From positions 124,001 through 188,000 of the forward strand of contig NZ_JAUNTJ010000004.1 in assembly GCF_030538755.1 (NCBI RefSeq): a stretch of 64,000 bases of DNA, written 5' to 3'. The notes below the pieces were generated by a model, which searched no databases, was not told the origin of the DNA, and saw nothing but the letters and a program-made list of their open reading frames with translations. Source of the stretch: Paracoccus sp. (in: a-proteobacteria) (GTDB lineage Bacteria > Pseudomonadota > Alphaproteobacteria > Rhodobacterales > Rhodobacteraceae). Position numbers and translations under genes: made by a program. Within the stretch, counting starts at the first letter, position 1; each line of letters starts with the position of its first letter. Shown here in pieces: positions 1-64,000 of the stretch.

Positions 1-176
1 CTCCGACCACCCCGGCGGCACCGGCACCGGCCACGCCCGCCACTCCGGCACCGGCGGCGGAACCGGCGGCACCTGCTGCTGCCAGCGCACCGGCCACGCC
101 AGCACCGGCGCAGGCTCCCTCGTCACCGCTGACGCCGGAACTGCCGCCGATGCTGACCTCGCCTTTTGCGGAATAA
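1..176 (+). CDS. C-terminal end of a Pro/Ala-rich protein (5' end outside window)
   Basis: An open frame entering from the left edge ends with TAA at 174-176. The visible 57 residues are almost entirely Pro, Ala and Thr, followed by a short tail ending SPFAE. It lies 127 bases upstream of yjbH on the same strand, so it may be the preceding gene of the yjb exopolysaccharide cluster, but the low-complexity tail gives no family assignment. Confidence 0.55.
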   Translation, partial: PTTPAAPAPATPATPAPAAEPAAPAAASAPATPAPAQAPSSPLTPELPPMLTSPFAE

Positions 177-303
177 CGATCCGCAGCATATCATCCGGCC
201 CGCCCGCCACAGGGCAGACCGATACAGGGCGGGCTGACACGGGCCGCCACCTGTCATAAAACCGGGTCATCCGGCCCGCGCCGCCGCCGACGAAGGACAG
301 CCC

Positions 304-2502
304 ATGCCCCGATCCCGCCTGTTTCGCCACCTTATGGCCTCCACCCTGCCTGTGGCGATCATCGCCGGCACCCCCTCGGGCATCGCGCTGGCGCAGCCCG
401 CGCAGGTCATGAACAGCTATGGCCTGCCCGGCGGTGTCGATACGCCTACCGCACAGCGCCTGCCCGACGGCACCCTTGGCGCGACGATTTCCAAATCCGA
501 CTATGCGCAGCGCAACAATGTGGTGTTTCAGGCCATGCCGCGCCTGACCACCGTGCTGCGCTATTCCCGGATCGAGGGCGTGGGCGATCACAACGATCTG
601 GGCCATATCTGGGACCGTTCCTTCGACCTGCGCTTTCAGGCGCTGGACGAAGACCGCGACGGCTGGCGCCCCGCCGTGGCCATCGGCTTGCAGGATTTTA
701 TGGGCACCGGGGTCTATTCCGGCGAATATATCGTTGCCACCAAAACCCTGACGCCACGGCTCAGCGCCTCGGTCGGGGTGGGCTGGGGCACGCTGGCGGG
801 CAATCCGCGCACGCTGGATGTCGATGACGAAGGCGGCAAGCCGCGCGTCGATGACTGGTTCCGGGGCAGCGCCAAGCCCTTTGCCTCGGTCGCGTGGCAG
901 GCCAATGACCGGCTGACGCTGGTGGCCGAATATTCCAACGACACCTATCGCGCCATCCACAAACGCGGCAACCAAAGCTGGGACATCCAGCAGGGCGACA
1001 AGGAACCGGGCAGCCACCTGAACTTTGGCGCTTATTACAATTTCGGGCGCGGCTATCAGGCCGGGCTTTACACCATCGGCGGCGACACCATCGGCGCGCA
1101 GTTTTCCTTTGCGCTGAACCCGCGCGAGGCACCCTACCCTTCGGGTCTGGAAAAGGCACCCGCGCCGGTCCGCGCCCGCCCGGCCCCCGCCGCCGACCCG
1201 GAAGGCTGGTCGGGGCAATGGGCCGCCGATCCGACCGCGCAGCCCGCGATCCAGACCGCGCTGGCCGATGCTCTGTCGAAAGAGGGGCAGTTGCTGGAAA
1301 CCATGGTCCTGACCGGCAACCGGGCCGAGGTGCGCATCCGCAACCAGCGTTACATCCAGCAGGCCGAGGCGATTGGCCGCACCGCCCGGCTGATGACCCG
1401 CGCCCTGCCGCCCTCGGTGGAAACGCTGGTGATTACCTCATCCGCGAACGGGATGCCCGCCTCGTCCGTCACATTGCGGCGCAGCGATGTCGAGCGGCTG
1501 GAAAACACCGAGGCCGGGCAGATCGCCGCCGTGGCCAGCCTGACCGATGCCGTGCCCTATCCCGCCGGGCTGGTGCAGACGCCCGACCTGTTCCCCCGGC
1601 TGCGCTGGCGCGTCGGGCCGTATCTGGACATCGGCCTGTTCGATCCGCAGGAACCCTTGCGCTATGAGGCCGGGGCCGAGGCGCGGGCGCGTTACGAAAT
1701 CACGCCGGGGCTGGTGCTGTCTGGCAAGATCCGTCAGCGCGTCATCGGCAATACCGACCAGCGCGGGCCGGGCATCCCCGGTCAGCGCGGCGAACATTAC
1801 AGCGCCGACCAATACGAAGCCGATCCCTCGCTTGAGGTCACGCCGCAGGGGGTGCAGCGGGTGCGCTCGGATACGCGGATGTATACCGGCAACGACAGCC
1901 CCACGATCCCGGAACTGACGCTGGCCTGGTTCGCCCATCCGGCGCAGAACGTCTACACCCGCGTCACCGGCGGCCTGCTGGAACGCGCCTATGGCGGCGT
2001 GTCGGCAGAAGTATTGTGGAAACGGGTCGATTCGCCGCTGGCCATCGGGGTCGAGGTGAACCGGGTGCGCAAGCGCGACTTTGACGGGCTGTTCAGCTTT
2101 CGTGATTACGAAGTCACCACCGGCCATGTCTCGGCCTATTACGAATTCGCACAGGGCTATACCGCGCAACTGGATGTGGGCCGCTATCTGGCGGGCGACA
2201 CCGGCGCGACCGTCACCGTCACCCGCGAGTTCGCCAATGGCTGGCGGATCGGCGCCTTTGCCACCAAAACCGACATGAGCGCCGAGGAATTCGGCGAAGG
2301 CTCGTTCGACAAGGGCGTGTCGCTGTCGATCCCGATCAGCTGGGCCACCGGCCAGCCGTCACGCAACCGCGCCAGCAGCACGATCCGGTCGCTGTCCCGC
2401 GACGGCGGCGCCCGGCTTGAGGTGCAGGACCGGCTGTATGACACCATCCGCGACAGCCATTCCGTGAAACTCTATGAAGGCTGGGGGAGGTTCTGGCGAT
2501 GA
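304..2502 (+). CDS. yjbH: YjbH-family outer membrane beta-barrel protein, exopolysaccharide cluster
   Basis: A protein of 732 residues with an N-terminal signal peptide (basic start, hydrophobic stretch, probable cleavage after ALA near residue 30). The rest is rich in alternating polar/aromatic strands typical of an outer-membrane barrel, and it ends in aromatic residues (FWR). Length and pattern fit the YjbH (DUF940) family, which works with YjbE/F/G in making or exporting an extracellular polysaccharide. That role is family knowledge; the substrate is unknown. AAGGA precedes the ATG. The stop overlaps the yjbF start as ATGA, so the two are coupled. Confidence 0.85.
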   Translation: MPRSRLFRHLMASTLPVAIIAGTPSGIALAQPAQVMNSYGLPGGVDTPTAQRLPDGTLGATISKSDYAQRNNVVFQAMPRLTTVLRYSRIEGVGDHNDLGHIWDRSFDLRFQALDEDRDGWRPAVAIGLQDFMGTGVYSGEYIVATKTLTPRLSASVGVGWGTLAGNPRTLDVDDEGGKPRVDDWFRGSAKPFASVAWQANDRLTLVAEYSNDTYRAIHKRGNQSWDIQQGDKEPGSHLNFGAYYNFGRGYQAGLYTIGGDTIGAQFSFALNPREAPYPSGLEKAPAPVRARPAPAADPEGWSGQWAADPTAQPAIQTALADALSKEGQLLETMVLTGNRAEVRIRNQRYIQQAEAIGRTARLMTRALPPSVETLVITSSANGMPASSVTLRRSDVERLENTEAGQIAAVASLTDAVPYPAGLVQTPDLFPRLRWRVGPYLDIGLFDPQEPLRYEAGAEARARYEITPGLVLSGKIRQRVIGNTDQRGPGIPGQRGEHYSADQYEADPSLEVTPQGVQRVRSDTRMYTGNDSPTIPELTLAWFAHPAQNVYTRVTGGLLERAYGGVSAEVLWKRVDSPLAIGVEVNRVRKRDFDGLFSFRDYEVTTGHVSAYYEFAQGYTAQLDVGRYLAGDTGATVTVTREFANGWRIGAFATKTDMSAEEFGEGSFDKGVSLSIPISWATGQPSRNRASSTIRSLSRDGGARLEVQDRLYDTIRDSHSVKLYEGWGRFWR

Positions 2503-3164
2503 TCCGCGCAACCAAGATCGCGGTGCTGACCGCGCTGATCGGCCTGACCGCCGCGTGCAGCAACGAAAGCGGCGACGAATCCGGGGCCAGCCCCCTGGGC
2601 ATTCTGGCGCGCACCGCGACACAGGCCGTGGCCGCGCGCCGGGCCTCCGAACCCGAACAGCCCGCCGCCCCGGCCCGCACGGCGCAACAGGCCGCCGCCG
2701 AGGCCTTGCGCGTCAACCCCGCACCGCTGATTCGCGCGGGCTTTGAATCGCTGGGCCAGACCCAGATCATGGCGATGACCGGCCAGAACGGGGCCATGCG
2801 CACCTATATGACCAGTTCGCAGCAGGCGCTGATCCTGCGCGGCGGGATGCTGTCGGGCACGCGCGGCTTGGGCAACGACCTGTCCGTGACCGAAGCCCGG
2901 ACCGAGGCCCTGATCCGCGCCGGGCGGTCGGGCAGCGGCCAGCGGGTGCTGCGCATCTACAGCGGCGACGGGCTGGAACGGCCGTTGCAGTTCACCTGTC
3001 AGGTCGGGCCGGGTCCGGCACCCGGCGTCACCATCGAAACCTGCGACGGGCACGGCGCGCGGTTCCAGAACAATTATATCGTGCAGAACGGCCAGATCAT
3101 GGTGTCGCGCCAATGGGCCGGGCCGGGGCTGGGTTACATCACCATCGAAACCCTGCGCCCCTGA
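2499..3164 (+). CDS. yjbF: YjbF/GfcB-type lipoprotein
   Basis: A 221-residue lipoprotein: a hydrophobic signal ends in a lipobox LTAAC with the lipidated Cys near residue 20, followed by a Ser/Pro/Ala linker. The remaining ~150 residues match the YjbF (GfcB, group 4 capsule) type, including a central segment around GGMLSGTRGLGNDL and a C-terminal half with two Cys. It follows yjbH with a 4-base ATGA overlap, which is the strongest support for the call. It is probably anchored in the outer membrane and acts with YjbH in polysaccharide secretion. A strong terminator follows directly. Confidence 0.8.
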   Translation: MIRATKIAVLTALIGLTAACSNESGDESGASPLGILARTATQAVAARRASEPEQPAAPARTAQQAAAEALRVNPAPLIRAGFESLGQTQIMAMTGQNGAMRTYMTSSQQALILRGGMLSGTRGLGNDLSVTEARTEALIRAGRSGSGQRVLRIYSGDGLERPLQFTCQVGPGPAPGVTIETCDGHGARFQNNYIVQNGQIMVSRQWAGPGLGYITIETLRP

Positions 3165-3175
3165 CAGCGTATCAG

Positions 3176-3200
3176 AAACCGGCCTTTGGGCCGGTTTTTT
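3176..3200 (+). terminator. Rho-independent terminator of the yjbHF operon
   Basis: The inverted repeat AACCGGCC (3177-3184) / GGCCGGTT (3189-3196) is followed by a run of T to 3200, twelve bases after the yjbF stop. Confidence 0.85.
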
Positions 3201-3322
3201 CATGCGGCAGGTGCAACGGGCCAGCTTAAGACGGCACTGCGTGACGGATTAGTTCTGGTCAGCGGTGCGCAGCGGACAATGACCCGCATAGGGGAGACTG
3301 GCGGAAATCTGGTGCAGAAATG

Positions 3323-3352
3323 TAAAAGGGCTGGCACAAGGCCAGCCCTTTG
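3323..3352 (-). terminator. Rho-independent terminator of the small secreted protein gene
   Basis: AAAGGGCTGGC (3325-3335) pairs with GCCAGCCCTTT (3341-3351). Read on the minus strand it ends in TTTT, downstream of the gene that stops at 3387. Confidence 0.8.
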
Positions 3353-3356
3353 GAAC

Positions 3357-3376
3357 CAGATCGGCGAACCGATCTG
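3357..3376. other. Perfect 8-bp hairpin with CGAA loop
   Basis: CAGATCGG (3357-3364), loop CGAA, CCGATCTG (3369-3376). It sits between the stop codon of the minus-strand gene and its terminator and could stabilise the 3' end of that short mRNA. It has no T run and is not itself a terminator. Confidence 0.5.
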
Positions 3377-3386
3377 TATCCCATTA

Positions 3387-3590
3387 TCAGCTGTCGTCGT
3401 CGTCCGAAGCAACGGCGGCGATGACACCCAGCAGCAGCAGGGCCGGGATCACCAGGCCGGGGTTGGTCGAAGCAGCACGCTCTTCAACAATAACCGGCTC
3501 GACTTCAACGACGGGGGCAACGTAGCCACCGGCCAGAGCCGAAGAAGCGGTCAGGCCGAGGGCGACGGCAAAAGTAGCAAATTTGGTCAT
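3387..3590 (-). CDS. Small secreted protein with hydrophobic segment and acidic C-terminus
   Basis: A 67-residue protein. It starts MTKFATFAVALGL, has a signal peptide cleaved after ALA at residue 20, then a Val/Glu-rich stretch, a second hydrophobic segment (about residues 45-62) and the tail ASDDDDS. The start at 3590 was chosen because GGAG lies 7 bases upstream; an ATG six bases earlier is too close to it. Similar tiny exported proteins are common in Rhodobacteraceae and have no known function. Position next to yjbH/yjbF recalls the small exported YjbE of enterobacterial yjb operons, but I see no sequence argument for homology. Its own strand, start and terminator make it a separate, probably abundant transcript. 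Confidence 0.75.
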   Translation of the reverse strand: MTKFATFAVALGLTASSALAGGYVAPVVEVEPVIVEERAASTNPGLVIPALLLLGVIAAVASDDDDS

Positions 3591-3759
3591 GATCATGCTC
3601 CGTTTCTTTTGAAAGCTGCCGTTCCCAGCAACATCAAGCGGACACTTGCACAAAGCCGGACGCTTGAAAAGCGACTTTGGTCCGCCGCATCAGCCGCTTT
3701 CCGCCACTGTTGCATAATAGCCAGACCGCTTTTCACCCCATGCAGCGCCGCTGCGGCGC

Positions 3760-4542
3760 TTAACCCCGCCGCAACAGCGATCCGACAGCAAAGCAGATCG
3801 CGGCGGCCACGACGATCGACGGGCCGGCCGGCGTGTCCAGCCGCAGGCTGGCGGCCAGCCCTGCCACGACCGAAAATGCGCCGATGGCCGATGCGGCCAG
3901 CGCCATGGCTTCGGGCGTGCGGGTCAGGCCACGGGCCGCCGCCGCGGGCACGATCAGCAGCGCCGAAATCAGCAGCGCGCCCACGATGCGAATCGCCAGT
4001 GCCACCACCAGCGCCAGCGCCAGCGCCAGCACCAGCCGTTCAAAACGCGGGTCGATGCCCGACGACATGGCCAGCTCCTCGTTCACGGTGGCGCTGACCA
4101 GCCGCTGCCAGCGCCAGACCAGCAGCGCCAGCACCGCCAGCGACCCGCCCCAGATCCACGCCAGATCACCGCGCCCGACGGCCAGAATATCGCCGAACAG
4201 AAAGGCCGACAGATCGGTGCGCAGCCCCGGCACGAAACTGGCCGTAACCAGACCAAAAGCCAGCGCGGAATGCGCCATCACCCCCAGCAGCGTATCCATC
4301 GAATGCCCGCGCCCGGCCAGTGTCGTCACCACCAACGCCATCGCCAGCGCCACCCCCAGCGTGCCCAGATAAACCGACACACCAAAGGCAAAACTGATCG
4401 CCACACCTAGAATTGCCGCATGGGCAATCGAATCACCAAAATAGGCCATCCGCCGCCAGACCACGAAACAGCCCAAAGGCCCGGTCGCCAGCACCAACCC
4501 CAGACCCGCCAGCACCGCGCGGGCCATGAAATCGTCAAGCAT
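3760..4542 (-). CDS. znuB: Zinc ABC transporter permease ZnuB
   Basis: A 260-residue, very hydrophobic protein with about eight membrane helices, the usual ZnuB length. It carries the family signature around YFGDSIAHAAILG near residue 35 and a cytoplasmic loop before LLISALLIVPAAAARG. It forms the inner-membrane channel for Zn2+ delivered by ZnuA and powered by ZnuC. The start at 4542 (MLDDF) overlaps the znuC stop by 8 bases (ATGCTTGA), giving tight coupling; a longer upstream extension is just znuC read in another frame. Confidence 0.93.
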   Translation of the reverse strand: MLDDFMARAVLAGLGLVLATGPLGCFVVWRRMAYFGDSIAHAAILGVAISFAFGVSVYLGTLGVALAMALVVTTLAGRGHSMDTLLGVMAHSALAFGLVTASFVPGLRTDLSAFLFGDILAVGRGDLAWIWGGSLAVLALLVWRWQRLVSATVNEELAMSSGIDPRFERLVLALALALVVALAIRIVGALLISALLIVPAAAARGLTRTPEAMALAASAIGAFSVVAGLAASLRLDTPAGPSIVVAAAICFAVGSLLRRG

Positions 4543-5326
4543 GGGGCACCTGCGCGTGATCGTGAGGATAAGGATGGTGGTGGTGATCGTGGCCATCGTG
4601 CAGATGGTCGTGATCGTGGTCATGGTGGTGCTGATACAGCGCCAGCGTGCCCTCGGCCCCGGCGCCGAACAGGGCGCGGTATTGCGGCGCGCTGCTGACG
4701 GCCTGCGGCGTGCCCTCGCAGCAGACATGGCCGTTCAGGCACAGCACCCGGTCCGAGGCGCGCATCACCACCAGCAGATCATGGCTGACCATCAGCACCG
4801 CCGCGCCGGTGTCGCGCCGCACATCCTCGATCAGCTTGTAAAAGGCGACGATGCCCGGCTGATCCAGCCCTTGCGTCGGCTCGTCCAGCACCAGCAGTTG
4901 CGGGTCGGCCAACAGCGCGCGCGCCAGCAGGACGCGCTGGAACTGCCCGCCCGACAGTTGCGTGATCGGGCGCGGCCCCAGCCCCTCGACCCCGGTGCGG
5001 GCCAGCGCGGCCTCGGCCTGCGCATCGCTGACCCGGCGCGGCAGCGACAGAAACCGGCGCACGGTCATCGGGATCGCGGCGTCGATATGCACCCGCTGCG
5101 GGACATAGCCGATGCGCAGCCCCGGCACCCGCCGCACCTGCCCCGCCGCCAGCGGCATATGCCCCAGCAAGGCCCGGATCAGCGAGGATTTGCCCGATCC
5201 GTTCGGCCCGACCACGGTCACGATTTCACCCTGAGCAATGCTGAAATCGACGCCGCTCAGCACGCTGCCGGTGCCGTCGCTGCGCAGCACGGTCAGCCCC
5301 TCGGCGGCGATCAGCGGCGCGCTCAT
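4535..5326 (-). CDS. znuC: Zinc ABC transporter ATP-binding protein ZnuC with His-rich tail
   Basis: A 263-residue ABC ATPase: Walker A GPNGSGKSS near residue 38, Q-loop VPQ, signature LSGGQFQR, Walker B LLVLDEPTQG, and switch His in MVSHDL. The last ~30 residues are mostly His and Asp (for example HHHDHDHDH and DGHDHHHH), a likely cytoplasmic metal-binding tail. The ATG at 5326 overlaps the zur TGA as ATGA; nine more codons are open upstream but lie inside zur. It powers import by ZnuB and shares an operon with its repressor gene zur, implying autoregulation by zinc. Confidence 0.93.
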   Translation of the reverse strand: MSAPLIAAEGLTVLRSDGTGSVLSGVDFSIAQGEIVTVVGPNGSGKSSLIRALLGHMPLAAGQVRRVPGLRIGYVPQRVHIDAAIPMTVRRFLSLPRRVSDAQAEAALARTGVEGLGPRPITQLSGGQFQRVLLARALLADPQLLVLDEPTQGLDQPGIVAFYKLIEDVRRDTGAAVLMVSHDLLVVMRASDRVLCLNGHVCCEGTPQAVSSAPQYRALFGAGAEGTLALYQHHHDHDHDHLHDGHDHHHHPYPHDHAQVPHA

Positions 5327-5805
5327 ACCCCGGCCCCGGCGCAGGCGCTGCACTGGCCCAGCGCCTCGATGGTGCTGCGTTCGATGGCGAATCCCTGCGC
5401 AGCAGCGGCCTCAGCCAGCGCGGCGCGCACCTGCGGCGCATCCGATTCGGCCACGCGGTTGCAGGACCGGCAGATCAGAAAGGCCGGCGCGTGGTCGTGG
5501 CCCGGCGACAGGCAGGCGGCAAAGGCGTTCAGCCGCTGCACCCGATGCGCCAGCCCGTGTTCCACCAGAAATTCCAGCGCGCGATAGGCCACCGGCGGCT
5601 GTTTGCCGAAACCATCGGCGGCCAGCCGGTCCAGCACCTCATAAGCGCCCATGGCACGGTGTGATTCCAGCAGGATTTCCAGCGTCCGGCGACGGACAGG
5701 GGTCATCCGCGCGCCCGCATCCTCGGCGCGGGCGATGGCCGCCTGCATGGTATCGCGCGCGCAGGCGGCGTGATCGTGCGGAGCGAAAGGGTCGGCTTGC
5801 GTCAT
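5323..5805 (-). CDS. zur: Zinc uptake regulator, Fur family
   Basis: A 160-residue Fur-family repressor. The N-terminal winged helix includes RMTPVRRRTLEILL and PPVAYRALEFLVEHGL. The dimer domain has a His-rich HDHAPAFLICRSCN segment and a terminal CSAC, giving the two Cys pairs of the structural zinc site. Lack of the iron-type Fur spacing and linkage to znuABC point to Zur. It is first in the zur-znuC-znuB unit. No Shine-Dalgarno precedes the ATG at 5805: the bases just upstream form a candidate Zur box, so the message may be leaderless or start at an internal Met. Confidence 0.92.
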   Translation of the reverse strand: MTQADPFAPHDHAACARDTMQAAIARAEDAGARMTPVRRRTLEILLESHRAMGAYEVLDRLAADGFGKQPPVAYRALEFLVEHGLAHRVQRLNAFAACLSPGHDHAPAFLICRSCNRVAESDAPQVRAALAEAAAAQGFAIERSTIEALGQCSACAGAGV

Positions 5806-5806
5806 C

Positions 5807-5846
5807 GTTATATTATCACAATCAGCTTGACTTGTTACTTTGTAAC
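5807..5846. promoter_or_regulatory. Two candidate Zur operators in the zur/znuA divergent promoter
   Basis: GTTATATTATCAC (5807-5819) is an imperfect GTTAT-N3-ATAAC type palindrome, and GTTACTTTGTAAC (5834-5846) is a perfect 5-3-5 palindrome. Both lie in the 82-base AT-rich gap between zur and znuA. AT-rich palindromes of this shape are typical Zur targets; assignment is by context and pattern only. Confidence 0.65.
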
Positions 5847-5887
5847 CTATTCAACCCGGCCCACACTCACAAGAAGCCGAGACAACC

Positions 5888-6850
5888 ATGCGCCTTTTTC
5901 CTGCGATCCTTGCCCTGACCTGCACCACCAGCGCCGCCCTGGCCGCGCCGCCCGCCATCGTGACCGACCTGCCCGTGACCGGATCGCTGGTGGCGATGGT
6001 GATGGGCGATCTGGGCGCGCCGCATGTGTTGCTGCCGCAGGGCGCCGATGCGCATGACTATCAGTTGCGCCCCTCGGATGCGGCGGCCTTGCAGGCGGCG
6101 GGCCTGCTGATCTGGGTCGGGCCAGAGATGACGCCATGGCTGAATCGCGCCGCCGGACAGATCACGCGCGGCAATTCGCTGGCCCTGTTGCAGGTTCAGG
6201 GCACGCATCGGCAGGATTTTGCGGCCGGCGGGCAGGATCACCCGCATGACGATCACAGCCACGACCACGACCACGACCACAGCCATGCCCACGATCACGG
6301 CCATGACCACAGCCACGATCACAGCGGCACCGATCCCCACGCATGGCTGGACCCGCATAATGCGCAGCTTTGGCTGGCAGCGATTCGCGATGCGCTGACC
6401 GCCGCCGACCCGGAAAACGCCGCAGCCTATGCCGCCAATGCGCAGGCCGCAGCCGCGCGAATCGAGGAACTGGACGCCCGGATCACCGCGCAACTGGCCC
6501 CGGTCGCGGGCAAGCCCTTTGTCGTCATGCACGATGCTTATGGCTATTTCACCGGGCATTATGGGCTGACACCCGCGATTCCGGTGTCTTTGGGCGATGC
6601 GGCGGCACCCTCGGCGGCGCAGATTGCGGCGATCCGGGAACAGATCGGCGCGCAGAACATCGCCTGCATCTTCCCCGAGCCGATCAGCAATCCCCGCCTG
6701 ATCGCCGCCATCACCGAGGGCACGGCGATTCGCACCGGCGCACCGCTGGACCCGGAAGGCACGGCGCAGAATCAGGGCGCAGATCTGTATCCGGCGATGT
6801 TGGCGGGCTTGGCAGATGCGCTGGCCGGGTGCCTGGAATCCACGCCCTGA
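5888..6850 (+). CDS. znuA: Zinc ABC transporter substrate-binding protein ZnuA
   Basis: A 320-residue periplasmic binding protein with a signal peptide cleaved near ALAA at residue 20. Likely zinc ligands are His in GADAHDYQL (residue 56), His in DPHAWLDPHN (about 151), His in VMHDAYGYF and Asp in GADLYPAM. Between the first two is the charged His/Asp loop (about residues 118-146) typical of ZnuA, thought to collect or sense zinc. It is transcribed away from zur-znuCB across the operator region, and captures periplasmic Zn2+ for ZnuB. Confidence 0.95.
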   Translation: MRLFPAILALTCTTSAALAAPPAIVTDLPVTGSLVAMVMGDLGAPHVLLPQGADAHDYQLRPSDAAALQAAGLLIWVGPEMTPWLNRAAGQITRGNSLALLQVQGTHRQDFAAGGQDHPHDDHSHDHDHDHSHAHDHGHDHSHDHSGTDPHAWLDPHNAQLWLAAIRDALTAADPENAAAYAANAQAAAARIEELDARITAQLAPVAGKPFVVMHDAYGYFTGHYGLTPAIPVSLGDAAAPSAAQIAAIREQIGAQNIACIFPEPISNPRLIAAITEGTAIRTGAPLDPEGTAQNQGADLYPAMLAGLADALAGCLESTP

Positions 6851-6893
6851 CAGGCGGCAGAACGCCATGCAGATAAATCCTTACAAAAATACT

Positions 6894-6899
6894 TTGACA
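6894..6899 (+). promoter_or_regulatory. Candidate -35 element upstream of hemP
   Basis: TTGACA at 6894-6899 lies in an AT-rich patch 51 bases before the hemP ATG. A matching -10 could not be fixed with confidence, and no clear Irr or Fur box was recognised. Confidence 0.3.
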
Positions 6900-6949
6900 T
6901 TCCAGACAGAATTGGTCAGTCTTTCACATAGACGCAAAAGGAGCCTGCC

Positions 6950-7117
6950 ATGACTGTCCATTCCAATGTTGATTTTGCGCTGGCCAATCTGGCGGCGCTG
7001 CCCCAACACGATGCGAACGCACTGACGCGCGGGGGCAACCAGGCGCTGATCGTGCTGGGCGATCAGGTCTATACCCTGCGCATCACCCGTGCGGGCAAGC
7101 TGATCCTGACCAAGTAA
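6950..7117 (+). CDS. hemP: Hemin uptake protein HemP
   Basis: A 55-residue protein. Its C-terminal half carries the HemP signature: TRGGNQALIV, a glycine-Asp turn, VYTLRITRAGKLILTK ending at the stop. HemP proteins are small cytoplasmic factors tied to heme/iron uptake loci and are usually iron-controlled. AAGGAG sits 7 bases before the ATG. No heme receptor or transporter gene is nearby, so this is a solitary copy. Its TAA (7115-7117) directly abuts the rluB stop on the other strand (7118-7120), so there is no intergenic base and no terminator between them. Confidence 0.88.
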   Translation: MTVHSNVDFALANLAALPQHDANALTRGGNQALIVLGDQVYTLRITRAGKLILTK

Positions 7118-8617
7118 TCAGCCCCGCGGCGCCCTCGGCGGTTTCCCCTCGCCCCGAGGGCGCCCCTTGGGGCCGCCCGGCTTGGGACCGGCCCCTTTCG
7201 GACCACCAAAACGCGGCTTGCGCGGACCATCGCCATCTTCGCGACGTGGGCCAGAGCCGAACGCGCGCGGTTTACGCGGACCTTCACCATCCTCGCGGCG
7301 CGGGCCGTTTTTGCTCCAGCGGGGTTTGCGCGGGGTGTCGCCCTCGCTGTTACGCGGGCCGGCGAAATCACGGGGCTTGCGCGGGCGGTCGTCATCCTCG
7401 CGGCGGGGGCGGTCGTCGCCATAGGCGCGGGGTTTGCGGTCGCTGTCCAGCGGACGCGGTTTGCGCGGCCGGTCGCCAAAATCGCGGGCCCCATCGCCGT
7501 CACGGCGCGGGCCGGTGCCAAAGCTGCGCGGCTTGCGCGGGGCATCGCCGTCTTCACGGCGCGGGCGGTCGCCAAAGCGGGGCTTGCGGTCGCCAAAGCT
7601 GCGCGATTTGCGCGGGGCGTCGCCGTCTTCGCGGCGCGGGCGGTCGCCAAAGCGGGGCTTGCGGTCGCCATCCTCGCGCGGCGGGCGGTCGCCAAAGGCG
7701 CGCGGTTTGCGCGGGGCGTCGCCGTCTTCGCGGCGCGGGCGGTCGCCAAAGCGGGGCTTGCGGTCGCCATCCTCGCGCGGCGGGCGGTCGCCAAAGCGGG
7801 GTTTGTCGCCAAAGCGGCGGGCGGCGGGGGCTTCGTCTTCTTCGCCGGTCAGCAGGCCGCCCAACTGGTCGCGCAGCACGCGGCGCTTGATTTCGCGCAC
7901 CTCGTTCGGCTCCATCCCGGTCAGGCGGAAGGGACCATAGGCGATGCGGATCAGCCGGTTCACGATCAGCCCGACATGCGCCATCGCACGGCGGATTTCG
8001 CGGTTCCTGCCCTCGCGGATGCCGACGGTCAGCCAGGCGTTCGCGCCCTGCTGGCTGTCCAGGCGGATCTCCATCGGGGCGAAATCCTCGCCGTCGATGG
8101 TGGCACCGCGGCGCAGGGGATCAAAGGTCAGCTCGCTTGGCTGGCCGTTCACGCGCACCCGATAGCGCCGCAGCCAGCCGGTCGCGGGCAGTTCCAGCCG
8201 CCGCTTCAGCTCGCCGTCATTGGTCAGCAGCAGCAGCCCTTCGGAGTTCAGGTCAAGCCGGCCCACGCTCATCACGCGGGGCAGATCGCGGGGCAGCGCG
8301 TCAAAGACGGTCTGGCGGCCCTTTTCATCCGATTCCGATGTGACCAGCCCGACGGGTTTGTAATACATCCACAGCCGGGTTTCCTGCGGCTCGTCCAGCT
8401 TTTTGCCATCGACCGTCACCCGGTCGGTGGGCAGAATATCCAGCGCCGGGCTGTTGATGACGGTGCCATTCACGGCCACGCGGCCTTCGACGATCATCCG
8501 CTCGGCCTCGCGGCGGCTGGCGACACCGGCGCGGGCCATCACCTTGGCGATGCGTTCACCATTGCTGGCGGGGCCGGTTTCGGGGGTATCGGGCGTTTCG
8601 GGGGTCTGGTCGGTCAT
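7118..8617 (-). CDS. rluB: 23S rRNA pseudouridine synthase RluB-type with repeat-rich basic tail
   Basis: 499 residues. An S4 RNA-binding domain (about 20-70) is followed by the RsuA/RluB catalytic domain, with the catalytic Asp in GRLDLNSEGLLLL and the conserved KPVGLVTS and REGRNREIRRA motifs. From about residue 260 to the end the protein is a disordered tail of Arg, Asp, Gly, Pro and Lys built on repeats such as RFGDRPRREDGD and APRKPR. It should modify uridine in helix 89 of 23S rRNA. The start at 8617 has AGGAG about 9 bases upstream; a 52-codon extension lacks a site. The tail probably adds non-specific RNA affinity. Confidence 0.88.
   Translation of the reverse strand: MTDQTPETPDTPETGPASNGERIAKVMARAGVASRREAERMIVEGRVAVNGTVINSPALDILPTDRVTVDGKKLDEPQETRLWMYYKPVGLVTSESDEKGRQTVFDALPRDLPRVMSVGRLDLNSEGLLLLTNDGELKRRLELPATGWLRRYRVRVNGQPSELTFDPLRRGATIDGEDFAPMEIRLDSQQGANAWLTVGIREGRNREIRRAMAHVGLIVNRLIRIAYGPFRLTGMEPNEVREIKRRVLRDQLGGLLTGEEDEAPAARRFGDKPRFGDRPPREDGDRKPRFGDRPRREDGDAPRKPRAFGDRPPREDGDRKPRFGDRPRREDGDAPRKSRSFGDRKPRFGDRPRREDGDAPRKPRSFGTGPRRDGDGARDFGDRPRKPRPLDSDRKPRAYGDDRPRREDDDRPRKPRDFAGPRNSEGDTPRKPRWSKNGPRREDGEGPRKPRAFGSGPRREDGDGPRKPRFGGPKGAGPKPGGPKGRPRGEGKPPRAPRG
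7611..7796. repeat. 87-bp perfect direct repeat inside rluB
   Basis: Bases 7611-7697 recur exactly at 7710-7796, a 99-base (33-codon) period. Shorter variants of the same units cover about 7200-7810. The repeats are in frame and encode the charged tail of RluB. Confidence 0.85.
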
Positions 8618-8725
8618 GGCGAAATCTCCTGCGCATCGCTGCGGTGGTAAAGAACCTGCGTTACGCTTAACGCGCCACAAAGGAAAGCGTTTCCTTTCGT
8701 CGTTCACGCAGCCATGATCCGGGCC

Positions 8726-9610
8726 ATGATCGACCGTCTTAACATGTTCATGGTTCTGGCCCGCGAGCGTCACTTTGGCCGCGCCGCCGAATCGCTGGGG
8801 ATTACGCAGCCGTCGCTGTCATCGGCGCTGAAAACGCTGGAGGATCAGCTGGGCGTGCAACTGGTCCGGCGCGGCAGCCGCTTTCAGGGCCTGACGCCCG
8901 AGGGCGAACGGGTGCTGGGCTGGGCGCGGCGGATCGTCGGCGATGCCCGCGCGCTAGAGGCCGAGATGGCCGCCATGCGGCGCGGCATCACCGGGCGGCT
9001 GCGCATCGGCGTGATCCCCACCGCCATGCCGCGCATCGCCGCGCTGACCACGCCGTTTCTGTCCGCGCATCCCGATGCGGGCGTCACCATCCTGTCGCGG
9101 TCATCCGACGAAATCCGCGACCAGATCGCCGCGCTGGAACTGGATGCAGGCGTCACCTATCTGGAAAACGAGCCGCTGGGCCGGGTGCAGGTCCGCCCGC
9201 TGTATCGCGAAAGCTATTGCCTGATCGACCGGGGCAGCGGCACCGGACCCGCCGACTGGGCCGAGGCCGCCGCCCGCCCCCTGTGCCTGCTGACCCCCGA
9301 TATGCAGAACCGGCGCATCGTATCGGCGCATCTGGCGGCACATGGCCCCGCCCCGGCCCCGCGCATCGAAAGCAATTCCATGCTGGCGATCCTGTCGCAT
9401 GTGGCGACCGGCCAATGGGCAGCGGTTCTGCCCCGCGCGCTGGCGCAGGGCCTGCCGCTGCCTGCCGGGGTCCATGCCCGTGATCTGCCGGGCGCTGCGG
9501 GGCAGATGGTCGGCCTTGTCGTGGCCGACCGCGACCCGCAGCCGCCCATCGTCGCCGCGCTGCTGGAAGCAGGGGCGACGATTGACGATGGCTCAGAGGC
9601 GATAGACTAA
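8726..9610 (+). CDS. LysR-family transcriptional regulator, likely of the fds operon
   Basis: A 294-residue LysR regulator. The N-terminal helix-turn-helix includes HFGRAAESLGITQPSLSSALKTLE, followed by a linker and an effector-binding domain starting at TGRLRIGVIPTAMPRI. The start at 8726 places the usual few residues before the HTH; an ATG at 8714 is an alternative, and neither has a clear ribosome site. It sits 88 bases upstream of fdsG in the same direction. LysR-type FdsR proteins control fds operons in Cupriavidus, so a formate-operon regulator is the best guess, not proven here. Confidence 0.85.
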   Translation: MIDRLNMFMVLARERHFGRAAESLGITQPSLSSALKTLEDQLGVQLVRRGSRFQGLTPEGERVLGWARRIVGDARALEAEMAAMRRGITGRLRIGVIPTAMPRIAALTTPFLSAHPDAGVTILSRSSDEIRDQIAALELDAGVTYLENEPLGRVQVRPLYRESYCLIDRGSGTGPADWAEAAARPLCLLTPDMQNRRIVSAHLAAHGPAPAPRIESNSMLAILSHVATGQWAAVLPRALAQGLPLPAGVHARDLPGAAGQMVGLVVADRDPQPPIVAALLEAGATIDDGSEAID

Positions 9611-9626
9611 CCTTATCAAACTACCT

Positions 9627-9640
9627 GCAATTACAATTGC
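9627..9640. promoter_or_regulatory. Candidate LysR-type operator upstream of fdsG
   Basis: GCAATT-AC-AATTGC is a perfect 6-2-6 palindrome in the AT-rich 88-base gap between the LysR gene and fdsG. It contains several T-N11-A style pairings. Confidence 0.5.
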
Positions 9641-9698
9641 ATTGCCTATCGTTGGTTGTTAATCTGATTCCCGAGGAACCAACCCGGACCGCAAGCAC

Positions 9699-10187
9699 AT
9701 GAGCCAGCACGTTGACGGCATCCCGTTTGACAGCGATGCGCAAGACCTCCTGACCACCATCATCGCCCGCCACAGCGGGCGCGAAGGCCCGCTGCTGCCG
9801 ATCCTGCATGATGTTCAGGCCGAATGGGGCATGATCCCCGATGCCGCGCAGCCGCTGATCGCCGTCGCCCTGAACCTGACGCGGGCCGAGGTTTACGGCG
9901 TCGTCAGCTTTTACCACGATTTCCGCGACCACCCCACGGGCCGCCACACCCTGCGCCTGTGCCGGGCCGAGGCGTGCAAGTCGATGGGCGCCGATGCGCT
10001 GGCCGATCAGGTGCGCGCGTCGCTGGGGATCGACTGGCACGAAACCACGCCGGACGGGCGGGTGACGCTGGAACCCGTGTTCTGCCTTGGCCTGTGCGCC
10101 TGCGCGCCCGCCGGGCAGGTGGACGGGCAATTGCACGGGCGGCTGACCGCCGACCGGGTGGCCGATCTGACGGGGGGCATGGCATGA
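9699..10187 (+). CDS. fdsG: NAD-dependent formate dehydrogenase, gamma subunit
   Basis: 162 residues of the NuoE/HoxE thioredoxin-like type. The [2Fe-2S] ligands are visible as Cys88, Cys93, Cys129 and Cys133 (LCRAEACKS and FCLGLCACAP). With FdsB it forms the diaphorase part of the soluble formate dehydrogenase, which oxidises formate to CO2 and reduces NAD+. Length fits FdsG and it is the first gene of the operon, after the LysR gene. Its TGA overlaps the fdsB ATG as ATGA. Confidence 0.93.
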   Translation: MSQHVDGIPFDSDAQDLLTTIIARHSGREGPLLPILHDVQAEWGMIPDAAQPLIAVALNLTRAEVYGVVSFYHDFRDHPTGRHTLRLCRAEACKSMGADALADQVRASLGIDWHETTPDGRVTLEPVFCLGLCACAPAGQVDGQLHGRLTADRVADLTGGMA

Positions 10188-11713
10188 AGATCTACGTTCC
10201 CATCGACGCCGCCGCCCGCGCGCTTGGCGCCGATCAGGTCGCCCGCGCCGTCGCGGCCGAGGCCAAAGCCCGTGGCGAAGCCGTGCAGATCATCCGCAAC
10301 GGCAGCCGGGGCATGGTCTGGCTGGAACCCTTGGTCGAGGTGGAACAGGACGGGGTGCGCATGGGCTTTGGCCCCATGACCCCGGATGCGGTGGCGCAGC
10401 TTTGGGATGGCGGCGATCTGGCGCTTGGCCCGGTTGACGATCTGCGCTGGATGCGGCTGCAAACCCGGCTGACCTTTGCCCGCACCGGCGTCATCGACCC
10501 GGTGGATTACGACGATTATGCCGCCCACGGCGGGCTAAAGGGTCTGCGCGCCGCGATCAGCGCCGGGCCTGAATCCATCGTGCAGACCATCACCGATTCC
10601 GGTCTGCGCGGGCGCGGCGGGGCCGGCTTCCCCACCGGCATCAAATGGAAAACCGTCGCGGGCGCGCCCGGCCCGCAGAAATACATCGTCTGCAACGCCG
10701 ACGAGGGCGACAGCGGCACCTTTGCCGACCGGATGCTGATGGAAGGCGACCCCTTCTGCCTGATCGAGGGCATGGCCATCGCCGGCATCGCCGTGGGCGC
10801 GACGCAGGGCTATATCTATATCCGCAGCGAATACCCCGACGCGATCCGCGCCATGAATGACGCCATCGCCGCCGCCCGCGCGCGCGGCATGTTGGGCGGC
10901 AGCGTGCTGGGCAGCGGCTTTGCCTATGACATGGAGGTGCGCGTCGGCGCAGGGGCCTATGTCTGCGGCGAGGAAACCAGCCTGCTGAACAGTCTGGAGG
11001 GCAAGCGCGGCGTGGTCCGCGCCAAACCGCCCATTCCGGCGCTGCATGGCTTTCTGGGCCGGCCGACAGTGGTCAACAACGTCATCTCGCTGGGGTCGGT
11101 GCCGTGGATCATGGCGAATGGCGCGGCGGCCTATGCGGCGTATGGCATCGGGCGGTCCAAGGGCACGATCCCGCTGCAAATCGCCGGAAACGTGAAACAC
11201 GGCGGGCTGTTCGAGATCGCCTTTGGCGTCTCCCTGCGCCAGATCATCGAGGATTTCGGCGGCGGCACCGCCTCGGGGCGGCCGGTCAAGGCGGTGCAGT
11301 CGGGCGGCCCCCTGGGCGCCTATTTCCCGCCCGCGCTGTTCGACACGCCCTTCTGTTATGAAGAATTCGCCGGGCAGGACGGTCTGGTTGGCCATGCGGG
11401 CGTGGTGGTGTTCGACGATACGACCGACATGCTGGACATGGCCCGTTTCGCGATGGAGTTCTGCGCCATCGAATCCTGCGGCAAATGCACACCCTGCCGC
11501 ATCGGATCGGTGCGCGGCGTCGAAACGCTGGACCGCATCGCATCGGGCGACGAAACCGGCATCCCGATCCTGCGCGACCTGTGCAACACGATGAAATGGG
11601 GCAGCCTCTGCGCGCTTGGCGGGTTCGCGCCCTATCCGGTCTTGTCGGCGCTGAACCACTTCCCCGACGATTTCACCGGACGATCCGCCCCGCAGCAAGA
11701 GGCGGCGGAATGA
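10184..11713 (+). CDS. fdsB: NAD-dependent formate dehydrogenase, beta subunit
   Basis: 509 residues of NuoF type with an N-terminal thioredoxin-like extension. The FMN/NAD region includes GLRGRGGAGFPTGIKW and YIVCNADEGDSGTFADR, and the C-terminal [4Fe-4S] motif is ESCGKCTPCRIGS plus a later Cys in LCALGGF. It passes electrons from FdsA iron-sulfur clusters to FMN and NAD+. The start at 10184 gives a four-base overlap with fdsG; the longer reading frame upstream is fdsG out of frame. The stop overlaps the following VOC gene as ATGA. Confidence 0.95.
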   Translation: MKIYVPIDAAARALGADQVARAVAAEAKARGEAVQIIRNGSRGMVWLEPLVEVEQDGVRMGFGPMTPDAVAQLWDGGDLALGPVDDLRWMRLQTRLTFARTGVIDPVDYDDYAAHGGLKGLRAAISAGPESIVQTITDSGLRGRGGAGFPTGIKWKTVAGAPGPQKYIVCNADEGDSGTFADRMLMEGDPFCLIEGMAIAGIAVGATQGYIYIRSEYPDAIRAMNDAIAAARARGMLGGSVLGSGFAYDMEVRVGAGAYVCGEETSLLNSLEGKRGVVRAKPPIPALHGFLGRPTVVNNVISLGSVPWIMANGAAAYAAYGIGRSKGTIPLQIAGNVKHGGLFEIAFGVSLRQIIEDFGGGTASGRPVKAVQSGGPLGAYFPPALFDTPFCYEEFAGQDGLVGHAGVVVFDDTTDMLDMARFAMEFCAIESCGKCTPCRIGSVRGVETLDRIASGDETGIPILRDLCNTMKWGSLCALGGFAPYPVLSALNHFPDDFTGRSAPQQEAAE

Positions 11714-12123
11714 TAACCGGCCTGTCGCATATCACCCTTGCCTGCCGCGATCTGGACCGGATGGCCGCGAACCTGACCAGCGTTCCGGGCGCGCAGCAGG
11801 TTTACGACAGCGGCGACCGCAGGTTTTCGCTGTCGCGCGAACGGTTTTTTGTGGCGGGCGGGCTGTGGATTGCGGTGATGCAGGGCGATCCCCTGCCCGA
11901 ATGCAGCTATAACCGCATCGCCTTTCAGATCGAGGATGCCGATTATGATCGGCTGTATCAGCGCATCCAGTCGCTTGGGCTGGAGATCCGTCCACCACGC
12001 CCAAGGGTCGCGGGCGAAGGCCGCTCGATCTGTTCTTATGATGACGACAATCACCTGTTCGAACTGCACACCGGAACGCTGGACCAGCGGCTGAACCATT
12101 ACGCCGCGTCGGAGGCCGCATGA
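11710..12123 (+). CDS. FosX-like fosfomycin hydrolase homologue (VOC family) inside the fds operon
   Basis: 137 residues of the glyoxalase/VOC fold. It matches the FosX pattern closely: start MITGLSHITL, SGDRRFSLSRERFF, GLWIAVMQGDPL, RPRVAGEGRSI and NHLFELHTGTL. The FosX general base Glu44 and metal ligands His7 and Glu118 are present. The second metal ligand, His69 in FosX, is Arg69 here (codon CGC at 11914-11916), which should weaken or abolish Mn2+ binding. It overlaps fdsB and fdsA by ATGA on both sides, so it is translated with formate dehydrogenase. FosX opens the fosfomycin epoxide with water; whether this copy does so is doubtful. It may be a repurposed VOC protein. Base usage matches the operon. 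Confidence 0.82.
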   Translation: MITGLSHITLACRDLDRMAANLTSVPGAQQVYDSGDRRFSLSRERFFVAGGLWIAVMQGDPLPECSYNRIAFQIEDADYDRLYQRIQSLGLEIRPPRPRVAGEGRSICSYDDDNHLFELHTGTLDQRLNHYAASEAA

Positions 12124-15005
12124 AAGACTTTATCATCCCGCCCAAGGAATGGACCCGCGACATGGGCACGCCCGCTGCGCATGGCGCGCCGGTCAGCCTG
12201 ACGATCGACGGCATCGCCGTTACCGTGCCAGCGGGCACCTCGGTCATGCGCGCCGCCGCCGAGGCCGGGATCACCGTGCCGAAACTGTGCGCGACCGACA
12301 ATATCGAGGCCTTCGGGTCGTGCCGGCTGTGCGTCGTCGCGATCGAGGGGATGCGCGGCACGCCCGCATCCTGCACCACGCCCGTAGCCGAAGGCATGGT
12401 CGTTCACACCCAAACCGACGAAATCGCCCGCATTCGTCGTGGCGTGATGGAGCTGTATATCTCCGATCACCCGCTGGATTGCCTGACCTGCGCCGCCAAT
12501 GGCGATTGCGAATTGCAGGATATGGCGGGCGCGGTCGGCCTGCGCGAGGTGCGCTTTGACCCCGGCAAGAACCATTTTGCCACCCGCCAGAACGGCGAGG
12601 CCAACCCGGAATACCGGCCCAAGGATCAGACCAACCCCTATTTCACCTTTGACCCGGCGAAATGTATCGTCTGTTCCCGCTGCGTCCGCGCCTGCGAAGA
12701 GGTGCAGGGCACCTTTGCCCTGACCATCGAAGGGCGCGGCTTTGACAGCCGGGTATCGGCGGGGATTGCGGGGGATGACTTTCTGTCCTCGGATTGCGTC
12801 AGTTGCGGGGCCTGTGTGCAGGTCTGCCCCACCGCGACGCTGATCGAAAACAAGGTGATCGACATCGGCACCCCCGACCGCGTGGTGAAAACCACCTGCG
12901 CCTATTGCGGTGTCGGGTGCAGCTTTGACGCCCATATGCGCGGCGAAACCGTGGTCAAGATGGTGCCCAGCAAGGACGGGCAGGCCAACCGGGGCCATAG
13001 CTGCGTCAAGGGCCGCTTTGCCTGGGGCTATGCCACCCATGCCGACCGCATCCTGTCGCCGATGATCCGCGACCAGATCACCGATCCGTGGCGCGAAGTG
13101 TCGTGGGACGAGGCATTGGGCTTTGCCGCCGACCGGCTGCGGCAGGCGCAGGCCGATCACGGGCAGAACGCCATCGGGGTCATTACCTCGTCGCGCTGCA
13201 CCAACGAAGAAACCTATCTGGTGCAGAAGCTGACCCGCGCGGTCTTTGGCAATAACAACACCGACACCTGTGCGCGGGTGTGCCATTCGCCCACGGGCTA
13301 TGGGCTGCGGTCCACCTTTGGCACCTCGGCCGGGACGCATGATTTCGATTCGGTCGAGCAGACCGATCTGGCGCTGGTCATCGGCGCGAACCCGACCGAC
13401 GGGCACCCGGTGTTCGGGTCGCGCCTGCGCCGCCGTCTGCGGCAGGGGGCGGGGCTGATCGTCATCGACCCGCGCCGCATCGACCTGCTGGAAACGCCGC
13501 ATATGGGCACGGGCCTGCATCTGCCGCTGCGCCCCGGCACCAATGTCGCCGTCATCAGCGCGCTGGCCCATGTCATCGTGACGGAACAGCTGTATGACGA
13601 AGCCTTTATCCGCACCCGCTGCGACTGGGACGAATTCAGCGACTACGCCGCCTTTATCAGCGACAACCGCCATTCCCCGGAAGAAGTGGAAAAGCTGTCC
13701 GGCGTGCCCGCAGACCTGATCCGTCAGGCTGCCCGCGCCTATGCGGCGGCCCCGCGCGCCAGCATTTATTACGGGCTGGGCGTGACGGAACACAGCCAGG
13801 GATCGACCACCGTCATCGCGATTGCCAACATTGCGATGATGACCGGCAATATCGGCACCCCCGGCACCGGCGTGAACCCTCTGCGCGGGCAGAACAACGT
13901 GCAGGGGTCGTGCGACATGGGATCGTTCCCGCATGAATACCCCGGCTATCGCCATGTCAGCGACCCGGAAACGCGGGCGCTCTATGAACAGGCCTGGGGT
14001 GTGCCCCTGTCGGATGAGCCGGGCCTGCGCATCCCCAACATGTTCGATCAGGCTTTGGCCGGGCGGTTCCGCGGCCTGTATTGTCAGGGCGAAGACGTGG
14101 TGCAATCCGATCCCGACACCCGCCATGTCACCAGCGCGCTGAAGGCGATGGACATCGTGATCGTGCAGGATCTGTTCCTGAACGAGACCTCGAACTATGC
14201 CCATGTGTTCCTGCCCGGTTCCAGCTTTCTGGAAAAGGACGGCACGTTTACCAATGCCGAACGCCGCATCAATATGGTGCGCCGCTGTATGCCGCCCGCC
14301 CAAGGCTATGCCGATTGGGAAATCACGCAGATGCTGGCCAACCGCATGGGCGCGGGCTGGAGCTATACCCACCCGCGCGAAATCATGGATGAAATCGCCG
14401 CGACCACGCCCAGCTTCGCGGGCGTCAGCTTTGACCTGCTGGACCGGGTGGGTTCGGTGCAATGGCCCTGCAATGATGCCGCGCCGCTTGGCACGCCCTT
14501 GATGCATGTCGATGGTTTCGTGCGCGGCAAGGGCCGGTTCATCAATACCGAATATGTCGCGACCGAGGAACGCACCGGCGCGCGCTTTCCCTTGCTGCTG
14601 ACCACCGGGCGGACGCTGACGCAATACAACGTCGGCGCCCAGACGCGGCGCACCGGCAACACCGCCTGGCACCCCGAGGATATGCTGGAAATTCACCCGC
14701 ATGACGCCGAAACACGCGGGGTGCGGGATGGCGATTTCGTGCGCCTCACCTCGCGCGCGGGGGATACGACGATGCGGGCAAAGATCACCGACCGGGTGGC
14801 GCCGGGCGTGGTCTATACCACCTTCCACCATCCCGATGCACAGACCAATGTCGTCACCACCGACAATTCCGACTGGGCCACCAACTGCCCGGAGTTCAAG
14901 GTGACGGCTGTGCAGGTGTCGCCCTCGAACGGGCCAACGGAATGGCAGAGCGACTATGCCGCCCATTCCCGCCTGTCGCGCCGCATCCTGCCTGCGGCGG
15001 AATAA
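12120..15005 (+). CDS. fdsA: Molybdenum formate dehydrogenase, alpha (catalytic) subunit
   Basis: 961 residues. The N-terminal NuoG-like part carries a [2Fe-2S] set (Cys57, 68, 71, 85), a His117-Cys121-Cys124-Cys130 cluster site and two [4Fe-4S] sets (Cys182/185/188/192 and 226/229/232/236). The molybdopterin oxidoreductase domain starts with a further cluster (Cys260, 263, 267, 295). The active-site pair is Cys388-His389 in ARVCHSPTG, Cys being the expected Mo ligand. The bis-MGD-binding C-terminal domain includes TGRTLTQYN. This layout is that of Rhodobacter capsulatus FdsA. It oxidises formate in the cytoplasm. Confidence 0.96.
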   Translation: MKDFIIPPKEWTRDMGTPAAHGAPVSLTIDGIAVTVPAGTSVMRAAAEAGITVPKLCATDNIEAFGSCRLCVVAIEGMRGTPASCTTPVAEGMVVHTQTDEIARIRRGVMELYISDHPLDCLTCAANGDCELQDMAGAVGLREVRFDPGKNHFATRQNGEANPEYRPKDQTNPYFTFDPAKCIVCSRCVRACEEVQGTFALTIEGRGFDSRVSAGIAGDDFLSSDCVSCGACVQVCPTATLIENKVIDIGTPDRVVKTTCAYCGVGCSFDAHMRGETVVKMVPSKDGQANRGHSCVKGRFAWGYATHADRILSPMIRDQITDPWREVSWDEALGFAADRLRQAQADHGQNAIGVITSSRCTNEETYLVQKLTRAVFGNNNTDTCARVCHSPTGYGLRSTFGTSAGTHDFDSVEQTDLALVIGANPTDGHPVFGSRLRRRLRQGAGLIVIDPRRIDLLETPHMGTGLHLPLRPGTNVAVISALAHVIVTEQLYDEAFIRTRCDWDEFSDYAAFISDNRHSPEEVEKLSGVPADLIRQAARAYAAAPRASIYYGLGVTEHSQGSTTVIAIANIAMMTGNIGTPGTGVNPLRGQNNVQGSCDMGSFPHEYPGYRHVSDPETRALYEQAWGVPLSDEPGLRIPNMFDQALAGRFRGLYCQGEDVVQSDPDTRHVTSALKAMDIVIVQDLFLNETSNYAHVFLPGSSFLEKDGTFTNAERRINMVRRCMPPAQGYADWEITQMLANRMGAGWSYTHPREIMDEIAATTPSFAGVSFDLLDRVGSVQWPCNDAAPLGTPLMHVDGFVRGKGRFINTEYVATEERTGARFPLLLTTGRTLTQYNVGAQTRRTGNTAWHPEDMLEIHPHDAETRGVRDGDFVRLTSRAGDTTMRAKITDRVAPGVVYTTFHHPDAQTNVVTTDNSDWATNCPEFKVTAVQVSPSNGPTEWQSDYAAHSRLSRRILPAAE

Positions 15006-15008
15006 CGG

Positions 15009-15830
15009 ATGGAGGATCACGCCGCCGCATCCGCCCAACCGGCGGCCCCGCGCCGCTGGCAGGATGGTGCGTGGATCACCGGCGACGCCCCGCCGCCGCC
15101 AGCGGAATCGCCGGTGGCCATCGTGATCGACGGGCAAAGTCAGGCGGTGCTGATGGCCACACCCGCCGATCTGCATGATCTGGCCGTAGGCTTTGCCCTG
15201 ACCGAAGGCATGATCGCCAGTGCCGCCGATGTGCAGTCGTTCGAACAGGTCGCCGTGGAAACGCGCGGCCTGCCGGGGGCCGAAGCGCGGCTGTGGCTGC
15301 GCCCTGGCATCGCCGCCGCCCTGTCGGAACGACGCCGCAAGATGCTTGGCCCGGTCGGCTGCGGGCTGTGCGGGATCGACAGCATCGAACAGGCGCTGCC
15401 CGAACTGCTGCCCGTGACCAGCGCTTTGCGCATCACCCCCGCCGATATTCAGGCAGCCATGGCGGCGCTGAGCGCGGGGCAGATCCGCTGGCGTCAGACC
15501 CCCGCCATCCACGGTGCCTGTTTCTGGCACCCCGCCGCCGCCCCCACCGTGCGCGAGGACGTGGGCCGCCATAACGCGCTGGACAAGGTATCGGGCGCGC
15601 TGGCCCGCGACGGGCGCACCGGGGCGGGCGGGGTGATCGCCATGACCTCGCGCCTGTCGGTTGATCTGGTGCAAAAGGCGGCGCGGATGCAGGCCGCCGT
15701 GGTCATCGGCGCATCGGCCCCGACGACGCTGGCGATCACCTGGGCACAGGCGGCGGGCATCACCCTGATCGGGCGCGCGCGCGGCACCGGCTTTGACCTT
15801 TACACCCACCCCGAACGACTGAAAGGCTGA
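15009..15830 (+). CDS. fdhD: Formate dehydrogenase accessory sulfurtransferase FdhD (FdsC)
   Basis: 273 residues of the FdhD family. The CxxC motif is present as Cys118-Gly-Leu-Cys121 (VGCGLCGID), and the second conserved block reads REDVGRHNALDKV and MTSRLSVDLVQKAA. FdhD relays sulfur to the molybdenum cofactor before insertion into formate dehydrogenase. In fds operons this position is called fdsC. It begins 3 bases after the fdsA stop and ends 3 bases before fdsD, so all are one transcription unit. Confidence 0.93.
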   Translation: MEDHAAASAQPAAPRRWQDGAWITGDAPPPPAESPVAIVIDGQSQAVLMATPADLHDLAVGFALTEGMIASAADVQSFEQVAVETRGLPGAEARLWLRPGIAAALSERRRKMLGPVGCGLCGIDSIEQALPELLPVTSALRITPADIQAAMAALSAGQIRWRQTPAIHGACFWHPAAAPTVREDVGRHNALDKVSGALARDGRTGAGGVIAMTSRLSVDLVQKAARMQAAVVIGASAPTTLAITWAQAAGITLIGRARGTGFDLYTHPERLKG

Positions 15831-15833
15831 CCC

Positions 15834-16055
15834 ATGGCAGACAAGCTGATCCGCATGGCCACGCAGATTGCCGATTTCTGGCGTTACCAGCCGGGACAAC
15901 CGGAACGGGCCGTGGCCGAACATATCAACGATTACTGGTCCTATCAGATGCGACGTGATTTTCTGGCCGCGATCAAAGGGCAACCACAGGCCGATCCGGT
16001 GGTTCAGGCCACCGCCGCGCTGATCGACCTGCCCGATCACGACACCGCTGCCTGA
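15834..16055 (+). CDS. fdsD: Formate dehydrogenase delta subunit
   Basis: 73 residues matching the small FdsD family: MADKLIRMATQIADFWRY near the start and HINDYWSYQMRRDFL in the middle. It is a stabilising subunit of the FdsABG complex rather than a redox protein. It is the last gene of the operon; no clear terminator precedes accA 66 bases later. Confidence 0.9.
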   Translation: MADKLIRMATQIADFWRYQPGQPERAVAEHINDYWSYQMRRDFLAAIKGQPQADPVVQATAALIDLPDHDTAA

Positions 16056-16121
16056 CAGCCTGCTGCGTTGCAATCGCGGCCAGCCCGCCGCATATATGGC
16101 GCAGCAGCAGCGGAGCGGTGG

Positions 16122-17081
16122 ATGACCTATCTGGATTTCGAAAAACCTCTGGCCGACATCGAAGGCAAAGCCGAAGAATTGCGCGCAATGGCCCGCAAGG
16201 GTGAAGGCGCGGTCGATGTGGAAAAAGAGGCCGCCGCGCTGGACAAAAAAGCCGGCGACATGCTGCGCGATCTGTATAAATCGCTGGACCCTTGGCGCAA
16301 AACGCTGGTGGCGCGCCACCCCGACCGGCCACATTGCGGCGCCTATATCGACGCGCTGTTCACCGAATATACGCCGCTGGCAGGCGACCGCACCTTTGGC
16401 GACGACCATGCGGTGATGGGCGGGCTGGCGCGGTTCCACGACGCGCCCTGCGTGGTGATCGGCCATGAAAAGGGCAATGACACCAAATCGCGCCTGACCC
16501 ATAATTTCGGCATGGCCCGGCCCGAAGGCTATCGCAAGGCGATCCGGCTGATGGACATGGCGCACCGCTTTGGCCTGCCGGTCATCACGCTGGTCGATAC
16601 CCCCGGCGCCTATCCCGGCAAGGGCGCCGAGGAACGCGGCCAGTCCGAGGCGATCGCCCGCTGCACCCAGAAATGTCTGGAAATCGGCGTGCCGCTGGTC
16701 TCGGTCATCATCGGCGAGGGCGGATCAGGCGGGGCGGTGGCCTTTGCCACGGCCAACCGCATCGCCATGCTGGAACATTCGATCTATTCGGTGATCTCGC
16801 CCGAGGGCTGCGCCTCGATCCTGTGGAAAGACAGCGAACGGATGCGCGACGCCGCCGAGGCGCTGCGCCTGACCGCGCAAGACCTGCACAAGCTGGGCGT
16901 GATCGACCGCATCATCGGCGAACCCATGGGCGGCGCGCAGCGCGACCCGGTGGCCGCGATCACCGCCACTGGCAAGGAAATTGCCGCGATGCTGAGCGAT
17001 CTGAAAGGCAAGAAACCGGCCGAGCTGATCCGCGACCGGCGGCAGAAATTCCTGAACATGGGCAGCTCTGCGCTGGTCTGA
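16122..17081 (+). CDS. accA: Acetyl-CoA carboxylase carboxyltransferase, alpha subunit
   Basis: 319 residues, usual AccA length. The N-terminal helical part starts [20 protein letters not shown], and the crotonase-like carboxyltransferase core includes [30 protein letters not shown] and [13 protein letters not shown]. With AccD it transfers CO2 from biotinyl-AccB to acetyl-CoA, giving malonyl-CoA for fatty acids. The start at 16122 fits the family N-terminus; 18 extra open codons upstream lack similarity. It stands alone downstream of the fds operon. Confidence 0.96.
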
Positions 17082-17197
17082 CGACCGGCGCGCCCACCCC
17101 CAGACCGGCGAATCATCTTGGCCGCGTGGGTGCGGTGCCTTGGGGTTGCGCTGCAAATACCCGTCAGGGTTGAAGTTAACGCTCACATTAAACTGAA

Positions 17198-17223
17198 CAG
17201 ACCTGTATTTTTCGACAGGTCTG
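17198..17223. other. Perfect 9-bp inverted repeat in the accA to VPLPA-CTERM gap
   Basis: CAGACCTGT (17198-17206), 8-base loop ATTTTTCG, ACAGGTCTG (17215-17223). It lies 94 bases before the next ATG in an AT-richer patch. It could be an operator or a weak terminator for accA; there is no T run directly after the stem. Confidence 0.45.
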
Positions 17224-17316
17224 GCGGGAATTTTTCGCCTGCCCCTTTCCTTCATGCGCGGAATTCTGCTTATTCCCGGCCTCTATCTTGATGCACAGTT
17301 TTGAAAGAGTCCCACC

Positions 17317-18165
17317 ATGTCGCTTACGCGAGCCATCGCCGCAGCCACGCTGCTGACCGCCACCTCTGCCCTGTCGGCTGCTGCCGCCACCTATATTGAA
17401 CCCGGTGTGACCACCGTGCAGGTTCAACATGCCGGACGAAACGCCAATGCGGTGAACAACGCGGCGGGCCAGTATCTGAACATGGGCATCAACTATAACA
17501 CGCGCAACACCGACACCGGCCTGCCGACCAATCAGTCTGGTTCCCGCACCGGGACCGCTGTCGGTGTCCGGCTGATCGACGTGGCGCTGAGCGCGACCGA
17601 AACGCTGGCGCAGATCCCCGCCATCTGCATCGAGGTCGCTCAGGGTTTCTGGAACCCCCGCAACACCCAGACCTATCAGGTCCGCAGCACGTTTTATAAC
17701 GATGAAACCCAGTCCTATCTGGGCAAACTGGCGCATCTGGCATGGGATCAGATGATCGAGGTGACGCAAAAGGTTGCCACCAACGCGCAAGAGGCGACGG
17801 ACAAGGCCGTTTACGGTGCCGCCTATCAATTGGCCGTCTGGGAACTGACCCATGAAGGCGTGGCGGGCGGTCTGGACGTGACCACCGGCTCGTTCAACGC
17901 CACCGGCAGCGCGGCAAACGTGCAGGCAGCCCGGACGCTGGCAAACGAATGGCTGACCACGATCAAGGCGGGCGATTATGACGGTTTCCGTCAACTGACC
18001 TATCTGCACAACAGCATGTATCAGGATCTGATCGTCGATCTTGAGCCGCCCTACGTTCCCCCGGTTGACCCGCCGCAGCCCGTCCCGGTCCCTGCCGCCG
18101 GCCTGCTGCTGCTGGGTGGTCTGGGTGCATTGGGCGCGCTGCGCCGCCGCCGCAAAACCGCCTGA
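17317..18165 (+). CDS. VPLPA-CTERM sorted surface protein with probable thioester domain
   Basis: 282 residues: signal peptide (cleavage after AAAA near residue 24), a ~210-residue extracellular domain, a Pro-rich spacer (PPYVPPVDPPQPVPVP) and a VPLPA-CTERM sorting end, here VPVPAAGLLLLGGLGALG plus RRRR. Such tails are processed by exosortase D (XrtD), which is not in this window. Cys104 (PAICIEV) and Gln171 (YGAAYQLAVWEL) match the Cys/Gln pair and the QLAxWE motif of secreted thioester domains, which form an internal Cys-Gln crosslink able to attach covalently to targets. The thioester call rests on motif pattern only. A terminator follows. Confidence 0.8.
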   Translation: MSLTRAIAAATLLTATSALSAAAATYIEPGVTTVQVQHAGRNANAVNNAAGQYLNMGINYNTRNTDTGLPTNQSGSRTGTAVGVRLIDVALSATETLAQIPAICIEVAQGFWNPRNTQTYQVRSTFYNDETQSYLGKLAHLAWDQMIEVTQKVATNAQEATDKAVYGAAYQLAVWELTHEGVAGGLDVTTGSFNATGSAANVQAARTLANEWLTTIKAGDYDGFRQLTYLHNSMYQDLIVDLEPPYVPPVDPPQPVPVPAAGLLLLGGLGALGALRRRRKTA

Positions 18166-18190
18166 TCCTGTTCCGCACGACACAGGACAC

Positions 18191-18220
18191 GCCCCTGCCC
18201 ATTCTCGGGCGGGGGTTTTT
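18191..18220 (+). terminator. Terminator after the VPLPA-CTERM gene
   Basis: GCCCCTGCCC (18191-18200) pairs, with one G-T wobble, with GGGCGGGGG (18207-18215), followed by TTTTT to 18220. Confidence 0.75.
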
Positions 18221-18224
18221 CGTA

Positions 18225-18556
18225 TCACCACATGGTCTGCGCGGCCCGGCCCGGCCAGGCGGCATCGTAATCCGGCCCGCCGACCGCCCCGGCGGTCATG
18301 CCCGCCAGGATCTGCCCCAGCGACGGCAGCCCGGCGCTGTCATCCGCACCCGACCAGATCGCCGCCCGCATCATCGCACGGGCGCATTGGAAATAGACCT
18401 CGGCAATCTGCACGACGATGACAACGCGCGGTCCCTGACCACCCCGGTCAAAGCTGGCGCGCAGTTCGGCGTCATCCGATCCGCCACCTTGCGCAGCGAA
18501 GCCGGGCCGGGCTGGCCGTAGATCGCATCCAGATCAGCCTCGGCCAGCCACTTCAT
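18225..18556 (-). pseudogene. Decayed pyridoxamine 5'-phosphate oxidase-like (PPOX, MSMEG_1061-type) gene
   Basis: The first ~30 codons from 18556 read as a family N-terminus (MKWLAEADLDAIYGQPG, then RKVADRM). The rest of that frame is nonsense and stops early. In another frame, from about 18470 down to 18225, a good family C-terminus appears (VVIVVQIAEVYFQCARAMM, ending in AAQTMW). The central FMN-binding part, roughly 80-100 residues, is missing at the junction. This is an internal deletion plus frameshift. The start overlaps the plsC stop as ATGA, so it was the last gene of the ftsE-ftsX-plsC unit. No functional product is expected. Confidence 0.72.
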
Positions 18557-19317
18557 CCGCGAAACCCGGCCTCGGCCATCAGCCGGTCGGAATTGCCTTC
18601 GATCTGGTTTTCCAGATCGGCCATAAAGGTCACGCTGTCGGTGCCGGGGGGGATGACGGGCAGGAACTCGACCACCGCGCGGCCCGGCCGGATGCCCCAG
18701 CCCTTGCGTGGCCAGAACAGCCCGGTGTTCACCGCAACCGGCACCACATCCAGCCCCGTCGCCGCACGGATCGAGGCGACGCCGTGCTTATACGCCTTGC
18801 GCTGCCCCGGCAGGGTGCGCGTGCCCTCGGGGTAGATGATAAGCTGACCCAGACTGCGTTCGGCGATCCGTTCCGACACCCGTTCGGAAATCGCCGTCAT
18901 CGCATCCTTGCCGCGTGAACGGTCGATGGGAATGCAGCCGACCTTATAGGCATACCAGCCCATGATCGGCACGCGCATCACCTCGCGCTTCATGATAAAG
19001 GCGCGGCGGGGGACGGCGTGGGAAATCACCATGATGTCCCAGAAGCTTTGATGCTTTGCCGCCACGATGCAATCATGCGTGGGCGGCGTGCCACGCACCT
19101 CGGCGATCAGGCCCAGATAGACGCGCGCCGACCAGACCACATGCCCGATCCACACGGTCGAGACGCGGATCGCCCCCTCGCGCCCGCCGGTGGCGACCTT
19201 GAACAGCCCCCAAAAGCCGATCAGGATCGTGGCCAGCGCGATATGCAGATAAAAGGCGACGTTGCGCAGATATTGCACAAAGCTCAGCGGGCCGGGGGTG
19301 GGGGAATGGTTGCTCAT
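18553..19317 (-). CDS. plsC: 1-acyl-sn-glycerol-3-phosphate acyltransferase
   Basis: 254 residues with one N-terminal membrane segment (about 18-42) and the PlsC domain. The HX4D catalytic motif is KHQSFWD and the phosphate-binding block is YPEGTRTLPG. It adds the second acyl chain to make phosphatidic acid at the inner membrane. The start at 19317 gives a four-base ATGA overlap with ftsX. Co-transcription with ftsEX ties lipid supply to division genes; this arrangement recurs in the family. Confidence 0.92.
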   Translation of the reverse strand: MSNHSPTPGPLSFVQYLRNVAFYLHIALATILIGFWGLFKVATGGREGAIRVSTVWIGHVVWSARVYLGLIAEVRGTPPTHDCIVAAKHQSFWDIMVISHAVPRRAFIMKREVMRVPIMGWYAYKVGCIPIDRSRGKDAMTAISERVSERIAERSLGQLIIYPEGTRTLPGQRKAYKHGVASIRAATGLDVVPVAVNTGLFWPRKGWGIRPGRAVVEFLPVIPPGTDSVTFMADLENQIEGNSDRLMAEAGFRG

Positions 19318-20252
19318 CGCACCTCTGCCAGCATTTTCAGCGCCGCCCAACGGGTGGCGAAAAAGCCTACGCCCGCCGCCACAGCCGGGATCAGCAGCGG
19401 CAGCAGCCAGCCCCAGCCCCGGAACCCCAGCCCGGTCAGGAACCCGCCCGATGCCTGCATGTCGGGCAGCAGGGCAATGGCGATCATCCCCAGCAAGGTG
19501 CCCGCCGCGGCACCAAGGGCCGCGCGGCGGGTAAAGCGGCTGACAAAGGCCCCGGCAATGGTGATGTCGCGCGCCCCGATCAGCCGCAGCACCCGGATCA
19601 CCTGCCCGTTGGCCGCCAGCGCCGCCTTGGCCGCCAGCGTAATCATCGCCGCCGCCGCCGCCGCGATCAGCCCCAGCGACAGAATGCCCAGCATGTTCAA
19701 GCGGCTGGCGGCGCTGACCAAGGGCCGGCGCCATTCGCTGTGATCGTCCAGCACCGCATCCGGCGCCTCGGCCTCTAACCGCAAGCGCAGGCCCTGCGCG
19801 TCGAAACCGCCGCTGATCGGCACGTCGATCAGGCGCGGCACCGGCAGGGCATCGACCGGCACATCCGGGCCGAACCACGGGGTCAGCAGCGCCGCCACTT
19901 CGTCATCAGGCAGGATGCGCGGATCACCCAGACCGGGGGTCTGGCGCAGCACCTCGATCGCGGCGGCGGTGCGCGGTTCAATATCGGCGGTCGAGGCGCT
20001 GATGCGCACCGTCACCGACTCGGCCAGTTCGGATGACCAGCGGTCGGCCAGCCGCCCGGTGGCCAGCGCAAGGGCCAGCGCAAACACCGCCAGAAAGGCC
20101 ATCGCCCCGGCCGAAAACACCGTCAGTTGCGCGGTAAAGCCGGTCGGCGGCACGATCCGGGCGGAAATGCCACCCTCGCCACGGGTCATCGTCTGCCACA
20201 GGGCACGCAGGTTGACGCTGCGCAATTCGGGGCGGGACAGCGGATTTTTCAT
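19314..20252 (-). CDS. ftsX: Cell division protein FtsX
   Basis: 312 residues. One membrane helix near residues 42-65 is followed by a ~110-residue periplasmic region, then three more helices in an FtsX/MacB-type permease end (GQVIRVLRLIGARDITI). FtsX forms a complex with FtsE that activates periplasmic amidases at the septum. It overlaps ftsE upstream and plsC downstream by ATGA. Confidence 0.88.
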   Translation of the reverse strand: MKNPLSRPELRSVNLRALWQTMTRGEGGISARIVPPTGFTAQLTVFSAGAMAFLAVFALALALATGRLADRWSSELAESVTVRISASTADIEPRTAAAIEVLRQTPGLGDPRILPDDEVAALLTPWFGPDVPVDALPVPRLIDVPISGGFDAQGLRLRLEAEAPDAVLDDHSEWRRPLVSAASRLNMLGILSLGLIAAAAAAMITLAAKAALAANGQVIRVLRLIGARDITIAGAFVSRFTRRAALGAAAGTLLGMIAIALLPDMQASGGFLTGLGFRGWGWLLPLLIPAVAAGVGFFATRWAALKMLAEVR

Positions 20253-20923
20253 AGGTCGGCCCCCGCCTGCGCGACCCGGCCCCCGGCAATACGCAGCACC
20301 CGCGCCGCAACCTGCGCCTTGGCCGCGCGGATCAGGTTCAGATCATGGGTCGCGACCAGCACCGCCTTGCCCGAGTGGTTCAGCTCGATCAGCAGTTGCA
20401 GCAGGCGCATCGACATATCCCAGTCAAGATTGCCGGTCGGTTCATCCGCCAGCACCAGATCGGGCGACAGGATCACCGCCCGCGCCAGCGCCGCGCGCTG
20501 CCGTTCGCCCCCCGACAGCGACGGCGGCAGCGCCCGCGCCTGCGGGCCAAGCTGCACCCAGCCCAGCAGATCCTTCATCGCCTGCATATCGACCGGCTGG
20601 CCCGAAACGGTCAGCGGCAGGGCGACATTTTCAGCCAGCGGCAGGTGATCCAGAAACTGCGGGTCTTGATGCACCACGCCCACGCGCCGCCGCAGCGTGG
20701 CGATACCGTCGCGCGACAAACCGCGCATATCCTGCCCGAAGGCCGTCATCTGCCCCGAGGTCGGCAGCAAATCGGCATAACACAGCCGCAGAAAGGTGGT
20801 TTTCCCCGAACCGGACGGGCCGGTCAGAAAATGAAACGATCCCGGCGCAAGGGTCAATGTCATGCCCGACAGCAGCTCGCCCTTGCCGGGATAGCCGAAA
20901 CCGGCCTCTTGCATTTCGATCAC
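20249..20923 (-). CDS. ftsE: Cell division ATP-binding protein FtsE
   Basis: 224 residues, the standard FtsE length. Walker A GPSGSGKTTFLRL, Q-loop HQDPQFL, signature LSGGERQRAALARA, Walker B LVLADEPTGNLD and switch His in ATHDL are all present. The GTG start at 20923 was chosen because AAGGAGG sits 5 bases upstream; an ATG three codons later is too far and a distant upstream ATG would add an unlikely tail. It drives FtsX in septal peptidoglycan splitting. Confidence 0.92.
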   Translation of the reverse strand: MIEMQEAGFGYPGKGELLSGMTLTLAPGSFHFLTGPSGSGKTTFLRLCYADLLPTSGQMTAFGQDMRGLSRDGIATLRRRVGVVHQDPQFLDHLPLAENVALPLTVSGQPVDMQAMKDLLGWVQLGPQARALPPSLSGGERQRAALARAVILSPDLVLADEPTGNLDWDMSMRLLQLLIELNHSGKAVLVATHDLNLIRAAKAQVAARVLRIAGGRVAQAGADL

Positions 20924-20998
20924 GCGCACCTCCTTGCGCCCGCTTGGAAGACGGGCCTGCGCTTGATAGAACAGCACGACGATGAATGCGAGGGTCGG

Positions 20999-21817
20999 AT
21001 GGGTGAATTACGGTTGATCTGCCCCGGTTGCGGTGCCGAATACCAGTTGGACGAGGGGCTGATTCCCGCATCCGGGCGCGAGGTGGAATGTTCCGCCTGC
21101 GGTCGGATCTGGCGCCAGCCAGCCAGCGGCGCGGCAGAACCGCCGCCGCCCGCTGCCATGCCGGTGCCCGCGCCCACGCACGATTACCGTCGTCGCGACC
21201 CCATCGACTTTGTGGTGTCGCGTCGTCTGGCGGGCCATGACAAGACCACGCCTCCGACCGGCAGGCCCGCCCCCCCGGCGCAACCGGCCCCCGCGCCGAT
21301 GCCGCGCCTGAACCGCCCCCTGCCCGCCGACGTGCTGTCGATCCTGACCGAAGAGGCCGCGCGCGAACGCGCCGCCCAGGCGGCAGAACGATCCGCCGCC
21401 CCCGCGCTGACACCAACCGACTGGCCCGCAACAACTGTCACCATCACCCCACCCCGGCCACACGCTCCCGCTGCGGAAGCTGCGGAAGCTGCGGAAGCAC
21501 TTCTTGTTTCACCGGCCCCGTCAACCCCGGTTCAGGGTGCCGCACCCCTGCCCACCACAGCGACCACCGAGCAGTCACACACCACCGCAGCCACGCCCCA
21601 AAGCCCCGCCCGCAAACCGGCTGATGACACAGACCCAGCCGCACCCCGCCACCATGGGCGCGCCGGATTTATCTGCGGCCTTGCAGTCGCGGCGGTCTTG
21701 CTGGCGCTTTATCTGGCGGCGCCGATGGTGTCGCCCGAAAGCTCTGCCGGGCAAGCCCTGCATCAATGGCGCGAGATCGCAGATCACGCCCGCAACTGGC
21801 TGGCCGGGTTGTTTTAA
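20999..21817 (+). CDS. MJ0042-type zinc-ribbon protein with C-terminal membrane segment
   Basis: 272 residues. The first 40 form a zinc ribbon of MJ0042 type (ICPGCGAEYQL and VECSACGRIWRQ, four Cys). A long Pro/Ala/Thr-rich disordered middle follows, then one membrane helix near residues 228-248 (FICGLAVAAVLLALYLAA) and a short tail. Similar proteins of unknown function are widespread in alphaproteobacteria, often beside ftsEX. GAGGG precedes the ATG. It diverges from ftsE across 75 bases, so the two promoters must share that space. Confidence 0.8.
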   Translation: MGELRLICPGCGAEYQLDEGLIPASGREVECSACGRIWRQPASGAAEPPPPAAMPVPAPTHDYRRRDPIDFVVSRRLAGHDKTTPPTGRPAPPAQPAPAPMPRLNRPLPADVLSILTEEAARERAAQAAERSAAPALTPTDWPATTVTITPPRPHAPAAEAAEAAEALLVSPAPSTPVQGAAPLPTTATTEQSHTTAATPQSPARKPADDTDPAAPRHHGRAGFICGLAVAAVLLALYLAAPMVSPESSAGQALHQWREIADHARNWLAGLF

Positions 21818-22135
21818 GCGGAGCGCCCCTGGGCTGACAGCCACCGGAATAAGCCGGGCGGCATCACCCGCCGCAAAACGAAGGGCATTCCGGTCGGCCT
21901 TGCTGATTTGACAGGCTGTCAGCCCTGCCATTCGCCTGACGTCAGCAAGCCCCGCTTTTCAAACGCCCCGGTATGGGCTGACATGCCACCAAACCCGGCA
22001 CGATAGCCCCATTCCAAGCGCGGCTCTGGCCCGCCACCGCCCCAATGCCTGTAAAATCGCGTCAAGCGGACGCCAAGGCAGCGCAATCATGCCCGCCCTA
22101 TATTTCTGAACCACGCAACCGGATCGCCGCAGCGT
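21818..22135. other. 318-base non-coding gap with a 12-bp inverted repeat
   Basis: No credible gene. GGGCTGACAGCC (21831-21842) is repeated inverted as GGCTGTCAGCCC (21914-21925), and GGGCTGACA occurs again near 21975. CTGACGTCAG (21936-21945) is a 10-bp palindrome. The region lies between two convergent genes, so it is more likely 3'-end or repeat sequence than promoter. Confidence 0.5.
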
Positions 22136-23725
22136 TTACCCTTCGCGGAAAGCGCGGTTGAAATAATCGGACAGCGGCTTGACCAGATAGCTTATCGGAC
22201 TGCGCTCGCCGGTTTGAATGAAAACCTCGACCGGCATGCCGGGGATCAGTGACAAACTGCCCAGCTTGGACATCTCATCCGGCGGAATCGTCACCTCGGC
22301 GCGGTAATAGGACATGCGCGTCGCCTCATCCACGACCGCATCGGGCGACACGCGCGACACCTCGCCGTCGATTTCCGGGGTGGTGCGCGAACTGAAGGCC
22401 GAAAAGACCAGTTTCACCTGCTGCCCCGGATGCACCTCGTCGATGTTGATCGGCGAGATACGCGCGCCGATCACCAAGGGCCGGTCCTGCGGCACCAGAT
22501 ACATCAGCGGTTCCGCCGGGCGGATGACCGAACGGGGGGTGCGCACCTGCAATTCATGCACGACACCCGACACCGGCGCGCGGATTTCCAGACGCGCGAT
22601 CTGTTCGGTCAGGCTGCGGCGACGCTCGGCCAGTTCCAATTCGCGATAGCCCTGATCGCGCAGCTCGGTTTCCGCCGTCTCGCGTCGGGCGGCGGTCAGG
22701 CGCAGGCTTTCGATGCCGATTTCGGTGCGGCGCGTTTCCGCCTGCGCCCGCGTGGCGTCGATTTCACCGATCTGACCGTCCAGCCGCGCCGCTTCACGCT
22801 CCAAGGCCAGAACGCGCGGTGCCTGCGCCAAACCCTTTTCCAACAGCGACCGCTGATCCACCAGTTCCTGTTCCAGCAATTCGCGTTGACGGGTCAGGGC
22901 TGCTTCTTGCGCGTCCAGGCCGTCAATCTGCGCGGCAACCTGTTCGGATTGCTTGGTCAACTGATCCAGCGACTGGGTGATGGTATCCGTGCGGGCGCGG
23001 AACAGGCTTTGCTGCCCATCCCTGAGCGCCTCGACCTCGGCATCGGTTTCGGCGGCGGCGATCAGATCGGGGGGGAAAGCGATCTCGGTCGCATCGGCGC
23101 GCTCGGCCTCGAGCCGGCCACGGCGGGCCAGCAATTCGAAATACTGGCTTTCGACGATGGCCAGTTCGGTTTCCAGCAAGGCACCATCCAGCCGGATCAG
23201 AGCCTCGCCCGCATCGACGCTTTTGCCTTCTGTGACCAGAATTTCATCGACGATACCGCCATCCAGATGCTGCACCACCTGACGGCTGCTTTGCAATTCC
23301 ACCTGCCCGCTGGCGACCACCGCGCCCGAGATGCGCGACATCACACCCCAGCCGCCAAAGCCGACGAACAGCACCAGAATCGAGATAATGCCCAGCATCA
23401 GCGGGCCACGCACCGGCCACCGCTTGGCCACCGCCTCGCGCGAGTCGGGTTTGGCCGGGTCGCCGGGCGGGTTCATGCGTGGCATCGGCGCGGGTTGCAC
23501 CGGCTTGGCGGCGGGGGCGGTTTGCTGTGCTGCCGCCGGGGCCGGATTGGCTGCGTTCGCAGGCGATGCATCGGCGGACGGCGGATTGGCCCCGGCAGAT
23601 GTCGCCGGGCCGGATGCCGGTTGCGCCGCCGCCTCAACCTTGGGCTGAGCCGCTGCCTGATCGTCGCGAATGGGGGCCAGCCGCGACAGATAGTCGGCCG
23701 CCGGGCGCTTGTCCTGTCCGCTCAT
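22136..23725 (-). CDS. Type I secretion periplasmic adaptor (HlyD/PrtE family)
   Basis: 529 residues. A ~100-residue cytoplasmic Pro/Ala-rich region precedes one membrane helix (about 107-130), a lipoyl-like half (VVQHLDGGIVDEILV), long coiled coils (about 200-370) and the second lipoyl half plus beta-barrel (RAPVSGVVHELQV). It bridges the inner-membrane ABC exporter to a TolC-type outer-membrane channel. It overlaps the ABC gene by ATGA. The extended Pro/Ala N-terminus is longer than usual for the family. Confidence 0.9.
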   Translation of the reverse strand: MSGQDKRPAADYLSRLAPIRDDQAAAQPKVEAAAQPASGPATSAGANPPSADASPANAANPAPAAAQQTAPAAKPVQPAPMPRMNPPGDPAKPDSREAVAKRWPVRGPLMLGIISILVLFVGFGGWGVMSRISGAVVASGQVELQSSRQVVQHLDGGIVDEILVTEGKSVDAGEALIRLDGALLETELAIVESQYFELLARRGRLEAERADATEIAFPPDLIAAAETDAEVEALRDGQQSLFRARTDTITQSLDQLTKQSEQVAAQIDGLDAQEAALTRQRELLEQELVDQRSLLEKGLAQAPRVLALEREAARLDGQIGEIDATRAQAETRRTEIGIESLRLTAARRETAETELRDQGYRELELAERRRSLTEQIARLEIRAPVSGVVHELQVRTPRSVIRPAEPLMYLVPQDRPLVIGARISPINIDEVHPGQQVKLVFSAFSSRTTPEIDGEVSRVSPDAVVDEATRMSYYRAEVTIPPDEMSKLGSLSLIPGMPVEVFIQTGERSPISYLVKPLSDYFNRAFREG

Positions 23726-25470
23726 GTCACGCCTCCGCTTTGGCCACCTTCTTGTGCCTGCCGGATCTGATCGGCATTCTTGACCATGGATTTCAGCACC
23801 TCATCGCGCGGGCCAAAGGCGCGGCGGTTGCCCTGATCCAGCACCAGCAGCAGTTCACATTCCGAAATCGCCGCCGGGCGATGCGCCATGATGATAACAG
23901 CCCCGCCCCGCGCCTTGATCGAGCGGATCGCCTGATTCAGCGCCTCGGACCCCTGATTGTCGAGGTTCGAGTTCGGTTCATCCAGCACGAACAGCATCGG
24001 ATCAGGATAGAGCGCGCGCGCCAGTCCAACCCGCTGAATCTGCCCGCCCGACAGCCGCCCGCCCGCCTGCGTCACCGGCGTGTCATAGCCCTTGGGCAGG
24101 TCCAGAATCATCTGATGCGCCGCCGCCGCCTGCGCCGCGGCCACCACGCGCTGACCATTCGGTTCAGGCGCAAGCCGGGCGATATTTTCGGCGATGGTGC
24201 CATCGAACAAAGTCACGGTCTGCGGCAGATAACCGATCAGGTTGCCCAGCACGTCCTGATCGTATTGATCCAGCGTCGCGCCCCCCAGCCGGATCGAGCC
24301 GCCGGCAATCGGCCAGGCGCCAATCAGCGCGCGCGCCAGCGTCGTCTTGCCCGCGCCCGAGGGGCCGATAACACCGATCGCCTGCCCCGGCCCGACCGAA
24401 AAGCTGACCCCGCGCAACGTCGGCTGGTTCTGGCCGGGCGGCACCACGGTCAGGTTGCGCACGTCGATCTGCGCGGGCGGGCGCGGCAGCGGCGTGCGTT
24501 CGGGTTCCGGCGGGCGGCGGCTGAGCAGCTTTTCCAGCCGCCCCCAGCCATCTTGCGCGCGCTGAACCAGCGCCCATCCGCCGACGATCTGTTCAATCGG
24601 GGCCAAGGCCCGGCCCATCAGGATCGAGCTGGCAATCATCGCCCCCGGCGTCAGTTCCTGCTGCAACACCAGCCACGCACCGGCAGCCAGCATCGCGCTT
24701 TGCAGAAACAGGCGGAAGGTGCGGGAAAACACGGTAAAGGCGGTTGCGCGATCCGTGCCGCGCAGCGAATGGGCCGTCGCCTCGTCCCGCGCGACGCGCC
24801 AGCGGTGAAAGGCCGCCTTGCGCATCCCCAGCGAACCGATCAGTTCGCCTTCGTCGCGATACAGGTCTGACATGCGATCCGCCGCCTGCGCCGAGGCCGC
24901 GCCGCGTTGCAGCGGCTCGCGGTTGATCCATTGGTTCAGAAAGGTGGCGCAGACCAGAATCACGCAGCCGATCATCGCCACCACGCCCAGCAGCGGGTGG
25001 AAAATGAACACAGCCCCCATAAAGATCGGTGCCCAGGGCAGGTCGAACATCGCCATCAGCACGGGCGAAGAAATCAGTTGCTGCACCGATTGCAAGTCGC
25101 GGGTGCCGCCCTTGGCCACAGCCTCGCTGCCGGTGGCGATCCCGTCTTCCAGCGAGGCGGCAAAGACGCGCGATTCCAGCCGCGACTGAAACCGCGTCGC
25201 CAGGCGGTTCATCACCCGGCTGCGCGCGACATCCAGCAAGCCCATCAGAACAAACAGAAAAACCACCAGCGCGAACAGCGCGGTCAGCGTTTCCACCGAA
25301 CGCGACCCCAGCACGCGGTCATAGACCTGCATCATGAACAGCGGCCCGGTCAGCATCAGCAGGTTCACCGCCACCGAGAAAAGCCCGACGAAGCCCAGCA
25401 TCCACCAGCCTTCGGCCCGCGCCTGCCTGAGTTCCCTGCTGCCGTCATACATGCCCGGTGCCCGTGCCAT
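23722..25470 (-). CDS. Type I secretion ABC transporter (PrtD family)
   Basis: 582 residues: a six-helix exporter membrane domain (about 25-310) fused to an ABC ATPase with Walker A GPSGAGKTTLARAL, signature LSGGQIQRVGLARA, Walker B MLFVLDEPNSNLD and switch His in MAHRP. The length and lack of an N-terminal peptidase domain fit PrtD-type exporters of RTX proteases or glycine-rich repeat proteins. No outer-membrane channel or RTX-type substrate is encoded nearby, so partners must be elsewhere. Confidence 0.9.
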   Translation of the reverse strand: MARAPGMYDGSRELRQARAEGWWMLGFVGLFSVAVNLLMLTGPLFMMQVYDRVLGSRSVETLTALFALVVFLFVLMGLLDVARSRVMNRLATRFQSRLESRVFAASLEDGIATGSEAVAKGGTRDLQSVQQLISSPVLMAMFDLPWAPIFMGAVFIFHPLLGVVAMIGCVILVCATFLNQWINREPLQRGAASAQAADRMSDLYRDEGELIGSLGMRKAAFHRWRVARDEATAHSLRGTDRATAFTVFSRTFRLFLQSAMLAAGAWLVLQQELTPGAMIASSILMGRALAPIEQIVGGWALVQRAQDGWGRLEKLLSRRPPEPERTPLPRPPAQIDVRNLTVVPPGQNQPTLRGVSFSVGPGQAIGVIGPSGAGKTTLARALIGAWPIAGGSIRLGGATLDQYDQDVLGNLIGYLPQTVTLFDGTIAENIARLAPEPNGQRVVAAAQAAAAHQMILDLPKGYDTPVTQAGGRLSGGQIQRVGLARALYPDPMLFVLDEPNSNLDNQGSEALNQAIRSIKARGGAVIIMAHRPAAISECELLLVLDQGNRRAFGPRDEVLKSMVKNADQIRQAQEGGQSGGVT

Positions 25471-25663
25471 GCCTGTCTGCCCTGCCTTGTTCTGCGGGGA
25501 ATCGCCACCCCGTCATCGGATAACCGATCCACATCCCCGGCGACAGGCACCAGACCATGATTCGGCAATCAATTCGTACTTTTAATGCAGAAAGGTTAAG
25601 GACTTCACCAATTTTGCCTGTTTTTCGCTGGCCGCCGGCACCGACAAAAGGCGATCCCGCAAC

Positions 25664-25695
25664 AAAAAACGCCGCAACCCAAAGGTCGCGGCGTT
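25664..25695 (-). terminator. Terminator of the DUF465 gene
   Basis: AACGCCGC (25668-25675) pairs with GCGGCGTT (25688-25695). On the minus strand the stem is followed by TTTTTTG, 20 bases past the stop at 25716. Confidence 0.85.
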
Positions 25696-25715
25696 GCCTG
25701 CGATATGTGCTGATT

Positions 25716-25880
25716 TCAGTGGGTCAGACGACTGATCGCTTCCTTGATGCGCAGTTTTTCGCGTTTCATCTGGGCGATGGCAAAATCATCCGATCCGGGT
25801 CGTTTCTGTTCCTTTTCAACCGCTTCAGAAAGGTTCTGGTGTTTTTTGCGCAGTTCTTCGACATGGGAAGTAACCGACAT
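25716..25880 (-). CDS. YdcH family protein (DUF465)
   Basis: A 54-residue, mostly helical, charged protein (SVTSHVEELRKKHQNLSEAV at the start, KREKLRIKEAISRL at the end), typical of DUF465/YdcH. Function unknown. An excellent AAGGAGG lies just upstream of the ATG at 25880, and a longer frame starting earlier has no such site. It has its own terminator and is probably a well-expressed monocistronic gene. Confidence 0.87.
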   Translation of the reverse strand: MSVTSHVEELRKKHQNLSEAVEKEQKRPGSDDFAIAQMKREKLRIKEAISRLTH

Positions 25881-25953
25881 TCCATCCTCCTTGGCTGTTG
25901 TTCGGCAGATCAAGTCGAACACAAAACTCTGATTCTGTCATCAGACATTTACA

Positions 25954-26697
25954 TTACCAAAGGTTGATTTCCGTGGCGTCACGCAGGATGGCGGCGGCCA
26001 TATCGGTAAAATCTTCGCCATCTTGCAGATGCGCCACTGCCGCGTGCAGAATCAGCGGCGCGCGCAGGCGCAAGGGGCCGCGCGCGCCCTTGCGCATTCC
26101 GACAAGAACCCGGCCCGCATCGCGCCCCGCACGGGCGCTGAGCGGCAGGATCGACAGATCCCCGGCGCGCCCGGCGACCGCCGCCAGCACATCGGCCAGG
26201 CGATCCGCGCGCAGCACCAGCACCATCCGCCCCCCTGACCGCAATCGCCGCAAGCCCGCGTCGATCCACAGATGCAGCGGCGTATCCTCGTGCCGGGCAT
26301 CGGCGCGGCCCGTATCCGGGGCACGGGTTCCGGCGGCGAAAAATGGTGGATTTGCAATCACATGGTCAAAGCTCTGCCCCCGCAACGCGACCGGCATGGC
26401 GGCCAGATCGCCGGTCAGCACCCGCAGCGCGATGCCATTTGTCACCGCATTGCGTTCGGCCAGCGCGGCGTAATCTGCCTGCCGCTCGATCCCGGTCAGC
26501 ACCGCACCCGGCACCCGCGCGCCGATGCACAGGCTGGCCACACCGGCACCGCAGCCCAGCTCCAGCACCGTTTCGCCCGCCTGCACCGGGCAGGCCGCCG
26601 CCAGCATCACCGCATCCGCCCCGGCGCGATAGCCCTGCACAGGCTGGGTGATCCGCAGCCGACCGCCCAGAAAGCCATCCTCACGCAGCATGGTCAT
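25954..26697 (-). CDS. TrmN6-like tRNA1(Val) adenine N6-methyltransferase family protein
   Basis: 247 residues, class I SAM-dependent methyltransferase. The SAM-binding loop is VLELGCGAGVASL near residue 45 and the adenine-N6 motif is NPPFF in HVIANPPFF. The N-terminus LGGRLRITQPVQGYRAGADAV is the YfiC/TrmN6 pattern. It likely methylates an adenine in tRNA or rRNA; the target cannot be read from sequence. It overlaps the DUF2007 gene by ATGA. Confidence 0.83.
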   Translation of the reverse strand: MTMLREDGFLGGRLRITQPVQGYRAGADAVMLAAACPVQAGETVLELGCGAGVASLCIGARVPGAVLTGIERQADYAALAERNAVTNGIALRVLTGDLAAMPVALRGQSFDHVIANPPFFAAGTRAPDTGRADARHEDTPLHLWIDAGLRRLRSGGRMVLVLRADRLADVLAAVAGRAGDLSILPLSARAGRDAGRVLVGMRKGARGPLRLRAPLILHAAVAHLQDGEDFTDMAAAILRDATEINLW

Positions 26698-26903
26698 TCA
26701 ATCAGCCCGGCGTCACGCAGCACCGCGCGGGCCATGAACGCATCGCGATCCGCCACCATCAGCCGCCGTGGCAGGATACCGATCGAGCCGTCCAGCACGC
26801 TCATATGCCGGTCCAGTTCAAAGGTGGGAATGTCCTCGGCTTGCAGCAGCGCCTGCGCGTGTGACAGCAAAACCGGGTCGGTGGTGCGCAGCAGTTCGAT
26901 CAT
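26694..26903 (-). CDS. DUF2007 putative signal-transducing protein
   Basis: 69 residues with the DUF2007 pattern: MIELLRTTDPVLLSHAQALL, a central DRHMSVLDGSIG and a C-terminal LMVADRD segment. These small proteins resemble PII-like folds but no activity is known. The start at 26903 matches the family; the longer open frame upstream is antisense to the polyprenyl synthase. It is first of a two-gene unit with the methyltransferase. Confidence 0.8.
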   Translation of the reverse strand: MIELLRTTDPVLLSHAQALLQAEDIPTFELDRHMSVLDGSIGILPRRLMVADRDAFMARAVLRDAGLIE

Positions 26904-26981
26904 GGCTGCGACGTTAGGCCGTGGTTGCGCAATTGTCGATGCCGTGGCAATGGGTTGCCGCAAAGGCAAAGAGGTCTGGAC

Positions 26982-27977
26982 GTGAACGATACCGCCCTGA
27001 AACCGCTGGACCGGCTTGGCGCGACGCTGGCCCCCGAAATGGCCGCCGTCGATGCGCTGATCCGCGACCGCATGGCCAGCCAGCACGCCGCCCGCATCCC
27101 CGAGGTGACGGCCCATCTGGTCGGCGCGGGCGGCAAGCGGCTGCGCCCGCTGCTGACGCTGGCCGCAGCGAAAATGCTGGGTTATCAGGGTGATGCGCAT
27201 GTTCTGCTGGCAACAGCGGTCGAGTTTATCCACACTGCCACCCTGCTGCATGATGATGTGGTGGACGAAAGCCGCCAGCGGCGCGGGCGGCCCACGGCGA
27301 ACCTGCTGTGGGACAATAAATCCAGCGTTCTGGTGGGGGATTACCTGTTCGGGCGCTCGTTCCAGTTGATGGTGGAAACCGGCAGCCTGCGCGTGCTGGA
27401 TATTCTGGCCAATGCCGCCGCCGTGATTTCCGAAGGCGAGGTGCTGCAACTGACCGCCGCCCAGGACCTGCGCACGGACGAGCCGATCTATCTGCAAATC
27501 GTGCGCGGCAAGACCGCCGCGCTGTTTTCCGCCGCGACCGAGGCCGGGGCCGTGGTCGCCGGAGCGCCCCAAGATCAGGTGGCGGCGCTGCACGATTACG
27601 GCGATGCGCTGGGGATCGCGTTCCAGATCGCCGATGATCTGCTGGATTACGGCGGCACCAGCGAAACCATCGGCAAGAACACCGGCGACGATTTCCGCGA
27701 ACGCAAGCTGACGCTGCCGGTCATCAAGGCCGTGGCGCTTGCCGATGAGGAAGAACGCGCCTTTTGGCAGCGGACCATCGAAAAGGGCGATCAGCGCGAT
27801 GGCGATCTGGAACAGGCGCTGCGGATCATGCACGGCCACGGTGCGTTGGATGCCGCGCGCCGCGATGCGCTGGACTGGTCTGCCCGCGCGCGCGCGGCGC
27901 TGACCGCCCTGCCCGACGGCGACATCCGGGGCATCCTGTCGGATCTGGCCGATTACGTCGTCGCCCGCGTGGCCTGA
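26982..27977 (+). CDS. ddsA: Polyprenyl (decaprenyl/octaprenyl) diphosphate synthase
   Basis: 331 residues. Both Asp-rich motifs are present: LLHDDVVDESRQRRG and IADDLLDYGG, with the substrate lysine block GAGGKRLRPLL. It makes the isoprenoid side chain of ubiquinone. In Rhodobacteraceae this is usually Q-10, hence decaprenyl is the likeliest product; chain length is inference. The GTG start at 26982 follows AGAGG and matches the family N-terminus. It diverges from DUF2007 and ends in a strong terminator. Confidence 0.88.
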   Translation: MNDTALKPLDRLGATLAPEMAAVDALIRDRMASQHAARIPEVTAHLVGAGGKRLRPLLTLAAAKMLGYQGDAHVLLATAVEFIHTATLLHDDVVDESRQRRGRPTANLLWDNKSSVLVGDYLFGRSFQLMVETGSLRVLDILANAAAVISEGEVLQLTAAQDLRTDEPIYLQIVRGKTAALFSAATEAGAVVAGAPQDQVAALHDYGDALGIAFQIADDLLDYGGTSETIGKNTGDDFRERKLTLPVIKAVALADEEERAFWQRTIEKGDQRDGDLEQALRIMHGHGALDAARRDALDWSARARAALTALPDGDIRGILSDLADYVVARVA

Positions 27978-27997
27978 TCCGGTCTTTCGGAATGACG

Positions 27998-28021
27998 AAA
28001 GGCCCCCGTTCGGGGGCCTTT
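27998..28021. terminator. Bidirectional terminator between ddsA and amtB
   Basis: AAAGGCCCCCG (27998-28008), loop TT, CGGGGGCCTTT (28011-28021): an 11-bp stem with A and T tails that can serve both convergent genes. Confidence 0.85.
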
Positions 28022-28043
28022 GCCATATTCAGCGGACCAATGG

Positions 28044-29390
28044 TCACGAGTTATAGGCGTTCTCGCCATGGGTGGTCAGGTCAAGACCCTGACGCTCATC
28101 GTTTTGCGCCACGCGCAGGCCCGTGACCGCCTTGACGATATAGATCGCCACCAGCGACACCACCGCCGACCAGATGATCGCAATCACCACACCCAGCACC
28201 TGCACATAAAGCTGTTCGCCCATCGACACGTCCACGCCCTGACCGCCAAAGGCCGGGAACACGAACACGCCGGTCAGAACCGCGCCGATGATGCCGCCGA
28301 CGCCATGGATGCCGAACACGTCAAAGCTGTCGTCGATGCCGATGCGCGACTTCATGCTGTTGACGAACCACATGCAGGCCAGCCCGGTGATCGCGCCGAT
28401 GGCAATCGCCCCCATCGGCCCGACAAAGCCCGCCGCCGGAGTCACGCCGACCAGACCGGCAATCGCCCCGGACACGCCGCCCAGCAAGGACGGATGACCG
28501 CGCAGCACCCATTCGCCAAAGGCCCATGCCAGCGCCGCCGCCGCCGTCGCGACCACCGTGTTCACCACCGCCAGCGCGGCAATGCCGTCTGCCGCCAGCG
28601 CCGAACCGGCGTTGAACCCGAACCAGCCCATCCACAGCAGCGCCGCGCCGATAAAGGTAAAGGTCAGGTTATGCGGGGCCATCAGCTCGCGCCCGTAACC
28701 GATCCGCGGACCGGCCACATAGGCCGCCACCAGACCGGCCACACCGGCGTTGATGTGAATCACCGTCCCGCCCGCGAAATCCAGTGCACCGTGCTGGAAC
28801 AGATAGCCGCCCGACTGCCAGACCATGTGGCAGATCGGCAGATAGGACAGCACGAACCAGATCAGGCAGAACAGCAGGACTGCGCTGAACTTCATCCGCT
28901 CGGCCGTGGCGCCGACGATCAGCGCGGTGGCGATGCAGGCAAAGGCAAGCTGGAACACGACGAAGTTATATTCGTAGATGTCCCCCTCCAGCGTATCCAC
29001 CGAGATACCCGACAGGAACATCTTGGACAGATCGCCGATAAAGGCGCTGACACCGCCGTTTTCCGCACCGGTAAAGGCCAGCGAATAGCCAAACATCACC
29101 CACAACAGCGCCACGATGCAGAAAACGGTAAACACCTGCATCAGCACCGACAGCATGTTCTTGCCACGGGCCAGCCCGCCATAGAACAGCGCCAACCCCG
29201 GCACGCTCATCAGCATGACAAGGATCGCCGAGACCATCACCCAGGTCACATTGCCGGTATCGGCAACCGGCACCACCGCAACGGCGGCTTCCGTCACGGT
29301 TTCGATCACCGGGGCGGCGGCTTCCTGAGCCAAAGCGGGCAACGCGGGCAGCGCAGCCATCGGCACGGATGTTAACAAAGCTTTGTTCAT
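28044..29390 (-). CDS. amtB: Ammonium transporter AmtB
   Basis: 448 residues with a signal-like N-terminus (cleavage near ALA, residue 21) and eleven membrane helices. Pore landmarks are visible: His in LPICHMVWQ and the GIHGVGGIIG helix, plus FDVFGIHG. It conducts ammonia/ammonium under nitrogen limitation. It usually follows the PII gene glnK; none is present upstream here, and no sigma-54 site was recognised in the 266-base gap to the PBP gene. Confidence 0.93.
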   Translation of the reverse strand: MNKALLTSVPMAALPALPALAQEAAAPVIETVTEAAVAVVPVADTGNVTWVMVSAILVMLMSVPGLALFYGGLARGKNMLSVLMQVFTVFCIVALLWVMFGYSLAFTGAENGGVSAFIGDLSKMFLSGISVDTLEGDIYEYNFVVFQLAFACIATALIVGATAERMKFSAVLLFCLIWFVLSYLPICHMVWQSGGYLFQHGALDFAGGTVIHINAGVAGLVAAYVAGPRIGYGRELMAPHNLTFTFIGAALLWMGWFGFNAGSALAADGIAALAVVNTVVATAAAALAWAFGEWVLRGHPSLLGGVSGAIAGLVGVTPAAGFVGPMGAIAIGAITGLACMWFVNSMKSRIGIDDSFDVFGIHGVGGIIGAVLTGVFVFPAFGGQGVDVSMGEQLYVQVLGVVIAIIWSAVVSLVAIYIVKAVTGLRVAQNDERQGLDLTTHGENAYNS

Positions 29391-29656
29391 CGTCTCACCT
29401 GTCTTGAAGCGGGCAGCCGGAAGGGCCGCGTTTCCTCTTTTTGATCGTCAGCGGGCGGGGCGATGCACAAGAACAGGGCGCAGCGCCGCAGCGCAGAAAA
29501 CCGGATTGCGCAAAAAACAGGCTGTCTGTAGGCGCAATGCCCGCGCGCCGCGCAGATCACAGATCGGTAAGCCGAGTTTCCATACAGCGATTCTTGCGCT
29601 ATGCTACCTTTTCAAAGAGCCGGAAAACCGGCGGGCAGCGAACACAGGCACAACGC

Positions 29657-31942
29657 ATGAAACGACCCACCGGGACGCCCAGACGGGCGGGCAAAGGCCC
29701 CGTCGCCGACAAGCGCGACTTTGCCACCACCGAAAAGCCCAAGCGCCACACCCCGCGCCAGAAAAACCGGCGCGGCAATATGGTGACGCGCGGCGTGGCG
29801 GGCATGGTTGTGCTGGTCTGGCGCATCCTGTGGGGCAGCGCATGGCGGCTGGCACTGGTGCTGGCGCTGATCCTGTTTGGCGCAACGGCCTATTATTACA
29901 ACACCCTGCCCCAGGCGGCGGCACTGTTCGATGGCCGCGCGCGCGGCTCTGTCACGATGCTGGACCGCGATGGCGGGGTGTTCGCGTGGCGCGGCGAAAC
30001 ATTCGGCACGGTATCGTCCGACAAGATCGCCCCGGTGCTGAAAAACGCCGTCATCGCGACCGAGGACCGGCGCTTTTACAATCACCTTGGCGTCGATCCA
30101 CGCGGCATCGCCGGGGCGATGCGCAACAATATTCAGGCCGGGCGCGGCGCGTTCGAGGGCGCGGGCGGATCGACCATCACCGTGCAGGTGGCCAAACTGC
30201 TGTGCCTTGGCCAGACCTTCGACCCGACCCAGTGGAAGGACGAGGCCGAATTCGAACAGGATTGCCGCGTCAGCAGCCTGTGGCGCAAGGTCAAAGAGGT
30301 GCCCTATGCCTTTGCGCTGGAGGCCAAATACTCCAAGGATGAAATCCTGAACATCTATATGAACCGGTCCTATCTTGGCGCCGGTGCGCGCGGGTTCGAG
30401 GCCGCCTCGCAGCGTTACTTCAACAAACCCGCCAGCGACGTGACCGCCCCCGAAGCGGCGATGCTGGCCGGTGCCCTGCGCGCCCCCAGCCGCTATGCCC
30501 CGACCGCGAATCTGCAACGCGCACAGGATCGCGCCAACGTGATTCTGGGCCTGATGCACGAAGAGGGCTATCTGAACGACGCCGAACTGACGCAGGCGCG
30601 CGCCAACCCCGCCACGCTGTCGCGGGCAGCAGCCGCGCGGGCGGGCGGCTATTTCGCCGATTGGGTGATGGATTCCGGCCCCGGCTTCCTGACCAGCGAA
30701 ACCACCGAGGATGTGACCATCCGCACCACCTTTGACCAGGGCATTCAACGCGCGGCGGAACGTGCGCTGGCGCGGGTGTTCGACGAAAAGGTCAAGGACG
30801 GCTCCAAGGCGCAGGCCGCCGTCGTGGTGATGAGCGCGGACGGCGCCGTGCGCGCAATGATCGGCGGGCGCGATAACGTGGCCGCAGGCACCTTTAACCG
30901 CGCCACGCAGGCGAAACGGCAAACCGGGTCGTCGTTCAAGCCCTTCGTCTTTGCCGCCGCGCTGAACGCCGGTTACACGCCCGACAGCCGGGTTCTGGAT
31001 GCGCCGCTGACGATCAGCATCCGCGGCTCGGCCCCGTGGACGCCGCAGAACTATACCCGCCGTCACCGCGGCGAAATCAGCCTGACCACCGCGCTGGCCA
31101 ATTCGATCAACACCGCCACCATCCGCCTGCAAGAGGCCGTCGGCCGGGCCGAGGTGCGCCGCGTGGCCCAAGCCTTTGGCGTGGCCAGCGACCTGACCAC
31201 CAGCCCGTCGCTGGGGCTGGGGGCGTCCGAATCGACGCTGCTGGAAATGACCGGCGCCTATGCCGGCATCCGCAACGGCGGCACCGCCGTGCATCCCTAT
31301 GGCCTGATCGAGCTGCGCATCAAGGGCGATGGTGCCCCGCTGATGGGGCAAGCCGGGGGGCTGGGGCAGCAGGTCATTTCCAACCGCGCGGCCGGACAGT
31401 TGATCTTCATGATGGAGCAGGTGATCCAGAACGGCACCGGCACCCGCGCGAAACTGCCCGGCAACCGCCCGGCAGCGGGCAAGACCGGCACCACCTCATC
31501 CTATCGCGATGCGTGGTTCATCGGCTTTACCCAGCAATATGTGACCGGCGTCTGGATGGGCTATGACGACAACACCCCGCTGAATGACGTGACCGGCGGC
31601 GGTCTGCCAGCCGAGATCTGGCAGGCGGTGATGGCCGAAATCCACGACGGCCTGCCGGTCGAACCGCTGCTGGCCGTTTCGCCCGATGGCGGCGGGCTGA
31701 TTATCTTGCAGGGCGAGGGGATGCCCACGGTCGTCACCTCGGGCAGCGCGCAAGACCCGCTGGCCGCCGCCTTGGCACAGGCGATCGCGCCCGAACAGGC
31801 CAGCAGCGCCACCGTCACCAACGCCCCTGCCCCGCCCGGCACCGCACCGCAAACCCCCGCCAGCAGCACCAGCGCAGGCAGCACCCCCGAGGTGCCCGCC
31901 GATGACGCACTGGCCGACGCGCTGCGGGGGATATTGAACTGA
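29657..31942 (+). CDS. Class A penicillin-binding protein (transglycosylase/transpeptidase)
   Basis: 761 residues: basic cytoplasmic tail, membrane helix (about 62-80), GT51 domain with catalytic Glu136 in ATEDRRFYNHLG and GGSTITVQVAKLL, then a transpeptidase domain with SxxK in TGSSFKPF, SxN in ANSINTAT and KTGT in AGKTGTTSS. The C-terminal ~70 residues are Pro/Ser/Thr-rich. Between the GGSTIT block and RKVKE is an insert of ~27 residues (about 183-209) bounded by Cys183 and Cys203, absent from typical PBP1a. It polymerises and crosslinks peptidoglycan. The start at 29657 precedes a plausible cytoplasmic tail. Confidence 0.92.
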   Translation: MKRPTGTPRRAGKGPVADKRDFATTEKPKRHTPRQKNRRGNMVTRGVAGMVVLVWRILWGSAWRLALVLALILFGATAYYYNTLPQAAALFDGRARGSVTMLDRDGGVFAWRGETFGTVSSDKIAPVLKNAVIATEDRRFYNHLGVDPRGIAGAMRNNIQAGRGAFEGAGGSTITVQVAKLLCLGQTFDPTQWKDEAEFEQDCRVSSLWRKVKEVPYAFALEAKYSKDEILNIYMNRSYLGAGARGFEAASQRYFNKPASDVTAPEAAMLAGALRAPSRYAPTANLQRAQDRANVILGLMHEEGYLNDAELTQARANPATLSRAAAARAGGYFADWVMDSGPGFLTSETTEDVTIRTTFDQGIQRAAERALARVFDEKVKDGSKAQAAVVVMSADGAVRAMIGGRDNVAAGTFNRATQAKRQTGSSFKPFVFAAALNAGYTPDSRVLDAPLTISIRGSAPWTPQNYTRRHRGEISLTTALANSINTATIRLQEAVGRAEVRRVAQAFGVASDLTTSPSLGLGASESTLLEMTGAYAGIRNGGTAVHPYGLIELRIKGDGAPLMGQAGGLGQQVISNRAAGQLIFMMEQVIQNGTGTRAKLPGNRPAAGKTGTTSSYRDAWFIGFTQQYVTGVWMGYDDNTPLNDVTGGGLPAEIWQAVMAEIHDGLPVEPLLAVSPDGGGLIILQGEGMPTVVTSGSAQDPLAAALAQAIAPEQASSATVTNAPAPPGTAPQTPASSTSAGSTPEVPADDALADALRGILN

Positions 31943-32615
31943 GGCCGGGGCGCGGGCTTCCCTCGCGCCTCGGCTGATGCAGGCATCGGTGGCTATGCCG
32001 GTCAATTGCGGGGGCGGGCGACGTGGGGGCCTGATTGCCACGCTCATGCAGGGGGGGCGGGCCGCCGGCGAAGCGTTACTGCTTTCGGACCGAAACGGAT
32101 CGGGATACCGCGTCTTGCCGTCCGAGGATAAGGCGGGCCGCAATCCTGCCTGTGAAGTTGAGGCTGCCCAAGGCTTCCCCGTGCAGAGCTTGCGCAAAAG
32201 CAAACCCAACAGTTCATCGGCTCAGCAAGCTGGCGCATCCCCAGACGGCTTTAACCAATTTCGTCCGCTTGAGGGCGGCTTCAGCCTGCCAATGCAGCAT
32301 AGAAAATGATCGGCGCTCCTTAGCCGAACCGGCATTTCCAGCGCACGATCAACGGCAGCGCGATCATCGCCGAACATTGACGGCATGACCATCAAAGCCC
32401 CCTGTTAACGCAGCGCCAAGAACAGCCCCATGTCTGGCCAGTCCAAGAATGCTGACAATACACCCCATGCAGCCTTGGCACCGAACCCCATTCGCAGACT
32501 GACCGCCGCCGAAGCACACCTTGCCGCGCCAGTCAGCACCATCGGTTTCGCCACAGCATTGGCCCAACGCAAAAAGGCCCGCGCGGGGCGGGCCTTTCGT
32601 GCATCTTTACATCAA
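31943..32615. other. 673-base gap without a recognisable gene
   Basis: Only short, overlapping open frames on both strands, none with a convincing start, ribosome site or family signature. Base composition is somewhat lower in GC than the neighbours between about 32160 and 32450. It may hold the remains of a lost gene or element. The right end (32571-32597) is the phbB terminator. Confidence 0.5.
32571..32597 (-). terminator. Terminator of phbB
   Basis: AAAGGCCCGC (32573-32582) pairs with GCGGGCCTTT (32588-32597). Read on the minus strand it ends in TTTTT, 19 bases past the phbB stop. Confidence 0.85.
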
Positions 32616-33341
32616 TCAGCCGAAGAACTGGCCGCCGTTGGCCGAGATCGTCGATCCGGTGATGAAGCCCGCCTCATCCGAGGCGAGAAAGACCACCGCG
32701 CGGGCGATTTCTTCGGGTTCGCCCAGACGCCCGACCGGGATCTGCGGAATGATGCGTTCGTTCAGCACCTTTTCATCAATCGCGCGCACCATTTCCGTGC
32801 CGATATAGCCCGGCGCGACGGCGTTCACCGTGATCCCGGCCCGCGCGCCTTCCTGCGCCAGCGCGCGGGTAAAGCCGATGTCACCAGCCTTGGCGGCGGA
32901 ATAGTTCGCCTGCCCCGCCTGCCCCTTTTGGCCGTTGACCGAGGAAATGTTGATGATACGGCCGAATTTGCGATCACGCATCCCGCCCCAGACCGGATGA
33001 GTCATGTTGAACAGGCCGGTCAGGTTGGTGTCGATCACCTCTTTCCACTGCTGGACGGTCATCTTGTGGAACATGGAATCGCGGGTGATCCCGGCATTGT
33101 TGACCAGAACGGCGATCGGGCCGAGTTCTTCTTCGACCTTCTTGATGCCTTCGGCGCAGGCGTCGTAATCGGCAACCGACCATTTATAGGTCTTGATGCC
33201 GGTTTCTTCGGTAAAGGCGTTGGCCGCTTCGTCATTGCCGGCATAGTTCGCGGCGACGGTATAGCCCGCCTCTTGCAGCGCCTTGGAAATGGCGGCCCCG
33301 ATCCCGCGCGATCCGCCGGTCACAAGAGCAACTTTCGACAT
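32616..33341 (-). CDS. phbB: Acetoacetyl-CoA reductase PhbB
   Basis: 241 residues, short-chain dehydrogenase. NADPH-binding TGGSRGIGAAI at residue 8, NNAG near 85, catalytic Ser in INISSVNG and the YSAAK Tyr/Lys pair. The sequence details (YKWSVADYDACAEGI, SVNGQKGQAGQANYS) are those of PhbB of the polyhydroxybutyrate pathway. It reduces acetoacetyl-CoA to (R)-3-hydroxybutyryl-CoA, also a possible feed into the ethylmalonyl-CoA pathway. The thiolase gene phbA, often its upstream partner, is not adjacent. Confidence 0.93.
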   Translation of the reverse strand: MSKVALVTGGSRGIGAAISKALQEAGYTVAANYAGNDEAANAFTEETGIKTYKWSVADYDACAEGIKKVEEELGPIAVLVNNAGITRDSMFHKMTVQQWKEVIDTNLTGLFNMTHPVWGGMRDRKFGRIINISSVNGQKGQAGQANYSAAKAGDIGFTRALAQEGARAGITVNAVAPGYIGTEMVRAIDEKVLNERIIPQIPVGRLGEPEEIARAVVFLASDEAGFITGSTISANGGQFFG

Positions 33342-33598
33342 GGTATCCCCCCTTTAGGTCATAGTCTTGAAATCTTGCTACCCAAACAGCCCGCCCCACG
33401 CAACATCATTTCGTAGAACCTTGACTGACCAAGCCAGACCACCCTGTGATCGCCCTGCCCGCGACCAGCAATCAACGGGGCGCCAACCCGGATTTCAGGG
33501 AAGGGTTGCGGGTTGTCGATCAGGCGTCAAGTCTTGCCGGGCATTTTGCAGGCATTTTCACGCCAACTGCCCTGGCAGGACCAACGCACCGTATCATT

Positions 33599-34414
33599 TT
33601 ACCGCTGCACCATCGTCGGCGGGCTTTTCCACGGCGGGGCAATGGTCGGTGCACCGAAATAATAGCCCTGCATGCAGTCGATTCCCATGTCGATCAGGAA
33701 GGCAGCCTCATCCGCAGTTTCCACCGATTCCGCGACCGTGAACATGTCGAAATGATGGGCGATGGATTGCAGCGCGCGGGTCAGCACCTGATTATCCGGC
33801 TGGCTGGCAATGTTGCGGATGAACTGCCCGTCGATCTTAATCATGTCAAAGCAGAAGTCACGCAAATAGCGGAACGAGGTATAGCCCGCGCCGAAATCGT
33901 CCAGCGCCAGACTGACACCATATCCCTGCACCTCGCGCATGAACTGATGCACGACATCGGGCATTTCCATCGCGCTGCTTTCGGTGATTTCCAGAATCAG
34001 CCGTTCGGCGACCTGAGGTTCGGAAATCAGGCCATCGCGCAGGGTGGTGATCCAGTCGGGATAACCGATAGAGCGCGCCGACATGTTGATCGACAGCCGC
34101 AACGAGGGATCTTCGCGCAGTGATTGCAGCCCCAAGGCCAGCGACAGACAGTCGATCCGCCGCCCCAGTTCCGTGGTTTCGGCCACGGGCATGAAATCGC
34201 GCAGCGGCACGATCCGCCCCGATTCGTCGATGATGCGGATCAGCCCTTCGTAAAAGGCCGGGCGTTCGGTCCGCCCCGACTGGACGACGGGCTGAAAGGC
34301 CAGCACGCAGTTGCCGCGTTCAACCGCCAGCCGAACGGTGGGCAGCGTGACCCGGCTTTGCTGATCTATGGCGTAGTCGAGCGGGGATGCGCTCTGCTGG
34401 GTTCCGGCGGACAC
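33599..34414 (-). CDS. EAL-domain cyclic-di-GMP phosphodiesterase
   Basis: 271 residues, essentially a stand-alone EAL domain. The catalytic set is complete: Glu56 (signature here YEGL instead of EAL), Asn110, Glu142, Asp172-Asp173 in LDDFGAGYTS, Lys193 in IKIDGQ, Glu229 in VAESVET and Gln249. It should hydrolyse c-di-GMP to pGpG in the cytoplasm. No sensor domain, GGDEF domain or membrane segment is attached, so control would come from expression or a partner. It diverges from tag. Confidence 0.88.
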   Translation of the reverse strand: MSAGTQQSASPLDYAIDQQSRVTLPTVRLAVERGNCVLAFQPVVQSGRTERPAFYEGLIRIIDESGRIVPLRDFMPVAETTELGRRIDCLSLALGLQSLREDPSLRLSINMSARSIGYPDWITTLRDGLISEPQVAERLILEITESSAMEMPDVVHQFMREVQGYGVSLALDDFGAGYTSFRYLRDFCFDMIKIDGQFIRNIASQPDNQVLTRALQSIAHHFDMFTVAESVETADEAAFLIDMGIDCMQGYYFGAPTIAPPWKSPPTMVQR

Positions 34415-34502
34415 GATTCACCTCTTGCACGGTTGTCTTTGCACTATCGCCATGATTGCCTAATTTCACGTAAATGATGACTGCTTTCTGGATTCCCGGT
34501 TA

Positions 34503-35084
34503 ATGAACGATATATCCCGCTGTGGCTGGTGCGGCACTGATCCGCTGTATCAAGACTATCACGACACCGAATGGGGCGTGCCGGAACGTGATCCGCGCGC
34601 CTTGTGGGAAAAGCTGATTCTGGACGGGTTTCAGGCCGGTCTCAGCTGGATCACTATCCTGCGCAAGCGCGATGCCTTTCGCGAGGAATTTGACGATTTC
34701 AACCCCGAAAGCATGGCAAGCTGGGACACCGCCCGCATCGAAAAGGCGCTGTCCAACCCCGGAATCATCCGCCACCGCGGCAAAATCGAATCAACCGTGC
34801 GCAGCGCGCGCATCTTTCTGGACATGGAAACGGGCGAGGGATTCGCGCCTTTCATCTGGGGCTTCACCGGCGGAAAAACCGTGCAGAACAAATGGTCCTC
34901 GCTGGCGCAGGTTCCCACGCAGACGCCCGAATCGCAGGCCATGTCCAAGGCGTTGAAAAAGCAGGGGTTCAATTTTTGCGGGCCGGTGATCTGTTATGCC
35001 TTCATGCAGGCGGTGGGGATCGTGAACGACCACATCACTACCTGCCACCGGCACGGCCCGGTCAGTCGGCTTTCAGCGCCCTGA
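34503..35084 (+). CDS. tag: DNA-3-methyladenine glycosylase I
   Basis: 193 residues of the Tag family. Zinc-site residues include Cys7 in RCGWCG, His in YHDTEWG and the terminal DHITTCHRH. The core motif EKLILDGFQAGLSWITIL and IIRHRGKIEST are typical. It removes 3-methyladenine from alkylated DNA. Its last 23 bases overlap the convergent TlpA-like gene. Confidence 0.93.
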   Translation: MNDISRCGWCGTDPLYQDYHDTEWGVPERDPRALWEKLILDGFQAGLSWITILRKRDAFREEFDDFNPESMASWDTARIEKALSNPGIIRHRGKIESTVRSARIFLDMETGEGFAPFIWGFTGGKTVQNKWSSLAQVPTQTPESQAMSKALKKQGFNFCGPVICYAFMQAVGIVNDHITTCHRHGPVSRLSAP

Positions 35085-35616
35085 CCACCTCCAGCGCGGC
35101 ATCCGACGCCCAATCTGCTTCGCCGTTCAGACGCGCTACCTCGCGGCCCTCGCGGTCGATCAGCACCGTCACCGGCAGGCCGACAACGCCCATCGCGCGG
35201 GCCAGCTCCATCCGCGGATCGGTCAGCAGAGGCAGGGTTTCAATGCCCGTTTCAGCAAAGAATTTGCGCATCGCCTCGGGCGGGTTGCGGCCTGCGGCGA
35301 TGGTCAGCACCTGAAAATCATCGCCGCCCATTTCCTGCTGCAAGGCATCCAGCGAGGGCATTTCTTCGCGGCAGGGCGCGCACCAGGTCGCCCAGAAATT
35401 CACCAGCAGCGCCTGCCCCTGCCAATCGGAAAGCTGGTGTTCCCCGCCATCCAGATCGCCAAATGTGGCATCCGCAATCTGGGCCGGAAAGGTGTCGGCC
35501 AGCCGCACCAGACCTGCCGCCTGCGCGGCGGGCACATCCACGGGGTTGCCCTCGCCCGCGAGGGCAGGCAGCGCGATTGCGCCGAAAGCAACGGCCAGAT
35601 AAAGGGATCGCAGCAT
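35062..35616 (-). CDS. TlpA-like periplasmic thiol-disulfide oxidoreductase
   Basis: 184 residues with a signal peptide (cleavage after ALA, residue 20) and a thioredoxin-like domain with active site Cys79-Ala-Pro-Cys82 in [14 protein letters not shown], cis-Pro in GLPVTVLID. It fits TlpA/ResA-type reductases, which keep periplasmic cysteines reduced, for example in cytochrome c or copper-site assembly. GGAGG lies 6 bases before the ATG at 35616. Only 25 bases separate this start from that of divergent argH. Confidence 0.87.
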
Positions 35617-35641
35617 GAAATCCTCCGCACAGGGAACGCCG

Positions 35642-37039
35642 ATGACCGACCAGCCCAAGACCGCCAACGCAATGTGGGGCGGGCGCTTTGCCGCCGGGCC
35701 GGATGCGATCATGGAGGCGATCAACGCCTCGATCAGCTTCGACCGGCGGCTTTACGCCCAGGACATCCGGGGCAGCCGTGCCCACGCCGCCATGCTGGCC
35801 GCGACAGGCATCATCAGCAGTAACGACGCCGACGCCATCCGTGAAGGGCTGAACACGGTCTTGTCAGAAATCGAGGCCGGAACATTCACCTTCCGCACCG
35901 ATCTGGAAGACATTCACATGAATGTCGAAGCACGGCTGAAAGAGATCATCGGCGAACCGGCGGGCCGCCTGCACACCGCACGGTCGCGCAACGATCAGGT
36001 GGCGACCGATTTCCGGCTGTGGGTGCGCGACCAGTGCGACGCCGCCGACGAATCGCTGCGGGCACTGATCGGCGCGCTGCTGACGCAGGCCGAGACGGGG
36101 GCGGATTGGGTGATGCCGGGCTTTACCCATCTGCAAACCGCCCAGCCGGTGACATGGGGGCATCACATGATGGCCTATGTGGAAATGTTCGGCCGCGACC
36201 TGGGCCGCTTTGCCGACGCGCGGCGGCGCATGAACGAATCGCCCCTTGGCGCGGCGGCCCTGGCCGGGACCGGATTTGCGATCGACCGGCAGGCGACAGC
36301 CAAGGCGCTGGAGTTCGACCGCCCGATGGCCAACAGCCTTGATGCTGTCAGCGACCGCGATTTCGCGCTGGAGTTCCTGTCAGCAGCCAGCATCTGCGCC
36401 GTTCACCTGTCGCGACTGGCCGAGGAGCTGGTGATCTGGTCATCGGCACAGTTCCGCTTTGTGGCAATGTCGGATCGGTTCTCGACCGGCTCGTCGATCA
36501 TGCCGCAAAAGAAAAACCCCGATGCGGCAGAGCTGATCCGGGCGAAAATCGGGCGAATCCTTGGCGCGACAGTGGCGCTGTTCACGGTGATGAAGGGCCT
36601 GCCGCTGGCCTATTCCAAGGACATGCAGGAAGACAAGGAACAGGTCTTCGACGCCGCCGATTCGCTGATGCTGGCACTGGCGGCGATGACCGGCATGATG
36701 AGCGACCTGTCCGCCCGCCCCGACGCGCTGGAGGCGGCAGCCTCCAGCGGCTTTTCCACCGCCACCGATCTGGCCGACTGGCTGGTGCGCGAAGCCGGCC
36801 TGCCCTTCCGCGACGCCCACCACGTCACCGGCGCGCTGGTCGCCAAGGCAGAAAAGGCCGGCGTCGATCTGCCTGACCTGACGCTGGCCGAAATGCAGGC
36901 CGTCCACCCCGCCATTACCCAACAGATTTTCGACGTGCTGGGTGTCCACAACTCGGTCGCCTCGCGAACCAGCTATGGCGGTACCGCACCGTCGCAGGTG
37001 CGCAACCAGATCGCGCGCTGGAGGCAAGCTCTGGCCTGA
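35642..37039 (+). CDS. argH: Argininosuccinate lyase
   Basis: 465 residues, usual length. The fumarase-family signature is [12 protein letters not shown], with [16 protein letters not shown] and [16 protein letters not shown] as further landmarks. It splits argininosuccinate into arginine and fumarate. The ATG at 35642 has AGGGA upstream; an ATG nine codons earlier lies on the TlpA-gene start and is less likely. First of a row argH-lipoprotein-lysA. Confidence 0.95.
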
Positions 37040-37054
37040 TCGGCACCGCCTTTT

Positions 37055-37110
37055 GCGTATTTGGGCAAACAGGAAACCGGCAGATGTCTTCCTGTTTGCA
37101 TCAAATACGC
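37055..37110. repeat. Inverted pair of the GCGTATTTG/CAAACAGGAA intergenic repeat
   Basis: GCGTATTTG-GG-CAAACAGGAA at 37055-37075 faces its inverted copy at 37089-37110 (TTCCTGTTTG-CAT-CAAATACGC). Together they fold into a long hairpin of 9 plus 10 bp with a small internal loop. It sits 15 bases after argH and may act as an RNA 3'-end stabiliser or terminator before the lipoprotein gene. Confidence 0.75.
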
Positions 37111-37187
37111 CTCTTTGGGCGGGGCCGTGATATTGCCCGCTGCGGCGGCTTGGATCATAACCCGGAGCAGTCTCAGAGGTTCTCGTA

Positions 37188-37319
37188 ATGCGCATCGTCC
37201 TTTTCCTGACCACCGCCCTGATCCTGTCCGCCTGCGGCGTCGATGGCGCGCCCGAACGGCCCGCGCCGGGGCTGCATCTTGATGGCGAGGCGCGGATCGG
37301 CATCGCAACGGGCGTCTGA
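37188..37319 (+). CDS. Small lipoprotein between argH and lysA (LptM/YifL-like)
   Basis: 43 residues: MRIVLFLTTALILSACG gives a signal with lipobox LSAC (lipidated Cys16), then a short polar tail containing PERPAPG. Small lipoproteins of the PF13627 type are commonly found between argH and lysA in proteobacteria and resemble LptM (YifL), which assists LptD folding in E. coli. Similarity is by pattern and position. It ends 3 bases before lysA, so the two are co-transcribed. Confidence 0.75.
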   Translation: MRIVLFLTTALILSACGVDGAPERPAPGLHLDGEARIGIATGV

Positions 37320-37322
37320 CGG

Positions 37323-38588
37323 ATGGATCATTTCAACTATCAGGGCGGCGTCCTGTGCGCCGAGGATGTGCCGCTGACCCGCATCGCAGCCGAGGTGGGC
37401 ACGCCGGTCTATGTGTATTCTGCGGCAACCCTGCGCCGTCACTTCGGGCTGTTCCGGCAGGCGCTGGACTGGACCGATCATCTGGTCTGCTTTGCGGTCA
37501 AGGCGAACAGCAATCTGGCCGTGCTGAAGCTGATGGGCGATCTGGGCGCAGGCATGGATGTTGTATCAGGCGGCGAATATGCGCGGGCGCGGGCCGCCGG
37601 TGTTCCCGGTGATCGGATCGTGTTTTCTGGCGTCGGCAAAACCGTGGCGGAAATGCGGCAGGCGCTGGAAGGCGGCATCCGGCAGTTCAACGTCGAATCC
37701 GAACCCGAGCTGCACGCCCTGTCGCAACTGGCCGATTCGATGGGCGTCACCGCCCCCGTCGCCATCCGGATAAACCCTGATGTGGACGCAAAAACGCATG
37801 AAAAGATCGCCACCGGCAAATCGGAAAACAAGTTCGGCATTCCGATTGCCCGCGCGCGTCAGGTCTATGCCGAGGCCGCGTCTCTGCCCGGTATCTCGGT
37901 CGTGGGCGTCGATATGCATATCGGCAGCCAGTTGACCGATCTGGAGCCGTTTCGTCAGGCCTATACGAAAATGGCCGGGCTGGTGCGGGCGCTGCGGGCC
38001 GATGGCCATGCCATCACCCGGCTGGACATGGGCGGCGGCCTTGGCATCCCCTATCGGCGCGATAACAGTGCCCCGCCTTTGCCAATCGAATATGGTCAGG
38101 TGATCCGCGACACCGTGGGCGATCTTGGCTGCGAGATCGAGATCGAGCCGGGCCGCAACATCGTCGGCAATGCCGGTATCCTGCTGACCTCGGTTATCTA
38201 TGTGAAAGAGGGCGAGGGCCGCAATTTTCTGATCGTTGACGCCGCCATGAACGATCTGCTGCGCCCTGCCATGTATGGCGCGCATCACGACATCGTGCCG
38301 GTGCGGGAGCCGCTGCCGGGCACCGAGGTGCAGCCCTTTGATGTGGTTGGTCCGGTCTGCGAAACCGGCGACACCTTTCAGAAGGGCACACAACTGCCCG
38401 CTTTGGCTGCGGGCGATCTGGTCGCCTTTCGATCGGCCGGGGCCTATGGCGCGGTGATGGCTTCGGAATATAACACCCGTCCGCTGGTGCCCGAGGTTCT
38501 GGTGCAAGACGATCACTTCGCCGTCATCCGGGCACGCCCGACGGTTGAGGAAATCCTGAACCGCGATACCATCCCGGAATGGTTATAG
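37323..38588 (+). CDS. lysA: Diaminopimelate decarboxylase
   Basis: 421 residues, PLP enzyme of alanine-racemase fold. PLP lysine in CFAVKANSNLAVL (about residue 59), glycine-rich phosphate site LDMGGGLGIPY, EPGRNIVGNAG, and the active-site Cys in GPVCETGD. It makes lysine from meso-diaminopimelate, the last lysine step, complementing dapE in this window. It follows the small lipoprotein by 3 bases. Confidence 0.95.
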   Translation: MDHFNYQGGVLCAEDVPLTRIAAEVGTPVYVYSAATLRRHFGLFRQALDWTDHLVCFAVKANSNLAVLKLMGDLGAGMDVVSGGEYARARAAGVPGDRIVFSGVGKTVAEMRQALEGGIRQFNVESEPELHALSQLADSMGVTAPVAIRINPDVDAKTHEKIATGKSENKFGIPIARARQVYAEAASLPGISVVGVDMHIGSQLTDLEPFRQAYTKMAGLVRALRADGHAITRLDMGGGLGIPYRRDNSAPPLPIEYGQVIRDTVGDLGCEIEIEPGRNIVGNAGILLTSVIYVKEGEGRNFLIVDAAMNDLLRPAMYGAHHDIVPVREPLPGTEVQPFDVVGPVCETGDTFQKGTQLPALAAGDLVAFRSAGAYGAVMASEYNTRPLVPEVLVQDDHFAVIRARPTVEEILNRDTIPEWL

Positions 38589-41116
38589 GTCGGTTCCGGT
38601 CTGCGCGGTCAGAACCGGGGGTTTTCCACCCCCGGACCCCCGAGGATATTTCCGGACCAAAGATCAGGCGCGCGCTGGCTCTGACCCGCTGGGGCATGGT
38701 GTGGGAACAGGTGGCGCGGGCGTTCTGGCCGTTGTTCGTGATCCTGTCGCTGTGGCTGGCGCTGCTGGCGCTTGGGGCGGTGGCCCTGGTGCCTGCGCCC
38801 GTGCTGCCGTGGCTGTTCGGGGCCATGCTGATCGCGGCGCTGGTGGCTGCGGTGCGCGGCGGGATGCGCTGGCGGCGCATTACCGGGGCCGAGGCTGCGG
38901 CGCGCGTGGATGCGGCTCTGCCGGGGCGGCCGCTGGCTGCGCTGGCCGATCATGCCGCCTTGGGGGGCGAAGGCGATTTGTGGCGCGCGCATCTGGCGCA
39001 GATGGCGGCGCAGGCGGCGCAGGCGCGGGCGGTGCCGCCGGATGCCGGGCTGCGCCACCGCGATCCCTTTGCGCTGCGGCTGGCTGCCCTTGTGGCACTG
39101 GTCATGGCGGTGTTGTTTGGTGGCGTGGGGCAGATCGGTCAGGGCATGTCGGCCATCGCCGCCACCTTGCGCCTGCCCGATGAGCGCGGCGATACGGCCC
39201 CGGCTGCCCCCTCGTGGGAAGGCTGGGCCGAGCCGCCCGCCTATACCCGCCGCCCGGCGCTGTATCTGAACGCGCTGCCCGAGGGCGAGCCGTTGATTCT
39301 GCCCAAGGGCAGCGAAGTGACCTTCCGCCTGTATGGCCAGGGCATTGCGCTGGATCAGACCATCGGTCCCACCCGCGGCGATGATCCGCTGGCCCCCGGT
39401 TTTCGCGCTGAACAGTCGGGTCAGATCACCGTTTCCGGCCGCCGTTTCGATGTGACCGTGCAGCCGGATGACGCGCCGGTGATCCGCGCGGGCGCGCAGC
39501 CGCTGCGCCGGGCCGATGGCCGCATGGCGCAGGAATTTCAGGCCGAGGATGACTTTGGCATCACCGAGGGCGCTGCTGAAATCGCCCTGAATCTGGCCGC
39601 CGTGGACCGCCGCTATGGGCTGACGATTGCGCCCGAGCCGCGCGACGCTCTGGCGCTGCCCCTGCCCGTGCCGCGCGGCGACACCCGGCAGATCACCGGC
39701 ACGCTGACCGAGGATCTGGCCCGCCATCCATGGGCTAATATGCCCGTCACCATCACTCTGCGCGCCACGGATGGCATCGGCCAGACCGGCGACAGTGGTC
39801 CGGCGCAGGTGATCCTGCCGGGGCGGCGCTTTTTCGATCCGCTGGCGGCGGCGCTGATCGAAACCCGGCGCGATCTGCTGTGGTCGCGCGACAATGCCGG
39901 GCGCAGCGCCGAAATTCTGCGGGCGATGACGTGGCAGCCCGAAGGCTTTGTCGAACCCGAATTATATCAGGAACTGCGCGCCGCCGCCGGTCTGCTGGAA
40001 CAGGGCACCCTGTCCCCCGAGGCGCGCGACACCCTGGCCGAAGCCTTGTGGCAGGCCGCCGTTCAGCTTGAGGATGGCGGCCTTGCCGATGCGCTGGACC
40101 GGATGCGCCGCGCGCAGGAACGCCTGTCCGAAGCGATCCGGCAGGGGGCCAGCCCCGACGAAATCCAGCGCCTGATGGATGAACTGAAAGAGGCAACCGA
40201 CGCCTACACCCGGATGCTGGCTGAACAGGGCGAAGACCCGGCGGCGCGGTTCGACCGCAGCCCACAGCAGGGCCAGCAGATCACCGGCGATCAGATTCAG
40301 CAGATGATGGACGAGATCCAGCGCCTCATGAACGAGGGTCGGATGGCCGAAGCCCAGCAATTGCTGGACCAGTTCAACCGCATGATGGAGAATTTGCAGG
40401 TCCGTCAGTCGCAGGGCGGCGAGGGGCAGGATGGCCAGCCCGGTGGGCAGCCGATGAACCGGCTGGCCGACACATTGCGCCAGCAGCAGGAACTGTCGGA
40501 TCAGGCGTTCCGCGAAATGCAGCGCCGCTTTGGTGGTCAGCAGGGGCAACAAGGCGATGCCGGCGAAATGGCCGACCGGCAGCAAAGCCTGCGCGAAGAA
40601 CTGGGCCAGCAGCGCGGGCTGATGCCCGGTCAGGGATCACCGCAGGGCGATGCCGCGCGCCGGGCGCTGGATCAGGCAGGCCGCGCGATGGAGCAGGCCG
40701 AACAGGCGCTGCGCGACGGCGACATGTCCGGCGCGATGGAACAACAGGCCGACGCCATCCAATCCATGCGCGAAGGGATGCGCGCCCTTGGCGACCTGAT
40801 GCGCCCCGAAGGCCAGCAGGCGCAGCAGGGCCAGCAGGGCGACGGTGCCCAAGGCCAGCAACCCGATGGCCCCGCAGGCACCCGCCCCGGCAATCAGACC
40901 GGCGCGATCCCACCGGGACAACAGATGCTGGACCCCTTGGGCCGCAACCTGTCGGGCGGCGGGCGCAATATCACCACCGGCGACCCCTTGGCCGAAGGCG
41001 CCGACCCAACCCGCCGCGCCCGCGACCTGCTGGACGAAATCCGCCGCCGCAGCGGCCAACTGACCCGCCCCGAGGATGAGCGCAACTATCTGGGGCGGCT
41101 GCTGGAACGGTTTTAG
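38579..41116 (+). CDS. TIGR02302 family membrane protein (DUF4175)
   Basis: 845 residues as drawn. Two membrane helices (about 47-65 and 70-90) and a third near 165 precede a periplasmic region, then a long Gln/Met/Glu-rich helical end with repeats such as QQGQQG and a final EERNYLGRLLERF-like motif, the TIGR02302 layout. Function unknown. The start is uncertain: residues 2-27 are encoded by an intergenic hairpin/repeat element, yet ALALTRWG just after them looks like family sequence. ATG 38696 would give 806 residues. The stop of lysA overlaps the first ten bases. Confidence 0.8.
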   Translation: MVIGRFRSARSEPGVFHPRTPEDISGPKIRRALALTRWGMVWEQVARAFWPLFVILSLWLALLALGAVALVPAPVLPWLFGAMLIAALVAAVRGGMRWRRITGAEAAARVDAALPGRPLAALADHAALGGEGDLWRAHLAQMAAQAAQARAVPPDAGLRHRDPFALRLAALVALVMAVLFGGVGQIGQGMSAIAATLRLPDERGDTAPAAPSWEGWAEPPAYTRRPALYLNALPEGEPLILPKGSEVTFRLYGQGIALDQTIGPTRGDDPLAPGFRAEQSGQITVSGRRFDVTVQPDDAPVIRAGAQPLRRADGRMAQEFQAEDDFGITEGAAEIALNLAAVDRRYGLTIAPEPRDALALPLPVPRGDTRQITGTLTEDLARHPWANMPVTITLRATDGIGQTGDSGPAQVILPGRRFFDPLAAALIETRRDLLWSRDNAGRSAEILRAMTWQPEGFVEPELYQELRAAAGLLEQGTLSPEARDTLAEALWQAAVQLEDGGLADALDRMRRAQERLSEAIRQGASPDEIQRLMDELKEATDAYTRMLAEQGEDPAARFDRSPQQGQQITGDQIQQMMDEIQRLMNEGRMAEAQQLLDQFNRMMENLQVRQSQGGEGQDGQPGGQPMNRLADTLRQQQELSDQAFREMQRRFGGQQGQQGDAGEMADRQQSLREELGQQRGLMPGQGSPQGDAARRALDQAGRAMEQAEQALRDGDMSGAMEQQADAIQSMREGMRALGDLMRPEGQQAQQGQQGDGAQGQQPDGPAGTRPGNQTGAIPPGQQMLDPLGRNLSGGGRNITTGDPLAEGADPTRRARDLLDEIRRRSGQLTRPEDERNYLGRLLERF
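38615..38663. repeat. Hairpin plus GAGGATATTT/GGACCAAAGAT element
   Basis: CCGGGGGT (38615-38622) pairs with ACCCCCGG (38628-38635), followed by GAGGATATTT-CC-GGACCAAAGAT (38642-38662). The same 3' motif recurs inverted at 55477-55500. It behaves as an intergenic element yet falls inside the open frame of the TIGR02302 gene. Confidence 0.65.
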
Positions 41117-41191
41117 ACAGCAAGGGCATCACCCCGTGCCAACCACCACCCACTGTCACGCAAACACAAGCAGGCCACAGCCGCCCGCCGC

Positions 41192-41212
41192 TTCCTGTTT
41201 GCCCAAATACGC
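41192..41212. repeat. Copy of the GCGTATTTG/CAAACAGGAA repeat (inverted)
   Basis: TTCCTGTTTG-CC-CAAATACGC lies between the convergent TIGR02302 and rnr genes. Confidence 0.75.
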
Positions 41213-41237
41213 ATAGAACCGCGACGCGGGCGCAGGT

Positions 41238-43487
41238 TCAGCCGCGTTTGCGCCGCCGTTTTGCCGCGCGCTTCACCTCGGCCAGACGGGCCTGCGTGGG
41301 TTTGCGGCGCATCGGGCCGCCTTTGCGACGGCCCTTTGGTCCCTGCGGGATGGCCTTGCCGTCCAGCTCCAGCAGTTCCAGCATCAGCCCGCCGGTGGTC
41401 GGAACGGCCTCGGTCAGGCGCACCAGAACCCGCTGGCCGATGCCGATTTCCACGCCGGTTTCCGACCCCATCAGCACCTGCGCATCGGGGTCAAAGTGGA
41501 AATATTCCGCCCCGATCTCGCGGATTGGCAGCAGCCCGTCGGCCCCGGTTTCATCCAGCTTGACGAAGGCCCCGAACCGCTGCACCCCGCTGATGCGGCC
41601 GGTCAGTTCGGTGCCCACCCGGTCGGCCAGATAGGCGGCCAGATAGCGGTCGGTGGTGTCGCGCTCGGCCTCCATGCTGCGGCGTTCGGTGGCGCTGATG
41701 TGTTCGGCGGTTTCGGGCAGCCGTTCCATATCGCCGCCCGACAGCCCGTCATCGCCCCAGCCATGCGCCGTAATCAGCGCGCGATGCACGATCAGATCGG
41801 CATAACGCCGGATGGGCGAGGTGAAATGCGCGTAATGCGTCAGCGCCAGCCCGAAATGGCCATAGTTCTGCGGCGCATAATAGGCCTGCGTCATCGACCG
41901 CAAGGTGCTGATGTTAATCAACTCGTCAAAGTCAGACCCCTGAGCCTGCGCCAGCAGCCGGTTCAGATGGCTGGTTTGCAGCACCTGCCCCTTGGCCAGC
42001 ACAAAGCCCGATGCCTGCGCCACCTCGCGCAGCGCGTCCAATTTGGCGGGGCTGGGTTCTTCGTGAACACGGAACAGCAGGGGACGCTGGCGGCGGGTCA
42101 GTTCTTCGGCGGCGGCGACATTGGCCAGCACCATGAATTCCTCGATCAGCCGGTGCGCCTCGAAACGGTCCCGAAAGTTCACCGATTTCACCCGGCCATC
42201 CGGCGTCAGCTCGATGCGCCGTTCCGGCAGGTCAAGGTCCAGCGGCTGGCGGCGATCACGCGCCGATTTCAGCAGGCCATAGGCGTGCCACAAGGGCCGG
42301 ATCACATCCTCCATCAAGGGCGCGGCCTGATCGTCGGGGTTGCCCTCCGCTGCCGCTTGCGCCTGTTCATAAGACAGGCTGGCGCGACTGTTCATCATGG
42401 CGCGGTGAAAGCTGTGGCCGGTCTTGTTGCCCTGCGCATCCAGCCGCATTTTCACCGCAATCACCGGGCGATCCACGCCCTCATGCAGCGAACACAGATC
42501 GCCCGACAGGATGTCGGGCAGCATCGGCACCACCCGGTCGGGGAAATAGGTCGAGTTGCCCCGCGTCCATGCCTCGCGGTCCAGCGAGCTGCCGGGGCGG
42601 ACGTAATGCGCCACATCGGCAATAGCGACCCAGATCGTCGCACCACCATCATCCTCGATCATGGCGGCCACGGCATCGTCATGGTCGCGGGCATCGGCGG
42701 GGTCGATGGTCATCAGCGGCAGGTCGCGCAGATCCATCCGACCGGCCATTGGCGCGGGTTGGGCGGCATCGGCCTCGGCTACAACGGCGTCGGGGAAATC
42801 ATCAGGAATGCCGTGCTGGTGAATGGCGATCAGGCTGACCGCGCGCGGCGCGCCGGGATCGCCCAGCACTTCGGTCACGCGGGCCAGCGGCAGGCCAAGG
42901 CGGCCCTTGGGACCGATCTGCTCCGCCTCGACCAGCTCGCCGCCCTTGGCCCCCAGCGTGGCGTCGTCGCGCACGCGCCATTCCTTGTCGGCCCCCTTGT
43001 CGATGGGAACGATCCGCCCGCCCTCGGTTTCCTTGCGGAAAATACCCACAATCTTGTGCGGCGCGGTGCCGATGCGGCGGATCAGCCGGGCCTGATAGTG
43101 GTAATCCTCGCCCTGAACGGCGATCAGCCGGGCCAGCACACGTTCGCCCTTGCCCACGGCCCCGTCCGCCCCGCGCGGCAGAAACAGGATGCGGGGTTCC
43201 GGCCCCTCGCCCTGCCACTCCATCGGGCGCGCGAACAGGTCGCCGGCATCGTCAGGGCCGATGATCTGGATCACCGACACCGGCGGCAGGGTGTGGCCAT
43301 CGTGATAATGGCGGCGCTTGCGTTCAAGCTGCCCCTCGGCCTCAAGCTCTTTCAGCAGGCGTTTCAGGTCGATGCGCGCGGCCCCCTTGATGCCGAAGGC
43401 CTTGGCGATGTCGCGCTTGGAACTGGCCTCGGGGTGTTCGGCCAGCCAATCCATGATTTCGCGTTTCGAGGGAAGATGGTCGCTCAT
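41238..43487 (-). CDS. rnr: Ribonuclease R
   Basis: 749 residues. An N-terminal winged helix (REIMDWLAEHPEASSKRDIA), cold-shock domains, the RNB catalytic domain with the metal Asp cluster TIDPADARDHDDAV, a C-terminal S1 domain (RISGVQRFGAFVKLDETGADG) and a Lys/Arg-rich tail. It degrades structured RNA 3' to 5'. No obvious operon partner. Confidence 0.95.
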   Translation of the reverse strand: MSDHLPSKREIMDWLAEHPEASSKRDIAKAFGIKGAARIDLKRLLKELEAEGQLERKRRHYHDGHTLPPVSVIQIIGPDDAGDLFARPMEWQGEGPEPRILFLPRGADGAVGKGERVLARLIAVQGEDYHYQARLIRRIGTAPHKIVGIFRKETEGGRIVPIDKGADKEWRVRDDATLGAKGGELVEAEQIGPKGRLGLPLARVTEVLGDPGAPRAVSLIAIHQHGIPDDFPDAVVAEADAAQPAPMAGRMDLRDLPLMTIDPADARDHDDAVAAMIEDDGGATIWVAIADVAHYVRPGSSLDREAWTRGNSTYFPDRVVPMLPDILSGDLCSLHEGVDRPVIAVKMRLDAQGNKTGHSFHRAMMNSRASLSYEQAQAAAEGNPDDQAAPLMEDVIRPLWHAYGLLKSARDRRQPLDLDLPERRIELTPDGRVKSVNFRDRFEAHRLIEEFMVLANVAAAEELTRRQRPLLFRVHEEPSPAKLDALREVAQASGFVLAKGQVLQTSHLNRLLAQAQGSDFDELINISTLRSMTQAYYAPQNYGHFGLALTHYAHFTSPIRRYADLIVHRALITAHGWGDDGLSGGDMERLPETAEHISATERRSMEAERDTTDRYLAAYLADRVGTELTGRISGVQRFGAFVKLDETGADGLLPIREIGAEYFHFDPDAQVLMGSETGVEIGIGQRVLVRLTEAVPTTGGLMLELLELDGKAIPQGPKGRRKGGPMRRKPTQARLAEVKRAAKRRRKRG

Positions 43488-43535
43488 GCCCGCATCCTGT
43501 TTTGCGCGCGTGACCCGTTCACCCGCCGTTCCTGT

Positions 43536-43952
43536 TCACAGATCCCGCGCCATATCCCGGTGCGGAATGCCTGCGTCATCATAAATAGGACCATACGCCA
43601 CAAAACCAAGTTTTTCGTAAAAACCGATCGCATGGGTCTGCGCCCCCAGTTTCGCGCGGGTGATGCCGGGCTGATCGCGCAAGGCGTCCATCGCCGCCCG
43701 GATCAGCGCCGCGCCAAGGCCCGTGCCGCGCGCGCGGGCCAGCACACAGACGCGCCCGATCTTGCCGGTTTCGCCATCCATCAGCAGCCGCGCCGTGCCA
43801 ACCGGGCCGCTGTCATCATGGGCCAGCAGGTGAATGGCCGCGCCGTCCAGATCGTCCATCTCGTCGGCCTCGGGGACGTTTTGCTCCTCGACGAACACGG
43901 CCCGGCGCAGGGCATGGCAGGCGGCCAGATTGTCGGTGATGTCGATCTTCAT
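43536..43952 (-). CDS. GNAT-family N-acetyltransferase
   Basis: 138 residues, a single GNAT domain with the acetyl-CoA loop [11 protein letters not shown] and the C-terminal [12 protein letters not shown] motif. The N-terminal [20 protein letters not shown] resembles ElaA-like acetyltransferases. Substrate unknown. The start overlaps the dapE stop by ATGA, so it is translated with dapE. Confidence 0.88.
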
Positions 43953-45085
43953 GCGAAATAATCCTGCAAAATGCGGCGATAAACACGGGTCAGCGCGCGG
44001 ATTTCATCAGCCGGAACCCGTTCGTCCACCTGATGCATGAACCGCCCGACAAGGCCGAACTCCACCACCGGACAATGATCCTTGATAAACCGCGCATCCG
44101 ACGTGCCGCCGCTGGTGGACAGCACCGGGTCCAGCCCGGTTTCCGCCCGCACCACGCCGCGCACCAGATCGACAAAGGCACCGGGCGCGGTCAGAAAGGC
44201 ATCGCCGCTGACCTCGGCCGACAGGTGCAGCGCCACGCCGGTTTCCGTTGCCACGGCCTGCGCGCGGGCGGTCAGATCGGCGATCAGGCTGTCGCCCGTG
44301 TGCAGGTCGTTAAAGCGGATATTGACCACCGCCGTCGCCGTTTGCGGAATCACGTTCGACGCCGGATTGCCACAGTCGATGCTGGTGATTTGCAGCCCCG
44401 AAGGGTCGAAATGCGCCGTGCCCTGATCCAGCGGGCTGGCGGTCAGATCGCTCAGATACCGGGTCAGCGCGTGCAGCGGGTTCCTGGCCCGGTGCGGATA
44501 GGCGGCGTGCCCCTGCACCCCGGTCGCGGTGATCCGAAACGTGACCGAGCCGCGCCGCCCGATCTTTATCATCTCGCCAAATGTTTCGGGGTTCGACGGC
44601 TCGCCCACGATGCAGGCGTCCATCCGCTCGCCATTCTCGTCCATCCAGTCCAGCAAGGCGCGGGTGCCGTCGCGGCCCGGCCCCTCCTCGTCGCCGGTGA
44701 TGGTCAGGATCACCGCGCCATCGGGCGGCGTTTCGCGCACGAAATCCATCGCCGCGCAGACAAAAGCGGCAATGCCGGATTTCATATCGGTCGCGCCGCG
44801 GCCCCAGATCACGCCGTCCTCGATATGGCCGGAAAACGGCGGATGCGTCCACGATCCCAGATCGCCGGGCGGCACCACATCGGTATGCCCGTTGAAGCCC
44901 AGACTCCGCGCCCCCCGCTCGCCCCAGCGGGCAAACAGGTTCGGCACCCCGCCCCGGTCCACGCGACAACAGGTGAACCCCGCCCCGGTCAGCAGATCGG
45001 CCAACAACACCAGCGCGCCGCCTTCCTCGGGCGTGACCGAGGGGCAGCGGATCAGGCGGGCGGTCAGCTCGGCGGGGTCGGTCAT
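43949..45085 (-). CDS. dapE: Succinyl-diaminopimelate desuccinylase
   Basis: 378 residues, M20 dinuclear zinc peptidase family. Metal and catalytic residues are in [21 protein letters not shown], the catalytic Glu in [12 protein letters not shown], and the late [12 protein letters not shown]. It removes succinate from N-succinyl-diaminopimelate in lysine/peptidoglycan precursor synthesis. It follows a small hypothetical gene by one base and overlaps the GNAT gene. Confidence 0.95.
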
Positions 45086-45086
45086 C

Positions 45087-45263
45087 TCATATCCCTAATT
45101 GCAATGCACGGCGGATCAGGTTGCCGCCACTCGGAACCAGCAGCACCCGCATCCAGCGCCGAAACTGCACCACATCCAGCCGGTCCTGCAAGGCAAACCC
45201 CAATCGCAGCCCGAACATACCCGCCACGCTATCGCCGCATAGGGCAAAAGCAACCGCCTGCAT
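45087..45263 (-). CDS. Small hypothetical protein upstream of dapE
   Basis: 58 residues starting [20 protein letters not shown] and ending IRRALQLGI, with amphipathic and basic segments ([18 protein letters not shown]). One base separates its stop from dapE. I do not recognise the family, but its codon pattern and tight placement look like a real coupled gene. The longer frame upstream runs into the intergenic repeat at 45283-45303 and is rejected. Confidence 0.55.
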
Positions 45264-45282
45264 TCCGGCACAACGCACAGGC

Positions 45283-45303
45283 TTCCTGTTTGCCCAAATA
45301 CGC
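45283..45303. repeat. Copy of the GCGTATTTG/CAAACAGGAA repeat (inverted)
   Basis: TTCCTGTTTG-CC-CAAATACGC, identical to the copy at 41192-41212, between the small gene and divergent mcd. Confidence 0.75.
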
Positions 45304-45421
45304 ATGCGACAGCGCAATCGGCGCGACATTTTCAGTCTTTATTAACGTCCGTCACGCATTATCATTGCGCTGCATTTGCGAAAGCCCTAGACATGCTGCA
45401 ACGCCGAAACGGATGGATTCG

Positions 45422-47029
45422 ATGAAAGACATGCCCGCACAGACCACCGCCGTCATCGCCGAACTGGAAGATTTGCAAGCCCGCGCCAAAACCGCCGTGC
45501 TGGCGCTGGTCGCCCCCGATGGCAAGGTCGATGCAGCGGCGCTGGAAACGCATCAGCGCGCCGCACATGCACTGTCGTGGCTGGCAACCTATGTGGAATC
45601 GCTGCGGCAACTGGCGGCATGGGCAGACCGGGTGCAGGGCGAAACCGAGGGGCTGATCCTCCAGATCGGCTTTGGCGAATACCTGTCGCAGATCGCCGGC
45701 GGCATCCCGATGAGCCAGACGGAATTTGCCCGCCTGTCGGATATGGGCGTCGAATGGCACCCTTCGGATGCGGCAACGGCGCTGATGGCGGGCAACACAC
45801 CGCAGGCGCGGGCGCGGCTGGCAGCGATCATCGCCGACAATCCCGGCGCAGCCACCATCGGCAAAACCGGGCTGGACGAGGATCTGGAAATGATCCGCGA
45901 CCAGTTCCGCCGCTGGGCCGATGACAAGGTGGTGCCCCACGCCCACGACTGGCACATGCGCGATGAACTGATCCCCATGGAAATCATTTCCGAACTGGCG
46001 GAACTGGGCGTCTTTGGCCTGACCATCCCCGAGGAATTCGGCGGTCTCGGCCTGTCCAAGGCCAGCATGGTCGTGGTCAGCGAAGAATTGTCGCGCGCCT
46101 ATATCGGCGTCGGCAGTCTTGGCACCCGGTCGGAAATCGCCGCCGAACTGATTATCTGCGGCGGCACCGAGGCGCAAAAGGAACAGTGGCTGCCGAAGCT
46201 GGCCAGCGGGGAAATTCTGCCGACGGCCGTGTTCACCGAACCCAACACCGGGTCCGACCTCGGCAGCCTGCGCAGCCGCGCGGTGCGCGATGGCGACACC
46301 TGGAAAATCACCGGCAACAAGACCTGGATCACCCATGCCGCCCGCACTCATGTGATGACCCTGCTGGCCCGGACCGAGCCGGAAACCGACGACTGGCGCG
46401 GGCTGTCGATGTTTCTGGCCGAAAAGATGCCGGGCACCGACACCGACCCCTTCCCCACCCCCGGCATGACCGGCGGCGAGATCGAGGTTCTGGGCTATCG
46501 CGGCATGAAGGAATACGAGCTTGGCTTTGACGGGTTCGAGGTCAAGGGCGACAACCTGCTGGGTGGCGTCACCGGCCAGGGCTTCAAACAGTTGATGCAG
46601 ACCTTTGAATCGGCGCGGATTCAGACGGCGGCGCGGGCGATTGGCGTGGCGCAGAACGCGCTGGAACTGGGGCTGCAATACGCGCTGGACCGCAAGCAAT
46701 TCGGCAAGGCGCTGATGAATTTCCCCCGCGTGGCCGACAAGCTGGCCCTGTCGGCGGTGGAAATCATGATCGCGCGGCATCTGACCTATTTCAGTGCGTG
46801 GCAGAAAGACCACGGCAACCGCTGCGATCTCGAGGCGGGGATGGCGAAACTGCTGGGCGCGCGCGTGGCCTGGGCGGCGGCGGATAACGCCCTGCAAATC
46901 CACGGCGGCAACGGCTTTGCACTGGAATATCAGATCAGCCGGGTTTTGTGCGATGCCCGTATTCTGAACATCTTTGAGGGTGCCGCGGAAATTCAGGCAC
47001 AGGTGATCGCCCGGCGTCTGCTGGGCTGA
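45422..47029 (+). CDS. mcd: (2S)-methylsuccinyl-CoA dehydrogenase
   Basis: 535 residues, acyl-CoA dehydrogenase with the ~140-residue N-terminal extension specific to Mcd (APDGKVDAAALE, HALSWLATYVESLRQ, LILQIGFGEYLSQI). The core has TAVFTEPNTGSDLGSLRSR, GNKTWITHAART and the catalytic Glu in LNIFEGAAEIQAQ. It oxidises methylsuccinyl-CoA to mesaconyl-CoA in the ethylmalonyl-CoA pathway for acetate/C1 assimilation and hands electrons to ETF. An in-frame ATG at 45413 is an alternative start; neither has a strong ribosome site. It stands alone, other pathway genes being elsewhere. Confidence 0.93.
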   Translation: MKDMPAQTTAVIAELEDLQARAKTAVLALVAPDGKVDAAALETHQRAAHALSWLATYVESLRQLAAWADRVQGETEGLILQIGFGEYLSQIAGGIPMSQTEFARLSDMGVEWHPSDAATALMAGNTPQARARLAAIIADNPGAATIGKTGLDEDLEMIRDQFRRWADDKVVPHAHDWHMRDELIPMEIISELAELGVFGLTIPEEFGGLGLSKASMVVVSEELSRAYIGVGSLGTRSEIAAELIICGGTEAQKEQWLPKLASGEILPTAVFTEPNTGSDLGSLRSRAVRDGDTWKITGNKTWITHAARTHVMTLLARTEPETDDWRGLSMFLAEKMPGTDTDPFPTPGMTGGEIEVLGYRGMKEYELGFDGFEVKGDNLLGGVTGQGFKQLMQTFESARIQTAARAIGVAQNALELGLQYALDRKQFGKALMNFPRVADKLALSAVEIMIARHLTYFSAWQKDHGNRCDLEAGMAKLLGARVAWAAADNALQIHGGNGFALEYQISRVLCDARILNIFEGAAEIQAQVIARRLLG

Positions 47030-47048
47030 GAGGGGCGCGCCCCAAGGC

Positions 47049-47101
47049 GGGGGGCTTCGCGCCCCCCGGACCCCCTGCGGCGTATTTGTTGCAAACAGGA
47101 A
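47049..47101. repeat. GC hairpin plus GCGTATTTG/CAAACAGGAA repeat after mcd
   Basis: GGGGGGC (47049-47055), loop TTCGC, GCCCCCC (47061-47067), then GCGTATTTG-TTG-CAAACAGGAA at 47080-47101. It lies 20 bases past the mcd stop and probably ends or protects that transcript. Confidence 0.75.
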
Positions 47102-47205
47102 ACCCCTGCGGGCGGTCGCGCAGGCGTGATGTGGACGGGAACGGAAATCCGGGCTAGGGGGTTGCCGGATTAATAATGATTCAAATGCCCTGAGGAGACG
47201 CCCGC

Positions 47206-47616
47206 ATGTTCCGTCCCGTTGCCCTTGCCGTGACTGCCGCCGCCGCTCTGGCCGCCTGCACGCCCACGCCGAAAACCCCCGCCACGCAGGAAGGTGACGT
47301 TCCGCTTGGCCCTTATTACATCGTCGGTCTGGGCCGCGATGCCGTGCCAACCCGCAATGCCACGCTGAATCTGGCGCCCGGCCAGATCACCGGGCAAGGC
47401 CCCTGCAATACCTTTGTCGCCACCAATGCCGCAACGCTGCCGGCGATTCAGATCACCGCGTTTCAGGCCGGTCAATCGACCTGCCGCGATTCCGCGCTGG
47501 AAAGCCGCTATTTCTCGGCTCTGCAACAGGCGAGCAGCGCCGAATATAATGGCGGCGTTCTGGTGGTCAAAGGCCCGGTCTGGATCACCTACGAGGCGGG
47601 CACTCTGGCGCAGTAA
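47206..47616 (+). CDS. META-domain lipoprotein (HslJ-like)
   Basis: 136 residues: signal with lipobox LAAC (lipidated Cys18), then one META domain recognised by QITGQGPCNTFVA and the paired Cys later in STCRDSALE. META/HslJ proteins are envelope proteins linked to stress or antibiotic tolerance in some species; the role here is unknown. TGAGGAGAC lies upstream. It has its own terminator. Confidence 0.8.
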   Translation: MFRPVALAVTAAAALAACTPTPKTPATQEGDVPLGPYYIVGLGRDAVPTRNATLNLAPGQITGQGPCNTFVATNAATLPAIQITAFQAGQSTCRDSALESRYFSALQQASSAEYNGGVLVVKGPVWITYEAGTLAQ

Positions 47617-47637
47617 TCGCGGCGGCAGCATTTCGGG

Positions 47638-47665
47638 AAAGGCGGGCCAAGGGTCCGCCTTTTTT
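47638..47665 (+). terminator. Terminator of the META lipoprotein gene
   Basis: AAGGCGG (47639-47645) pairs with CCGCCTT (47655-47661), followed by a T run to 47665. Confidence 0.8.
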
Positions 47666-47677
47666 GGTATCAGCCGG

Positions 47678-49057
47678 TTACGCCGCGCCGGGCCGCTGTC
47701 GGCGCAGGAACCGCTGCGCCAGCAGATCAAGGCCGATCATCGCCAGCAAGGTGAGGCCGGTCAGCGGAAACAGCGCGCCGCCGATCCCCAAAAGGATGAA
47801 CAGGCCGGTAAAGACACGGCGATCCGACGGCAAGGGCGGCACGCCAAGGCTGCCTGCCGGTCTGCGCTTCCACCACATGACCGCCGCCGAAACCGCCAGC
47901 AGCACGATCCCGGCACAGACCAGCAGCAGCACGATCTGGTTCGCCAGCCCATAGGTCTGCCCCATATGGGTATTGATGCCGAACTCCAGCCACCGCCCCA
48001 AGGGGCCATAGTCGGCATAGCTCATATCCAGCAGCGGGCGGCCGTCATACTGATCCAGATGAACGACGCGCTGCTGGCCAAGATCGGCGGGATAGACCGA
48101 GCCGGAATAGACCCCGGTCGGTGTCGTCGGCAAAGCAACCGTATAGCCGCGATGCAGGTTCAGGTCGTCAAAGATGCGCACCGCCGCGTCAAGGCCGATC
48201 TCGGTCTGGCCCGGCATCGGCGCAGCGGTTTCAGGGATCTGCGCCTGTTCCAGCGACCATGCGGTTTTCGCCACATCGGTCAGCTTTTGCCCCGACATCG
48301 GCACCTCGACGCGCACCCCCGCCGGATAGCCAAAGTTGTTGCCATTGGCCCATTCGTTCACCTGCTTGCCCCAGACCGAGGACCACGGCATCCCCGTCAC
48401 CGCCAGAAACACGATAAAGGCGCCGGTGAAAATCCCCGTCACCGCATGGGTATCGCGCCAGAATACCCGCCGCGCAGGCGTGCCGCGCAGCGTGACCACG
48501 CCACCGCCCTGTCCGCGCGGCCACCACAGGTAAACCCCGGTCAGCACCAGCAGAATGGAAAAGCCGCCTGCGATCTCGATCACCTTGCGCGGGGTCGGGC
48601 CGAAATAGCGGAACGAGTGCAGATAGCGCACCGTCCATGCAAAGGTGCTGCGGTCGGGCCGCACCTCCAGCACGTCGCCGGTATATTGGTTCACATAAAC
48701 CGCCATGCGCCCGCCGGTTTCGGGTTGAACGGTGATTTCCGTCGAGGCCCGGTCAGTTACCGGGTCAGTGTATTTCACCGCCGTGCCGGGCTGTGCGCTC
48801 AGCGCCGCGTCGATGATCTGCGACGGCGACAGGCGCTGTTCCGCCACGGGTGTCACCAGTTTGAAATCGGCGTGAACCAGATTGTCCACCTGATCGCGGA
48901 ACAGATAGATCGCTCCGGTGATCGCCAGCGTTATCATAAAGGGCAAGACCAGCAGCCCGGCATAGAAATGCCAGCGCCAGACCGCGCGGTAAAGGTCCGT
49001 GGCCTGGCGGCGCACGGCAGATTGCGGGGCAGCCGCCCCGTAAGAAGTATCCGTCAT
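47678..49057 (-). CDS. PepSY-associated transmembrane protein (PiuB-like)
   Basis: 459 residues with four or five membrane helices (about 25-50, 165-185, 210-232, 375-398, 415-440) and PepSY domains in between. Conserved His residues for heme or metal are seen in WRWHFYAGLL, YLHSFRYFG, DTHAVTGIF and FGINTHMGQTYG. The family includes iron-regulated membrane proteins and reductases helping siderophore or metal uptake. A DUF2946 gene 39 bases upstream on the same strand supports a metal-related role, which is inference. Confidence 0.85.
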   Translation of the reverse strand: MTDTSYGAAAPQSAVRRQATDLYRAVWRWHFYAGLLVLPFMITLAITGAIYLFRDQVDNLVHADFKLVTPVAEQRLSPSQIIDAALSAQPGTAVKYTDPVTDRASTEITVQPETGGRMAVYVNQYTGDVLEVRPDRSTFAWTVRYLHSFRYFGPTPRKVIEIAGGFSILLVLTGVYLWWPRGQGGGVVTLRGTPARRVFWRDTHAVTGIFTGAFIVFLAVTGMPWSSVWGKQVNEWANGNNFGYPAGVRVEVPMSGQKLTDVAKTAWSLEQAQIPETAAPMPGQTEIGLDAAVRIFDDLNLHRGYTVALPTTPTGVYSGSVYPADLGQQRVVHLDQYDGRPLLDMSYADYGPLGRWLEFGINTHMGQTYGLANQIVLLLVCAGIVLLAVSAAVMWWKRRPAGSLGVPPLPSDRRVFTGLFILLGIGGALFPLTGLTLLAMIGLDLLAQRFLRRQRPGAA

Positions 49058-49096
49058 GGTTGGTATCCGTTTTTGAAGATTTCGGTTGCGAAAACG

Positions 49097-49504
49097 TCAG
49101 CTTGCGGATGGCGGACCGGTTGCGGGCGGCAGGCCGGTGACAGCCGCCAGCCTTGGTGCGGCTTGTCTTTGCGGGCAGGCATCACGGCGCAAGGCCAGCC
49201 CGGCGGGGCGGATGATTGCGCCGAGGGGATCGAGGGTTGCCGGGGGATGTGTTCCGGCGCAGGGACAGGGCGCGGATTGCGGCCCCTCGCGCCGGTCATC
49301 GCCGCTGTCGGGCAGCGGTTGCATCGTCACGGGGTCGAATGCGGCCTCGACCATCCCTTCAGCGGTGCAGATGACCATTGTCACCGTTCCGCCCGCATCG
49401 CGCATCGGCATGATCGCGGCGGGGACAAGCGACGACAGCATCAGCGGCAGCAGCATCGCCCACAGCGCAATCAGCCGCAGGGCGCGGCGCATCATCTTAC
49501 GCAT
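49097..49504 (-). CDS. DUF2946-like exported protein
   Basis: 135 residues. A hydrophobic N-terminus (LRLIALWAMLLPLMLSSLVPA) is followed by VPAAIMPMRDAGGTVTMVIC, the DUF2946 pattern, and a CPCAG motif. DUF2946 proteins often sit near copper or TonB-linked genes; function unknown. Its start overlaps the recO stop by 8 bases (ATGCGTAA). Confidence 0.65.
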   Translation of the reverse strand: MRKMMRRALRLIALWAMLLPLMLSSLVPAAIMPMRDAGGTVTMVICTAEGMVEAAFDPVTMQPLPDSGDDRREGPQSAPCPCAGTHPPATLDPLGAIIRPAGLALRRDACPQRQAAPRLAAVTGLPPATGPPSAS

Positions 49505-50228
49505 CGCCCACCTCCGCCGTCAGCCGACGCACCAGCCGCCCGCGCGCGGCAGGCAGCGGGCGGCCCACCAGTTCAGCCGCCAGCCGCGTGGTCAGGAAAT
49601 GGCCGGTGATGGCCAGCCCCTCGGCCAGACCATTGCCACGGTTATCGCCCGCCCCGCCCATGCTCGCGGGCAGCGGCAGCAGGCGGTCGGCCCATTCCCC
49701 TGCCCCGGCCCGGCTGACGGCGCGGCCCGATTTCGGGCTGACATAGGCCAGCCCCTCGGGCGCGCCGGTGACGGCGCAGGTGGTCAGGTCAAGGCCAAAG
49801 CCCATCTCGTCCAGCAGGCGCATTTCCCAGATCAGGTAATCCTGCGGCCAGTCGGCACCGGCCTCGATCGCGTCCAGCAGGGTCTCGGTCAGCAGCGCCA
49901 GACGCGGATGCGGGTCGCGTTCGGGCAGCGCAAAAGACAGCAGCGCGCAGACCGCATTCAGCCCCGCCAGCCCCAGCGGATCGGACAGCAGCCCGGCCCG
50001 CGCGCGCACCGGCTGCGCGGTGAAATGGCCCAGGGCATCCGCCTGCCGCGCCCGCCAGCGCAGCGCCAGCCGCGACCCCGGCTGCAACAGCGCCGCCCGC
50101 CGCGCCGAGGCCCCGCCCGGCACCAGCCCGGCGTGGCGGCCATATTCGGCCGTCATCACCTCGATGATGGCCGCTGTTTCGCCGTGCGTCCGCCGCGCGA
50201 TCACGGTGCCTTCGGCCTGCCACTCCAT
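49497..50228 (-). CDS. recO: DNA repair protein RecO
   Basis: 243 residues. N-terminal OB-fold beginning MEWQAEGTVIARRTHGETAAIIEVMTAE (first residues only cited in part), followed by GLVPGGASARRAALLQPG and a helical C-terminal domain with WEMRLLDEMGFGLDLTTCAVTG written here in shortened form: DEMGFGLDLTTCAVTG. It loads RecA with RecR in the RecF pathway. Often next to era; here it lies 4 kb away and is paired instead with ade, diverging from it across 63 bases. Confidence 0.9.
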   Translation of the reverse strand: MEWQAEGTVIARRTHGETAAIIEVMTAEYGRHAGLVPGGASARRAALLQPGSRLALRWRARQADALGHFTAQPVRARAGLLSDPLGLAGLNAVCALLSFALPERDPHPRLALLTETLLDAIEAGADWPQDYLIWEMRLLDEMGFGLDLTTCAVTGAPEGLAYVSPKSGRAVSRAGAGEWADRLLPLPASMGGAGDNRGNGLAEGLAITGHFLTTRLAAELVGRPLPAARGRLVRRLTAEVGDA

Positions 50229-50291
50229 CCGCCTGCCCTTTCCTTTCGCCGCAGCCTGCACCATCCTGAGCGAAACGAAAAGGAGGCCGCG

Positions 50292-52088
50292 ATGCTGAAA
50301 CCATGGAGCGAGGCGCAGCCAAGGCTGGTCGAGGTCGCGGCGGGGCGCGCAGCCGCCGATCTGGTGATCCGCGGCGGGGCCTGGGTCAACGTCCACACGC
50401 GCGAAGTGGTGGGCGGGCAGGACATCGCCATCGCCGACGGGCGCATCGCCTGCGTGCTGCCCGATGCCTCGGCCAATATCGGCCCGGATACGCAAGTGAT
50501 CGAGGCCGCCGGGCGTTTCATGCTGCCCGGCCTGATTGATGCGCATATGCATATCGAATCGGGGATGCTGACCCCTGCCGGTTTTGCCGCCGCCGTCATC
50601 CCGCATGGCACGACGACGATCTTTCACGACCCGCACGAGATCGCCAATGTGATGGGGCCAGCGGGCGTGCGGCTGATGCGCGATGAAAGCGTGATCCAGC
50701 CGATCAACATCCTGACCCAGATGCCCAGTTGCGCGCCATCCGCCCCCGATCTGGAAACCACCGGCCACCCGATCACCAAAGGCGATGTGGCGCAGGCCAT
50801 GGGCTGGGACGGGATCGTGGGTCTGGGCGAGATGATGAACTTTCCCGCCGTGATCGCCGGTGATGGCCAGATGCTGGCCGAGATCGCCGCCACCCGCGCG
50901 GCGGGCAAGGTCGTGGGCGGCCATTACGCCAGCCCCGATCTGGGCCGCAACTTTGCCGCCTATGTCGCAGGCGGCGCGCAGGACGACCATGAAACCACGA
51001 CCGAAGCGCAGGGGATTGCCCGCGTCCGTCAGGGCATGGCCTGCATGATGCGGCTGGGGTCGGCCTGGTATGACGTGGAATCGCAGATCACCGCGATCAC
51101 CGAACGCGGGCTTGATCCACGCGGCTTTATGCTTTGCACCGATGACAGCCATTCGGGAACTCTGGTGCATGAGGGGCATATGAACCGGGTGGTGCGGCAC
51201 GCGATTGACTGCGGCTGCGATCCGCTGATTGCGATCCAGATGGCGACGCTCAACACCGCCACGCATTTCGGGCTGGCGCATGAGTTGGGGTCGATCACGC
51301 CGGGGCGGCGGGCGGATGTGATCCTGACCTCGGATCTGACGCGGCTGCCGGTGGAGCTGGTGATCGCACAGGGCCGCGTGGTGGCGCAGGACGGCGCGCT
51401 GCTGGTGGATTGCCCGCGCATCGACTGGCCCGATACGGCGCGGCAATCGGTGCGGCTGGGGCGGCGGCTGAATGCGGACGATTTCGCCGCCCGCGCCAAG
51501 GGCGACCGCGCGCGGGTTCGCGTGATCGGCGTCGTGGAAAATCAGGCCCCAACACGGGCGCTGACGCTGGATCTGCCCGTCAGGGACGGCGTGATCGAAC
51601 CCGAAGGCGATGTAGCCTGCCTGTCGCTGGTCGAGCGTCACCACGGCAGCGGAGCCGTGACGAACGGCTTTGTGTCGGGCTTTGGCTGGCAGGGGCGCAT
51701 GGCGCTTGCCTCGACCGTGGCGCATGACAGCCATCACATCATCGTCGCCGGCACCTGCCGCGAAACCATGGCGGCGGCGGTGGCACATCTGGCCACGCTT
51801 CAGGGCGGCGTCACCCTGTGGCGCGACGGGGCGGAACTGGCCACCGTGCCGCTGCCGATCGCCGGGCTGATGTCGGACGCCCCCGCCCCCAAGGTCGCCG
51901 CCGCCGCACAGGCGCTGACGCAGGCGATGCGGGATTGCGGCTGCACCCTGAACAACGCCTTCATGCAGCATTCACTGCTGGCGCTGGTGGTGATCCCGGA
52001 ACTGCGTATCTCGGACAAGGGGATCGTTGACGTGACGCGGTTTCAGGTAGTGGATCTGCTGGCCCCCGACGAACCGGGAAGCGGGTGA
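50292..52088 (+). CDS. ade: Adenine deaminase
   Basis: 598 residues, the usual length of the Ade amidohydrolase family. Metal ligands are in LIDAHMHIESGML near residue 90, HPHEIAN-type block TIFHDPHEIANV, and TDDSHSG near 285. It converts adenine to hypoxanthine for purine salvage. AAAAGGAGG lies 8 bases before the ATG. Its last 46 bases overlap the convergent glycosyltransferase gene. Confidence 0.93.
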   Translation: MLKPWSEAQPRLVEVAAGRAAADLVIRGGAWVNVHTREVVGGQDIAIADGRIACVLPDASANIGPDTQVIEAAGRFMLPGLIDAHMHIESGMLTPAGFAAAVIPHGTTTIFHDPHEIANVMGPAGVRLMRDESVIQPINILTQMPSCAPSAPDLETTGHPITKGDVAQAMGWDGIVGLGEMMNFPAVIAGDGQMLAEIAATRAAGKVVGGHYASPDLGRNFAAYVAGGAQDDHETTTEAQGIARVRQGMACMMRLGSAWYDVESQITAITERGLDPRGFMLCTDDSHSGTLVHEGHMNRVVRHAIDCGCDPLIAIQMATLNTATHFGLAHELGSITPGRRADVILTSDLTRLPVELVIAQGRVVAQDGALLVDCPRIDWPDTARQSVRLGRRLNADDFAARAKGDRARVRVIGVVENQAPTRALTLDLPVRDGVIEPEGDVACLSLVERHHGSGAVTNGFVSGFGWQGRMALASTVAHDSHHIIVAGTCRETMAAAVAHLATLQGGVTLWRDGAELATVPLPIAGLMSDAPAPKVAAAAQALTQAMRDCGCTLNNAFMQHSLLALVVIPELRISDKGIVDVTRFQVVDLLAPDEPGSG

Positions 52089-53107
52089 CCGATCAGTTTT
52101 TCGGCCTCGGGGCACCAATCCACAACACCATGTTGCAGCATGACCGTCGGATCAGGGTTATGCCCGGTAATGAACGGCGCAAAGCTGAGATCACTGTTAT
52201 CGGCAAAAGCCTTGGCGCGGCTTTCGGCCTCATTATGGCTTAGCCGCTTTTGTTCGATCAGTTTCTGTTCACGCTGAACCACGCCACCGGCAAATTTGTA
52301 ATGATGAAGAATGCCGGTAAAGCTGGGGCAACGCAGGCCGGTTGTGACATGCGGATGAGCCATCGGATCAATGTTTCCCGACATCTTGAACAAGGGATGC
52401 TTAATCAGGCAGCAGTTTTCGCCAAATACCTGCCGTCTGATACCGCCAAACAGAATGGGCAGACCGACACCGGAAATCTGGTTTTGTTGCAGGAAATAGG
52501 CCAGAGGCGCATCAGCGGATGAATAATCATAACTTTCGATCCCATCCAGGCTATAGCCGGAAAACGCCTTGCGCACCTGTGAAAACGGCACCGTTTCATC
52601 GTAATTCCTGACCGGATCGGACGGGACCATTTCCAGCATATAGGAAATCATTCCGCTATACCCGCCCGCATCCAGCCGCCGGACCAGATCATGCAGGGAA
52701 ACTTTGTCAGAATGCGGATAGTCGAAAATCTCATCGCAATCTATTGCCAACCGCCAGCCACCCTTCAGATATTCCGTAACAGCAAGCCGGCGGATATATT
52801 TCTGATAATCCCGAAAAGAGGCCGAACAGACCGCAACAGTCGTATTCGGCAAGGATGACGCAATCTCGACCGAGCTATCGGTCGATTCATTATCCACATA
52901 AACAACGTGATCGACACCCATCTGGCGATGATACCGAACGCATTCTTCAAGGAAATAGGCGTTGTTCCGCCCCAAAAGGACAAGCCCGATCTGGTCTTTA
53001 CCAAGCGTAACCTGCCTTGGCCCAGATATATGGCGAAACGTCTTGCGCAGTTGACGGCGGCGGTGCGCCTCGACCATGGCGCGATAAGCATCACCGACTA
53101 TGGACAT
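52043..53107 (-). CDS. Glycosyltransferase family 2-like protein, low GC
   Basis: 354 residues with the PF13704-type glycosyltransferase pattern: LVLLGRNNAYFLEECVRYH, HVVYVDNESTDSS and the Asp-rich RLAIDCDEIFDY. The C-terminal half contains CPSFTGILHHYKFA. It probably adds a sugar to a surface glycan; acceptor unknown. Two 60-base samples (52681 and 52861) are 45% and 47% GC by hand count, against 73% for a sample in ade (51421), which suggests acquisition. The 3' end overlaps ade by 46 bases. Confidence 0.78.
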   Translation of the reverse strand: MSIVGDAYRAMVEAHRRRQLRKTFRHISGPRQVTLGKDQIGLVLLGRNNAYFLEECVRYHRQMGVDHVVYVDNESTDSSVEIASSLPNTTVAVCSASFRDYQKYIRRLAVTEYLKGGWRLAIDCDEIFDYPHSDKVSLHDLVRRLDAGGYSGMISYMLEMVPSDPVRNYDETVPFSQVRKAFSGYSLDGIESYDYSSADAPLAYFLQQNQISGVGLPILFGGIRRQVFGENCCLIKHPLFKMSGNIDPMAHPHVTTGLRCPSFTGILHHYKFAGGVVQREQKLIEQKRLSHNEAESRAKAFADNSDLSFAPFITGHNPDPTVMLQHGVVDWCPEAEKLIGHPLPGSSGASRSTT

Positions 53108-53232
53108 CCAGATTTACCCTCTATCAGACACGGCGCTTTATCTGCGCATTACAACATAACAGAAACCTGCTCATGGCGCCGGACTATAACCAGATGTTGC
53201 CATACAGGAAAGCCGCAACCTCTCTGCCCGGT

Positions 53233-54168
53233 TCACTGCATCCGCTTGGTCGTGCTTTGCCGCTGCATCCGCCGCCGCGCACCTGCCTGCCGGACCAGCG
53301 CGACGGAATAGATCACCAGCGAGGCCCAGATCATCGGAAAGGCGATCATCTGCGCGCCGCGGAAGGTTTCGCCAAAGACGAAAACGGCGGTCAGAAAGAT
53401 CATCGTCGGCGCGATATATTGCAACACGCCCATGGTGGACAGCCGCACCTGCTTGGCCGCGTTGGCATACATCAGCAGCGGGATCGCCGTCACCGGGCCA
53501 CAGCCCAGCAGAAACAGCGTATCATGCCAGCCTGTCGCGGCGAAATGCGCCTGCCCCTGCGCCATCTGCCACAGCGCATAGCCTGATGCCAGCGGCAGCA
53601 GCAGCAAGACCTCCATCGTAAAGCCCTGATTGGGGCCAAGCGGCAGGCGGCGCTTGAAATAGGCGTAAAAGCCCCAGCTGAAGGTCAGCCCCAGCGCAAC
53701 CAAGGGCAACCGCCCGGCCGAAACCGTCAGCACCAGAACCGCCAGCGCCGCCAGTGCGATGGCTGCCATCTGCATCCGGCCCAACCGCTCGCCCAGCAGG
53801 GTGGCACCCAGAAAGACGCTGAACAGCGGGTTGATATAGTAACCCAAGGCGGCCTCAAGCGCGCGGTCATTGGCGATGGACCAGACATAGATCAGCCAGT
53901 TCGCCGAAATCAGCGCCGCGCAGATCGCCGCCATCGCCAGCAGACGCGGGTTTCGCAGCGCCTGCCAGACCTGCGCACCCTTGCGCTGCACCAGCAGGAC
54001 GGTCAGCGCAATCGGCAGCGACCAGATGATCCGATGCGCGATCACCTCGGCCGGAGGGATATGGGCCAGTTGCTTCATGAACAACGGCAGAAACCCCCAA
54101 AAGATATAGGTGCCGACCGCAAGGGTCAGCCCGGCCGGGGAATCGCTTTGATCGGGGGCGGCGCTCAT
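53233..54168 (-). CDS. rarD: EamA-family transporter RarD
   Basis: 311 residues with ten predicted membrane helices in two EamA repeats. The N-terminal TYIFWGFLPLFMKQLAHIP and AHRIIWSLP blocks are RarD hallmarks. RarD proteins are inner-membrane drug/metabolite transporters of unclear substrate. It is downstream of DUF1491 in the acpS-to-era gene row, 45 bases away. Confidence 0.88.
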   Translation of the reverse strand: MSAAPDQSDSPAGLTLAVGTYIFWGFLPLFMKQLAHIPPAEVIAHRIIWSLPIALTVLLVQRKGAQVWQALRNPRLLAMAAICAALISANWLIYVWSIANDRALEAALGYYINPLFSVFLGATLLGERLGRMQMAAIALAALAVLVLTVSAGRLPLVALGLTFSWGFYAYFKRRLPLGPNQGFTMEVLLLLPLASGYALWQMAQGQAHFAATGWHDTLFLLGCGPVTAIPLLMYANAAKQVRLSTMGVLQYIAPTMIFLTAVFVFGETFRGAQMIAFPMIWASLVIYSVALVRQAGARRRMQRQSTTKRMQ

Positions 54169-54213
54169 CCCGGCACGCTAGCGGCAGGCTGCGACAGACG
54201 CCATGGCCAAACG

Positions 54214-54549
54214 TCAGCCCAGCCCCGGCTGATTCAGCAAGGTGGTGCCGTCGCGGCTTTCGATCTCGATCACCCACAGGTCGGGGTCAAATCCGCGCTG
54301 GCGGGCGATGGCGGCATCGACCTCGCGTTCGGGGCCGCCCGCCATCTGCGACCAGATGCGCGCGCCGCTGTCCAGATCGTATTCGCGCGCCCACAGATCG
54401 GCGCTACCATCCAGCCGGGCGCATTTCACCAGCACCGCGCCCGCCGTAGCATCACCGCGCGCCAGCACATAGGCCGGGATATGCGCCTGCCCCAGCCGCG
54501 CCAGATAGGCCGACACCCACAGCCCCGCAGCCAGCCGCGCCTCAACCAT
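54214..54549 (-). CDS. DUF1491 family protein
   Basis: 111 residues: MVEARLAAGLWVSAYLARLG, ARGDATAGAVLVK, then a C-terminal DPDLWVIEIESRDG. Length and motifs fit DUF1491, an alphaproteobacterial family of unknown function. The start overlaps the era stop by 8 bases (ATGGTTGA), so it is translated with Era. Confidence 0.83.
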   Translation of the reverse strand: MVEARLAAGLWVSAYLARLGQAHIPAYVLARGDATAGAVLVKCARLDGSADLWAREYDLDSGARIWSQMAGGPEREVDAAIARQRGFDPDLWVIEIESRDGTTLLNQPGLG

Positions 54550-55462
54550 CGCCGTCGCGGAAATCCAGCCCCATCTCGGAATAACGCTCGGCCTCGTCCA
54601 GCCAGTTCTCGCGCACCCGCACTTGCAGGAACAGATGGACACGGCGGCCCATGAACTCTTCCAGCTCGATGCGGGCGGCCTGACTGACGGCCTTGATCGT
54701 CTCGCCGCCCTTGCCCAGCACGATGCCCTTGTGGCCGGGGCGGGCGACATAGATCACCTGATCGACACGGGCCGAGCCATCCTGCCGTTCTTCCCACGCC
54801 TCGGTCTCGACGGTCAGCTGATAGGGGATTTCCTCGTGCAGCCGCAGGGTCAGCTTTTCGCGGGTCATTTCCGCAGCGATCATACGCATGGGCAGATCGG
54901 CGATCTGATCCTCGGGGTAAAGCCACGGGCCGGCCGGCATCTGTTCCGCCAGCCACGCGCGCAGATCATCACAGCCATGCCCGCGCTCCGCCGATACCAT
55001 AAAGGTGCGGGTGAACGGAAAGGCCGCGTTCATCTTGTCGGCCAAAGCCAGCAGCGCCTCGGCCTTGACCCGGTCGATCTTGTTGATGACCAGCGCGACG
55101 GTGCGACCCTTGCCGCGTTCCATCATCGCATCCAGAATCCGCTCAACCCCATCGGTCAGCCCCCGATGCGCCTCGATCAGCAGACAAACCACATCGGCAT
55201 CCTCGGCCCCGCCCCATGCCGCCGCGACCATGGAACGATCCAGCCGCCGCCTTGGCCGGAAAATCCCCGGAGTATCCACGAACACGATCTGGGCATTCCC
55301 CTCGATCGCAATGCCGCGGATGCGCGCGCGCGTGGTCTGAACCTTATGGGTGACAATCGACACCTTGGCGCCGACCATCTGGTTCAGCAAAGTGGATTTG
55401 CCCGCATTCGGTTCGCCGATCAGCGCCACAAAACCGGCGCGGCTTTCAACCTTCTCATCCAT
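54542..55462 (-). CDS. era: GTPase Era
   Basis: 306 residues. G1 GEPNAGKSTLLNQ, G2/G3 VDTPGIF, G4 NKID, and a C-terminal KH domain with GHKGIVLGKGGETIKAV. Era binds the 3' end of 16S rRNA during 30S assembly. The start at 55462 (MDEKVES) was preferred over a longer frame that runs into the intergenic element between rnc and era. Confidence 0.95.
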   Translation of the reverse strand: MDEKVESRAGFVALIGEPNAGKSTLLNQMVGAKVSIVTHKVQTTRARIRGIAIEGNAQIVFVDTPGIFRPRRRLDRSMVAAAWGGAEDADVVCLLIEAHRGLTDGVERILDAMMERGKGRTVALVINKIDRVKAEALLALADKMNAAFPFTRTFMVSAERGHGCDDLRAWLAEQMPAGPWLYPEDQIADLPMRMIAAEMTREKLTLRLHEEIPYQLTVETEAWEERQDGSARVDQVIYVARPGHKGIVLGKGGETIKAVSQAARIELEEFMGRRVHLFLQVRVRENWLDEAERYSEMGLDFRDGDG

Positions 55463-55476
55463 CAGCCCACCCGTCC

Positions 55477-55529
55477 CATCTTTGGTCCCTAAATATCCTC
55501 TGGGGGTCCGGGGGGCGAAGCGCCCCCGG
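55477..55529. repeat. GC hairpin plus inverted GAGGATATTT/GGACCAAAGAT element
   Basis: ATCTTTGGTCC-CT-AAATATCCTC (55479-55500) is the inverted form of the element at 38642-38662. Next to it GGGGGCG (55511-55517), loop AAG, CGCCCCC (55521-55527) forms a strong hairpin. It separates rnc from era and may partly end the upstream transcript. Confidence 0.7.
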
Positions 55530-55544
55530 TTGCAACGCCGCCGC

Positions 55545-56228
55545 TCACCCCGCCACCTGCGCCAGCAAAGCCGCCGCCGCAGCCTGTTCCACGCCGCGCT
55601 TGGCACCGGCCCCCTGAGCATCGGCGCTGCGGCCATCGGCCAGCGTCACGGTGATGCGGAACACCGGGGCGTGGTCCGGCCCCTCGCGCCCGGTCTGTTC
55701 ATAGACCGGCGGCGGCATCCCCTGCGCCTGCGCCCATTCCTGCAAGGCGGTCTTGGCGTCACGGGCATCGGCGGCCACGTTGCTCAGCCGCTGGTCCCAC
55801 AGGGTCAGGATCACGTCACGGGCCGCATCCAGCCCCGCGTCCAGATATACGGCGGCCAGCACCGCCTCCATCGCATCGGCCAGCAAGGCGTCTTTGCGCC
55901 GCCCGCCCGACAGCCGCTCTGACCGGCCCAGCTTCAGCACATCGCCAAGGCCGATCTCGCGCGCAATCTCGGCACAGGTTTCGCCACGCACCAGCGCGTT
56001 CAGGCGCGGCGCAAGCTGACCCTCGCTGGCCTGACGATCGGCAGCGATCAGCGTTTCGGCGATCACCAGCCCCAGAACCCGGTCGCCCAGAAATTCAAGC
56101 CGCTGGTTATCGGGGCGGCTGGCGCTGGAAATCGACCCATGCGTCAGCGCCCGCGCCAGCAGGTCCGGCCGGGCAAAATCATGGCCCAGCCGTGCCATAA
56201 AGGCGCGCGTGTCGGCTGCGACCTTCAA
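55545..56228 (-). CDS. rnc: Ribonuclease III
   Basis: 227 residues. The RNase III signature [14 protein letters not shown] holds catalytic Glu and Asp, with the second pair in [15 protein letters not shown] double-stranded RNA-binding domain fills the last 70 residues ([13 protein letters not shown]). It processes rRNA precursors and cuts structured mRNAs. It overlaps lepB by ATGA. Confidence 0.95.
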
Positions 56229-57019
56229 CGCACCGCCTTGAAGAAACGATCCGACCGCCAGGTCCAGAAATACAACAACGAGTTGCCCGCGGATGAAAAC
56301 ATGATCCGGTCGGCACGGCCGATCAGATATTCCGCCGGAACAAAGCCCACGCCGCCGGTGATGGCACCAAAGCGCGAATCCTCGGAATTGTCACGGTTAT
56401 CGCCCATAAAGAAATACTGCCCCTCGGGGACGGTAAAGACCGGCGTGTCATCGGCGATCCAGCCATCGCGGATGTTCAGCACGTCATGGGCCACCCCGTT
56501 GGGCAGAGTTTCCGTGAACCGCTGATATTCGCAGGCACCGCCGGGCGGCACCGGATCATTGGCGCAGGCCGGCACCAGACGCTGCGGCCCCTGCGGCTCT
56601 TTGATTTCGGTGAAGGTGCCGTTGGGCACCTGCGGCACCTCTTGCCCGTTGATCCACACGCGCCCGCCGCGCATCTGCACGGTATCGCCGGGCATCCCGA
56701 TCAGCCGCTTGATGAAATCGACATTGCGCGAGGGATGACGGAACACCACCACATCGCCGCGCACCGGGTCGCTGGCCAGAATGCGGCCCGAAATGGGGCA
56801 CAGCGAAAACGGGCAGGAATGCCGGGAATAGCCATAGGCCATCTTGTTCACGAACAGGAAATCCCCGATCAGCAGCGTGTCCTTCATGCTGCCCGACGGA
56901 ATCCAGAACGGTTGAAAGAACAGCGTGCGAAAGATCCCCGCGATCACCAGCGCCCAAAAGATGGTGCGGATCGTTTCGATGATGCCGCCTTCGTTACGGG
57001 CGGTGCTGCGGTCTGCCAT
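56225..57019 (-). CDS. lepB: Signal peptidase I
   Basis: 264 residues with one membrane helix (about 15-35). The catalytic Ser is in [10 protein letters not shown], the Lys in [11 protein letters not shown], and the late [11 protein letters not shown] block is present. Cys residues in [15 protein letters not shown] suggest a periplasmic disulfide. It cleaves signal peptides of exported proteins. The start at 57019 has AAGGA upstream; an ATG eleven codons earlier is possible. Confidence 0.94.
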
Positions 57020-57073
57020 GTTCTGCGGTCCTTTCCGGTTCCCGACCGTCATGGGGCGGCGGGCCGGGCAAAG

Positions 57074-57481
57074 TCAAGCGCCGGGCAGCGGCAGCGCCTC
57101 GATCACGACGAAAGCCTGCGCCCAGGGGTGGTCGTCGGTCAGGGTAACATGAACCACGGCCCGATGGCCCGGCGGGGTCATATCGGCCAGCCGCACCGCC
57201 GCCCATCCGGTCAGGACCATCACCGGCTGCCCGGTGTCCAGATTGCCAACCGCCATATCGCGCCACGCGATCCCCATGCGCAGCCCGGTGCCAAGCGCCT
57301 TGGAGCAGGCCTCTTTCGCGGCCCAGCGTTTGGCCAGCGTCGCGGCTTCATGCGCGCGCGACCGCGCACGGGACAGTTCGCGTTCGGTAAACACCCGGTT
57401 ACGAAAACGGTCGCCATGGCGATCCAGCACCGCCGCAATACGGTCGATGTTGCACAGATCGGTGCCGATACCAAGAATCAT
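57074..57481 (-). CDS. acpS: Holo-[acyl-carrier-protein] synthase
   Basis: 135 residues. Metal/CoA-binding [15 protein letters not shown] at the start and [12 protein letters not shown] in the middle are AcpS signatures. It transfers 4'-phosphopantetheine from CoA to ACP. It overlaps the preceding hypothetical gene by ATGA and precedes lepB. Confidence 0.94.
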
Positions 57482-57951
57482 GGCCCGGCTGTCCGGGTCA
57501 GCCGCGCCGTGATCTGGCCGGTTGCCTGATTGATGGTCACGCTCAGCGTGGCAGGGGCGCCGCTGCCGGTTTCGGGCACAGAGGTTTGTGCCGGCATCGT
57601 CACCTCCAGCCCCTTGGCCGGGTCATAGGTCACGCTGCGCGCCGGGAAATCCAGCGCATAAAAGCCCGCGGGCCAGCCGCCCGCCTCGGCGCGGCTCAGC
57701 GAAACGACGCGGCATTGCCGGGCCTGCGCCTCGTCATAGGGGGGCGACAGGATCAGCAGATGAACCGAGGCCGCCGCCGGTTCGATACTGTCGATCTGCG
57801 CCAGCCGCACCGCGCCATCGGCATAGCTGGCGGACATCTGTTCCCACGGCTCGGCAATCGCTTCGGCCCGCGTCCACGCGCCGCAGGGGTTCACCGATTG
57901 CGCGGCGGCGGGCAGCGTGGTCAGGGCAAGGGCCAGTGCAAAGCGGATCAC
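57478..57951 (-). CDS. Hypothetical exported protein between pdxJ and acpS
   Basis: 157 residues. A signal peptide ([19 protein letters not shown]) leads to a mature ~137-residue protein with Cys in VNPCGAW and ARQCRVV, possibly a disulfide. I do not recognise a family. The GTG start at 57951 overlaps the pdxJ stop (GTGA) and the stop overlaps acpS (ATGA), so the gene is coupled on both sides. Confidence 0.7.
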
Positions 57952-58682
57952 GAACGCGCCTCGTCCATGCAGCGGCGCATCTGGCGGATGGCCTGATCCA
58001 GTCCGGTGAACACCGATTCCGCGATCAGGAAATGGCCGATGTTCAATTCGGCGATCTGCGGAATCGCGGCGATGGGGCCGACGGTGGCAAAGGTCAGGCC
58101 GTGGCCTGCGTGGACCTCTAGCCCCAGATCCGCCGCCAGCGCCGCGCCGTCGCGCAGACCGGTCAGTTCGGCATCGCGGCGGGCGGTGTCGCCCTCGGTA
58201 TCGAAGTCGCAATAGGCGCCGGTATGCAGTTCCACCACCGCCGCGCCGATTCGCGCCGCCGCCTGAATCTGCGCCGGCTCATGGCCGATGAACAGCGACA
58301 CCCGGCTGCCCGCATCCCGCAGCGGTGCGATGAAATCGGCCATGCGCGTTTCCTGCCCGGCGACGTCCAGCCCGCCCTCGGTCGTGCGCTCTTCGCGTTT
58401 TTCGGGGACGATGCAGACCGCATGAGGCCGATGCCGCAGCGCGATGGCCTGCATTTCCGCCGTCGCCGCCATTTCCAGATTCAGCGGCAGGCGCAGCTCG
58501 CGCATCAGCGCATCAATATCGGCATCGGTAATGTGGCGGCGATCCTCGCGCAGATGGGCGGTGATGCCATCCGCGCCCGCCTGTTCGGCCAGCCGGGCGG
58601 CGCGCAAGGGATCGGGCCAAGGCGTGCCGCGCGCGTTACGGATCGTGGCCACATGGTCGATATTGACGCCAAGACGCAGCAT
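57948..58682 (-). CDS. pdxJ: Pyridoxine 5'-phosphate synthase
   Basis: 244 residues. The N-terminal [18 protein letters not shown] and the [12 protein letters not shown] block are PdxJ hallmarks, as is the late VHAGHGLTF. It condenses 1-deoxyxylulose 5-phosphate with aminoacetone 3-phosphate to make vitamin B6. It heads the pdxJ-hypothetical-acpS-lepB-rnc unit. Confidence 0.96.
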
Positions 58683-58713
58683 AAGATCACCTTTTCCCAG
58701 ATTTGCGGGCAGA

Positions 58714-59517
58714 TTAGCCGCTCAATTCCGTCTGCGCCACCCACCAGCCGGGGCGGCGCAGCGCATCCGCCGCCGCCCGTGCCTGCGCCGGGGTGTCGAA
58801 CAGGCCAAAGCATGTCGCGCCCGACCCCGACATGCGCGCCAGCCGCGCGCCCGTGGCCGTCAGCGCATCCAGCACATCGCCGATGGCGGGGGCAATGCGG
58901 ATCGCGGGCGCTTGCAGATCGTTGCGGCAGGCGGCGGCAAAGCGGATCAGCCCCTCGGCATCGCGCCAGTCGGGCGCAGGCATGGGTGGGTTGTCGCGGC
59001 GGTCCAGCGCGGCAAACACGGCGGGGGTCGCCACCGCCACGCCGGGATTGACCAGCACCACCGGCACCGGCGGGATGGCGGGAACCGGGTCCAGCATCTC
59101 GCCCACGCCGCGCATCCGGGCGGGGCGGCCGGCCAGACAGACCGGCACATCCGCGCCCAGCCGTTCCGGCGAAGCGGGCAGCGCCAGCCCCTGCCGGGCA
59201 AAGCCGCGCAGCACCGCCGCCGCATCGGCAGAACCACCGCCGATGCCGCTGGCCACGGGCAGGTTCTTGGTCAGCCGGATCGCCGCATCCCCGCCGATGG
59301 CGCGGGCCGCGCGCAGGCACAGGTTGTCATCGCCCGCACCCAGCCCCGGCGCGAAGGGGCCGTCGATGCGCAGCGACAAAGCGCCGGACGACAGCGCAAT
59401 CACATCGCCCACTCTGGCAAACACCACCAGCGAATCCAGCAGGTGATAGCCGTCGCCGCGCCGCCCGGTCACATGCAGCGTCAGGTTCAGCTTGGCGGGC
59501 GCGGGTTCCGTCAGCAT
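58714..59517 (-). CDS. ispE: 4-diphosphocytidyl-2-C-methyl-D-erythritol kinase
   Basis: 267 residues, GHMP kinase. [15 protein letters not shown] at the start, the ATP loop [17 protein letters not shown] and the C-terminal [12 protein letters not shown] are all present. It acts in the MEP isoprenoid pathway, upstream of the ubiquinone side chain made by ddsA. Its start shares one base with the stop of the TPR gene (TGATG). Confidence 0.95.
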
Positions 59518-61352
59518 CAGGGCTGTTGTTCGGCACTGCCTGCGGGGGGGCGCGCATCACCGTTATCGGCCTGTTCATCCGCCAGCACGGCATCAAGGCC
59601 GCGATCCAGCTTGGCGCGCAGACGGTCGGGGTCCATGTCTTCCTCGGTCTGGGCACCGCTGCCCAGCAAAGACAAGGCCCGGCGCCACTGGATTTCGGCC
59701 TCGCGCTTGCGCCCGACCATCCAATAGATGTCGCCAAGGTGATCGTTAATCAGCGGGTCGTTCGACATGCTGCGCGCGGCATTTTCCATCGGCGCCACCG
59801 CTTCGTCATAGCGGCCCAGCCGGTAATAGGCCCATGCCAGCGAATCCTGAATGTAGCCATCGTTCGGGGCCAGTTCGACGGCCCGTTTAATCATCCCCAG
59901 ACCGCGTTCCAGATTGATGTTCCGGTCGATCCAGGAATAACCCAGATAGTTCAGCAGGCTGGCCTGATCGGGGCGGATGTCGATGGCGGCCAGAAAATCA
60001 GCCTCGGCCCGGTCGAACTGGCCGGATCGTTCCAGCGCGATCGCGCGCGCATACAGCGGAAACCAGCGCGCATCGTCGGGGGCATCGGCCAGCAGGGTCA
60101 GCGCCTTGTCATAGGCGGGCACGGCGGCAGCGTGCTTGGCCTGCTGGCGCAGCAGATCGCCCAAGGCGATCCACGCCTGCGGCAGATCAGGATAAGCGGC
60201 GGTCAGGGCCAGCGCGGCTTTTTCGGCCTCGTCCTTGCGCTCGGCGCGGGACAGGGCGTCGATGCGCGCCAGTTCGGCCACCGGACGCACCGCGCCCAGA
60301 CCGGCCAGCGCATCGAATTCCTGTTCGGCCAGATCGAACTGCCCCTGCGATTGCAAAAGCTGGGCGACCATCAGCCGCGCCTCGCCCAGATCGGGGGCCA
60401 GCCAACTGGCCAGCCGGGCGTGGATCAGCGCCAGAGGGTCGGGGTCAGGGCCGGGGGCCTGCGCCATCGCCATGCCAAAGGTCAGAAACACCTGCGCCAT
60501 CCCGTCCTGCGGCGAACGGATCACGTCAAAGGCCACCGGCATCCCGGTCACAAGCTGCGCGCGCAGCGCCAGCAGGGTCGGTTCGGATTCGATGCCCTGA
60601 ATGCCGTCCAGCATGTCGATGGCATCCTCGTGGCGGTCAAGCTGCGCCAGAATCTGCGCGCGGGCGATAAAGCCCAGAATATGTGCCCCGGTCTGCGGAT
60701 CGGCCAGCAAATCCGCGGCACCTTCGTAATCACCAGCCATCGCACGGGCCAGTGCAAGGTGATAGTTAACCATCCCCTGCGCACCGGGAATCCGGGTCAG
60801 GTCTTCGAACGTGGCCAGCGCCTCGGTCGCCTGTCCGGCCCCCATCTGCGCCCAGCCACGCAGCATCTCGTCCAGCAAAACCCGGCCCGGAGGCTCACCC
60901 TGCGCCAGCGGCGGGGCGGCATCCAGCAGCGCGATCAGGCCGGGCCAGTCGCCCGCCCGCGCCAGATCCGCACGGCGGACCAGACCCGACAATTCCGAGG
61001 GATGTTCCTGCTGATCCGCAATGCGGTGCGCCACAGTCGCCGCCTGATCGAACCGCCCCGAAGACACCAGCGCGATCAGGGCCGAATCCTCAAGGTAAGC
61101 ATTGCCGGGATCTTGCGAGACGGTGCGCAGGAAATAATCGGCGGCGGCGCGGAAATCATTGTCGGTCGCCGCCATACGCCCCGCCAGATACGGCCCGGCC
61201 AGACCGCGCGTCAGCGGGGCCGATGACGCGGTTTCAGCCTGTTCGGCGGCTTCTGCCGGGGCGGCATCATCCTGCGCCGCGACCGTCTGGCCCGCCATGG
61301 CGGCAATCAGGGTTACGATCAAGGCGGCGTGTCTGCGGGTGCTGCGGGTCAA
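59517..61352 (-). CDS. Exported tetratricopeptide-repeat protein
   Basis: 611 residues: a basic, hydrophobic signal ([19 protein letters not shown], cleavage near AAQ) and then helical TPR units to about residue 560, clearest in [20 protein letters not shown] (in part), NYLGYSWID and [16 protein letters not shown]. The TTG start at 61352 is inferred: no ATG or GTG in frame would keep the signal peptide. Such lipoprotein-less TPR proteins are often assembly scaffolds; the partner is unknown. Coupled to ispE. Confidence 0.8.
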
Positions 61353-61402
61353 ATCATCCGTCCTGTCGGTAGTGTCGCATCTGCGGCGATACCCTAATGG
61401 CA

Positions 61403-61437
61403 GGCCGGGCGGCGGGCAACGCCACCCCGGCCCGGCC
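61403..61437 (-). other. GC hairpin after the ETF-quinone oxidoreductase gene
   Basis: GGCCGGGC (61403-61410) pairs with GCCCGGCC (61430-61437), 3 bases past the stop at 61441 on the minus strand. There is no T run, so it is a possible 3'-end stabiliser rather than a classic terminator. Confidence 0.4.
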
Positions 61438-61440
61438 AGA

Positions 61441-63096
61441 TCACATATTCGGGTAGTTCGGCCCGTCGCCACCCTGCGGAGTCGTCCAGTCGATGTTCTG
61501 CGACGGGTCTTTGATGTCGCAGGTCTTGCAGTGAACACAGTTCTGAAAGTTGATGACGAACCGCGGGCCGGAATCGTCCCGGATCACCTCATACACCCCT
61601 GCCGGGCAATACCGCTGCGCCGGTTCGTCATATTCGGGCAGGTTCACCGCCACCGGCACCGAAGGATCGCGCAGCCGCAGATGGCAGGGCTGCGATTCTT
61701 CGTGATTGGTAAAGCTGAAGGCCACATTGGTCAGCCGATCAAAGCTGAGCTTGCCATCGGGGCGGGGATAGTCGATGGGCGCGAAATCGGCAGCCTTGCC
61801 GGTGGCGGCGGCGTCGGTCTTGCCGTGGCGCCAGGTGCCCAGCGGGTTCCAGCCGGTAAGGTTGGCCACCCACATGTCGAAGCCGCCCAGACCAAGGCTG
61901 GCCCACAGGCCCAGCCTGGACCAGATCGGCTTGACGTTGCGGACCGGTTTCAGATCCTTGGCGATGGGGCCGCTGCGCACCTCGTCTTCGTAGGCGGTCA
62001 GGCGATCACCCTCGCGCCCGGCGGCGATGGCGGCGGCTGCGGCCTCGGCGGCGGCGATGCCCGACAGCATGGCGTTGTGGTTGCCCTTGATACGCGGCAC
62101 GTTCACCAGCCCCGCCGAACAGCCCAGCATTACACCGCCGTCAAAGGCGATGCGCGGAATCGACTGCCAGCCCCCTTCGCTGATCGCGCGGGCACCATAG
62201 GCAACCCGCTTGCCGCCCTCTAACAATTCCGCGATCATCGGATGATGCTTGAGCCGCTGGAATTCCATATAGGGATACAGATGCGGGTTCTGATAGTTCA
62301 GGTGGACGACAAAGCCGACCAGAACCTGATTGTTCTCAAGATGATAGATAAAGCTGCCGCCGCCCGCATTCTTGCCCAGCGGCCAGCCCATCGTATGCAC
62401 GACGCGGCCTTTGTGGAATTTTTCCGGGCTGATTTCCCAGATTTCCTTCATGCCGATGCCGAATTTCTGCGGGTCATGGCCCTGGGACAGGTTCAGCCGC
62501 GACATGATGACCTTGGCCAGCGACCCGCGCACACCTTCGGCGATGAACACATATTTGCCGCGCAGCTCCATGCCCGGCTCATACCCGTCGCCGATGCTGC
62601 CATCGGGGTTGCGGCCAAATTCGCCCGCGACCACGCCCGCCACGCGGTCGCCATCCCAGACCACCTGCGAAGCGGCCATGCCGGGGAAAATCTCGACGCC
62701 CAGCGCCTCGGCCTGTTCGGCCAGCCAGCGGCAGACGTTGCCCATGGATACGATGTATTTGCCATGGTTCGACATCAGGGGGGGCATCGGCCAGTTCGGC
62801 ACACGGATCTGGCCCGCCTCGCCCAGAATGTAAAAATTGTCGTCCGTCACCTCGGTCGTGACCGGCGCGCCCTGTTCGCGCCACTCGGGGATCAGCCGGT
62901 CAAGGCCGGATGTATCCAGCACCGCGCCCGACAGGATATGCGCCCCGATTTCCGACCCTTTTTCCAGAACGACCACGTTCAGGTCCCGGTCGATCTGTTT
63001 CAGCCGGATCGCGGCCGACAGCCCCGACGGACCGCCCCCCACGATCACAACGTCATAATCCATCGATTCACGTTCGATGAGGCTCTCGTCGCTCAT
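61441..63096 (-). CDS. Electron transfer flavoprotein-ubiquinone oxidoreductase
   Basis: 551 residues. FAD-binding [17 protein letters not shown] near the start, the membrane/quinone region with [16 protein letters not shown], and the C-terminal [4Fe-4S] Cys set ([23 protein letters not shown]). It moves electrons from reduced ETF to ubiquinone and is needed by acyl-CoA dehydrogenases including Mcd of this window. The start at 63096 has AAGGA upstream; twenty extra open codons are unlikely. It diverges from greA. Confidence 0.95.
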
Positions 63097-63242
63097 GGCT
63101 GCGTCCTTCCCCTTGGTTCCGGCGAAATCAGTAACCCGCCTGCCTGCGCAGGGCAATCATGACGCTGGGAAGAATTCTGCCGAACCTGTGCGGCGGGGTT
63201 GCAAATTCCCCGCGCTTGGGGTCAGGCTTGGCGTAACAGTTG

Positions 63243-63270
63243 CGCCCCTGCCACCTGATTGGCGGGGGCG
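63243..63270 (+). promoter_or_regulatory. Strong hairpin in the greA leader
   Basis: CGCCCCTGCCA (63243-63253) pairs with TGGCGGGGGCG (63260-63270) through 11 bp with one G-T pair, 31 bases before the greA ATG. It could attenuate greA or yield a short leader RNA. Confidence 0.5.
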
Positions 63271-63301
63271 TTCGATTAACACCTCATCTGAAGGGGCAGC
63301 G

Positions 63302-63772
63302 ATGGAAAAGATACCGATGACGCGCGCGGGCCATCACGCGCTGGAAAACGAATTGCGCGATCTCAAGGCGAATGACCGCCCGGCGGTGATCCGCCAGATC
63401 GCCGAGGCGCGCGAACATGGCGACCTGTCGGAAAACGCCGAATACCACGCCGCCCGCGAAAAGCAGAGCTTTATCGAAGGCCGCATCAAGGAACTTGAGG
63501 TGATCCTGTCGCGGGCCGAGGTCATCGACACCTCGCGCCTGTCGGGGGCGGTGAAATTCGGTGCCAAGGTCACGCTGCTGGACGAAGACACCGACGAAGA
63601 AAAAACCTTCCAGATCGTCGGCGAGGCCGAGGCCGATCTGGAACGCGGCCTGCTGAACATGAAATCGCCTCTGGCCCGCGCCCTGATCGGCAAGGAAGAG
63701 GGCGATTCCGTCGAGGTGGTGACGCCGGGCGGGCAAAAAGATTACGAAATCCTGTCGATCCGCTACGAATGA
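63302..63772 (+). CDS. greA: Transcription elongation factor GreA
   Basis: 156 residues. The N-terminal coiled coil carries the acidic tip pair in [20 protein letters not shown] (Asp/Glu near residue 42), followed by the FKBP-like C-terminal domain ([18 protein letters not shown]). It reactivates stalled RNA polymerase by stimulating transcript cleavage. AGGGGCAGCG precedes the ATG. The stop overlaps the next gene by ATGA. Confidence 0.96.
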
Positions 63773-64000
63773 ACGGGCTGCGCGACAGAATCGAACTGCT
63801 GCGGCAGCGCGACGGTGCGCTGACCGTCGGCATTGCCCTGACCGCCGTCTGGCTGCTGATGGTGGCGGTGTTCTGGCTGTTTGGCCCGGCAGGCGACGGC
63901 ACAGCCAGCGGGCTGGCGCGGCTGGCATCCTTCATCGGTGTGGTGATGCCGCTGGCGCTGATCTGGCTGGCGGTCGGGCTGGCGCGATCCATCGCCACCC
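63769..64000 (+). CDS. Membrane protein downstream of greA (3' end outside window)
   Basis: The first 77 codons are visible: [18 protein letters not shown], then two hydrophobic segments (about residues 19-38 and 55-72). It is coupled to greA by ATGA. Family unknown from this fragment. Confidence 0.65.

What the first reader, a model, noticed from the sequence alone, without database searches (positions are those of the whole stretch)
11710..12123. FosX-like gene embedded in the formate dehydrogenase operon with a changed metal ligand
Seen: a 137-residue VOC protein with FosX motifs lies between fdsB and fdsA, overlapping both by ATGA. Known: FosX needs His7, His69 and Glu118 for metal and Glu44 as base. 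Here His69 is Arg69 while the other three are kept. Inference: either a resistance enzyme captured into a housekeeping operon and now losing metal binding, or a VOC protein with a new role in formate dehydrogenase biology or formate stress. fds operons of Cupriavidus and Rhodobacter run G-B-A-C-D without it.
Basis: partly seen in the sequence, partly recalled or inferred. Interest (0 to 1): 0.75.

Follow-up and report, generated by a model that had tools for sequence, protein, structure and literature searches.

The report
Decaying fosfomycin-resistance gene inside formate operon
A gene related to fosfomycin-destroying enzymes sits exactly in the stop/start overlap between two formate dehydrogenase genes; related genes sit the same way in other, unrelated operons, and this copy has lost key active-site residues, so it is probably a passenger losing its function rather than a new part of formate metabolism.

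Summary
An intact 137-codon FosX homologue lies between fdsB and fdsA, overlapping both by ATGA, with Arg at the His69 metal-ligand position.

Arg69 is private to this genome: 110 of 111 other distinct FosX relatives have His, and the one exception (Gln) is a frameshifted copy. The window copy also lost Tyr108 and Phe109. A codon model gives omega 0.49 on its branch against 0.11 elsewhere (p = 0.0007); neutrality is not rejected. Its sister copy in the same place (L002) looks constrained. So the enzyme is most likely decaying.

The insertion is rare: 3 of 125 genomes searched in the window's genus (107 have a strong fdsB match), plus Shinella pollutisoli. FosX is not tied to formate. Close relatives sit in stop/start overlaps of other operons: phnI|phnJ (known for M. 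loti), an ABC ATPase|permease pair and, on the upstream side, prfA|prmC. The junctions often share GGAGGCnGCnGAATGA, the Shine-Dalgarno/stop-start coupling motif. In Shinella and one ABC lineage the gene's 3' tail repeats the local upstream gene's tail.

Best reading: fosX settles in register at translational-coupling junctions; this copy is losing its chemistry. A formate role is not supported.

The parts
11710..12123 (+). FosX homologue (VOC fold family by sequence), 137 aa, probably catalytically dead
   Evidence: NCBIfam NF000222 182.7 bits over a cut-off of 170; relaxed selection
11914..11916 (+). codon 69, CGC = Arg in place of the metal ligand His
   Evidence: His in 110 of 111 other distinct relatives
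12031..12036 (+). codons 108-109, Cys-Ser in place of Tyr-Phe; Tyr108 falls on FosA Tyr100 (fosfomycin hydrogen bond) by a constant offset of 8
   Evidence: FosA residue roles from passages of PMC11933065; the offset was worked out by hand from landmark residues, not from a computed alignment with FosA
11698..11713 (+). 5' coupling junction AGAGGCGGCGGAATGA: internal Shine-Dalgarno plus fdsB stop / fosX start overlap
12111..12123 (+). 3' coupling junction GGAGGCCGCATGA: Shine-Dalgarno for fdsA inside the fosX tail, fosX stop / fdsA start overlap
10184..11713 (+). fdsB (diaphorase subunit); overlaps fdsG by ATGA; name by order and NuoF-type matches below cut-off
12120..15005 (+). fdsA (molybdenum catalytic subunit, 961 aa)
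   Evidence: TIGR01591 922 bits over cut-off
9699..10187 (+). fdsG
   Evidence: NF004638 225 bits over cut-off
15009..15830 (+). fdhD/fdsC
   Evidence: TIGR00129 169.4 bits over cut-off
15834..16055 (+). fdsD-like 73-aa ORF (name by position and recall; no NCBIfam match)
8714..9610 (+). LysR-type regulator upstream of fdsG (many LysR-type models match, none of those shown over its cut-off)

Best explanation
This is a FosX homologue (by descent a Mn-dependent fosfomycin epoxide hydrolase) that inserted in register into the ATGA stop/start overlap of fdsB and fdsA. What came in was fosX with a short tail that carries the Shine-Dalgarno and stop/start overlap for fdsA, so fdsB, fosX and fdsA stay translationally coupled. 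FosX of this lineage settles repeatedly at such coupling junctions (phnI|phnJ, an ABC ATPase|permease pair, fdsB|fdsA, and the prfA side of prfA|prmC). The junctions tend to share the short sequence GGAGGCnGCnGAATGA, which probably serves as microhomology for recombination and as a ready-made coupling signal. In this genome the enzyme is no longer kept for its chemistry: a metal ligand (H69R), the fosfomycin-binding tyrosine (Y108C), F109S and several usually hydrophobic positions have changed, so it probably no longer hydrolyses fosfomycin and has no part in formate oxidation. Shown: position, overlaps, private losses, relaxed selection, recurrent settling in other operons, empty sites in relatives. 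Inferred: loss of activity, insertion by microhomology, and that the gene stays open partly because ribosomes must read through it to reach fdsA.
For: Anatomy. Family. Private losses: (His69 in 110 of 111 others, Tyr108 in 109 of 111, Phe109 in 111 of 111). Polarised changes with L003 as outgroup: 13 missense and 9 synonymous codons on the window branch against 6 and 7 on the L002 branch, 4 missense and 2 synonymous not assigned; I11A, I21N, L26P, R65C, H69R and F109S lead to residues absent at that site in 105 relatives. Codon model: omega 0.485 against 0.106, 2dlnL 11.5, p 0.0007; omega = 1 not rejected, p 0.19; the L002 branch 0.188, p 0.39. The only other copy found without His69 is a frameshifted gene (L164). 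Empty fdsB|fdsA junction with the exact motif in 28 of 28 loci without FosX examined. In 7 genomes the exact motif occurs 23 times against 2231 GGAGG-N(4-9)-ATGA sites; all 3 matches in G028, which has no FosX match, are the fdsB|fdsA junction (twice, across a scaffold gap) and the phnI|phnJ junction. Tail duplication: the Shinella FosX tail shares 12 nt with the local fdsB tail of a Shinella with an empty junction and at most 7 nt with 40 other junction tails; ABC L128 shares 13 against at most 9. A premature stop in an upstream gene stops downstream translation at such overlaps in Haloferax volcanii gene pairs: passages of PMC6728339.
Against: No activity was measured. Observed missense changes (13) are about half of the neutral expectation (25), so some constraint remains or relaxation is recent. 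The FosX window-branch counts do not differ significantly from the L002 branch (Fisher p 0.50). Against fdsB on the same branch the difference depends on the outgroup: p 0.025 with L067, 0.019 with L068, 0.18 with L003. Another intact relative (L007) also has Cys at 108. Absence of nonsense codons is uninformative (about 1 expected, P0 0.37), so the read-through constraint is not shown. For the three Paracoccus copies the tail test does not discriminate local from generic tails, and ABC L133 fails it; ABC L121 and L127 were not tested. The pairing of 5' and 3' junctions beats shuffles only weakly (p 0.017 for 38 loci; 0.059 after thinning to 16). AU tests on 65 of the 111 sequences do not reject a single fds clade (p 0.39), so the number of separate insertions is unproved from the FosX tree. 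The motif was defined after seeing the junctions. At prfA|prmC it is only partly present. The genome is an incomplete MAG (86.8 %).
Confidence: 0.66

Rival explanations
1. The protein has taken a new role in formate dehydrogenase biology (assembly, redox or formate stress), and the active-site changes are adaptive loss of the old chemistry.
For: Embedded between subunit genes in four genomes of two orders; PhnJ was not found in these four genomes, so a phosphonate role is unlikely there; omega below 1.
Against: Only 3 of the 107 genus genomes with a strong fdsB match have it; 20 of 21 Shinella genomes do not have the fds-embedded copy (18 without a FosX match, 2 with FosX in phn); the sister copies keep His69, Tyr108 and Phe109; the same gene family sits in unrelated operons; changes are spread over the protein (L26P, I21N) rather than a focused remodelling.
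Confidence: 0.1
2. It is still a working fosfomycin (or related epoxide) hydrolase with an altered site, using the operon only for expression.
For: Open frame, NCBIfam FosX score above cut-off, His7, Glu44, Glu118 and Arg127 kept; omega below 1; fosX deletions in Mesorhizobium lower fosfomycin resistance (passage of PMC9973854).
Against: His69 is a metal ligand kept in 110 of 111 relatives and Tyr108 is kept in 109 of 111; relaxed selection.
Confidence: 0.15
3. Arg69 and the other odd residues are sequencing, assembly or binning artefacts of a metagenome-assembled genome.
For: MAG with exact tracts shared with another MAG; H69R is a single transition; fosX against fdsB is not significant with outgroup L003 (p 0.18).
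Against: Missense excess is in fosX rather than in fdsA (9 missense to 36 synonymous on the same branch, p 0.002, outgroup L003) or, with two of three outgroups, fdsB (p 0.025, 0.019); fosX lies outside the exact tracts of 200 bases or more; many separate codon changes, none a frameshift or stop.
Confidence: 0.07
4. The shared junction sequence is only convergent: any gene that becomes translationally coupled in these GC-rich genomes evolves towards GGAGGCnGCnGAATGA, and fosX was inserted at random and then tuned. (This rival concerns the insertion mechanism only.)
For: The motif is Shine-Dalgarno plus stop/start codons with Ala-Ala-Glu codons; the pairing test is weak, and the Paracoccus tails are uninformative.
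Against: The motif is rare: 23 exact places against 2231 GGAGG-ATGA sites in 7 genomes, and 0 of 20 other ATGA junctions found by a crude ORF filter in 204 kb of this genome; relatives without FosX at the site already carry it there (28 of 28 fds, 2 of 3 phn, looser form 13 of 26 ABC); local tail matches in Shinella and ABC L128.
Confidence: 0.35

Closest known systems
FosX of Mesorhizobium loti (1r9c), in the phn C-P lyase operon
   Same: Nearest solved relative (172.8 bits; that 1r9c is the M. loti protein is recalled); also embedded in a housekeeping operon; close relatives found here sit phnI-fosX-phnJ, most with ATGA overlaps. The phn location is in print (passages of PMC6122793 and PMC12413358).
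   Different: Keeps His69, Tyr108 and Phe109; host operon is phosphonate, not formate.
FosX of Listeria (2p7k-2p7q)
   Same: 164-166 bits, aligned end to end with the same motifs (that these are the Listeria protein is recalled).
   Different: Keeps the metal ligand; an intrinsic resistance enzyme (start of abstract and passages of PMC6122793).
fdsGBACD operons of Paracoccus and relatives
   Same: Same gene order and fdsB|fdsA ATGA junction.
   Different: 28 of 28 loci examined without FosX have the plain junction; only 3 of the 125 genus genomes searched carry the insert.
Stop/start overlaps with termination-reinitiation
   Same: ATGA overlaps at both ends with an internal Shine-Dalgarno (abstract and passages of PMC6728339).
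   Different: That work, as far as the passages seen go, is about coupling, not about such overlaps as insertion sites.

Membership tests
FosX fosfomycin hydrolase (NCBIfam NF000222) | Sequence above the curated family cut-off | tested here: met
   182.7 bits, cut-off 170
FosX fosfomycin hydrolase (NCBIfam NF000222) | Mn2+ site His7, His69, Glu118 | tested here: not met
His7 and Glu118 present, position 69 is Arg.
FosX fosfomycin hydrolase (NCBIfam NF000222) | General-base glutamate (Glu44) | tested here: met
FosX fosfomycin hydrolase (NCBIfam NF000222) | Fosfomycin-contact tyrosine (FosA Tyr100, here 108) | tested here: not met
   Cys108; Tyr in 109 of 111 relatives, Cys in L007, Asn in L159
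FosX fosfomycin hydrolase (NCBIfam NF000222) | Hydrolyses fosfomycin | not testable with these tools
   needs purified protein
VOC superfamily fold | Paired beta-alpha-beta-beta-beta modules | tested here: inconclusive
Formate dehydrogenase accessory gene | Conserved with fds across species | tested here: not met
   3 of 125 genus genomes searched, 107 of them with a strong fdsB match; 1 of 21 Shinella
Mobile gene cassette or transposon | Transposase, attC or other element sequence between the gene and its neighbours | tested here: not met
   fosX directly overlaps fdsB and fdsA, leaving no room for other sequence; the insert against the empty site is the gene with its tail

The most novel reading that the evidence does not exclude
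Shine-Dalgarno/stop-start junctions of the form GGAGGCnGCnGAATGA act as natural seamless insertion sites: their shared sequence gives microhomology, and recombination there drops a gene into an operon in register with both couplings intact. FosX is a gene lineage that has moved this way between C-P lyase, ABC transporter and formate dehydrogenase operons, and the window holds a copy that lost its function by missense change after such a move.
Probability: 0.35. Interest if true: 0.75.

Novelty: new variant of a known kind. Interest (0 to 1): 0.5.

Why it matters
It shows a resistance-enzyme gene family that lives inside the coupling junctions of unrelated housekeeping operons, with no mobile element between the genes, and so a concrete and testable route by which single genes can join operons while keeping translation coupled. 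It also shows that annotation pipelines can call a resistance gene (the window protein passes the curated FosX cut-off) where a metal ligand is lost.

Tried and rejected
A formate-specific link: L146 (G611) first looked like fdsA-fdhD-fdsD-fosX, but reading the DNA showed a long gap and what looks like a LysE-type gene on the other strand in between (the LysE name is recalled, not searched), so it was dropped.

A phosphonate role in the window genome: PhnJ (PF06007) was not found in G000, G018, G080 or G200 (the first three are MAGs of 86-90 % completeness).

Transfer of fosX with its flanks between Paracoccus lineages: identity of window to L003 is higher in fosX (77-87 % per 138-base bin) than in many bins of fdsB and fdsA (59-88 %), but the step is not sharp; left open.

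Separate insertions proved by the FosX tree: AU tests on 65 of the 111 sequences do not reject one clade for fds, ABC or phn. The case for a separate Shinella insertion rests on FdsA 92 % identity to a Shinella with an empty junction.

A junction-pairing test gave only weak support. Rfam (gathering thresholds) and tRNA scans of the window found nothing. The structure prediction was queued and had not finished at the last look; no fold search was run.

Literature: searches. In those listings I saw no title or abstract start that described fosX in an fds operon or stop/start junctions as insertion sites; the one paper holding both fosX and formate dehydrogenase (PMC10185800) was seen as a listing only. 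This is not a claim that none exists. Papers seen in passages: PMC4790336, PMC12413358, PMC9973854, PMC6122793, PMC11933065, PMC6728339; the other papers were seen as listings with the start of the abstract.

After the filing check I ran (context of L233 and L234, Fisher tests with other outgroups). The new Fisher result with outgroup L003 (p 0.18) led me to lower the confidence of the main reading from 0.68 to 0.66 and to raise the artefact rival from 0.06 to 0.07.

Full report
What is there. The ORF at 11710-12123 is real, intact and placed exactly as described: 137 residues between fdsB (10184-11713) and fdsA (12120-15005), with ATGA overlaps at both ends. fdsG and fdsB also overlap by ATGA. 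The protein passes the curated FosX cut-off (182.7 bits, cut-off 170) and aligns from end to end with solved proteins 1r9c and 2p7k/2p7q (that these are M. loti and Listeria FosX is recalled). Codon 69 is CGC (Arg). His7, Glu44 and Glu118 are kept. FosA Ser98, Asp103, His107, Glu110 and Arg119 fall on Ser106, Asp111, His115, Glu118 and Arg127 here with a constant offset of 8 (worked out by hand), so Tyr100 falls on 108.

How odd is Arg69. The window has Arg, Cys and Ser. The Gln copy (L164, G770) is split over two frames. The two FosB sequences shown also keep His and Tyr-Phe at these places. The 105-sequence set leaves out the window, L002, L003, matches under about 120 residues (so L164) and matches under 50 % identity.

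Is it decaying. Polarised with L003, the window branch since its split from L002 has 13 missense and 9 synonymous codons, the L002 branch 6 and 7; 4 missense and 2 synonymous could not be assigned. The window changes include I11A, I21N, L26P, R65C, H69R and F109S, none of which is seen at its site in the 105 relatives, and Y108C, seen in 1. A codon model on 15 sequences gives omega 0.113 for one ratio; a free window branch takes 0.485 with 0.106 elsewhere (2dlnL 11.5, p 0.0007), and omega = 1 on that branch is not rejected (p 0.19); the L002 branch alone takes 0.188 (p 0.39). On the same branch fdsB has 20 missense and 44 synonymous codons with outgroup L067, 14 and 35 with L068, 13 and 20 with L003; against fosX these give Fisher p 0.025, 0.019 and 0.18, and the 5' part of fdsA (9 and 36, outgroup L003) gives 0.002. 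So a general error rate in this assembly is unlikely but the fdsB contrast depends on the outgroup. Further against: neutral drift would give about 25 missense changes, so constraint is relaxed rather than absent, or the loss is recent; the simple count comparison with the L002 branch is not significant (p 0.50); and the lack of stop codons says nothing, since about one was expected.

How common is the insertion. In the genus of the window (it holds the Paracoccus MAGs L002 = G018 and L003 = G080) 107 of 125 genomes have FdsB at E up to 1e-150 and 8 of 125 have FosX at E up to 1e-20. FosX lies between fdsB and fdsA in three: G000, G018 and G080. In the other five (loci L052-L054, L056, L057) no fds gene lies in the about 1.5 kb held on either side. 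I read the junction itself in 30 loci: 2 have fosX, 28 have the plain overlap, one of them repeated across a scaffold gap (L067). The remaining fdsB genomes were judged by the FosX search alone. In the window's family (394 genomes drawn evenly) 14 have FosX, and only the window's is next to fds. In the family of Shinella pollutisoli 50 of 394 have FosX; of the 50, whose flanks of about 1.5-2 kb I checked, 1 is fdsB-fosX-fdsA (L018/L136). In its genus 3 of 21 have FosX: one in fds (G200), two between phnI and phnJ (G203, G1043). FdsA of L018 is 92 % identical to that of G203, whose fdsB/fdsA junction is empty, so the operon is ordinary for Shinella and the gene is the newcomer.

Where else FosX sits. 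Of 111 distinct FosX proteins, my labels are phn 34, prfA/prmC 17, ABC 5, fds 4 (window included), other 51 (labels; the prfA/prmC label rests on Pfam for one locus, L023, and the ABC label on Pfam for L133 and the L121 and L133 permeases; the rest on sequence clusters). 67 overlap the stop of an upstream ORF, 42 overlap the start of a downstream ORF and 38 do both (ORF-based, so a few chance frames are included). The phn location is known for M. loti (passages of PMC6122793 and PMC12413358), and fosX deletions in Mesorhizobium lower fosfomycin resistance (passage of PMC9973854). The sample is biased, because it was gathered by similarity to the window protein. On the tree 37 of the 51 'other' copies fall in one group with no embedded copy (support 88), but most forks are weak, and AU tests on 65 of the sequences do not reject single origins for fds (p 0.39), ABC (0.63) or phn (0.25).

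The junctions. The exact motif GGAGGCnGCnGAATGA (Shine-Dalgarno, Ala-Ala-Glu codons, stop/start overlap) is at the empty fdsB|fdsA junction in 28 of 28 loci and at 2 of 3 phnI|phnJ junctions without FosX in the genus (one of those three genomes, G008, has a broken fosX elsewhere). A looser form is at 13 of 26 ABC|permease junctions without a FosX match, one of which keeps a relic. In seven genomes the exact motif occurs 23 times against 2231 GGAGG-N(4-9)-ATGA sites; in a 204-kb sample of this genome 0 of 20 other ATGA junctions found by a crude ORF filter have it. In G028, where FosX was not found, all three matches are the fdsB|fdsA junction (twice, across a scaffold gap) and the phnI|phnJ junction. 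Within the window itself the motif with up to 2 mismatches is no more common than in shuffles (2 against 1.17). The motif was chosen after the junctions were seen, so these figures describe and do not prove. A sharper sign is the 3' tail, tested for six copies. In Shinella the last codons of fosX repeat the local fdsB tail (12 nt in one run, against at most 7 with 20 phnI tails and 20 other junctions), and in ABC L128 13 nt against at most 9; the three Paracoccus tails do not discriminate and ABC L133 fails. One ABC relative (G857) keeps only the first 14 codons of fosX at the junction, so the gene also goes away again.

Reading. The gene is a FosX homologue that entered a translational-coupling junction, as its relatives did in other operons. 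A premature stop in an upstream gene prevents translation of the downstream gene at such overlaps in Haloferax volcanii (passages of PMC6728339), so a gene in this place can lose its function by missense change more easily than by stop or frameshift; that step is an inference for this operon. A role in formate metabolism is not needed and not supported. By descent it is a FosX; by the metal-site test it fails, so it should not be filed as a working fosfomycin hydrolase without an assay.

Noticed in passing
window 14136-16582; also 28906-29680, 18710-19017, 12327-12532: Letter-for-letter identity (2447, 775, 308 and 206 bases) with the Paracoccus MAG of L002/G018, while the shared region as a whole is about 89-91 % identical: recent recombination between neighbours in one community, or an assembly chimera.
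   Followed up: partly
L023 3901-6253 and other Microvirga loci: A FosX gene lies between prfA (release factor 1 domains) and prmC (PrmC_N domain), overlapping the stop of the upstream ORF.
   Followed up: partly
L202 (G857): Only the first 14 codons of a fosX remain at an ABC ATPase|permease junction: a relic.
   Followed up: yes
L164 (G770) and L057/L063 (G008): Two further fosX copies are broken over two frames; L164 also has Gln at position 69.
   Followed up: partly
L010: A record titled Bacillus subtilis SK6B4 holds a phn-fosX locus that groups closely with Brucellaceae (Pseudochrobactrum) ones: probably a mislabelled or contaminated assembly.
   Followed up: no
window 7118-8773, - strand: A 551-aa ORF that looks like a pseudouridine synthase (name recalled, not searched) with a long repetitive tail rich in Arg, Asp, Gly and Pro.
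   Followed up: no
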